This document shows positions 1 to 32,079 of a DNA stretch of 32,079 bases, in pieces. The stretch is taken from positions 1 to 32,079 of IMG/VR virus record IMGVR_UViG_3300042301_003634. One strand, written 5' to 3'. Made by a program: the position numbers and the translations under genes. Origin of the DNA: a virus. How positions within the stretch are numbered: the stretch's first letter is position 1; every line of letters starts with the position of its first letter. The notes under the pieces were generated by a model, which saw nothing but the letters and a program-made list of their open reading frames with translations, did not search any database and was not told the origin of the DNA.

Positions 1-655
1 TAAGTAGGCGACTTTCGTTAAAACCTAGTGAACACTTGTGCTTATAATTGTTTTAGAATACTTTGACATTTTCCTTAATAATGATAAGTGTTTGTGTTGT
101 GGATGGTAGAAGTTGTGGTCCACTATAAGCTCCGTTATCTTTTGAACAACAGAATACTAAACAACTCCTTGAGATATCCCTACCTCCATATTTCAAGTTT
201 ACTTCAAAAAGAGACCTTGGTAGGTCATCCTTAGGGATGATAGCGACACCACTCGTTCTTCATCTTACCTTTCGATTTTAAGCCAACTATAATATTGGAA
301 CTCGCAATGATATGATTGGATGACCATACTTTTCACATAATTCCTATCGGTTATTCTTATAGGAGTTCCCTCCGCAACTTGACAACCCACATTGCCAAGT
401 CACCCAACCACTTTCGCTAAAGCGTTGCCCTCACTACTGAAGGTTGGATGATATCCGACTTGTATACTCGAGCTCCGTTGCCGAAGCCGCAAACCTGTTA
501 ACACAACAGATTCACTTTAGCCTACTTTCGTAGTTTATTTAACGACCATATACGGCCGATTATCGTTTTTCAAATCAACATAATTCCGAAGAACTACATT
601 AACCTGATGGATAATTCATTTTTTTCAAAGAACTCGTTTCGGTTATTCCCGAATT
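1..655 (-). ncRNA. Large structured non-coding RNA, partial at the window edge (ROOL/GOLLD-like class is a guess)
   Basis: No credible reading frame covers this stretch, but the minus strand folds very well. Going 5' to 3' on that strand: stem 638-642/649-653; a 10-bp hairpin with a UUCG loop (577-600); a CTAC stem with a GAAA loop (522-533); stem 404-409/442-447; an 8-bp hairpin (377-400); a GGAG/CTCC stem with a GGAA loop (362-373); a perfect 8-bp long-range helix 223-230/318-325; and a helix joining the two ends, 27-32/511-516. The UUCG, GAAA and GGAA loops only make sense on the minus strand, which fixes the orientation. The composition is less A+T-rich than the neighbours. The 5' end is set by promoter 662-691 and the 3' end lies beyond base 1. 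Giant phage RNAs near tRNA genes (GOLLD, ROOL) are known; I cannot assign this one to either from memory. It does not look like tmRNA, RNase P RNA, or a group I or II intron core. Confidence 0.75.
625..633 (-). promoter_or_regulatory. boxA-like antitermination signal in the leader of the large RNA
   Basis: The minus strand reads GTTCTTTGA followed by an A-run, close to the boxA of Bacillus rRNA leaders (GTTCTTTGAAAA), which binds NusB and S10 and stops premature termination. It lies about 25 bases after the expected transcription start and just before the structured body. The same nonamer sits at the same place ahead of the tRNA (1581-1589). The function is inferred from the sequence match and the position. 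Confidence 0.5.
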
Positions 656-661
656 GTTTAA

Positions 662-691
662 CAAAGATAAGACATTTTTTTCATTTGTCAA
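662..691 (-). promoter_or_regulatory. Promoter P1 for the large RNA (Bacteroidota type)
   Basis: On the minus strand a TTGACA box (its TTG at 691-689) is followed after exactly 19 bases by TATCTTTG (669-662), which fits the Bacteroidota consensus TTG ... TAnnTTTG. It belongs to a 41-base repeat (661-702) whose other copies are at 776-817 and 1608-1649. Transcription should start near 655 and read left into the structured RNA. Confidence 0.75.
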
Positions 692-776
692 GACCTTTGT
701 TGTTTTTTTTTTTGACAACCTTACTCTATAAACTACCGATAATGAGATTTGACTTCGGTGGTCGTCAATTGTTTTA
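692..776 (-). other. Short structured spacer between promoters P2 and P1
   Basis: Downstream of P2 the minus strand has a 7-bp stem (760-766 with 714-720, one G-U pair) enclosing a perfect 5-bp stem (735-739 with 755-759). The outer stem has the length of a tRNA acceptor stem, but only 39 bases lie between its arms, too few for a tRNA. The first bases after P2 resemble those after P1 (a shared AAACAATT), so this may be a truncated leader left by duplication of the promoter, or a small RNA. An A-run follows on this strand, so it is not a terminator. Confidence 0.4.
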
Positions 777-806
777 CAAAGATAAGACATTTTTTTCATT
801 TGTCAA
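777..806 (-). promoter_or_regulatory. Promoter P2, overlapping the end of the GIY-YIG gene
   Basis: It has the same layout as P1: TTGACA with its TTG at 806-804, 19 bases, then TATCTTTG at 784-777. The 40 bases around it match P1 exactly. The TTGACA box is also the last codons (Leu-Asp-Lys, then TGA) of the homing endonuclease gene at 796-1455, so the end of the coding sequence lies inside the promoter repeat. No boxA follows it. Confidence 0.7.
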
Positions 807-1455
807 GACCTTTGTTTTTTTTTAGAATTGTTCTACCAAATTTCCAATTATCCGGTAAAGAACTCTCTTTTTTTATTTTTTTATTCTCAACTCCATTCGT
901 TATCCAACAAGTACCAAATTGTGAATTACCACTTCCTTGTTGATATTTGGAGTTAGCTTCTCCTATTTTTCTTTTACTTATTTCTTTATGTTTTTTACCT
1001 AACCATTTTTGTTGATTTTTCAGTTTTGAACTAATTTTAGAAATGATTTTCTCACGATATTCAAGGTCAGTTCTCATTCGTTCATTATGTCTTTTACCCA
1101 AAATCCTTAAAACCGCTCTACCTCCAGCGGCGTGCCAATTATACGCATGTTCTTCGTTAATTAACCCACCAGTACCACCTAATTTTAAATTTAAACACAA
1201 AGGGTCTTTAATTAATTCACTATCAACTATTTTTTTTTCAGCTTCAATTAGTAATTTTCTATTTTCGAAAAACTCTAAATACTCTATTTTAAAATTTTCT
1301 TTACCATATTTTCTTATTGAGTACCATAATTTTTTCCCACTACCAATATAACCATCATTTAAGTTGTCTGTCGAGTGCATTCCTATATAATATTTTTCAT
1401 TCACAATATTTGTTGTTTTATAAATGAAATGATATTTCTTTTGTTTTCTTCCCAT
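796..1455 (-). CDS. GIY-YIG homing endonuclease (free-standing)
   Basis: This is a 219-residue site-specific DNA endonuclease of the mobile kind common in large phages; it spreads by cutting alleles that lack it. The GIY-YIG half is at the N terminus: FIYKTTN (10-16), YYIGMHST (22-29), GYIGSG (35-40) and a conserved Glu in the helix near 71-73. The C-terminal half has basic segments (LGKRHNERMR, then WLGKKHKE) and a final GTCWITNG motif, typical of DNA-binding modules in this group. The frame stays open nine codons upstream, but MGRKQKK is the natural start, directly after a TATTTATT motif. It lies 38 bases downstream of the tRNA-like gene and is probably co-transcribed with it from P3. Its last codons form part of promoter P2, a sign that tRNA plus endonuclease arrived as one cassette. 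Confidence 0.85.
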   Translation of the reverse strand: MGRKQKKYHFIYKTTNIVNEKYYIGMHSTDNLNDGYIGSGKKLWYSIRKYGKENFKIEYLEFFENRKLLIEAEKKIVDSELIKDPLCLNLKLGGTGGLINEEHAYNWHAAGGRAVLRILGKRHNERMRTDLEYREKIISKISSKLKNQQKWLGKKHKEISKRKIGEANSKYQQGSGNSQFGTCWITNGVENKKIKKESSLPDNWKFGRTILKKNKGLDK

Positions 1456-1493
1456 ATAAATAAATATGAGAAGAAAGTACAAAAGTCCAGAGT

Positions 1494-1564
1494 TGCAGTG
1501 CCTTGGAATCGAACCAAGCTAAGTGAGCTTATGAGACTCATGGAACTCCCTGCCCCCCGCCTGC
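1494..1564 (-). tRNA. tRNA-like gene, anticodon CAU (Met or Ile2 type), imperfect
   Basis: The anticodon arm is a 5-bp stem (TGAGT/GCTCA, one G-U pair) with loop CTCATAA, giving anticodon CAU. The T arm is perfect: CTTGG, TTCGATT, CCAAG. The 3' acceptor strand GCACTGC plus discriminator A pairs with the 5' strand GCAGGC only if one A is bulged. The D arm is short and G-rich (GGGG/TTCC with a loop containing GGG). No CCA is encoded. The defects suggest an unusual, decaying or recently altered tRNA. P3 and a boxA-like site lie just upstream. CAU would decode AUG, or AUA if the C is modified to lysidine. Confidence 0.6.
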
Positions 1565-1580
1565 TGTATATTTTTTTATT

Positions 1581-1589
1581 TCAAAGAAC
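1581..1589 (-). promoter_or_regulatory. boxA-like signal ahead of the tRNA-like gene
   Basis: The minus strand reads GTTCTTTGA followed by AA, identical in its core to the site at 625-633. It lies about 20 bases after the expected P3 start and 17 bases before the tRNA. Two independent copies at matching places support a role in antitermination of stable-RNA transcripts; the role itself is inferred. Confidence 0.45.
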
Positions 1590-1608
1590 TTATTTCCTAA
1601 TTGGACTA

Positions 1609-1638
1609 CAAAGATACAACATTTTTTTCATCTGTCAA
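1609..1638 (-). promoter_or_regulatory. Promoter P3 for the tRNA-like gene and GIY-YIG gene
   Basis: TTGACA (TTG at 1638-1636), 19 bases, then TATCTTTG (1616-1609) on the minus strand. The surrounding 41 bases (1608-1649) differ from P1 and P2 at about three positions. Transcription should start near 1602, giving a short leader with a boxA-like site before the tRNA. Confidence 0.7.
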
Positions 1639-1654
1639 GACCTTTGTTAAAAAT

Positions 1655-1698
1655 ACCCCACCTAATATTTTTGTTTTTACACTTAACACCGGTGGGGT
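1655..1698. repeat. Inverted repeat next to P3, possible terminator or insulator
   Basis: A perfect 8-bp stem (1655-1662 with 1691-1698, ACCCCACC/GGTGGGGT) encloses a 28-base A+T-rich loop. T-rich sequence follows on both strands (TTGTTTTTG on plus, ATTTTTAAC on minus), so it could end transcription either way. It lies just upstream of P3. The long loop is unusual for a simple terminator. Confidence 0.35.
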
Positions 1699-1886
1699 TG
1701 TTTTTGAGACTCTCATCTCATTTGTTCCGCAAATTTAAGACAAAATTCTCATCTTGTCCGTATTTTTTTTGCGTGATATAAAGTTGGGGGTATTTATCCT
1801 TACGGATGAGATAATAAATATACGATAGTTTATGAAAAATCCAAATTTTTTTTATAATCTAATCAAATATTTTTATATTTATAGTT
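1699..1886. other. Non-coding gap upstream of the DUF192 gene
   Basis: No gene is visible. CTCATCTCATTTGTTCCG (about 1713-1730) and a shorter version, CTCATCTTGTCCG, about 35 bases later form an imperfect direct repeat. A TCCGTA/TACGGA pair could form a long-range hairpin across 1757-1806. Just before the next gene is TATTTATA (1876-1883), four bases from its ATG and matching the octamer seen ahead of many genes here. Confidence 0.35.
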
Positions 1887-2234
1887 ATGGAAGTTAAAAT
1901 TAACGATAATATCTTTAAGGTTAAGACCTTAATTGACGAGAAGTCCAAGTATATCGGGATGATGGGCAAGAAATTTGATGAAACCTTTAACGGGCTATTA
2001 TTTTTAATGGGTGGTAGCAAACAATGTTTTTGGATGAAGAATTGTATTCAAAATTTGGATATCATCATTATTAAGAATAATGTAATCGTAAATATCCATC
2101 ATAATTGTCCTCCTTGTAATAGTAAGGAATGTCCAAGTTATTGTGGAAATGGTAATATTGTATTGGAAATTGATGGAGGTTCTTGTGAAAGACTTGGTAT
2201 TGAACCAGGTGATAGTGTTGAATACCTATTTTGA
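1887..2234 (+). CDS. DUF192 family protein
   Basis: This 115-residue protein matches the DUF192 family over its whole length: an early GMMGKKF segment, the hallmark FWMKN at about 49-53, a hydrophobic strand rich in Ile, and the closing pattern VLEIDGGSCERLGIEPGD. Bacterial members usually have a signal peptide or lipobox and act outside the cytoplasm; this one has neither and is probably cytoplasmic. The middle is rich in cysteine (CPPC, then C and C within ten residues), perhaps binding metal; that part is not typical. The family's function is unknown. It is the only plus-strand gene in this part and its end overlaps the converging DHH gene by nine bases. The octamer TATTTATA lies four bases before the ATG. 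Confidence 0.8.
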   Translation: MEVKINDNIFKVKTLIDEKSKYIGMMGKKFDETFNGLLFLMGGSKQCFWMKNCIQNLDIIIIKNNVIVNIHHNCPPCNSKECPSYCGNGNIVLEIDGGSCERLGIEPGDSVEYLF

Positions 2235-3629
2235 TTCTTTAATCTTTTCTTTCAACTTTCTCTCAAACTCAGCGGCTATCATTTTGGTAAACTTAACAGA
2301 TGGAGAATCATCTTTCTCGGAGTCATATTTATATTTACCTTGAGGTGGTCTTTTGCTTCTCCCCATATAATTTAATCCAGAGATATTTGTAATACACTTA
2401 TGTCCTCCACTATTTGCTTGAATTAAATCCCAAGCGTTAATACCAATCTTATCCAACATTTCTTTATGTTCTTCAGGTAATTCGGTAAATGGTGTTTCCA
2501 TCATTTCTTGAATATGGTCTAATATTTCTTCTCCACCTTCCATTGTGGTAAACTTATCACCATATAATGCTTTGAAATCTTTGAAGGTAAATCCAACACT
2601 TTCCGGTCCGAAATCTTTTGATGATTCCGAAATCCATTTTATTGTTGATAATGGTATGGTTCTTTGTTTTAACTGACCTTCCCATTTCCCTAATACTTCT
2701 TGAGCAATCTCACCCAAGTTAACTCCTTTTAATTCTCTTTCTTTTTTGAAAGGATTACAAGACGCCTGAACCAATCCTAATGGCCAAGCCATAATTAAGA
2801 AGTCTGCTTCGGGGTTATTTCTAAATGGTGTGTATCTATCATAAGAACCCGGTTTAAACATTGACCCTCCACCATATTGGAAAATAACATTATCCTCAAC
2901 TTTAGGATAACCTTTCATTGTTTCTCTATAATCTTCTGCATTCTTTTGTAATTCCTCCGGAGCTGGAGCATTCGTTTTTTTCATCCAATCTTTAATGTTT
3001 GTCAATATTGACATCAAAGAAGGATTGGAATTCATCACCAAAGATTCTAAAAACCCTGGTTTATTTTTAAATGCCAATATTAACTTATTGATAACAAACC
3101 CAAGCAACATTTTGTTTTTCTGTAAACTCTTATCTTTATCAATTCTAAATAAATAATTAACCACTTCATCAGGTGTAATATCATATTTGGCAAAATCTGC
3201 TGAATCGACAGTACTAATTAACAATATATCCGGAGATGGAAAAATATCTTTTGGTGAAACTATTTGTGAAATTGTTTCAACATTTGAACGAGATGACCTA
3301 AATGATGTTGATTTGGTATCTTCAGCACCTGCCTGTCTATCGTGATGGTCTGTGTGGATAACAAACATCGGTTTACCATGGGCAAAATCGACTAACACCG
3401 GCATTGTATCACCAGTTGCGTCATTTTTCTTAACCGCAAATTCTTTATCACCATATTGAATGATATGGGCATCAACCACATCAATACCATTATTTTTAAG
3501 GTATTCTTTCATTGAAACTGCGGTAGTTACACCATCTAAATCCTGATGGAAATATATTTCCGCTTTTGGATATCGTTTAGCCAACGCTTTGATATCTCGT
3601 AATCCCGATTCCTTAATTAGTTTTTTCAT
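2226..3629 (-). CDS. DHH-family phosphoesterase (RecJ/NrnA-like fold)
   Basis: The 467-residue protein has the marks of DHH phosphoesterases, Mn-dependent enzymes that cut small nucleotides or single-stranded DNA. Motif I is HQDLDGV (28-34), motif III is HTDHHD (92-97), a further acidic motif is TVDSADF, and the DHHA1-like GGH is in the C-terminal fifth (SGGHKCITNISG). The substrate cannot be told: nanoRNA, pAp, cyclic dinucleotides or ssDNA are all possible. It starts MKKLIKESG, which resembles the short helix plus I-x-E site of head-targeted proteins in this window, so it may be packaged. Its ATG overlaps the stop of the upstream gene (TAATG), implying translational coupling. It is longer than NrnA (about 310-340 residues), with an inserted middle domain. 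Confidence 0.75.
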   Translation of the reverse strand: MKKLIKESGLRDIKALAKRYPKAEIYFHQDLDGVTTAVSMKEYLKNNGIDVVDAHIIQYGDKEFAVKKNDATGDTMPVLVDFAHGKPMFVIHTDHHDRQAGAEDTKSTSFRSSRSNVETISQIVSPKDIFPSPDILLISTVDSADFAKYDITPDEVVNYLFRIDKDKSLQKNKMLLGFVINKLILAFKNKPGFLESLVMNSNPSLMSILTNIKDWMKKTNAPAPEELQKNAEDYRETMKGYPKVEDNVIFQYGGGSMFKPGSYDRYTPFRNNPEADFLIMAWPLGLVQASCNPFKKERELKGVNLGEIAQEVLGKWEGQLKQRTIPLSTIKWISESSKDFGPESVGFTFKDFKALYGDKFTTMEGGEEILDHIQEMMETPFTELPEEHKEMLDKIGINAWDLIQANSGGHKCITNISGLNYMGRSKRPPQGKYKYDSEKDDSPSVKFTKMIAAEFERKLKEKIKESK

Positions 3630-3991
3630 TATTTAGCTTTAGGAATACTATTGTAATTTACCTTTTTTACGGTATAGTTTGGTGCTAATTCTAATTTACT
3701 AAAATTATTGGAGTTTCGTCCAACTAATATAACCTCATTATCTTTTCTTTTGTCGATTCTAATACGAACAGACCCAGTATAAGGTACTTTGGCTATCGGT
3801 CCAATTTTCCAAGTAAGTAATTCTTCAGTATAGGGATACAAATAACCATCACTACCTATAAATCCTGAGAAATTTGTGATGTCATTATCAATCGCAAAAA
3901 ATAATTTACCTTTCGTCTTCTGTTCTGAAATAACCCTTTTTACGATATTCATTAAATCTTGTTCCGTTAATTTTATAATTTTCTTTTTCAT
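3629..3991 (-). CDS. Small protein with a capsid-targeting-like leader
   Basis: A 120-residue protein of unknown function. The N terminus is a basic amphipathic helix, LTEQDLMNIVKRVISEQK (about 8-25), ending in I-S-E, the (I/L)-x-E pattern that T4-type prohead proteases cut. A very similar stretch, LSENELIDMIEGIVMEQ, occurs inside the protein at 21430-22578. The remainder is a small beta-rich domain with alternating hydrophobic residues (VRIRID, EVILVG). It is coupled to the downstream DHH gene by a TAATG overlap. The leader suggests a virion-internal protein, but this is an inference from pattern only. Confidence 0.75.
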   Translation of the reverse strand: MKKKIIKLTEQDLMNIVKRVISEQKTKGKLFFAIDNDITNFSGFIGSDGYLYPYTEELLTWKIGPIAKVPYTGSVRIRIDKRKDNEVILVGRNSNNFSKLELAPNYTVKKVNYNSIPKAK

Positions 3992-3992
3992 T

Positions 3993-4364
3993 TTATGATT
4001 TTAATGTTAATAAGTATTTTAATTTATTGATTTCGGCCAACATCTCATCTCTAAGATTAAGTAAATCAGTATCGTATCTTGAATCTAATTGGTCTGTCAT
4101 ATCTACTAAAAATTCAGTAATACCATCCAAGAAGTCTTGAACACTAATTGTTTTAATATCCTGAAACATAATTGAAAATTCAGGTTCAAATTCCGGTCTT
4201 CCGTATTTACCCATCATGGCTTCAGCGAACATATCAATCATATCACCTAAATTATCATAGATATTACCATACGCTCTATGTTTGGCATCACCATAGGTTT
4301 GCCAATGTAAAAATTTAAATTGTAATTGGATTTGAACCAATTTTAATATTAATTCTTCTTTCAT
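3993..4364 (-). CDS. Dps/ferritin-like helical protein (DUF5856-like)
   Basis: This 123-residue, mostly helical protein carries KFLHWQTYG and HRAYGNIYDNLGDMIDMFAEA, the layout of the DUF5856 family of phage proteins (name from memory), which recall the first two helices of Dps, the DNA-protecting ferritin relative. Its role in phages is unknown; the two His residues plus Asp/Glu could bind iron but I cannot show a complete ferroxidase centre. The start at MKEEL is chosen over an ATG nine codons upstream, because the upstream stretch contains the TATTTATT motif seen before other genes. It lies one base upstream of the next gene on this strand. Confidence 0.7.
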   Translation of the reverse strand: MKEELILKLVQIQLQFKFLHWQTYGDAKHRAYGNIYDNLGDMIDMFAEAMMGKYGRPEFEPEFSIMFQDIKTISVQDFLDGITEFLVDMTDQLDSRYDTDLLNLRDEMLAEINKLKYLLTLKS

Positions 4365-4395
4365 TATATCCCTTTGACAATAAATATCCACAAAA

Positions 4396-4422
4396 TAAAA
4401 AAAAGGGTCATTAAGACCCTTT
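4396..4422 (-). terminator. Rho-independent terminator after the methyltransferase gene
   Basis: On the minus strand an 8-bp perfect stem (AAAGGGTC, loop TTAAT, GACCCTTT; 4402-4422) is followed by a T-run. It begins at the stop codon of the methyltransferase gene and ends its transcript before the Dps-like gene. Confidence 0.8.
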
Positions 4423-5285
4423 TAATTAAATTCCAATTTTGTTTGTCGGTTTAAGTTGATAAAATGTTGAACCCTTTCTTTTGCAATATTTGCGTAGTTT
4501 TCACTCAACTCGATTCCAATCCATTTTCTACCTAATGTTTCGGCCGCAACCAAACTAGTACCCGAACCAGTGAATGGGTCAAGAACAACATCATCCTTAT
4601 AGGTTAAAATTTTAATCGCTTTTACAGGGATATCTAAACTAAATGTGGCCTTAGTCAATGATTTCGTATCCGCAAAATAATTCCACCTACCAAAAACCAA
4701 ATTCATAAATTCTTTTTTATCCTCATCCTGATAAATCATTTTTTTCTTAATATTACCATCCTCATCTTTAACTTCAGTTGGAACTCCTTTCCATTGAGAT
4801 TCACCTTTGTTTAATTTTTTGGGTGATTTCTTGTAGGCTAATATAATACATTCTTTTGGGTTGTAGATGTAAGGTGCACTATTACTCATCCAAGAACCCC
4901 AAGCCGTCTGTTTAACTCTATGGGGACTATCCTCAGTTAAATCCACCATCCCGAAGAATTTGAACCCAACTTCTTTCATTTTCATCCAAAACTCGGAGTT
5001 GAATAGAATTCTTCCTCCTCTTTCTTGGACATTCATTTCAATTGGAACATTGACCGCAATTCTCCCATCATCTTTAAGAACCCTGAAAGACTCCGATAAC
5101 CAATCAATGGTGAATTTCCAATAGTCATCCATAGACAAACCATCGTCATATACATCATATTTGATGTTGGCATTGTAAGGTGGACTACAAACCACCAAAT
5201 CTACACAACTATCCGGAAATGTCTTCATTACCTCAACACATTCACCATTAATTATTGTATTTATAATATTCTCTAAATCTTTCAT
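4422..5285 (-). CDS. Site-specific DNA methyltransferase, beta class, probably cytosine-N4
   Basis: A 287-residue SAM-dependent methyltransferase. The catalytic motif SPPY (34-37) comes first and the SAM-binding motif DPFTGSGT (236-243) near the C terminus, the order of the beta class. S-P-P-Y rather than D/N-P-P-Y points to cytosine-N4 methylation, though some adenine enzymes share it. The tail GRKWIGIELSENYANIAKERV completes motif I/II. No restriction gene adjoins it, so it probably protects phage DNA from host nucleases or marks it. Its first 38 bases overlap the end of the LAGLIDADG gene upstream, and a strong terminator follows its stop. Confidence 0.88.
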   Translation of the reverse strand: MKDLENIINTIINGECVEVMKTFPDSCVDLVVCSPPYNANIKYDVYDDGLSMDDYWKFTIDWLSESFRVLKDDGRIAVNVPIEMNVQERGGRILFNSEFWMKMKEVGFKFFGMVDLTEDSPHRVKQTAWGSWMSNSAPYIYNPKECIILAYKKSPKKLNKGESQWKGVPTEVKDEDGNIKKKMIYQDEDKKEFMNLVFGRWNYFADTKSLTKATFSLDIPVKAIKILTYKDDVVLDPFTGSGTSLVAAETLGRKWIGIELSENYANIAKERVQHFINLNRQTKLEFN

Positions 5286-6045
5286 ATATTTCTTTTTTTC
5301 TTTCTAAATAAATTGTTGCGTTTTTGTAAATATAGTTGTAAAATTTATTATTCCCAATTTTATTTTGAATAAATAAATTAATACCGCCATAGTAATTTAT
5401 CTTAATATCATTGTTTGACAGTTCTTCAATTAAAAAATCTCTAAACTTTTCAGAAGCGCACGCAATACCGGTACAGTTTACACCACTCTCGACAAATCTA
5501 AATGTTCCGTCACCATCAAAATACCCCCTAATAAAATGACGAATTAAGTTATTATTAATTTTAGGTCGTTCAATTGTAAATGTTTTTCGTGAATGAACCC
5601 CCTGAGTTTTAATCGATTCCACTAATTGTAATGAGAACATTGCTAATGATGACATATGAGATGACGAAACCCCTCCTTTATATTTCACATTATTAAACCC
5701 ATCGATGATTTTATGATTAGACTCTATAGAATCACGAAATCGTTCTAAATGATGTTTATCTTTGGTTGATAATTTCATTTCAAGTGATTTACCGGACTTT
5801 CTTTCTCTTATATAACCATCCGCATATAAAAAACCTAACCAATAAGCTTTTTCCTCTGTATCAATTACATCAAAATAATTATGATTAACATTATACCTCC
5901 TATTGGTTATTTCAATTCCGTTTGATTTTAAAATTCTTTTGATTGGTGATATAGATACATTAAAATACTCAGCAACTTTATGTATATTTTTTAATTGATT
6001 ATACTGATTTAAGACATCAGTTTCGTTTAATAATAACTTCTCCAT
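5248..6045 (-). CDS. LAGLIDADG homing endonuclease, two-motif monomer
   Basis: A 265-residue DNA endonuclease. Two LAGLIDADG helices are clear: WLGFLYADG (69-77) and FIRGYFDGDG (171-180), each with the catalytic acidic residue, so one chain makes the whole active site. Residues 1-50 look like a helix-turn-helix (VAEYFNVSISPIKRILKSNG), probably DNA binding. It is free-standing, not in an intron or intein. Its 3' end runs 38 bases into the methyltransferase gene in another frame, so it has inserted against, but not into, that gene. AATAAATA on plus (TATTTATT on the coding strand) lies three bases before its ATG. Confidence 0.88.
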   Translation of the reverse strand: MEKLLLNETDVLNQYNQLKNIHKVAEYFNVSISPIKRILKSNGIEITNRRYNVNHNYFDVIDTEEKAYWLGFLYADGYIRERKSGKSLEMKLSTKDKHHLERFRDSIESNHKIIDGFNNVKYKGGVSSSHMSSLAMFSLQLVESIKTQGVHSRKTFTIERPKINNNLIRHFIRGYFDGDGTFRFVESGVNCTGIACASEKFRDFLIEELSNNDIKINYYGGINLFIQNKIGNNKFYNYIYKNATIYLERKKEIYERFREYYKYNN

Positions 6046-6077
6046 ACTAATAAATATCTTATAGTTTGGGGAAGTTA

Positions 6078-6314
6078 TTACTTACTTATATTCTTTTCCA
6101 AATTGTTAATTTTTCTTTCAAGATACCATAAAGCCTTCTTTAAATCTTGAAGTTCTTTATCAGTTCCTTTTTTTCCCGCCCTTGAGATATACTTCACAGT
6201 ATTCCCGAGGTGAAAATCCAAATTCCAATTCTCTATCACTTTTATTGCTTCATAAACATTCTCTGACCCTCCGTAATGTTCGGGGTGGTTAACCATTTCT
6301 TTATTATTTTCCAT
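6078..6314 (-). CDS. DUF3310 protein
   Basis: This 78-residue protein matches the phage DUF3310 family: VNHPEHYGG (8-16), EAIKVIENWNLDFHLGNTVKYISRAGKKG and the end DLKKALWYLERKI. Relatives occur in many phages, sometimes fused or adjacent to nucleotide-metabolism genes, and the biochemical role is not settled. It lies two bases downstream of the next small gene in a run of short minus-strand genes. Confidence 0.85.
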   Translation of the reverse strand: MENNKEMVNHPEHYGGSENVYEAIKVIENWNLDFHLGNTVKYISRAGKKGTDKELQDLKKALWYLERKINNLEKNISK

Positions 6315-6316
6315 TT

Positions 6317-6508
6317 TTAATTTTGTTTTGTAACGTAATAATCTTTTCCGTATTTGGATTCCTCCAAGATGTTTTGCGATACCAATTCATTAATAATCTG
6401 AATGGTCTCTTCAATTGGTTTCTTGACAATATATTTTGATATATAATCAATGTGGATAGGCTGTCTTAATTTACCTGATAATAATTTTGTGGTTTTGTCA
6501 TCTACCAT
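6317..6508 (-). CDS. Small winged-helix-like protein
   Basis: A 63-residue protein. The order helix (HIDYISKYIVKK), helix (PIEETIQIINELVSQN), then ILEESKYGKDYYVT suggests a small winged helix-turn-helix, the last part being the wing hairpin. No family is recognised. It could be a DNA-binding regulator or a subunit fragment. It is packed two to three bases from both neighbours, so it is probably co-transcribed with DUF3310. Confidence 0.6.
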   Translation of the reverse strand: MVDDKTTKLLSGKLRQPIHIDYISKYIVKKPIEETIQIINELVSQNILEESKYGKDYYVTKQN

Positions 6509-6511
6509 ATA

Positions 6512-6817
6512 TTAAAATTTATATTTCCATTTTTTCTTCATATATTCAAAATATCGATATCTCTTATTTGGATTATATAAAAACCAAGCAACATAATAAT
6601 CAAACCACCACTCAATTTTAAGTAAGACTTTTTTAACTTTCAAACATCTTAAAATTTGTTTTGACGATTTACCTTTACTATATAAATCATACACATATTC
6701 ACTTAACTCGTCTTGAAAGTAGAATACCTCCGTCTTACCATATAATTCGACTAGGGTATCCGATTTAAGTGCGGTTAAGGTTTTTTCATAATTAATAAAT
6801 CTTCTATTTAGGCCCAT
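6512..6817 (-). CDS. Hypothetical protein, basic and aromatic-rich
   Basis: A 101-residue protein of unknown function, rich in Lys, Tyr and Trp, especially in the C-terminal third (IEWWFDYYVAWFLYNPNKRYRYFEYMKKKW). The hydrophobic patch with Trp and Tyr could touch a membrane but is not a clean transmembrane helix. It ends three bases before the winged-helix gene. No motif is recognised. Confidence 0.6.
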   Translation of the reverse strand: MGLNRRFINYEKTLTALKSDTLVELYGKTEVFYFQDELSEYVYDLYSKGKSSKQILRCLKVKKVLLKIEWWFDYYVAWFLYNPNKRYRYFEYMKKKWKYKF

Positions 6818-6842
6818 ACTTTAGAATAATAATGAAAAATAA

Positions 6843-7616
6843 TTAAGAGTCAAAATTTTTTATTCTATCCAAATTTGTTGTTTGATAAATGTAACTTATT
6901 ACCTTTCTTTTTGTTATTGGAACTAAAGTTTGTTCCATCGGTAAATCTTGATTACATTCCATTTGAAATACCGGAAACATTTTGACATTTTTTGTTTTAC
7001 TAAATGTAGAATGGGTTTCAATTACTGAAGTCAGTGTTACATCCTCAAGAATATTTTCGTAAATTAATTTAATTGTGGTACGATTGGTATTTGGTATTTT
7101 TCGGTCTTTTTTAATTTGATACTCCCAAATGTAAACTTTATTATCTTGTTTCTTATAAAAGAAAATAAATCCAATTCCAAAATGAAGATTATTTTTATTC
7201 TTTTTTAAGGTAACATCAATATTATCAAACGCAACATTCCATATTGATTTTGCGTGATTAAATACATCATATAATTTTGTGTTGGAGTATTCAATGGTCT
7301 TTTTTAGTTCAATAACTTCATCCTCAGAGAGTTTTCTTGGTTTTTTTGGGTATAAGTCCCTTAATAAGATTTCATCATCACATGATTGAAATTTCTTATC
7401 TGTCAACAATAAAGTATTTTCTTTATTAAGGGATTGTATGTTCGCCAAATGTAACGATAACTCGACAAAATCCGGATAAATTTCAAAATTATTTAAACTT
7501 TGTTCACATTTTTGTATGTAACCTAAAAGGGTGTATTTGTTATATTCAAAATCCAATGGTTCCTTTAACATCCACTCAGGACTTAATTTGAAATCTATTT
7601 TTTTCTTTCTTCCCAT
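6843..7616 (-). CDS. Hypothetical protein
   Basis: A 257-residue cytoplasmic-type protein with no signal or membrane segment. It begins MGRKKKIDFKL, then has a helical half, and a second half with beta strands (LHFGIGFIFFYKK, VYIWEYQIKKD, TIKLIYENILEDVTLTS). I do not recognise a family. It is flanked by gaps of about 25-30 bases, is in the same run as the WCT protein upstream, and is likely expressed with it. Confidence 0.65.
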   Translation of the reverse strand: MGRKKKIDFKLSPEWMLKEPLDFEYNKYTLLGYIQKCEQSLNNFEIYPDFVELSLHLANIQSLNKENTLLLTDKKFQSCDDEILLRDLYPKKPRKLSEDEVIELKKTIEYSNTKLYDVFNHAKSIWNVAFDNIDVTLKKNKNNLHFGIGFIFFYKKQDNKVYIWEYQIKKDRKIPNTNRTTIKLIYENILEDVTLTSVIETHSTFSKTKNVKMFPVFQMECNQDLPMEQTLVPITKRKVISYIYQTTNLDRIKNFDS

Positions 7617-7647
7617 AAAAAAAATAATAACTAAAGTTTTATAAGAA

Positions 7648-9402
7648 TCAATTGATTCTCATAACATAATACCACTCATCTCGAACTTTCTGTTCATCAG
7701 CAGTCCCATCATACCCATTTATAATGTGACCATAACCATAGGTATCTATAACATCTTGAATGAATGAACGTCTATTGATAAAATTATCATAATTTAACCC
7801 CCAATCATTAATATAACTTGCAGGGTCATATTTAACATCTCTAAGTCTATCTTCAATCGCTTCTTCTATTTTGTCTTCAGGAAAATCACCTTCAGGACTT
7901 GATTCGATATCGGATATTTCCTCATTTAGTTCTTCAATCTCATCATTTAATTCATCAATTTCAATTTGAATCTCGTCGTCGTCCTCACCTCCAAATTCAC
8001 TCTCAAGTCTTTCAATATTCATTTCAATCCTCTCAATTTTTTTTCTTAAAAGAGTTATTTGGTCTTCTTGTTTATCTGATAACATTCTATCTTCTTCTGC
8101 GAAATAAGATTCAGGACTCTCTCTAACATCATCATCATAAAAATCTCTAAAATAACTAACCACTTCATCGGTATCAATGTGGTTCATTACAAAATTTTTA
8201 TTAGTATAATTTTCATATCCAATATCATCAATTAATGAGTCAATATCATCATATGCACTACTTTCCATTTCACTTTCAGTTCCAACCGCATATTCTCTAT
8301 CACCCAATCCCGCGTCTATAACAATAAACCGAGTTGTATCATAATGTTTACCATCCGGTATTATATTATAAACATCAATTTTGTTCTCATATTCTGTCAA
8401 CTCATCTTCTAAATCACTAATCTCGTCTAACAAATCTAGTCTAACATCTTCATCATTATCATATTCTTCTTGTAATCTTTCAATTTCAGTTTTAATTCTT
8501 TCCATCTCCGCTCGGTCTTCATTTGTCATAACTTCGACATCACCAACTTCATCTAAAAAATTAAGTAGAGCATGTGCTTTCAAACCTTCTTCAGGACAAT
8601 CCGGTCCCAATTCCCACTCACCATCAAGCCTTCTTTCTTCAGCTTCATTTCTTTGACCTTCCAGAATTCTTTGAATTCTCAATCTTTCAAGTCTTTCTTT
8701 TTCTTTTTTAGCGGCTTCCTTATCTGAATATAATTTAATCTGCTCCGGATATTCTTTATTCATATAATCATCGACCGTATCTAAAATCTCTTTCAATTTA
8801 TTTGAATTCCATAACCAACCACTTCGAATAACGTCATCCTTTGCGTCATAAAATGTTTTATCCCCATCAAACTTTTTCAATAAAGCAACTTTATAGTGTG
8901 GGTTACTAGTTGGAAGAGTTCTATCCATAATGTAAAACAATTTCCCGTCTTGATTATAATCAGCAAATTTTGTGTTATTAGTAGCGGCAGTACACCACTT
9001 GGTTCCCTTACCATAATAACAAGAAGAATCCAACGTTAATGGATTAACTATAAAATATCTACCATCATCATAAACTACATTACCACCATTAACAGGTTTT
9101 ACTTTACGTCTCAATCTTTGTTCATATTCACTTAAAGCTGACAATAATTGTCCGGCACTTTTATATTGATATAAATCTGTTATTGGTAAGTTACTAGAAA
9201 TCTTTTCAAATTTATTCAATGCTTGAGATAATTTATCCAAGTTTTCTTCAAAATTGATATTGTCCAAATTTTTTCCAATCCAATCCAAAAATTTATGAGG
9301 AACTTTCGAAACTATACTATTCACATTATTCCCAAATTTTTGAGAATACTTTGATTTGAACTCATCGACTCTACCTTCCTGTATTAACTTTTTAAAATCC
9401 AT
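7648..9402 (-). CDS. WCT-motif protein with acidic coiled-coil tail; candidate head protein
   Basis: A 584-residue protein. Residues 1-12 (MDFKKLIQEGRV) look like a head-targeting leader with an I-Q-E cut site. Residues about 35-100 form a helical module with F-x(5)-LP near 65-73. Residues 105-190 carry a domain shared with the proteins at 14477 and 16334: VVYDDGRYF, Cys128, GKGTKWCTAA (131-140), FADY and KLFYIMD. The two conserved Cys (128 and 137) could be catalytic or bind metal; the function is unknown. The rest is very acidic and mostly coiled coil (about 225-265, 295-345 and 455-515). A strong Bacteroidota-type promoter (9447-9476) and an octamer (9417-9424) precede the ATG. It has no leucine-rich repeats, unlike its two relatives. 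Confidence 0.75.
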   Translation of the reverse strand: MDFKKLIQEGRVDEFKSKYSQKFGNNVNSIVSKVPHKFLDWIGKNLDNINFEENLDKLSQALNKFEKISSNLPITDLYQYKSAGQLLSALSEYEQRLRRKVKPVNGGNVVYDDGRYFIVNPLTLDSSCYYGKGTKWCTAATNNTKFADYNQDGKLFYIMDRTLPTSNPHYKVALLKKFDGDKTFYDAKDDVIRSGWLWNSNKLKEILDTVDDYMNKEYPEQIKLYSDKEAAKKEKERLERLRIQRILEGQRNEAEERRLDGEWELGPDCPEEGLKAHALLNFLDEVGDVEVMTNEDRAEMERIKTEIERLQEEYDNDEDVRLDLLDEISDLEDELTEYENKIDVYNIIPDGKHYDTTRFIVIDAGLGDREYAVGTESEMESSAYDDIDSLIDDIGYENYTNKNFVMNHIDTDEVVSYFRDFYDDDVRESPESYFAEEDRMLSDKQEDQITLLRKKIERIEMNIERLESEFGGEDDDEIQIEIDELNDEIEELNEEISDIESSPEGDFPEDKIEEAIEDRLRDVKYDPASYINDWGLNYDNFINRRSFIQDVIDTYGYGHIINGYDGTADEQKVRDEWYYVMRIN

Positions 9403-9446
9403 TATGTTTTTTATTTAATAAATATTCATTTATCTCTATATTTCCA

Positions 9447-9476
9447 CAAAGATAATATTTATTATTACTTAACCAA
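9447..9476 (-). promoter_or_regulatory. Promoter for the WCT protein gene at 7648
   Basis: TTG (9476-9474), exactly 19 bases, then TATCTTTG (9454-9447) on the minus strand, the same layout as P1-P3 but in unrelated surrounding sequence. Transcription would start near 9440, leaving a leader of about 38 bases that also contains a TATTTATT octamer. Confidence 0.65.
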
Positions 9477-9499
9477 TAAACTATTTAAATTATTTTACT

Positions 9500-9655
9500 A
9501 TGGGATGTGGATGCAAAGGTGGTGCAAATGTTCAACCAACAACACAACAAACTCAACAAGCACAAATTCAAAAACAACAAACAACTGAAAGTGTTAAGAG
9601 TGTGATTAAAAAAACTGTTGAGAAATATTACAATGTAAATAAGACAACAAAGTAA
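9500..9655 (+). CDS. Short Gln/Thr-rich protein starting MGCGCKGG
   Basis: A 51-residue protein: MGCGCKGG start, a Gln- and Thr-rich middle, and a charged helix SVKSVIKKTVEKYYNV. The ATG follows an A+T-rich leader and the stop is followed 20 bases later by a clear terminator (9676-9705), so it is a complete one-gene unit. Short phage proteins opening with MGCGC are common among phage hypotheticals; their role is unknown. Two Cys close to the N terminus might bind metal or be lipid-modified, but there is no signal peptide. Confidence 0.7.
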   Translation: MGCGCKGGANVQPTTQQTQQAQIQKQQTTESVKSVIKKTVEKYYNVNKTTK

Positions 9656-9675
9656 TTTGTGTTGTAAAAATTTAG

Positions 9676-9705
9676 AAAGGGATAACATTTATCCCTTTTT
9701 TTTAT
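9676..9705 (+). terminator. Rho-independent terminator after the MGCGC gene
   Basis: A perfect 10-bp stem, AAAGGGATAA (9676-9685), loop CAT, then TTATCCCTTT (9689-9698), followed by a T-run on the plus strand. The next plus gene starts 12 bases further on, from its own TATTTATA site. Confidence 0.88.
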
Positions 9706-9716
9706 ATTTATAGTTT

Positions 9717-10721
9717 ATGAGTAGAATTAAAGTTTTTATTGATAAGTTTAATGAAGGTGATACTGACTTCATCGAACATATGAATGGGTTTGGGACTTTT
9801 TTAAAAATGCTTGAAAAACGAGGTTTAATCAATGAACTAGATTTTAACCAAATTTATGATAGTGAATATGAAAATGAATTTCTAATATTTTTATATAACC
9901 ATAACAATGATGAGTTTTGGAATATCGTAAGTAACCATCTTTCCGATTTAAAAATTGAGAATGGTGTTCCAACCATAGTTATTAATGAACCCGGAGAATT
10001 CGCTAATCTATTTTGTAATAATAGAGAGATTAGTACCGATACAATTGAAGCGCTTTTAAATGGTGAATATGATAGTCATTCCTATGGTTGGAGTTCTTAT
10101 GACTTAACCGACGATGTTTATCGTGATGTAATTGAAGAACTAACCAAGGAAAACTTATTATACCTAAAAGAATATATTATTAAATCGTTAGATGGTGAAC
10201 AAATTACTCCTCATACTGAATTACTTGAAGATTATGCTGAACAACAAGGTCATCCTGATTATGTTATTATTGACCAATCAAATATAGACCAAGTGGTTGA
10301 TGATTCAGAGACTATGAATGAACTAATGGATAATGAACTTGATGAATTAAAAAGTGAGTTATATAATATATATGGTTCCGCATACAATAGTGCATATGAA
10401 GAAGAATTGTACGAAGATGTTTGGAACGAATTAGAAACTTATTTTGAAAAAGGTCAGTGGAATAGTAAACTTCACCCATATAAAGAAAATACTTCAATTG
10501 AAAATTATACTGCAGTAATCAAAGATGTTGATTCAATCATTTTGGATTTTTTAGAACAAAATAAAGGTCATTATGGTGCATATGGTTCGTTAGAATATTA
10601 TGGTTCATTAATGAGTGTAATCAACGAAACAAGAGATTGTTTAAGTTTTCACCCTTCTGATTATCCAGACTCAAGATTAGTTGATAAAAATATCAATATG
10701 TATTTTGGAGATTATATCTAA
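9717..10721 (+). CDS. Hypothetical acidic protein
   Basis: A 334-residue, strongly acidic protein rich in Glu, Asp, Asn and Tyr, with no signal, membrane segment or recognised motif. The helical middle (ELMDNELDELKSELYNIYG...) recalls the acidic tail of the WCT protein that is divergently encoded at 7648, but I see no firm homology. A TATTTATA octamer (9705-9712) ends four bases before the ATG, directly after the upstream terminator, so it probably has its own promoter. Confidence 0.65.
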   Translation: MSRIKVFIDKFNEGDTDFIEHMNGFGTFLKMLEKRGLINELDFNQIYDSEYENEFLIFLYNHNNDEFWNIVSNHLSDLKIENGVPTIVINEPGEFANLFCNNREISTDTIEALLNGEYDSHSYGWSSYDLTDDVYRDVIEELTKENLLYLKEYIIKSLDGEQITPHTELLEDYAEQQGHPDYVIIDQSNIDQVVDDSETMNELMDNELDELKSELYNIYGSAYNSAYEEELYEDVWNELETYFEKGQWNSKLHPYKENTSIENYTAVIKDVDSIILDFLEQNKGHYGAYGSLEYYGSLMSVINETRDCLSFHPSDYPDSRLVDKNINMYFGDYI

Positions 10722-10775
10722 AACTATTCACTTTTTCTTCTTTTTTAGGTAATTTTGTAACAAAAAAGAAAGACA

Positions 10776-11519
10776 ATGATTTTAAAATCTCCATCAAGTA
10801 AAATATCAATCACCAATTTATTTTCAGATTTCATTTTAAGTAAAATACCTATGGATGAACAATCTATAATTCAAGTCATTGATTGTTTAAATTTCTATGT
10901 AGTTAAAGGTTACACAAGCCATAATGAACCATTGAACTTATCTGAAATTAAAGATGAATTTATTTCAAAATTTGAAGACCAATTAAAAGATATCAAATTA
11001 ACTCACACAATCGATTTGATTGAATATGGTAGTAAATTACCTTCTCAAAAGTCTTTCACATTTGTGTTCCATAACACTAAAAATTGTTCCTACAATCACA
11101 CCCAAATTAAATCATTTGAGGAGGACAATACTTTATCATATGATTACCAGTATTACTTAAAAGAAGTTGAAAATAACTCAATAAATTGTTCCGAGTTCCC
11201 TCACGGGTATTCATTAGGTCAAGGTAGATTACACTATTATTATGGTAAACATATTTTTTACAACATACCTCCATCATATCCTACTAATACTTTAGTTCTC
11301 ACATTATCAAATGAGGAGAATGGAGATTCAATAATGATTAAAAATACTTCAGGTGAAACAGATGAAGTTTTAACATCCGCAGTTTTAGATGTGTTTGATT
11401 TTAATATGTCTTGGTTAGAACAAGAACTAAAAAAAGTGGATTGGTATATTGAATTAACCGACCCACTTTTAGAATACAACTTCCTTAAAAAGAAAGTTGG
11501 TGATTTTATAATCTTTTAG
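10776..11519 (+). CDS. Hypothetical protein
   Basis: A 247-residue protein of unknown function. The middle is rich in aromatic and His residues (YDYQYYLKE, GQGRLHYYYGKHIFY) and the last part is helical (DVFDFNMSWLEQELKKVDWYIEL). No catalytic motif is clear. The upstream gap has TAATTTTG at 10750-10757, a match to TAnnTTTG, but no good TTG box 19 bases before it. Its stop interleaves with that of the converging glutaredoxin gene (4-base overlap). Confidence 0.6.
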   Translation: MILKSPSSKISITNLFSDFILSKIPMDEQSIIQVIDCLNFYVVKGYTSHNEPLNLSEIKDEFISKFEDQLKDIKLTHTIDLIEYGSKLPSQKSFTFVFHNTKNCSYNHTQIKSFEEDNTLSYDYQYYLKEVENNSINCSEFPHGYSLGQGRLHYYYGKHIFYNIPPSYPTNTLVLTLSNEENGDSIMIKNTSGETDEVLTSAVLDVFDFNMSWLEQELKKVDWYIELTDPLLEYNFLKKKVGDFIIF

Positions 11520-11815
11520 ATTATTCCCGAATTTTTCAGATGACCTTTAATAATGTCAACCGCCTCAGTTAACTCATTGTAGTTTCGTTCCGGTGCATAT
11601 AGAAATGACTTATGGTTAACTTCATTACCTTCAATAATCAATAATGATGGTATCATATCATTATCCGTAACCTCAACAAACAAATCATATTCATCTTTAT
11701 ATTCATCAATGTCTCGGTCAAAAAACTCAATACCCTCATTGGTTAATATATCTTTGAAGTCTACACAGAATGGACATCCTTTCATTGTATAAACAATAAC
11801 ACTTAAATCTTTCAT
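11516..11815 (-). CDS. Glutaredoxin-like protein
   Basis: A 99-residue thiol-disulphide protein. The active site CPFC (14-17) follows the first strand (SVIVYTMKG), and the later cis-proline region is DMIPSLLI. The size and the CPxC motif fit glutaredoxins; such phage proteins usually supply electrons to ribonucleotide reductase. It lies two bases downstream of a thioredoxin gene, forming a redox pair. No ribonucleotide reductase is in the window. Confidence 0.8.
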   Translation of the reverse strand: MKDLSVIVYTMKGCPFCVDFKDILTNEGIEFFDRDIDEYKDEYDLFVEVTDNDMIPSLLIIEGNEVNHKSFLYAPERNYNELTEAVDIIKGHLKNSGII

Positions 11816-11817
11816 AA

Positions 11818-12135
11818 CTAATTAAATTTACCTACCATCTCTAAAATGGATTCTTCTTGTTTAAGTCCGGACTCAGAAAATATTTCACTTCCATTATTGA
11901 ATCCTTTAATTGTTGGAATACTTCTAATTCCCAACTCTTTCGCATATTCTGAATTTAATTCAACATCCATTGTATATAATTGAACTTCAGAACCTTCGTT
12001 CTTAACTTGTTCTGAAACTTTTTCAAAAATAGGTTTCATCATACCGCAAGGTCGACACCATTTCGCGTGAAAGTCAATAAGTAACTTCTCTCCATTGTTA
12101 ATTTTTTCCTTTAATAATTCACTTGTAATTTCCAT
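11818..12135 (-). CDS. Thioredoxin, with WCRPC active site
   Basis: A 105-residue thioredoxin fold: LLIDFHAKWCRPC (active-site Cys 27 and 30), a Pro-containing helix (KPIFEKVSEQ), the strand LYTMDVE, and the cis-Pro loop IRSIPTIKGF. Arg replaces the usual Gly in WCGPC, which should change the redox potential or partner choice. It probably reduces disulphides in the cytoplasm, alongside the adjacent glutaredoxin. It is three bases from the upstream small gene. Confidence 0.88.
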   Translation of the reverse strand: MEITSELLKEKINNGEKLLIDFHAKWCRPCGMMKPIFEKVSEQVKNEGSEVQLYTMDVELNSEYAKELGIRSIPTIKGFNNGSEIFSESGLKQEESILEMVGKFN

Positions 12136-12138
12136 AAA

Positions 12139-12471
12139 TTAATTTGTTTTTTTATATTCTTTTAATAATTGAGAGATGAATAATTTCAACTCGTTTAATT
12201 GTTTTATGTTGTAATAAATGTTTAAAGAAACACCACCTTTATTACCTATAAATAGAGATAAATAAAATTCTTGTTTGGTTTTATATATTCGACTATGTTG
12301 TATTACGGACCCATCTTTAATATCCATCGAATTTTCTGAATATACTAATTCAAAATCTCTTTTGCTGATAAATTCGGTAAAACTAGTACCCGGAACTTCT
12401 AATTTTAACAAAGATAAAATTCCTTTTTCGTTTTCAATTCTTTCAATAAATTTGTTGTTTTTCAATATCAT
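12139..12471 (-). CDS. Hypothetical protein
   Basis: A 110-residue protein with mixed strands and helices and no recognised motif. A Ser/Thr-rich middle is followed by a strand, LSLFIGNKGGVSLNIYYN, and a C-terminal helix. Its ATG overlaps the stop of the PcfJ-like gene upstream (ATGA), so the two are translationally coupled, and the thioredoxin gene follows after three bases. Confidence 0.6.
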   Translation of the reverse strand: MILKNNKFIERIENEKGILSLLKLEVPGTSFTEFISKRDFELVYSENSMDIKDGSVIQHSRIYKTKQEFYLSLFIGNKGGVSLNIYYNIKQLNELKLFISQLLKEYKKTN

Positions 12472-14099
12472 ATATAATTATTTTCCCAAGTAAGGTTTCC
12501 CATTTCATCCCAATCTGACGTAGTTTCAATTACCACTCCATTATTACACGTCTTCTTAATTTGGACGGTTTCAAATCTTTTATCTTCAATATAAGATAAC
12601 ATAATTTTATCTAATTTCAAGAGAACTTCATTCCATTCTTTGTCTAATAGTCCATTAAATCTACCCAAACTTTGAACCCTACCTATTTTAATCCCATCTA
12701 AAGTGTTTTTTATACGATACTCTATAGTTGCCCTTTCATTTGAATCAATATTTTGTTTACGCAATGATACTATAATTGAGTCTGATTTTGCAATGTATGT
12801 TTTAACACAATTTGACTGAAGTATACTTTCTTCATTATAATTTGAACTATTATCTAAAAGCTTTGAATAATAAATGTTATCTCCTATTGTTATTAGTTTT
12901 TCAATAATATCGTAACTATATTCCGGATAAATTCTATCGTAACTACCATTACGATAATGTTCTATTTTATTTGTCCACTCTATGTGTTCGTCACGAAATT
13001 CCATATCATTTTCTGATAACCATTTTAATTCAACTTCACCAAATCTTTTAAGCTGAATATAAAAACTGACGTGGTCATATAATGTATGTGGATTAATTAC
13101 ATGATTAATCACCATTGTTTTAAACAGATTAAAGAATCTTCTTAACTCTTCTTTTGTTGTGTAAGTAAAAAACTCTTCAGGTATATCATTAAAATAGTAT
13201 TTTGAGTTTAAACAAGCAAGAATAAACTGACTATCCTGATTTATCCAATCATCCCCAAAAAACTTTTTAGCTTTCTTATATAATTCAAGGTTAAAATCTT
13301 CACATAAATGTAACGCGGATTTAATTTTTTTACCTGATAAATTATGGCGTTCCATTATTGCGTCAATCATTCGATTACCATTCTTCTTTAATATCTTTTT
13401 AATTTCCTTTCCAAACCACTCTCCTTTGAACGTATAAAAATTATTAGGGATTTTTACATTTCTCTTATCTAAATAAAATTTAAATAATCTATCATCAAAA
13501 GATAAGTATTCTAAATCACTATGTTTGGAAAACTGGGATGTAAAGATTGTAAGAATTTCATTAACAATATCTTTTTTTTCTCTAATCTCACTTTCACTTA
13601 TTGTAATTCCTCCTATTGCCGAATTAATATCATATTTCATCTGATTTAAGATAGGATTATAAAAACAATTTCTTCTAATTTTTTTACGATATTTTCGTTT
13701 CAAGTGATAATTCATAATACTACCATTATAAACATCTCCGGTTTTAGTGTTCACCGTAACATACCTCATACTCTTATTTATTTTAAACCATAGTTTACCT
13801 ACATTACGTTGTCTATTATTTACAAACAATTTTAAAGATATCTTGTCACCATATTTTTCAACTACAATTAGATGTATTTGCTCACTAATATGATACAATG
13901 GATTACCATAATTTTCTAAAAAACATTCTTGAGTTTGACTAGTACTTATTGGTTGATATATTGGATGTTTTTTGAAATCAGTATGATTACTAAATGAATA
14001 ATCAATAATTTGTTTTTCAAGTTCATCGATAGGATTATAATTCCTATATTCAACATTATAATACTTTCTAATTTCTTTTCTATATAACACTTCTTTCAT
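12468..14099 (-). CDS. PcfJ-like protein
   Basis: A 543-residue protein. The C-terminal third has the pattern of the PcfJ-like family, first seen on conjugative plasmids: SNCVKTYIAKSDSIIVSLRK, then ATIEYRI and a closing IGRVQSLGRFN. The middle is helical. PcfJ function is unknown; similar genes occur in many phages and plasmids. The frame is open for 30 codons upstream of this ATG, but that stretch encodes the terminator at 14111-14149 and a poor, aromatic-rich peptide, so MKEVLYRK is the better start. TATATTTG sits four bases before this ATG, so the transcript could be nearly leaderless. It is coupled to the next gene by ATGA. Confidence 0.65.
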   Translation of the reverse strand: MKEVLYRKEIRKYYNVEYRNYNPIDELEKQIIDYSFSNHTDFKKHPIYQPISTSQTQECFLENYGNPLYHISEQIHLIVVEKYGDKISLKLFVNNRQRNVGKLWFKINKSMRYVTVNTKTGDVYNGSIMNYHLKRKYRKKIRRNCFYNPILNQMKYDINSAIGGITISESEIREKKDIVNEILTIFTSQFSKHSDLEYLSFDDRLFKFYLDKRNVKIPNNFYTFKGEWFGKEIKKILKKNGNRMIDAIMERHNLSGKKIKSALHLCEDFNLELYKKAKKFFGDDWINQDSQFILACLNSKYYFNDIPEEFFTYTTKEELRRFFNLFKTMVINHVINPHTLYDHVSFYIQLKRFGEVELKWLSENDMEFRDEHIEWTNKIEHYRNGSYDRIYPEYSYDIIEKLITIGDNIYYSKLLDNSSNYNEESILQSNCVKTYIAKSDSIIVSLRKQNIDSNERATIEYRIKNTLDGIKIGRVQSLGRFNGLLDKEWNEVLLKLDKIMLSYIEDKRFETVQIKKTCNNGVVIETTSDWDEMGNLTWENNYI

Positions 14100-14110
14100 A
14101 ATGCAAATAT

Positions 14111-14149
14111 AAAAAAAAAATGGTAATCGTGTTAAACAATTACCATTTT
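14111..14149 (-). terminator. Rho-independent terminator between 14170 and the PcfJ-like gene
   Basis: An 11-bp perfect stem (14117-14127 with 14139-14149) with an 11-base loop, followed on the minus strand by at least nine T. It follows the stop of the 14170-14460 gene by 20 bases and argues that the PcfJ-like gene starts at 14099. Confidence 0.85.
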
Positions 14150-14169
14150 TATGTTCTAAATCTATTTTT

Positions 14170-14460
14170 TTATTTAAAAATCGACCCAAATTTTGTTCCG
14201 ATTATATAACTCTCAGGTTCTTTATCCACCATCTGCATCGGATTACTTAATTTACGATTAATCCCAACACATATATCAATTATTTGTCTTTGTGTTAATT
14301 GAGCATCACTACCTTTATTAACATTTTCGGTTGATACTTCTCTCACTTTTTGATAAAATTCTTCCTCCATTTCTTTTGGAACTAGACTTAATAAATCTTC
14401 GGGATTTGATTTAAAAAATTTAATAAAATTACTAAGGTATATATCAACTTCAATATTCAT
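14170..14460 (-). CDS. Hypothetical protein
   Basis: A 96-residue protein starting MNIEVDIYLSNFIKFF. It is mostly helical (SNPEDLLSLVPKEMEEEFYQKVREVS) with the C-terminal segment TQRQIIDICVGINRKL. No family is recognised. The start is placed 16 bases after the stop of the WCT-LRR gene; longer frames from 14541 would overlap that gene and are unlikely. A terminator follows, so it is the last gene of the transcript with the two WCT-LRR genes. Confidence 0.65.
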   Translation of the reverse strand: MNIEVDIYLSNFIKFFKSNPEDLLSLVPKEMEEEFYQKVREVSTENVNKGSDAQLTQRQIIDICVGINRKLSNPMQMVDKEPESYIIGTKFGSIFK

Positions 14461-14476
14461 TTTATCAATATTTAAT

Positions 14477-16297
14477 TTAATCTTTAATAAACTCCCATAA
14501 TCCATCACCAGAAGCCTCTGTTTCTTCTTTAAATCTATCACTTAGAACAAGATTATCACAACCTCTTAAATTAGTAAAAAGTAAAAAAGGTAAATCAATC
14601 AAACAATCAGGTATCGATTCAAGTTTTTTATTATCTTTTAAAGAGATAAATTGTAATTTTGAAAGATTACAAATTGCATTAGGAAGACTACTTATACAAT
14701 TATGAAGCGTTAATGTAATTAAATTTTTTAATCTACCAATAGATTCCGGAATTTGAATCGTAATATCGCTATCCTTACTCTCAATTTGAATAATTGTTAA
14801 AGTTTCAGGTAAATTACTAAACAATTCATCTAATCCATATAATGCAACGTATTTACCTACGTCACCAGAATCAAATCCGGTAATCACCAATCTATCTCCA
14901 CTAGTCTTAAGAGTTGCCGCTAGTCTTGGTTTTAATTCCTCTTTAACTTTCTTTAACATTGGCGTATTCAGAAGTGAAATATCTTCAATACTTAAATTTC
15001 TAATATCTTTAGTTTTAATACTATCAATTTTTTTACTAATATAATATTTTAACACATCCGATTCTGAATTTGAAATCATATTAGAGGATAAGTTCATTCC
15101 CAATGCAATATATTTTTTCTTTAATTCAGAAGTTAAATTAGAGTATTGAATATCAGATAATATTGGACTATTGTATTCTAACCACATTTCAACTTGTTGT
15201 GGATTTTCGAAACTCTTCATTGGATTGTCACCAACTCTAGCATTTTTAACAATATTAATTAATTCTATTTCTTCATCAGTTAAAGGTACCGGTTTAAACA
15301 CATTTTTTAACCCTTCAAGTTTTGGAACTTTTGAAACAATCTCATCCCAAGGTAAATTCGTACTACCGGCATATCGGTCTGAATTTGATTTATCGGCCAT
15401 TGATATTTCACCATTTCGGTCAACAAGAAGTACAGTTGCAAAATTTAAGTCATCAAAACTTTTATCCTCATCAATCACATAGTAAAGAGTTCTTCCATTA
15501 CCTAGTCTATAATTATAATACATATTACCACTACCTTCACGACTAGTACACCACCCTCGACCATTTTTTAATTGAATACATTGGTCTTTAGTTTTAGGTG
15601 CAAATATTTTTAAATTATTTTGGTCATAAACCAAATCGATATTTTCAACAGCTTGTTTTTTATTCGGACCCTCTTTTTTACTTTCCAAACCATCTAATAA
15701 ATGTTCTAACTCAATAAATGACATTGTGTTAACTCCTTTAGTTTCAACAGGTATTACATCAAAATTAGTCATATATTCCGTAATATAATACAAAATTTGG
15801 TCAGAAGTTAAATTAGAATTTTCTTTTGAGAATTTTTCAGTAAGTTTTTTAATTAAAAGTTTTTCATAAGTAGAACCATTATACCCAACAGGTTTTCTGT
15901 CAATCAAGTTAACTAATTTTAAATAATTAAGTTTATCAATATTTTGTAATTCTTCAGGTAATTCTGACTGAATCTCTAAAAACTTCTTAACATATTTTTT
16001 AAGTGATATATTTTCAACCTCAGATTCTTTTTTCTTAAATTTTGTAAAAGTATCTTTGAATTGTTTAGTAAATGTTTTACCATCAATATATGACTTTAAA
16101 TCGTTATAAGAATATTTCGTAATATCTCTTTTTGTTGTCGGTAAACCTTCTTTATATTTTTCAAATAAATCAATATATGACATTATAGTTTCTTCATTGT
16201 CTGAAGTCTCATCTTTAAATTTCGCATATAATTGTTTTTTTACCTTATCAGATACCTCGATTAAGATATTTTCATTTAATGTTTTTAATAGTTTCAT
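14477..16297 (-). CDS. WCT-motif protein with leucine-rich repeats; candidate head protein
   Basis: A 606-residue protein. Residues 1-20 (MKLLKTLNENILIEV) resemble a capsid-targeting leader with an L-I-E site. Two helical blocks follow (35-90 and 100-205), each with an LP...DI or NIDKL turn like that of the paralogues. The WCT domain is at about 220-320: DLVYD, Cys240, GRGWCTS (246-252), YYNYRLGNG, LYYVID. The last 130 residues are leucine-rich repeats of about 23 residues (IPESIGRLKNLITLTLHNC, LPNAICNLSKLQFISLKDN, IPDCLIDLPFL). It is a paralogue of the gene at 16334 over the WCT and LRR parts. LRRs usually bind proteins, so a virion or injected host-targeting protein is possible. TATAAATA on plus (16314-16321) lies upstream. 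Confidence 0.75.
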   Translation of the reverse strand: MKLLKTLNENILIEVSDKVKKQLYAKFKDETSDNEETIMSYIDLFEKYKEGLPTTKRDITKYSYNDLKSYIDGKTFTKQFKDTFTKFKKKESEVENISLKKYVKKFLEIQSELPEELQNIDKLNYLKLVNLIDRKPVGYNGSTYEKLLIKKLTEKFSKENSNLTSDQILYYITEYMTNFDVIPVETKGVNTMSFIELEHLLDGLESKKEGPNKKQAVENIDLVYDQNNLKIFAPKTKDQCIQLKNGRGWCTSREGSGNMYYNYRLGNGRTLYYVIDEDKSFDDLNFATVLLVDRNGEISMADKSNSDRYAGSTNLPWDEIVSKVPKLEGLKNVFKPVPLTDEEIELINIVKNARVGDNPMKSFENPQQVEMWLEYNSPILSDIQYSNLTSELKKKYIALGMNLSSNMISNSESDVLKYYISKKIDSIKTKDIRNLSIEDISLLNTPMLKKVKEELKPRLAATLKTSGDRLVITGFDSGDVGKYVALYGLDELFSNLPETLTIIQIESKDSDITIQIPESIGRLKNLITLTLHNCISSLPNAICNLSKLQFISLKDNKKLESIPDCLIDLPFLLFTNLRGCDNLVLSDRFKEETEASGDGLWEFIKD

Positions 16298-16333
16298 TTT
16301 TACACTTATTTAATATAAATATTTAATAATTTA

Positions 16334-17656
16334 TTATATTTTACCCATATTCCACAACCCTAATCCCATACTTTCAGCTCTTTCTTCTATTGCTTTAGGT
16401 AATTGAATATTTTGACTACCCTTTAAATTGATGAAAGCTAAATTTGGTAAATCAACAACACATTCAGGGATGGTTTTTAATTTGTCGTTATTGACTAATG
16501 ATAAGAATTCCAAATTAGTTAATTGACATATACTATCAGTAATACTATCAATACAATTTTCTAATATCATTAATTTTAACTTCTTAAATCTACCAATTGA
16601 ATCGGGTATTGTAATAATAATGTTATTTTTATCTCTGTTTTGAATTTGTAATTCAGTTAATGTGTCCGGTAAAGTTTCAATCAAATCATCTAACCCATAT
16701 AAACCAATGAATTTACCCACCGCACCTGTACTGAAACCATCTATAATTAATTTCTTCCCATTTACCATCAAACCTTTTGCAAATTCAGGTTTAAAAAAAT
16801 CTTTTAATTCGGCCATAGGTCCATTCAAATATTTAACTAAATCGATTTGGCGGTCATCTTTGTCCATAAATTGATTCTCCTGAAAATGAAATTGATATCT
16901 TTCTTTTGGTAATCCTGATTTACCCATAATATTTGTATCATTAGGGTCATATATAACATATAATGGTCCCTTTGGAATATATGTGTTTTCAAAATAACTT
17001 AATCCCGGAGCTGAAGTACACCATCTTGTTTCTATCATATTATCACCATAAAAACAAGCGGCTTCTTTACCTAAAGGAGTATTATCTTTAATTCTAACAA
17101 CTCTCCACTTATTACCTTCGTAAACCAATTCAGCACCTGGATGAACTTCCGCAGATTTTCTTTCAGACTTACTTGTTGATGCAATAGTTAAATCAAAATC
17201 CTTAACCGCATCATATAATGAAGATGGAGTCAATTTGTTAATATCCCTCATTTCTTTAGGTAATCTATTCTTAAATCTCTCAAACTTTATAAGGTCTTGT
17301 GTAACCTTGAATAAATCCTCCATAAACAAATCTTTAACTCGTTTTACTTCTTTCTCATATCCATAATTACCAGGTTGTCTTTCAGTTTTAGGTGATAAAT
17401 AATTTTTGATTAACCATTGAACATATTTACCCGCTTTAACTTTACCCAGTTCTTTGGAATCGGCAGTTAGCATATTAACATTATTGGTTCTTGTCGTTGG
17501 GTCCGCATTAACCAATATAGTAAATTCATCTTTATTTAACTTTGGTTTAATAATATTACCCTCCTTATCTTTCGATGGTTTAGTCAACGCATCAAATAAT
17601 AATTCAATTCTAGATTGTTCAAGGATTACTTTTTTCAATAATGGTGTGATTTTCAT
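16334..17656 (-). CDS. WCT-motif protein with leucine-rich repeats; candidate head protein
   Basis: A 440-residue paralogue of the 14477 gene. The leader MKITPLLKKVILEQS ends in I-L-E, a T4-like head-protease site. The helical module has FKNRLPKEMRDINKL (about 128-142). The WCT domain is at about 170-255: ELVYEGNKW, Cys201, RWCTS (211-215), YFENTYIPKG, PLYVIYD, then FHFQENQFMDKDD. Residues 305-440 are leucine-rich repeats (IPDSIGRFKKLKLMILENC, ICQLTNLEFLSLVNN, IPECVVDLPNLAFINLKG). The LRR block is the most alike part of the two paralogues, suggesting a tandem duplication. A Bacteroidota-type promoter (17694-17725) and an octamer (17675-17682) lie upstream, so this gene probably starts the transcript. 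Confidence 0.75.
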   Translation of the reverse strand: MKITPLLKKVILEQSRIELLFDALTKPSKDKEGNIIKPKLNKDEFTILVNADPTTRTNNVNMLTADSKELGKVKAGKYVQWLIKNYLSPKTERQPGNYGYEKEVKRVKDLFMEDLFKVTQDLIKFERFKNRLPKEMRDINKLTPSSLYDAVKDFDLTIASTSKSERKSAEVHPGAELVYEGNKWRVVRIKDNTPLGKEAACFYGDNMIETRWCTSAPGLSYFENTYIPKGPLYVIYDPNDTNIMGKSGLPKERYQFHFQENQFMDKDDRQIDLVKYLNGPMAELKDFFKPEFAKGLMVNGKKLIIDGFSTGAVGKFIGLYGLDDLIETLPDTLTELQIQNRDKNNIIITIPDSIGRFKKLKLMILENCIDSITDSICQLTNLEFLSLVNNDKLKTIPECVVDLPNLAFINLKGSQNIQLPKAIEERAESMGLGLWNMGKI

Positions 17657-17693
17657 CTCTAGCCGTTTTTAATTAATAAATATAAATGAGATA

Positions 17694-17725
17694 CAAAAAT
17701 AACGCTTTTTTATTAAATAAGTCAA
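17694..17725 (-). promoter_or_regulatory. Possible promoter for the WCT-LRR genes
   Basis: TTGACT (TTG at 17725-17723) and TATTTTTG (17701-17694) on the minus strand fit TTG ... TAnnTTTG, but with 21 rather than 19 bases between them. An octamer AATAAATA on plus (17675-17682) is also present ahead of the ATG, so the active start is uncertain. Confidence 0.45.
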
Positions 17726-17730
17726 CTTAA

Positions 17731-17907
17731 TTATTCATAACAATTTTTATATGGTCGGCAAGAAGCCTTTTGAGTAAACCCCATATCTTTACAATCTGTA
17801 GATTCACAATAGGATTTACTATATTTACGATTTTTATTAAATTTATTTTGTTCTTTCTCATCAAGATATTGATAAAGAACTCTTTTAATAATTTGTTCAA
17901 TTAACAT
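17731..17907 (-). CDS. Small cysteine-containing protein
   Basis: A 58-residue protein that begins MLIEQIIKRVLYQYLDEKEQ, a helix, and ends with four Cys (34, 39, 50, 56) in CESTDCKDMG and SCRPYKNC, a possible zinc knuckle or disulphide cluster. Its N-terminal helix resembles the head-targeting leaders, but without a clear cut site. The start lies 13 bases from that of the divergent gene at 17921, and the gap consists mostly of the octamer TATTTATT. Function unknown. Confidence 0.65.
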   Translation of the reverse strand: MLIEQIIKRVLYQYLDEKEQNKFNKNRKYSKSYCESTDCKDMGFTQKASCRPYKNCYE

Positions 17908-17920
17908 AACAATAAATAGT

Positions 17921-18094
17921 ATGGAAAATAATATTCAAGAAAAAGGATGTAAAAAATGTAAACAAAAAGGACCCGGAGCCTTCCAAATAGGTTCAATAAT
18001 TTTAGGGTTCTATGTTCTATTCAGTTCAATTTATGGAACAATAGAACTAGTTAAGTCAATGATTTCTTGGGTTAAATCGTCTTTTGGAATCTAA
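17921..18094 (+). CDS. Small membrane protein with an N-terminal cysteine pair
   Basis: A 57-residue protein: [17 protein letters not shown] with a CxxC (10-13), then one transmembrane segment, [20 protein letters not shown] (about 21-40), and a short amphipathic tail. It is divergent from the 58-residue gene at 17731-17907 and overlaps the end of the converging dnaJ gene by 23 bases. The CxxC plus membrane segment could anchor a metal site or thiol at the inner membrane. No family is recognised. Confidence 0.65.
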
Positions 18095-19013
18095 CATTTA
18101 GTTTAACATACATATCCCCACCCGGGAACCCTTTTCCCCTTAATCTTAAAGGTTTTGAAGTATCAAACACATTTGGTGCATTTATGTTTAAATCACCATC
18201 CGGATGAGGTATTGTGAACTTATCCTTTTGAACTTCATCTAAATTCAAATACAGACTATATATTAGGTCGTTATTCATCTTTTCATACCCATCTTGAGGT
18301 ATTACTTCAAGTTGTAAAATTAAGTCCCCATATTCACCATTTCTAAAGTCACCCAAATCCGCGAATTTAAGGAACTGACCACTATCAACCCCAACAGGTA
18401 ATTTAATACTTATTTGATTGGTTGTTGGTTTAACACCATTACCATTACAACTATAACATCTATGAATTAAAGTATAACCTCGTCCCCCGCAACCAGTACA
18501 AGTTGTTCTAAATTGTTGGGTCATAAATCCGGTTCCAAAACTTTTAACTTGGAATCCCATACCATTACAACCCGTACAAACTTGTTGTTCTCCACCTCCA
18601 CCTCCGCAGGCATCGCATTGATTATTTTTAATGTATTGTATAGTTTTCTGAGCACCTATATAAGATTCAATTGGACTAACACTAACCTTAACGATTTTGT
18701 CAGGTGCCACTTTTCTTCTTTGACCGTTTGCATGTGGGTCTCCCCCTCGGTTCCCAAACATTTGATTTATCAAATCTTCATATGACGCACCACCCCCCAT
18801 GTTAGCGAATGGGTTATTTAATCTATTGTCATATTCTTTTCTTTTATTCTCATCTCCAACGTGTTCGTAAGCCTCCGCAATCTCTTTGAACTTGTCCTCA
18901 CTATCAGGATTTCTATCAGGATGATATTGAATGGCGAGCTTTCTATACGCTTTTTTTATTTCATCTTGATTTGCGTCTTTACTTACTCCTAAAATTTCAT
19001 AATAATTACTCAT
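18072..19013 (-). CDS. dnaJ: DnaJ (Hsp40) chaperone, type I
   Basis: A 313-residue co-chaperone that stimulates the ATPase of DnaK and delivers substrates. The J domain is at 1-68 with the essential HPD at 31-33. A short Gly-rich linker (NMGGGA) leads to a zinc-finger region with four Cys motifs: [22 protein letters not shown] and CYSCNGNG. Substrate-binding C-terminal domains follow ([22 protein letters not shown]). It is shorter than host DnaJ (about 370-380), mainly in the linker and C-terminal dimerisation region. No dnaK or grpE is in the window, so it must work with host DnaK, perhaps to fold or assemble phage proteins. Its ATG lies two bases from the ATG of the divergent gene at 19016. 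Confidence 0.93.
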
Positions 19014-19015
19014 AT

Positions 19016-19663
19016 ATGTCGAACTATTTGGTGGTTTTATTTAAAAATAGAAAAAAGAAAAAAATAATAAAGAAATTTATTACAATATCTCGTGCCAAGA
19101 ATTATTTTGAAGGGTTGATAGACAAGTCAAATGAAGTAATCTTCGAGGTTTTGGTTGAGAATGGAAAAGATTGCAAATTTGAATTGGGTTTAATTGAAAC
19201 AAAAACAAATCAAAACGCTCCGGTTTATCTAACCGATGAATATGGAAGGAATATTAAAGTTAAGATTGAAGAGGATAATATGTCCATCTTAACCATCAAA
19301 CCATATAAAGAAGAGGATTTAATCTATGACGTTAAAAATAAAAAGAAAATTACCACCCAAGAGTTTATCAAAAAATATTTGAGGGGTGATGGATTAAAGA
19401 TGGTTTCGGTCTTAAATAATAAGGTCGTTTTACAACGAGATGAAAAAATTGATTTGTTTTCTTTAAAAAATGAAACTGAATGTTCGAGATTTGTGGATTG
19501 TTTGTCTTCGTATTTTTTCAAAATAAAAAGAAGTGATTGTCTTTTTATTAAAGATTATTCATCACCTCAAAGAAAATATCTCTATGAGTTATTGGAATCT
19601 AACGGATTTGATAAAAAAGTTCTGTATCGTAAATTTACTACTTATCCGACTTCTCGGAGTTAG
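19016..19663 (+). CDS. Hypothetical protein
   Basis: A 215-residue protein starting [17 protein letters not shown]. It has a basic N terminus, a beta-rich middle ([44 protein letters not shown]) and a helical C-terminal third. A frame open 15 codons further upstream would run into dnaJ and is unlikely. The ATG sits in the palindrome CATATATG shared with the dnaJ start, so the two genes diverge from a two-base gap. The 3' end overlaps the converging 82-residue gene by 26 bases. Function unknown. Confidence 0.7.
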
Positions 19664-19886
19664 GGTCGTCCATTAAGATAAAATGGAATTCTGTTCCTGA
19701 TATGTCAATTGAAAATTGTTTGTGGTGTCGGTCAACCTCTCTAAAGTGGTTAATAACACTGGTATATTCACCTTTCGGTAATTCAAAAATTATTGTTCCT
19801 TTACCACTAAAAAGAGTTTGGACTGATTCGGCAATTAAAGCTAATTTTTCTATTGTCCCAATATCAGTATTTTTATTTTCTTCCAT
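19638..19886 (-). CDS. Hypothetical protein
   Basis: An 82-residue protein with a helix (EKLALIAESVQTLFSGKG) followed by two strands (TIIFELPKGEYTSVI, FSIDISGTEFHFILMDD). This could be a small alpha/beta regulator, but no family is recognised. It overlaps the upstream 64-residue gene by 37 bases in another frame and converges on the 19016 gene, so coding density here is very high. Confidence 0.6.
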   Translation of the reverse strand: MEENKNTDIGTIEKLALIAESVQTLFSGKGTIIFELPKGEYTSVINHFREVDRHHKQFSIDISGTEFHFILMDDPNSEKSDK

Positions 19887-20044
19887 AAACTAAGTTTAAC
19901 TGGTTTCGGGAAAAGGTTTTCTTTCTGTATTCCCTTAATTTGTTTAATTATTTTTTCTTTTTCTCGGTCAAGTTCTCTTTGGTCTTTAAGTTTCTCACTC
20001 GTTAACCAATTCAGTAACTGCTGGCTCCTGTCTGTCTTGCTCAT
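19850..20044 (-). CDS. Small basic helical protein
   Basis: A 64-residue protein. It is mostly a charged helix rich in Lys and Glu (SEKLKDQRELDREKEKIIKQIKG) with a basic C-terminal hydrophobic patch (VKLSLWKKIKILILGQ) that could lie on a membrane. It overlaps both neighbours (50 bases upstream, 37 downstream), which fits a coupled trio. Function unknown; overlap on both sides makes it less certain than the genes around it. Confidence 0.5.
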   Translation of the reverse strand: MSKTDRSQQLLNWLTSEKLKDQRELDREKEKIIKQIKGIQKENLFPKPVKLSLWKKIKILILGQ

Positions 20045-20480
20045 TGTATGAATTTATAATTTGGTCGTTATTAATTTCTTCATCTAAATCTCCACCTAAA
20101 TCAGTATCAATCTCTTCATCAAAATCAAAATATAAGTTCTTTAATTTATCTAAATCGGTCTTCTCAAATGTTTGTTTCAATTGGTCTACGGTTTCTTTAA
20201 ATAATCTTTCTTTTAATTCCCTCTCTTTATTTAATTTAATAATTTTACCAATCTTAACCAGTATTAAAGATACTTCGGCTTCATTAATTGTTGTAACAAA
20301 AGTAATCCCTTTTTGGTTTTGGTCTTCAACCTCAAATCCAATAATTTTACCCTCATCAATAATACTTTTAGGTATAGACCATTTGACCGGAAATTTCATG
20401 TCAAAACTCAAATATGACTCCAATTTTCTAATTGAATGAATATATTCAACAAATGGTAATAATTCTTTATAAAAACTCAT
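19995..20480 (-). CDS. Hypothetical protein
   Basis: A 161-residue protein: N-terminal MSFYKELLPFVEYIHSIRKLESYLSF, a mixed middle (IIGFEVEDQ, ITFVTTINEAEVSLILVKI), a charged helix, and an acidic tail (DEEIDTDLGGDLDEEIN). I do not know its function. The C-terminal acidic tail is encoded where the next small gene begins in another frame. A structured intergenic stretch (20481-20657) lies upstream. Confidence 0.65.
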   Translation of the reverse strand: MSFYKELLPFVEYIHSIRKLESYLSFDMKFPVKWSIPKSIIDEGKIIGFEVEDQNQKGITFVTTINEAEVSLILVKIGKIIKLNKERELKERLFKETVDQLKQTFEKTDLDKLKNLYFDFDEEIDTDLGGDLDEEINNDQIINSYNEQDRQEPAVTELVNE

Positions 20481-20531
20481 TTTTGTATAAGATATGTTAT
20501 TATGTAACTAATTGATATTCCTAATAGGAAA

Positions 20532-20584
20532 AGTTCCCTGTTACTATACCTCAAAGGTTGTGGTTCACTTTGTAACAGGGCACT
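20532..20584. repeat. Strong inverted repeat between the 161-residue gene and the histone-like gene
   Basis: A perfect 9-bp stem (20536-20544 with 20572-20580, CCCTGTTAC/GTAACAGGG) is extended after one mismatch by AAGT/ACTT. On the minus strand the loop can form a second 5-bp stem, CAAAG/CTTTG. The higher G+C against an A+T-rich background suggests a conserved structured RNA or a leader element for the 19995-20480 gene. No T-run makes it a clean terminator. Confidence 0.5.
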
Positions 20585-20657
20585 TATAAATTTTATGACA
20601 TTTTTCAATGACACTAATATTGTAAAAACAAATATAAAAAGATATATTGTATTAATA

Positions 20658-20840
20658 TTATGCACCTTTCTCTGTCTTGTTGTGTTCAAGAATTTCACCT
20701 CTTAATGTTTGAAGTAATGCCTTCAACTCTTGTGCTGATTTTCTAGCTCTTGTACCTGCACTTTTGTTTCCACCAAAAAACTTTGTAGTTTCTACTGAAA
20801 GTGATTCGGCCAATACTTTGATTTGTTCTAATGTTTCCAT
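20658..20840 (-). CDS. Histone H1-like (Hc1-type) DNA-binding protein
   Basis: A 60-residue protein of the small histone H1-like family known in Chlamydiae and common in Bacteroidota: helix METLEQIKVLAESLSVETTK, the hallmark GNKSAGTRARKSAQELK (24-40), and a final helix TLRGEILEHNK. Such proteins bind and bend DNA; a phage copy could compact phage DNA or influence the host chromosome. The basic Lys-rich tail of longer relatives is absent. It stands alone with A+T-rich gaps on both sides. Confidence 0.75.
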   Translation of the reverse strand: METLEQIKVLAESLSVETTKFFGGNKSAGTRARKSAQELKALLQTLRGEILEHNKTEKGA

Positions 20841-20919
20841 TTTTTTAAAAAATTATTTAGTTTATTTATATGATAAAAATATTAAGAGTTTTCATTGTAG
20901 TGTAAATAGAAAGAATTTT

Positions 20920-21378
20920 TTATTTAATATTTTTCTCCATCATTTTATATAAATCAGTTAATAAATCCAAATCTGACTTTGAATAAGTCATTTCAGTATC
21001 GAAAATTTCGTTTAAAAATTTACTTATTGAACCTTTAACACTTTCGTCTTTTTGATTATAAAATATATCCATAAAAAAAGACTCAAAGTAATCTTTATGT
21101 TCTCCATTATGATTTATAATGATGTTTTCTTTCTTAAAGTCTTCAACCAATTTAGACCAACACCATTCAAAATGAGATTTATTGTCTTCATCAGTTAAGG
21201 TTATTTTAGTTTCCGAGATATTATCACCAAGATAGGTGTCCATTATGATTCCAACCAAAGACTTTGAGATGTCCCCATATAAATCAATCTTCTCGTAAGA
21301 CATGTTGTTGATGCTAAACCAAACAATCACCTCGTCTTTAGGTATCGGTACAATTAACCAATTAAAAAAATTCTCCAT
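20920..21378 (-). CDS. Hypothetical protein, start codon inside a hairpin
   Basis: A 152-residue protein with a hydrophobic opening, MENFFNWLIVPIP, that is too short for a membrane anchor, and a mixed alpha/beta body (DEVIVWFSINN, ISETKITLTDED) with a long charged helix at the end. No family is recognised. Its ATG (21376-21378) is in the 3' arm of a 10-bp hairpin followed by T-rich sequence (21364-21398), so start access may be controlled. An alternative internal start exists at the Met near residue 26, but the first is in a sensible place after the upstream gene. Confidence 0.6.
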   Translation of the reverse strand: MENFFNWLIVPIPKDEVIVWFSINNMSYEKIDLYGDISKSLVGIIMDTYLGDNISETKITLTDEDNKSHFEWCWSKLVEDFKKENIIINHNGEHKDYFESFFMDIFYNQKDESVKGSISKFLNEIFDTEMTYSKSDLDLLTDLYKMMEKNIK

Positions 21379-21398
21379 AGAATATTAGTTCTATGGAG
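21364..21398 (-). terminator. Terminator-like hairpin that also holds a start codon
   Basis: On the minus strand a perfect 10-bp stem (21389-21398 with 21373-21382, CTCCATAGAA/TTCTATGGAG) with loop CTAATA is followed by AATTTTTTT. It lies 32 bases after the stop of the 21430 gene, so it can end that transcript. The 3' arm includes the ATG of the next gene, so read-through transcripts would have the start codon paired. Confidence 0.65.
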
Positions 21399-21429
21399 AA
21401 TATAATTAAATTTTAATAAATGTGAATTT

Positions 21430-22578
21430 TTATTGAGTTTTTCTATTGTAAGAAATTAAATTTCTCATCTTTGCTAAGTCTTCAGTTATAATTTTTGTCG
21501 TCTTAGATTCTACAGATTCTAATTGGTTCATAATCTTTTGAGCCTTTTGTGTTGAAGTTTTTTTACTACTTAACTTACCACTTTCTTTCTTTTCACCAGC
21601 AATATCAACAGGTTGTGATTGTCTCTTATATGATACATTCATTTGTTCTGCCCCATATAAATTTTCGTCAAAGTTTTTCTTAAATCTTTCTCCGGTTTTT
21701 TCACTTCTCTTTGATACATTACCTAAAGCTTTACCATCTTTACCTGTAATAGCATTACCATTTTTAGAATCACCTTTAATTTGTTTTTCTATCATTTCTT
21801 CATCCGGTTTAATTTCATCATAAACAAGATTTGTCATACCAGGGTAAGCAAATGCCTCAATATATTCATCAACAGCTTCAGATGGGTTATATTTCATTAT
21901 TTTGGAATCTTTATCCATTTGATAATTACTTTGAGGGAAATCGTCAGGGTTTTCGTCATATTTACCTCCACCTAAGAACATATCTTTCATATAATCTTTC
22001 ATTTTCTTCACAACTTCAGTCGCATAATCATCGTTTTCTTTTTTAGACGCCGATTGAGCTTTTTCAGTTTTTTTCAATCCTTGTGGTTTTGTTACACCAA
22101 AATTATTTTTTTCCGCAGAGTCTTTAGTAATTTGTTCCATAACAATACCTTCAATCATATCGATTAATTCATTTTCACTTAATGATAAGGTATTTTTATT
22201 TTCTTTAACATTATATTTCTTACCATCAACCTCAAAACTGTCTTTACCCATTTTTTTAGCTTTTGCTAAAGCTCCGGAGAAAGTGTTACCTTCTTCCACT
22301 TCTTCATCAGTCTCTACTTTCTTAACTTTACCATCTAAGATGTCGTCAATAACAATATCTTGTTCTGTTCTATCTTTTCTTAATTTTTTAAAGTCGGCAG
22401 CTGTAATTTTACCTTTAGGTTTTGCCACATCAATTTTGGACTGATTACCTGTAAGTTCTTCATCCATTTCAATTTCCATCCATTGACCTTTTTTGCCAAA
22501 TTTTTCTTCATGTCTTAAGTTTACTTCTTCAGATAGAATCTTTGAAACTAATTTATCTATATTTTTTTGAAAATCCAT
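21430..22578 (-). CDS. Virion-type protein with two head-protease-like motifs
   Basis: A 382-residue, highly charged, low-complexity protein, without membrane segments or a recognised fold. The leader DKLVSKILSEEVNL (about 8-21) ends in L-S-E, like a capsid-targeting leader. At about 131-150 comes LSENELIDMIEGIVMEQ, nearly the same as the leader of the 3629 protein, so the chain may be cut twice by the prohead protease. The C-terminal half is rich in Lys, Ser and Gln (SKKTSTQKAQKIMNQLE). This looks like a scaffold or core protein of the prohead. A TATAAATA on plus (22595-22602) lies 16 bases before the start. Confidence 0.65.
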   Translation of the reverse strand: MDFQKNIDKLVSKILSEEVNLRHEEKFGKKGQWMEIEMDEELTGNQSKIDVAKPKGKITAADFKKLRKDRTEQDIVIDDILDGKVKKVETDEEVEEGNTFSGALAKAKKMGKDSFEVDGKKYNVKENKNTLSLSENELIDMIEGIVMEQITKDSAEKNNFGVTKPQGLKKTEKAQSASKKENDDYATEVVKKMKDYMKDMFLGGGKYDENPDDFPQSNYQMDKDSKIMKYNPSEAVDEYIEAFAYPGMTNLVYDEIKPDEEMIEKQIKGDSKNGNAITGKDGKALGNVSKRSEKTGERFKKNFDENLYGAEQMNVSYKRQSQPVDIAGEKKESGKLSSKKTSTQKAQKIMNQLESVESKTTKIITEDLAKMRNLISYNRKTQ

Positions 22579-22604
22579 TGTCTTGTTTTTTTATTATAAA
22601 TATC

Positions 22605-23642
22605 TTATTTTGTTCTTTTATTCAATTTTTTGAATTCTTCTTCCAAAATATTTGCGATAATAGTTCTACTAACACCTAATTTCTTTGAGACATTCTCAAT
22701 CGCATCTTTAACGGATTCATTTTTTGTCAATTTAATTGCATTAATATCACCTTGATTACAATATGGAAATTTATTACATTTTTTCTTAACTTTAACAAAA
22801 GAACCTCCTTTATATTGAGTTTTTCTACTTGGTCCCCAATCTTTTTTACTAGTTGATTTCGCCCACATCGCCGGACTTTCATAACCTCCAACAGAACCTG
22901 AAGTGGTTGCCTCAGTCGCTTCAACCTTCTCAACTTCACTTTCTTTTAATTTTGGAGTTTCAGACCTACTTCTTTCCCAAAATTGATTATCACCTCCAAA
23001 CACTGGACCAACATACGCACCTGATGACCCGGAACCAGTTGCCTCATGACTTTCAATTTTTTTTAACTTATCATAATATTTTGGGTCTTCAAATAAATGG
23101 TCTAACGCAATTTCTTTGGCCTTTCTTTTATCACTGGTGTGTTCCATTTCAACTTTAATACCTTTATTAAGTTGTGTCTTCAACCTACTTTCAATCTCAC
23201 CATATTCGGTTCCTTTTTCTAAATTTTTACTGACCAAATCTTCGAATGTTTTATTATCGGCACGACCGCCTTTTAGTTTTTCTTTACCTTCCTCGAATTC
23301 TTGTTTACCTACTCGACTATATTTTGTTTTTTTAATAAATGGGTCTTCATCAGTTACATTTGGTGTTCCAAATGTATAATATTTATCAAATTTTGTATTT
23401 TTCTTAAATTCCTCAAAATCTTTATCTTTTTGTAAGTCTTGTTTGAATTGGTCTTTGGCCGATTGTTTAAGTCTTTTATCCAAAAAAGTCTCATATTCAA
23501 AATCATCATCCTCAACTTCTTCAGTAAAACCTTTTTTATATTTTAAGGCATCATTAATTGTATCCGTATTCAATTTTACATTTGGTTGACTTGTATACGC
23601 TTTATCAATAGCATTTTTAAATAAATTCGCCGAACTTTTCAT
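22605..23642 (-). CDS. DUF5661-like virion protein with repeated SGS-Tyr-Pro motifs
   Basis: A protein of 345 residues from MKSSANLF (a start three codons further up is possible). The N-terminal part is highly charged. Around 165-197, VEMEHTSDKRKAKEIALDHL then FEDPKYYDKLK matches DUF5661 (name from memory), a family found in phage and bacterial proteins. Then come two copies of EAT-x-SGS-x-G-x-Y-x-x-P (EATGSGSSGAYVGP and EATTSGSVGGYESP), the second followed by CNKFPYCNQG. The C terminus is a helix-turn-helix-like block, ENVSKKLGVSRTIIANILEE. The function is unknown; I infer a head or core protein. It starts one base after the stop of the 81-residue gene. Confidence 0.65.
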   Translation of the reverse strand: MKSSANLFKNAIDKAYTSQPNVKLNTDTINDALKYKKGFTEEVEDDDFEYETFLDKRLKQSAKDQFKQDLQKDKDFEEFKKNTKFDKYYTFGTPNVTDEDPFIKKTKYSRVGKQEFEEGKEKLKGGRADNKTFEDLVSKNLEKGTEYGEIESRLKTQLNKGIKVEMEHTSDKRKAKEIALDHLFEDPKYYDKLKKIESHEATGSGSSGAYVGPVFGGDNQFWERSRSETPKLKESEVEKVEATEATTSGSVGGYESPAMWAKSTSKKDWGPSRKTQYKGGSFVKVKKKCNKFPYCNQGDINAIKLTKNESVKDAIENVSKKLGVSRTIIANILEEEFKKLNKRTK

Positions 23643-23643
23643 T

Positions 23644-23889
23644 TTAAGCATTCTTTAATCTTGGTTCCCAATATCCTCGGTTCATCCACATAAATTGGTA
23701 GAATTCACGAAACATTCGTAGGGTTATGTCTTTAATATCTCCTTCAAGTTTTCCTCTCTTGATTTCCTTGGATATTTTATCCACTAATTTATCTTCAAAT
23801 TGTTTAATTGTATTATTTTCCATAAAGGTTTTTATTTCTTTACGAATCATAACTTCAATTTCTTTTTTCTCAGTTGCGGTTAATGCCAT
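23644..23889 (-). CDS. Small helical protein, conserved-looking
   Basis: An 81-residue, all-helical protein: LTATEKKEIEVMIRKEIKTF, then IKQFEDKLVDKISKEIKRG, then LRMFREFYQFMWMNRGYWE. The pattern recalls a family of small structural-region proteins in large Bacteroidota phages, but the function is unknown. Its ATG shares an A with the stop of the upstream gene (TAATG), so the pair is translationally coupled, and it hands on to the DUF5661-like gene directly. Confidence 0.7.
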   Translation of the reverse strand: MALTATEKKEIEVMIRKEIKTFMENNTIKQFEDKLVDKISKEIKRGKLEGDIKDITLRMFREFYQFMWMNRGYWEPRLKNA

Positions 23890-24302
23890 TATCTACTTAT
23901 TAATAAAAAAGTTAATGATGTGAAAATACCACCTGAAATAATTTTTGTTACTAAATTTTTAGTCCTCTCTTTTTTTAAATCAGATTTTAATTTTTGATTA
24001 TATCCTTCCATTACAGAAATTTTTTCATTTTGATTACTAATAATTGTATTATAGTTCTCCTCTTTAACTCTTAATAATGAAATTACACTATCTTTGAATA
24101 TTGATTTTTTCTCTGTCTCAAATAGTTGTAGATTAACTAATCCTAATTGCGCTTTAGCTGAATCACCACTTAACAAATCTTTTGTGATTTTTCTAACGGT
24201 AGGTATTGAAAAACATTTTGTTTGTTGGTTATTTATATCGGTTTGAGAAAAAACTGTCAAGTTCACGCTCAGAATACTTATCAACACGATTAATTTCTTC
24301 AT
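23889..24302 (-). CDS. Exported coiled-coil protein, possible spanin component
   Basis: A 137-residue protein. It has a clear signal peptide, MKKLIVLISILSVNLTVFSQ, of Flavobacteria style (cut after FSQ), then a charged region with coiled coil (about 75-115), and a C-terminal hydrophobic segment, IISGGIFTSLTFLLIS, that may be membrane-anchored. Its first 74 bases overlap the end of a gene for an inner-membrane coiled-coil protein (24229-24585). Overlapping pairs of this sort are typical of i-spanin/o-spanin genes that fuse inner and outer membranes at lysis. There is no lipobox Cys, so an o-spanin call is tentative; a unimolecular-like anchor is also possible. Confidence 0.5.
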   Translation of the reverse strand: MKKLIVLISILSVNLTVFSQTDINNQQTKCFSIPTVRKITKDLLSGDSAKAQLGLVNLQLFETEKKSIFKDSVISLLRVKEENYNTIISNQNEKISVMEGYNQKLKSDLKKERTKNLVTKIISGGIFTSLTFLLISR

Positions 24303-24585
24303 GGTATTTTTTTCCTATTTTAGTTTTATCCATTTTTATCTTGGTAATATTATTGTCAATTTGTTCCACTTCTTTTTTAATATCTTGAATATTAGTTTCC
24401 AATTCTCTTTGATGTTGGTAAATATTTTCATTTTGAATTGTTAAAGAGTCCAACTTTCTCTGATAATAATCATCATTATTAGTATTATTTATTTTTATGT
24501 TAACCCAAAAAAATATAAACAAAATTAACGAAACAAATAAAATTGTCTTGTAATTTTTACCAAAAAAAATTTTAATTTTTTCCAT
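24229..24585 (-). CDS. Inner-membrane coiled-coil protein, i-spanin-like
   Basis: A 118-residue protein with one N-terminal transmembrane helix (TILFVSLILFIFFWVNIKI, about 14-32) and a periplasmic coiled coil rich in Gln, Glu and Lys (about 50-100). This is the layout of an Rz-type i-spanin. The next gene begins within it in another frame, as Rz1 does within Rz, and an amidase lies one gene upstream. The function is inferred from layout; sequence similarity to known spanins is not visible. Confidence 0.5.
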   Translation of the reverse strand: MEKIKIFFGKNYKTILFVSLILFIFFWVNIKINNTNNDDYYQRKLDSLTIQNENIYQHQRELETNIQDIKKEVEQIDNNITKIKMDKTKIGKKYHEEINRVDKYSERELDSFFSNRYK

Positions 24586-24586
24586 A

Positions 24587-25156
24587 CTATTCAGGTGATT
24601 CTTTGGTTTTCTTTCTATGTGCTAACACTTTACCCCATTTTGCTTTAAATTTCTCATAGAATTGTTTTAACTTATTTATCATATCCAAAAAATCTTCATT
24701 AATTTTCATCATATCACCATTAACATAAATCCCACTATCCTCACCAATTGTGAATGTAAAATCAATATCTTGGTCAATTACTTTACCAGACCAATCCACA
24801 TTATTTTCATACACATTTAATGTATTAAAATCCGCTAAATCAGATACTTCTTCAATAAATTCATCCATAGTCTCTTGGAAAGCCAATTTTTCTTCCGAGG
24901 TAATAGCCAAATCAGCCTTTTCTTTACCATGTATCGCTAAAATACCTCCAGATATTCTATATCTTTGAACTTTATCTTTTTTAGAGGATTTACCAATGTT
25001 TTTATCGTCCAACGCAGTTTCATAATCTTGGTCTTGATTTATTCGTGATAAAACACTACTCGCAACATTATCTTGAGTTTGTTGCTCAAACAATAATTTT
25101 GATTTTTTTAATAACGACTTCATTTCGTCGTATCTTTCATTCTGTAAATTCATCAT
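24587..25156 (-). CDS. Head-targeted protein with a structured C-terminal domain
   Basis: A 189-residue protein. The N-terminal MKSLLKKSKLLFEQQTQD (from Met12) is an amphipathic basic helix ending in L-F-E, like the other head-targeting leaders, so the true start may be Met12 at 25123. Residues 65-165 form a mixed domain (YRISGGILAIHGKE, DIDFTFTIGEDSGIYVNG), and the end is a basic helix, FYEKFKAKWGKVLAHRKK. It overlaps the amidase gene by 20 bases if the first ATG is used. Function unknown; I infer a virion-internal protein. Confidence 0.65.
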   Translation of the reverse strand: MMNLQNERYDEMKSLLKKSKLLFEQQTQDNVASSVLSRINQDQDYETALDDKNIGKSSKKDKVQRYRISGGILAIHGKEKADLAITSEEKLAFQETMDEFIEEVSDLADFNTLNVYENNVDWSGKVIDQDIDFTFTIGEDSGIYVNGDMMKINEDFLDMINKLKQFYEKFKAKWGKVLAHRKKTKESPE

Positions 25157-25745
25157 AGTTAATTTTTTTTCTAAAAGCTTCGAAATTAAAAGATGGGTTT
25201 AAGTCTGTATATTTTTCGTTGAAATTACTCCTTGAGACAATTCCTTCAAAATTTTCAACACCTTCCATTTTGGTGTTACTCATTATACAGTTTCTCTTAA
25301 TTTTAACTTCATTAATTAGGTTATTACATAATTCTGCGGTTCTTTGAATTTGAATCGAAGTATATGGTTCCCAAAAAAAGAAGTCTCTCCATTTTTTTTC
25401 GTAAACTTGTTCCTTATAAATACTTCCTTTCCAGTTAATGTGATAATTTGTTAAAGGTTTCTTTTCAACCCATCCCAAATTTTCTAAAGAAATAATTATT
25501 GAGTTTCTATTTATGTTTTCTTGTGGGAAAAAATTTGTGTGCCCGTCGTTGGGTAATAATTGTAAAATTCCTCCGGTTTTGGTGATAATATAATTTGGAA
25601 TTTTATCGTATTTTGAATTGTATCGATACTCAAGGGAAGTTAAATATTCATTAACCTCCCTCGAAGTATGACATAGAATGATTTGTTTTTTCTTTTTTTG
25701 TTTCCCTAATGGTTTAAATTGATTGTATGTTTGTGTGTGGGACAT
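25137..25745 (-). CDS. N-acetylmuramoyl-L-alanine amidase-like protein, probable endolysin
   Basis: A 202-residue protein with the amidase_2/PGRP layout: ILCHTSREVNEYL (first His in the position of the Zn ligand), NYIITKTGGILQLLPNDGHTNFF (strand, Gly turn, second His), INRNSIIISLENLGW (the family IGIELxNxG), and SIQIQRTAELCNNLI. The end has YTDLNPSFNFEAF, like the usual DPG...F/W block, but the His that normally comes before it as a Zn ligand is not evident (the region reads FEGIVSRSNFNEKY). It would cut the peptide from N-acetylmuramic acid in the peptidoglycan. It has no signal peptide, so a holin or another exit would be needed. It neighbours spanin-like and membrane proteins. Confidence 0.65.
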   Translation of the reverse strand: MSHTQTYNQFKPLGKQKKKKQIILCHTSREVNEYLTSLEYRYNSKYDKIPNYIITKTGGILQLLPNDGHTNFFPQENINRNSIIISLENLGWVEKKPLTNYHINWKGSIYKEQVYEKKWRDFFFWEPYTSIQIQRTAELCNNLINEVKIKRNCIMSNTKMEGVENFEGIVSRSNFNEKYTDLNPSFNFEAFRKKINYDEFTE

Positions 25746-26589
25746 CTCTCTTAGTATAAGTCAATCTTTTAATTGGGGGGTTTTCACTTGTATCGTGGTT
25801 ATTACCATCCTCCTTAAGTGTCTCAAACTTTTCTTCATTAATTCGTATTAATTCGGCTTCAAGTTTTTCTAAATCTTCTTGAGTAGATGATATTGGTTCG
25901 TCCTCTGTTATAATATCTTCTTGAATTTCATTAATTGATTCTTCCGGATTCTGATATTTATTCATTAACAATTTTTCAAGTATATCCAATTGTTCTTGAG
26001 TTGGAGTGAACTTTAACTGTTCATTTTCTTTCTCAATCTGTGCTTCTTGTTTTGCCGCCTCGATACTTAACTCTTCAACATTAATAGGTTCAGTGGGTTC
26101 TTTAATTACTTCTTTTATATTCTCTTTCTCGTCTTCTTCAAATTTAACTAACATATGTAGAAACGATAAAGAAATGATTGGTAACATTCCTCCTGCAAAT
26201 AAAGATAAAAACCTTTTATGTCCTATAATATCTCCTGATTCAACACCTAAATATGAAACAATTGGGTCAACTAACTCAACCCAATCTTTAAATGACTTTG
26301 AATCGACATCAATAAATTGATAAGCAAAAAATATGTTACCTATAAATTGAATTAAAGTAACAATCCCAAATGGGAAATAAACTTTTCTACCCATTTTAGC
26401 AGATATTGCGGCCAATGCGGATAAAGCGGCAATTTCAATACCTATTGATAAATAAATCGCCCAACTTATTGGATTGGATAAACTATACCATGTGGTTACG
26501 TGGGATATAGATACTCCAGCAACCGCTAAAATTGGAACTAAAAAAGCAATATAGACTATTGTCTTAAAATTTCGTTGAATCCAATTCAT
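25714..26589 (-). CDS. Multi-pass membrane protein with an acidic cytoplasmic tail
   Basis: A 291-residue protein with four likely transmembrane helices: about 10-30 (TIVYIAFLVPILAVAGVSI), 42-64 (AIYLSIGIEIAALSALAAIS), 70-92 (FPFGIVTLIQFIGNIFFAY) and about 130-148 (LFAGGMLPIISLSFLHML). The rest (from about 150) is a soluble, Glu-rich tail with coiled-coil character. The size and tail are larger than for a standard holin. It overlaps the amidase gene by 32 bases and may allow the amidase to leave the cell or form a membrane complex. Function unknown. Confidence 0.65.
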   Translation of the reverse strand: MNWIQRNFKTIVYIAFLVPILAVAGVSISHVTTWYSLSNPISWAIYLSIGIEIAALSALAAISAKMGRKVYFPFGIVTLIQFIGNIFFAYQFIDVDSKSFKDWVELVDPIVSYLGVESGDIIGHKRFLSLFAGGMLPIISLSFLHMLVKFEEDEKENIKEVIKEPTEPINVEELSIEAAKQEAQIEKENEQLKFTPTQEQLDILEKLLMNKYQNPEESINEIQEDIITEDEPISSTQEDLEKLEAELIRINEEKFETLKEDGNNHDTSENPPIKRLTYTKRDVPHTNIQSI

Positions 26590-26593
26590 CTTA

Positions 26594-26872
26594 TTATTTC
26601 TTTAATCTTTTAATCTCTTCTTCAATTTGAGTTTGTCTTTGAACATCAAGAATTTTTCTATCAGTTGCTTGAATCATTCTTTTTTCGGCCTCAAGTCCCA
26701 TGATTTTTAATTCAACATTTAATTCATTTTTAGTGTATGTTGAATCTTTGATTGTCTGAATCTCTTTTCTCATTTTAGCAAGTTCTCTACCATCACCACA
26801 ACTCTTAAAAAAAGAAATTAATGTGATAACTAACACAATCATTACAAAGTTTTTTTCAATAAAATTTTTCAT
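26594..26872 (-). CDS. Small membrane-anchored coiled-coil protein
   Basis: A 92-residue protein. An N-terminal hydrophobic segment, MIVLVITLISFF (about 11-22), ends at KSCGDG; a Cys here could be lipidated, though it is not a standard lipobox. The rest is a charged coiled coil (ELAKMRKEIQTI, VQRQTQIEEEIKRLKK). It lies four bases from the multi-pass membrane protein gene in the lysis-like cluster and may be a further spanin-like part. TATAAATA on plus (26911-26918) lies upstream. Confidence 0.55.
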   Translation of the reverse strand: MKNFIEKNFVMIVLVITLISFFKSCGDGRELAKMRKEIQTIKDSTYTKNELNVELKIMGLEAEKRMIQATDRKILDVQRQTQIEEEIKRLKK

Positions 26873-26936
26873 ATTTTTAATATTTTAGTTTAAATATAAT
26901 TGATATAAATTATAAATACATCGTTTTTTCTATTTC

Positions 26937-27734
26937 TTACAAATAATCAAATAGAGGACCCGACTCATTTCTTAACTTCCTTAACGCTTTTTCTTTAATC
27001 TGTCTAACTCTTTCTTTAGTTAGAGAAAAATCATTACCTATATCTTCTAAGGTTCTTGTATTCCCGGATAATCCAAAATAATCCTCAATGATTAAACGTT
27101 CACGATTATCTAAAACATTTAACATATTCAATAATCTATCTTTTAACGAATTCTCACTTGAAAGGTTTGTATCCACCATTTCAGCGTTTGGATTTACTAA
27201 GATATCAACTAAAGTGTCGCCCTCTTCATTAACCGGATTATCTAAATTAATTGTATATGGTAATGAAGTGAATTTACTTGGTAATTCAACACCAGCACTA
27301 TCCAATTCTTTTTTGGCTCTATGTAATTCCTGAATTACATTTACCGGTAGTCGTATTGTTCTTGCGTTCTCATTTAAAGATTGGAGGATAGATTGTCTAA
27401 CCCACCATACCGCATAAGAGATAAATCTTAATTTTTTAGACCAATCAAAATTCTCAATTGCCTTCATTAAACCATAATTACCCTCAGAAATTAAATCCGA
27501 TAAATCCAACCCTTGATTTTGATATTGTTTGCAAACCGTAATAACAAATCTTAAATTACCTTCCAACAATTCTTGTTGAATTTGTTTCTTCTCTTGTTCT
27601 GTAATGTCTTGAGATAACATTCTTTCCGATAGTTCTTTTTCTCTATCAGGTGTCATTACAGGTAATTTACGAATGTCTTTAAGATATTCCGCAATTTCTT
27701 CTTGATTGATGTGAATTTTTGATTTTTCTTTCAT
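26937..27734 (-). CDS. Phage-encoded sigma-70 family factor, Bacteroidota RpoD-like
   Basis: A 265-residue primary-type sigma factor that would direct host RNA polymerase to phage promoters. Region 1.2 is at 11-40. Region 2 is at 55-130: LLEGNLRFVITVCKQYQNQG, DLISEGNYGLMKAIENFD, RFISYAVWWVRQSILQSL (2.3-2.4), then ARTIRLP. Region 4 is at 198-258, with the helix-turn-helix TLEDIGNDFSLTKERVRQIKEKALRKL. Between them, domain 3 is shorter than in host RpoD: the helices that usually follow LPxN and contact the extended -10 are mostly missing. DTLVDILVNPNAEM (region 3.2-like) is retained. It probably reads TAnnTTTG or the TATTTAT(A/T) octamer. It is three bases downstream of the 175-residue gene in one operon. 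Confidence 0.9.
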   Translation of the reverse strand: MKEKSKIHINQEEIAEYLKDIRKLPVMTPDREKELSERMLSQDITEQEKKQIQQELLEGNLRFVITVCKQYQNQGLDLSDLISEGNYGLMKAIENFDWSKKLRFISYAVWWVRQSILQSLNENARTIRLPVNVIQELHRAKKELDSAGVELPSKFTSLPYTINLDNPVNEEGDTLVDILVNPNAEMVDTNLSSENSLKDRLLNMLNVLDNRERLIIEDYFGLSGNTRTLEDIGNDFSLTKERVRQIKEKALRKLRNESGPLFDYL

Positions 27735-27737
27735 ATA

Positions 27738-28265
27738 CTAATTTTTACTATAATTTTCTAATATTCCTTTTTCAAAATTTGATAATACTTCATAACCTTT
27801 CTCATTAATTTTATCTAACAATTGGTCTAAAGTTGGTGGTTTTAATTGCCTCTTAAGTTCCGCAATTATCTTAGATGTAAACTCATCTTCTTCATCATCA
27901 TCCTCGAAGTACTCTTCGTCTTTATTTATTGTAATTATCATTTCTTGTCCTGATGTACCTTTAGAACCATCCAAATCAAATAAATGTTCCCTATTCTCAT
28001 TTGACATAAAAACAGAAACTTTTTCATTATATTCACTCAAGATAAAAGAATCATACAAATTTTCAGAACACATTTCTAAAAACTCATAAATTTCTTTAGG
28101 TTCCAATTCAGATGCAAAATGAACAATCATAAATTCTTTACCATATTGGAATTTAAGACTCGGAGAATCCACAAGTGGTGATAAACTTATAACAACCTCT
28201 TCTTGTTTCTCATAAATTTCTAAATCACCGAAAATAGTTAATAGGTATTTTTTCATATTTAACAT
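27738..28265 (-). CDS. Hypothetical protein with a DUF6576-like C terminus
   Basis: A 175-residue protein. The body is alpha/beta with an acidic stretch (EEYFEDDDEEDEF, about 116-128). The C-terminal block PTLDQLLDKINEKGYEVLSNFEKGILENYS resembles the short domain found at the C-terminal end of some Bacteroidota proteins (DUF6576, from memory). Its role is unknown. A start three codons later (MKKYLL) is equally possible. A promoter with TTG and TATCTTTG lies just upstream in repeat copy A (28271-28298), and the sigma factor follows, so this gene leads the sigma operon. Confidence 0.65.
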   Translation of the reverse strand: MLNMKKYLLTIFGDLEIYEKQEEVVISLSPLVDSPSLKFQYGKEFMIVHFASELEPKEIYEFLEMCSENLYDSFILSEYNEKVSVFMSNENREHLFDLDGSKGTSGQEMIITINKDEEYFEDDDEEDEFTSKIIAELKRQLKPPTLDQLLDKINEKGYEVLSNFEKGILENYSKN

Positions 28266-28270
28266 TTAAG

Positions 28271-28298
28271 CAAAGATAATACTTTATTTTTAAATCAA
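28271..28298 (-). promoter_or_regulatory. Promoter of the sigma operon, in repeat copy A
   Basis: TTG (28298-28296) and TATCTTTG (28278-28271) on the minus strand with 17 bases between them, close to the Bacteroidota consensus though slightly tight. It sits directly after the terminator 28299-28329. The corresponding sites in copy B (30526-30553) have changed to CTG and TATCTTCG. Confidence 0.5.
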
Positions 28299-28329
28299 TA
28301 AAAAAAAGTTTCACATTACTGTGAAACTT
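28299..28329 (-). terminator. Terminator after the methyltransferase cassette (repeat copy A)
   Basis: A 10-bp perfect stem AAGTTTCACA/TGTGAAACTT (28306-28315 with 28320-28329), loop GTAA, then an eight-T run on the minus strand. It is a near copy of 30555-30584 and closes the transcript of the cassette. Confidence 0.85.
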
Positions 28330-28369
28330 TTGAAATGTTATCGGTTTTTGTAATCTTGACTACATTATT
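28316..28369 (-). pseudogene. Remnant of the C terminus of the Rad50/SbcC-like gene
   Basis: The minus strand encodes NNVVKITKTDNISKVSQ and a stop. The intact gene at 30571 ends NNVVKISKIDNISKVSQ: 15 of 17 residues are the same. No coding continuity exists upstream, so this is a duplicated tail, not a gene. It shows that the 28391-30488 cassette was inserted at, or duplicated with, the end of that gene. Confidence 0.85.
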
Positions 28370-28390
28370 GAAACCACAAAGATAAGAAAA

Positions 28391-29809
28391 TTATTTAAGA
28401 ATAATATCTTTAGGTATACAAAAATATTGTTTATTTAACCTTTGTTTTCTTTTATTCCACCAGTCCGATTTAGAAACTAAAAGAAGATACTCAAAAATAT
28501 CAGTAAATGGTCGTTTTGTTTTACTTTTCCAAAACTTTTTAAATTCATCTTTAAGATTATCCTCAATATCACTAATTGGAACAGTTCTCAAAGCACCTGG
28601 TGAAGAATTTCTATTCACATCATATTCAGTATAACCAAAATAATCGGTCGATATTTTAGTCGGATTTCCCGTAAAATAAAATGATTTTCCTGGATTTGAA
28701 TTTATTAAATAAACAAAACTATATTTTTTTAATGATTCGTGTCTAAAATAAAATCTTAATTCTTGTCTGTGTTTGATTGTTTTATAATTTGATTCATCGG
28801 AAAAAATATCTGTAGGTTGTGTTTGATTATTTTTAATTTCATTAATGTATGAAACCACTGTTTTAATTTTTTTTGGGTTATTTCTTTTAAGTTCTCCTAA
28901 ATGAGGGGAACCATTATAGGATAATAAACTTATTAAATTACTTTCAGAAACAACTGTATTAACGTCAAAGATATTCTCTAATCTTTGTTTAAAATTATCG
29001 ATGGTTTCATCCTTACACGATAAGAAAATACTTTCAGCCGGAACCGACCCTAAATAAGTTTTTTTAAAAATATCATTGTATGTCAATACATCATCTTCCC
29101 AAATATGACTTAACATCACATTTTCACTATTATATTTGATAATATAATCATCACTATTTGGACTATCACAAACAAAATGACATAACACTAAATCTTGGTC
29201 TACATTATCAAAAAAATTATCAATATCTGTTAGACTTTTCAAAGTAACCGTTTTTTTAAAAATATTTCTAAACCCATCAAATGCCTTAGTTGGATTTTGA
29301 AAAATTGTTTTGGGTAAAATATAATATATTTCACTATTTTTTGGTGAAATATCTATAGTATGTAGTATAAAAAAAACCGCTTCCTCTTTAATCGACTTTA
29401 TTGAATATTTCTTTTTTAGATTTTTTATAACATTAGGATGAGTTTTAGAAGATTCATTTGGAGTTCTGAATGGTGGATTACCAAAATAAAAGAAAGGTGT
29501 TTCATTTTCTTTTAAATTTACATCATAAAAATTACCAAAAACTAATGTTGTATTATCGTCACTTAACTCGTTAGCGACTGATTGATATTCCGTATCAATT
29601 TCAAACCCAAAAATATGTTTAAATTTACAATTTTTCTTAACATGTCTAATAATATTACCACTACCAAAACTTGGTTCCACAAAATTGTACTTACTAAAAT
29701 CCACGTTATTTATAGTTTTAAATAACTTAATTACAGTCTCTTCGGGAGTATTATATTGACCCAAAAGTTGTTTTTTGTTTGCCGTATTTTTAGATATTGA
29801 ATTTTTCAT
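28391..29809 (-). CDS. Adenine-N6 DNA methyltransferase, gamma-like (modification half of a cassette)
   Basis: A 472-residue SAM-dependent methyltransferase. LGQYNTPEETV (about 16-26) is the typical opening of this group, followed by SAM motif I, VEPSFGSGN (44-52), the acidic GFEID (68-72) and the catalytic NPPF (111-114). N-P-P-F/Y indicates adenine-N6 methylation. The C-terminal half, about 270 residues, is probably the target-recognition domain. Its start overlaps the upstream gene by 20 bases, so the two are coupled. With that nuclease-like neighbour it looks like a type II restriction-modification pair, rare in lytic phages. The cassette is flanked by repeat copies A and B and ended by the copied terminator. 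Confidence 0.85.
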   Translation of the reverse strand: MKNSISKNTANKKQLLGQYNTPEETVIKLFKTINNVDFSKYNFVEPSFGSGNIIRHVKKNCKFKHIFGFEIDTEYQSVANELSDDNTTLVFGNFYDVNLKENETPFFYFGNPPFRTPNESSKTHPNVIKNLKKKYSIKSIKEEAVFFILHTIDISPKNSEIYYILPKTIFQNPTKAFDGFRNIFKKTVTLKSLTDIDNFFDNVDQDLVLCHFVCDSPNSDDYIIKYNSENVMLSHIWEDDVLTYNDIFKKTYLGSVPAESIFLSCKDETIDNFKQRLENIFDVNTVVSESNLISLLSYNGSPHLGELKRNNPKKIKTVVSYINEIKNNQTQPTDIFSDESNYKTIKHRQELRFYFRHESLKKYSFVYLINSNPGKSFYFTGNPTKISTDYFGYTEYDVNRNSSPGALRTVPISDIEDNLKDEFKKFWKSKTKRPFTDIFEYLLLVSKSDWWNKRKQRLNKQYFCIPKDIILK

Positions 29810-30488
29810 TTACGATATTTTCGAAGTTTAATTTAGTGAAAATTTCACCTATTGTTTTAGTTTCTCGGTTATAATAATACAGGATTTTACCATCATTATA
29901 AATACTTAATAAGTAATGTTGATTTAAGATTTCATCATTATAATTTAATTGACCTTCTTCATCATTACCATAATGTTGTCCCGACAAATAAGCTTTAGTA
30001 TTTTCTTTAGTTTTTACTGTTTGTGAAATCATTTTTGACGGTAATATAAAAACATCAAACCCATCTTTAAATAAAACAATACCTAATAGATAATCAAATT
30101 TTTTAGGTTTAACTTGTTGGAATGTGCTAGTTGAAATGTTACCTCCGTATTTTTTTGTCTTTTGTATAAACCCGATTTCATTATCTAAGATACTTACCGC
30201 TCTTTCATCATAACCTCCATTACCTTTAACCATCATTCTAATTAATTTAGTCTCAACTATATATCCTTTCTCAGAGGTTTTTTGGTCATAATTTTCGTTT
30301 GTAACTCTATTCAAATCTTCAAACATTGTACCACAAGATAATTTCTCAACATCTTCACCAGCGTTAGTTGATTTTTTAAAAATATCTAAATAAGGAAACC
30401 CAGAACTTTTTTGGATAGTTTCCGCTTCATCTTGCAATTTTTTAATTTGTCTTTTAATTTCAAGAATTCTTAAATCTTCGTTTCTCAT
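29790..30488 (-). CDS. Putative type II restriction endonuclease
   Basis: A 232-residue protein directly upstream of, and overlapping, an N6-adenine methyltransferase gene. The first 30 residues are a coiled coil. The core has IVETKLIRMM (77-86), DNEIGFIQK (102-110) and FQQVKPKKFDYLLGIVLF (123-140). The strand with E/Q-x-K near a second acidic residue, then a FDYLLG strand, fits a PD-(D/E)xK-type nuclease in which Q125-V-K127 would replace ExK. This is inferred from pattern and context; other roles, such as a specificity or control subunit, remain possible. The start follows a degenerate promoter in repeat copy B. Confidence 0.55.
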   Translation of the reverse strand: MRNEDLRILEIKRQIKKLQDEAETIQKSSGFPYLDIFKKSTNAGEDVEKLSCGTMFEDLNRVTNENYDQKTSEKGYIVETKLIRMMVKGNGGYDERAVSILDNEIGFIQKTKKYGGNISTSTFQQVKPKKFDYLLGIVLFKDGFDVFILPSKMISQTVKTKENTKAYLSGQHYGNDEEGQLNYNDEILNQHYLLSIYNDGKILYYYNRETKTIGEIFTKLNFENIVNEKFNI

Positions 30489-30525
30489 ATCTCTATATTT
30501 TAAAGTTATTTAATTATTTAGAGTA

Positions 30526-30623
30526 CGAAGATAATACTTTATTTTTAAATCAGTAAAAAAAAGTTTCACATCACTGTGAAACTTTTGAAATATTATCAAT
30601 TTTACTAATCTTGACTACATTGT
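30526..30623 (-). repeat. Repeat copy B: overlaps the real 3' end of the Rad50-like gene
   Basis: The partner of 28271-28368, same orientation. Here the coding part is the true C terminus of the Rad50-like gene, while the promoter boxes have decayed (TTG to CTG, TTTG to TTCG). Confidence 0.85.
30555..30584 (-). terminator. Terminator of the Rad50-like gene, with the stop codon in its loop
   Basis: A 10-bp perfect stem (30561-30570 with 30575-30584), loop GTGA, then an eight-T run on the minus strand. The stop TGA (30573-30571) lies in the loop, so coding sequence forms the 5' arm. Confidence 0.85.
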
Positions 30624-32079
30624 TTGCCCAATTATTGACCAGTGGATTATGTGTGATGACAAAAATCTTCTCAAAGTATTCTTTCATTTTGGTAAAGAAT
30701 TCTCCAACCATTTCCAAATTATCATTTGATATCTTCCCGAAAACCTCGTCGAATACCATCAAATTTGGTTTTGGTAATGAACACACTTTGGATAATACCG
30801 CACGTAATGCTAAAGCCGCGATGGTTCTTTCATAACCCGAACCGGAAACCATTAGTTTCTCAATACCTGTTGAGTTATCAACCATGATGAATTCAACCTC
30901 GTTCTTCTCATTAATACGAATCTCCAAGTTGAAGTAACAAGAATCTTGAAGTAATCTCTGAAGTTCCGAGTTAATCAACGGCATCATAGTCTTCATAATC
31001 ATTTTCGAAATTCCGTTCTTACCATAGACTTCAACATAAATTTTGTAAATCTTCTCTCGTTCAAACTCTTCGGCAATTTTCAAGATGATACCGTTGTTCT
31101 TTTCAATACGAGACTGAAGATTTTCAATTTGAGTTTGGTTGGTTGCCAAAATTCTTTCATAACTACGTTTCTCACTAATCAATTCATCAATCCTCAACCC
31201 GGCCTTAATTAATTGGGAGTCAATCTCGTTATTTTTCTTAATCTTGTCTTGAACCTCTTCATATCTCTTAAGTTTGTCTTTGGCTTGTTCCAACTTCAAC
31301 TCATTTGATTCTAACGATAGTTCATACTTTTCTTTAACGAGTTTGTTTTTCTCATACTCGTGGAAATCTTTTTTAAGTTGGGTATAAGATTTTTCTTGTA
31401 AGTCAAGGTCTTTCCATCGTTTAGATAATTTATCGACTTTCGTTTCCCAATCTCCTAACTCATCAATTTTTTTCTTCGTTAATGCCGCTTCCATCAATTT
31501 GATTCCACAATGTTCGCATTGAATCCCATCACCATACTTCTTAACCAAGGTTTCAATTTCTTGAACTTTACTTTGAGCAAGAACTAATTCACCATTTGTT
31601 GATTTCATCCCATCCGTAATCTCATCATGTTTGTCCTCATGGTAAAACTCTTTTGGTTCCACAATTTTAACTTCGTTGATTTGACCTTTAATTCTTTCAC
31701 TTCCATTTTCAAGGTCGGTAATGTCTCCTTGTAATTTAATTGGATTCAACACAATCAACTCTTGGTCGATGTCAGTATATTTTGACTTCAACAAATTGTC
31801 TTTGTAATCCTGACCCTTTTGTAATCTCAAATCAACGTCCGTGATTTTGGTGTTGGCATCTGTAATCTCTTTCTTAAGACGTTGGATTTCTTCAGTTGAT
31901 GTCTCATTATCTTGTCTTAATGATTCTGTGTTATACACATTTGACATCATACTTTTTGAAAACTCTGAGTAAATCTCTTTACCAGTTTCTTCCTTCTTCT
32001 TTAGGAATTCAAGACCCAAAAATCTGCTCAACACCTGACCACGAGCGGTTGGTTTTGCCTCCAATAAATCTTCAAGGTT
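30571..32079 (-). CDS. Rad50/SbcC-like recombination endonuclease subunit (T4 gp46 type), partial
   Basis: The frame is open to the window edge; the last 503 codons are seen and the N terminus with Walker A lies beyond. It is an SMC-family ATPase that, with an SbcD/gp47 nuclease, processes DNA ends for recombination-dependent replication. Visible parts, in order: coiled coil; a zinc-hook-like motif CEHCG, about 190 residues into the visible part; more coiled coil; the ABC signature region VSGSGYERTIAALALR; Walker B LMVFDEVFGK; and the H-loop ITHNP. It ends VVKISKIDNISKVSQ inside the terminator hairpin. The TTG at 32064 is not a start, since the frame continues upstream (NLEDLLEAK). A copy of its last 17 codons is at 28316-28369. 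Confidence 0.9.
   Translation of the reverse strand, partial: NLEDLLEAKPTARGQVLSRFLGLEFLKKKEETGKEIYSEFSKSMMSNVYNTESLRQDNETSTEEIQRLKKEITDANTKITDVDLRLQKGQDYKDNLLKSKYTDIDQELIVLNPIKLQGDITDLENGSERIKGQINEVKIVEPKEFYHEDKHDEITDGMKSTNGELVLAQSKVQEIETLVKKYGDGIQCEHCGIKLMEAALTKKKIDELGDWETKVDKLSKRWKDLDLQEKSYTQLKKDFHEYEKNKLVKEKYELSLESNELKLEQAKDKLKRYEEVQDKIKKNNEIDSQLIKAGLRIDELISEKRSYERILATNQTQIENLQSRIEKNNGIILKIAEEFEREKIYKIYVEVYGKNGISKMIMKTMMPLINSELQRLLQDSCYFNLEIRINEKNEVEFIMVDNSTGIEKLMVSGSGYERTIAALALRAVLSKVCSLPKPNLMVFDEVFGKISNDNLEMVGEFFTKMKEYFEKIFVITHNPLVNNWANNVVKISKIDNISKVSQ

Follow-up and report, generated by a model that had tools for sequence, protein, structure and literature searches.

The GOLLD RNA env-38, found downstream of a Met-tRNA, was shown by cryo-EM to form a D7-symmetric 14-mer hollow cage, in which the 5′ domains constitute the caps and the 3′ domains the rings (PMC12286853). 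The interior of this cage is empty save for a disordered linker, and the authors name several possible cargoes. The same paper cites pull-downs in which GOLLD bound ribosomes, notes that GOLLD expression is reported to rise during phage lysis, and mentions that ROOL RNA forms an 8-mer cage (PMC12286853). The structure formed by GOLLD ranks among the largest known that consist of RNA only.

The window analysed here, 32,079 bases in length, comprises an IMG/VR virus record in full, and its base 1 is therefore a contig end. The gene-free left end of the window is a phage GOLLD RNA gene, of which the 5′ two thirds are present, on the minus strand (Table 1). GOLLD is a known family, and this copy, which the contig end cuts short, is a genuine member of it; we found no published record of GOLLD in this phage lineage. 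It resembles env-38 in (i) the universal 3′ domain (model positions 1-161 here, 1-416 in relatives), (ii) a separate, less conserved 5′ domain, (iii) a variable linker, and (iv) its location in a phage (here an IMG/VR record), near a tRNA-like gene, with tRNA-Met upstream in relatives. In contrast to env-38, the window RNA has a 5′ domain common only to related phages among those tested, carries a conserved boxA leader, and is encoded by a Mahaphage-related Bacteroidota phage.

Table 1. Predicted features of the left part of the window
Feature	Position	Strand	Basis
GOLLD RNA gene, 5′ two thirds; transcript from approx. 656 to base 1, cut by the contig end	1..656	-	cmscan (RF02032); homologues in L108, L006 and L048; covariation
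Universal GOLLD 3′ domain, first 161 of 416 positions, including the variable linker (approx. 107-35)	1..169	-	94.1 bits, E = 8.7e-25
Lineage-specific GOLLD 5′ domain, 18 covarying helices	170..562	-	covariation; the window copy forms each of the 99 consensus pairs
boxA-like GTTCTTTGAA in the GOLLD leader	624..633	-	exact in 39 of 42 rows
GOLLD promoter P1: TTGAC (691-687), -7 element TATCTTTG (669-662)	662..691	-	sequence
Promoter P2, near-identical to P1 and followed by a short hairpin spacer (776-700)	777..806	-	sequence; blastn repeat
GIY-YIG (SegA-like) homing endonuclease, ATG at 1455	796..1455	-	phrog_314 (E = 1.4e-37); PF01541 just below cut-off
tRNA(CAU)-like gene, imperfect acceptor stem	1494..1564	-	cloverleaf-like MFE fold, CAU anticodon loop
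boxA-like GTTCTTTGAA preceding the tRNA-like gene	1580..1589	-	sequence
Promoter P3, upstream of the tRNA-like gene	1609..1638	-	sequence; repeat match (1560-1648)

Identity and structure of the RNA

A covariance model search by E-value aligned positions 169-1 of the minus strand with model positions 1-161 of GOLLD (Rfam RF02032, 416 positions; 94.1 bits, E = 8.7e-25), the match being flagged as 3′ truncated. The score lies under the gathering cut-off of 150, and an Rfam scan of the window at the gathering score reported nothing, because the last approx. 255 model positions are located past the contig end. Relatives that are 96-99% identical to the window at the DNA level across the RNA region run on past base 1 into the full GOLLD model. 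Complete copies occupy the same place in the near-identical L108 (326.9 bits) and L006 (325.8 bits), as well as in L048, and 13 of 14 relatives contain a complete GOLLD scoring 316-336 bits. GOLLD was detected above the cut-off in 35 of 41 viral records and in none of 14 control genomes, a count which serves as a check of the motif and not as an estimate of prevalence, since most of the viral records had been picked by the GOLLD motif.

The covariance models of ROOL, OLE and HEARO gave no match in the window at E-values up to 5. The first-pass annotation of this region had been reminded of both GOLLD and ROOL; the former resemblance was borne out by the match of the partial copy and by the scores of over 300 bits of its complete homologues, while the latter was not. 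ROOL is alike in principle, as a large, ornate, phage-linked RNA found near tRNA genes, but it is unrelated in sequence and structure to the window RNA. Screening of GTDB genomes with the GOLLD motif yielded matches which we dismissed as chance, since none of the fetched contigs matched either GOLLD profile. A DNA similarity search of window positions 1-1700 against cultured phages found T4-type homing endonucleases and no GOLLD.

The structure was examined in an alignment of 42 sequences, i.e. the window and 41 non-redundant representatives of 84 full-length GOLLD copies. RNAalifold predicted 184 pairs over the whole alignment, 112 of which show compensatory change. The 99 pairs of the 5′ domain (562-170) are formed in 97.8% of the alignment cells, compared with 86.1% after shuffling and at most 46% in the slid control; the structure was taken from the same alignment on which it was scored, and therefore the latter control overstates the contrast. 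Changes on both sides were observed in 63 of the 99 pairs (38 after shuffling), and the covariation value was 0.422 (0.192 after shuffling); none of 500 shuffles reached values as high. The per-pair counts are independent of the slid control: alignment columns 645/658, for example, contain CG in 15, GC in 10, AU in 7 and UA in 7 sequences. Among the covarying elements is a GAAA-capped hairpin (533-530/525-522). In the window copy all of the consensus pairs are formed in the 5′ domain, together with 25 of the 25 available in the 3′ domain. The RNA thus displays the extensive, covariation-supported secondary structure and the separate, more variable 5′ domain of GOLLD, with the linker as the least conserved part of the alignment.

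We found no ORF of at least 50 aa inside positions 1-598, and a protein-coding reading of this region was therefore rejected. As to the large and ornate non-coding fold claimed in the first-pass annotation, for which a lack of covariation in homologues was named as the refuting outcome, the region does form a large structure with evolutionary support. It does so on the minus strand, a point that the annotation had left unstated. The two long-range helices it described did not hold. The perfect 8-bp helix (223-230/318-325) is a string match only: standard pairing at five of the eight positions is seen in just 5-16 of 33-42 homologues, and its arms overlap, and clash with, two local covarying hairpins (329-324/315-310 and 226-222/217-213). 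The helix said to join the two ends (27-32/511-516) was also rejected as unconserved over the 42 sequences: at two of the six positions, standard pairs are present in just 2/42 and 8/42. Nor does it connect the ends of the RNA, because in relatives the RNA extends approx. 250 nt past base 1.

Two other readings of the left end were weighed. That this large phage RNA belongs to a new class and has no relation to GOLLD, as the first-pass annotation also allowed, would fit the absence of a match at the Rfam gathering score and the position of the 5′ domain outside the Rfam model, but this reading is already refuted by the GOLLD match of the partial copy and by the full-length GOLLD of near-identical relatives, and we give it practically no credence. 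It is also very improbable that the window GOLLD is a remnant, either broken by insertion of a homing endonuclease or really truncated at base 1. The endonuclease did insert nearby and the tRNA-like gene fails both ARAGORN and Rfam, but the insertion is located upstream of two intact promoter copies, the consensus pairs of both domains are all intact, and base 1 is a contig end past which the 99%-identical L108 continues into a complete GOLLD.

Promoters, boxA leader and neighbouring genes

The consensus of the -33/-7 promoter of Bacteroidota is TTG, TAnnTTTG. Promoter P1 agrees with this consensus, and places the expected transcription start near position 656, i.e. at the right-hand border given in the first-pass annotation, whose claim that the RNA has its own promoter was upheld by this minus-strand element ending just outside position 655. 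In the 84 GOLLD copies, TAnnTTTG occurs 490-640 nt ahead of the TTCAAAAGA motif.

The boxA-like leader noticed earlier was likewise recovered, on the minus strand (633-624), as GTTCTTTGAA, the sequence of the rRNA-type boxA. Its alignment columns are 99% identical, compared with a mean of 61% in the remaining leader (42 sequences). A total of 103 distinct copies of GTTCTTTGAA were counted over viral loci of 1.75 Mb. A TAnnTTTG is found in the 90 nt before 86 of these copies; 50 copies lead GOLLD, and the remainder include leaders of tRNA-Met and tmRNA genes. A conserved boxA is therefore found shortly past the expected transcription start of untranslated RNAs. The arrangement is similar to that of rRNA-type boxA leaders in that a long untranslated RNA carries GTTCTTTGAA shortly behind its start; those leaders drive rRNA, whereas here the element lies ahead of phage GOLLD, tRNA and tmRNA genes, and antitermination is putative. 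It is probable, judging from this placement, that boxA mediates antitermination of the long untranslated GOLLD transcript. We found no publication combining GOLLD with boxA, which, given the incomplete coverage of the literature, is weak evidence of novelty.

Most of the large genes of the window are located on the minus strand, as is the structured RNA. The GIY-YIG endonuclease is inserted between the tRNA-like gene and P2, and is missing from five relatives (L006, L108, L116, L118 and L124). An adjacent tRNA-like gene had been reported in the first-pass annotation, and its cloverleaf-like MFE fold and CAU loop (1564-1494, minus strand) agree with this, though neither ARAGORN nor Rfam called it in the window; relatives carry a standard tRNA-Met at this place. 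The three near-identical promoters (691-662, 806-777 and 1638-1609, minus strand) precede GOLLD, the short hairpin and the tRNA-like gene, respectively, and the layout of positions 662-1638 looks as if RNA genes were promoter cassettes. Elsewhere, the window encodes an RNA polymerase sigma factor (26937-27734; phrog_351, E = 1.2e-51), and two adjoining minus-strand ORFs (14477-17656; 606 and 440 aa) with weak matches to leucine-rich repeats, under the Pfam cut-offs.

GOLLD genes in related and other phages

The locus leads to dozens of distinct GOLLDs of Bacteroidota phages, including unannotated copies in genomes of 634-642 kb. Of 32 relatives whose sequence extends 2.5 kb or more downstream of a shared 467-aa gene, 26 have GOLLD after this gene and six have none at this place. 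LR745206 (634 kb) and LR756502 (642 kb) encode proteins that share 42-48% identity with the 467-aa product. Al-Shayeb et al. assigned the phages of this size in their study to a clade, the Mahaphages, and predicted Bacteroidetes as their hosts (PMC7162821). Both genomes carry an unannotated GOLLD (287 and 275 bits, respectively), and share with the window lineage not only the 3′ domain but also the 5′ domain, which matches the profile of this lineage (E = 6.6e-58 and 1.8e-51). The order of tRNA-Met, boxA and GOLLD in LR745206 is identical to that in the window. The differences are that the identity of the 467-aa protein is modest and that no exact boxA was found in LR756502. Based on these similarities, the window phage is considered a relative of the 634-642 kb Bacteroidota Mahaphages, which are among the largest phages known. 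We infer from this kinship, together with the Bacteroidota-type promoters, that its host is a bacterium of the Bacteroidota. Among papers that name GOLLD, none was found to deal with huge phages, judging by title and abstract, which, with coverage incomplete, is again weak evidence of novelty.

The locus also leads to GOLLD in two cultured Acinetobacter phages, AM24 (L212; KY000079.2:25213-25581, 215 bits) and vB_AciJM_313 (L213; PX050566.1:81344-81727, 207 bits), where it is not annotated as such and lies inside a tRNA array. These copies have only the 3′ domain in common with the window lineage; their 5′ domain is not recognisably related to that of the window (9.3 and 6.7 bits in nhmmer), and no GTTCTTTGAA boxA was seen in either phage.

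Some relatives contain a conserved RNA candidate of approx. 130-170 nt between the tRNA and GOLLD (L108:4724-4895 and L006:4187-4359, also L115, L200, L063, L077 and L172), which is absent from the window and, in L108 and L006, follows a GOLLD-type promoter copy of its own. This candidate has no Rfam match. It contains GTGAGGAAAGTGACTACGGG and faintly recalls RNase P RNA, a reading that was rejected for the extra cassette of L108, as Rfam gave it no support. Two inverted GOLLD copies with identical scores on one contig (L067:4423-4462 and 10059-10098) are possibly a palindromic assembly artefact.

Possible function and the company of tRNA and tmRNA genes

According to the mechanism that we propose, the minus-strand GOLLD gene would be transcribed from the Bacteroidota-type promoter into an untranslated RNA of approx. 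900 nt, and a boxA located approx. 25-35 nt past the start, as a putative NusB/S10-binding antitermination signal of the rRNA type, would keep RNA polymerase processive. The transcript would fold into the lineage-specific 5′ domain and the universal 3′ domain with its variable linker. By homology with the env-38 14-mer, it is likely that the RNA self-assembles into a multimeric hollow cage. Because of the company of tRNA-Met, tRNA arrays, tmRNA and ribosomes, a leading guess, still a tentative one, is that its role is linked to translation during infection, i.e. to the handling of tRNAs or ribosomes, or to ribosome rescue.

Twelve GOLLD records, on contigs of up to 304 kb, have a tmRNA above the cut-off; without exception, the tmRNA gene is convergent with GOLLD and located 113-1561 bp past its 3′ end. 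The set includes L202 (G014:120178-120580), L203, G001, G004, G007, G008, G010-G012, G021, G023 and G031; several of these records are close relatives, three of them having the same gap of 1561 bp and two the same gap of 113 bp, so that the number of independent lineages is lower than 12.

It may be that GOLLD, the neighbouring tRNA-Met and the phage tmRNA constitute one module, whose cage captures or protects ribosomes, stalled complexes or tRNAs. We regard this as possible but rather unlikely. The recurrent convergent tmRNA would fit such a module, as would the tRNA-Met that adjoins GOLLD in several relatives of the window and in the 634 kb phage, the tRNA arrays around the Acinetobacter copies, the boxA leaders common to GOLLD, tRNA and tmRNA genes, and the cited ribosome pull-down (PMC12286853). 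However, the clustering of phage RNA genes may stem from a common promoter and boxA style and from ancestry instead of function, and no tmRNA was found above the cut-off in L006 and L108, the closest relatives of the window, or in the two Mahaphages (LR745206 and LR756502). Alternatively, the RNA may hold cargo of another kind (metabolites, phage or stress proteins, or its own linker) and have no link to translation, its neighbourhood being only a convenient spot for RNA genes. We give this reading appreciable weight, though less than an even chance. It is consistent with the empty interior of the solved cage and the several cargoes listed for it (PMC12286853), and with the low conservation of the linker, but by itself it leaves the recurring tRNA and tmRNA company unaccounted for. 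The most specific form of the translation-linked reading, in which huge Bacteroidota phages would carry a boxA-driven module of tRNA-Met, GOLLD cage and tmRNA, with the cage capturing or processing stalled ribosomes, tRNAs or tmRNA in infection, is speculative and improbable as a whole. The conserved boxA and the recurring tmRNA and tRNA company provide two testable handles, on rRNA-type antitermination and on a role in translation, and it is the associations with boxA and tmRNA that merit further attention.

For the GOLLD-linked tmRNAs, ARAGORN predicts the tag peptides EKEQPLIVRG* and EKEQTLIIRG*, neither of which has the usual ALAA ending. The 3′ end of a phage tmRNA in one record is apparently interrupted near the T loop by a group I intron (L113:7880-8500, 96 bits).
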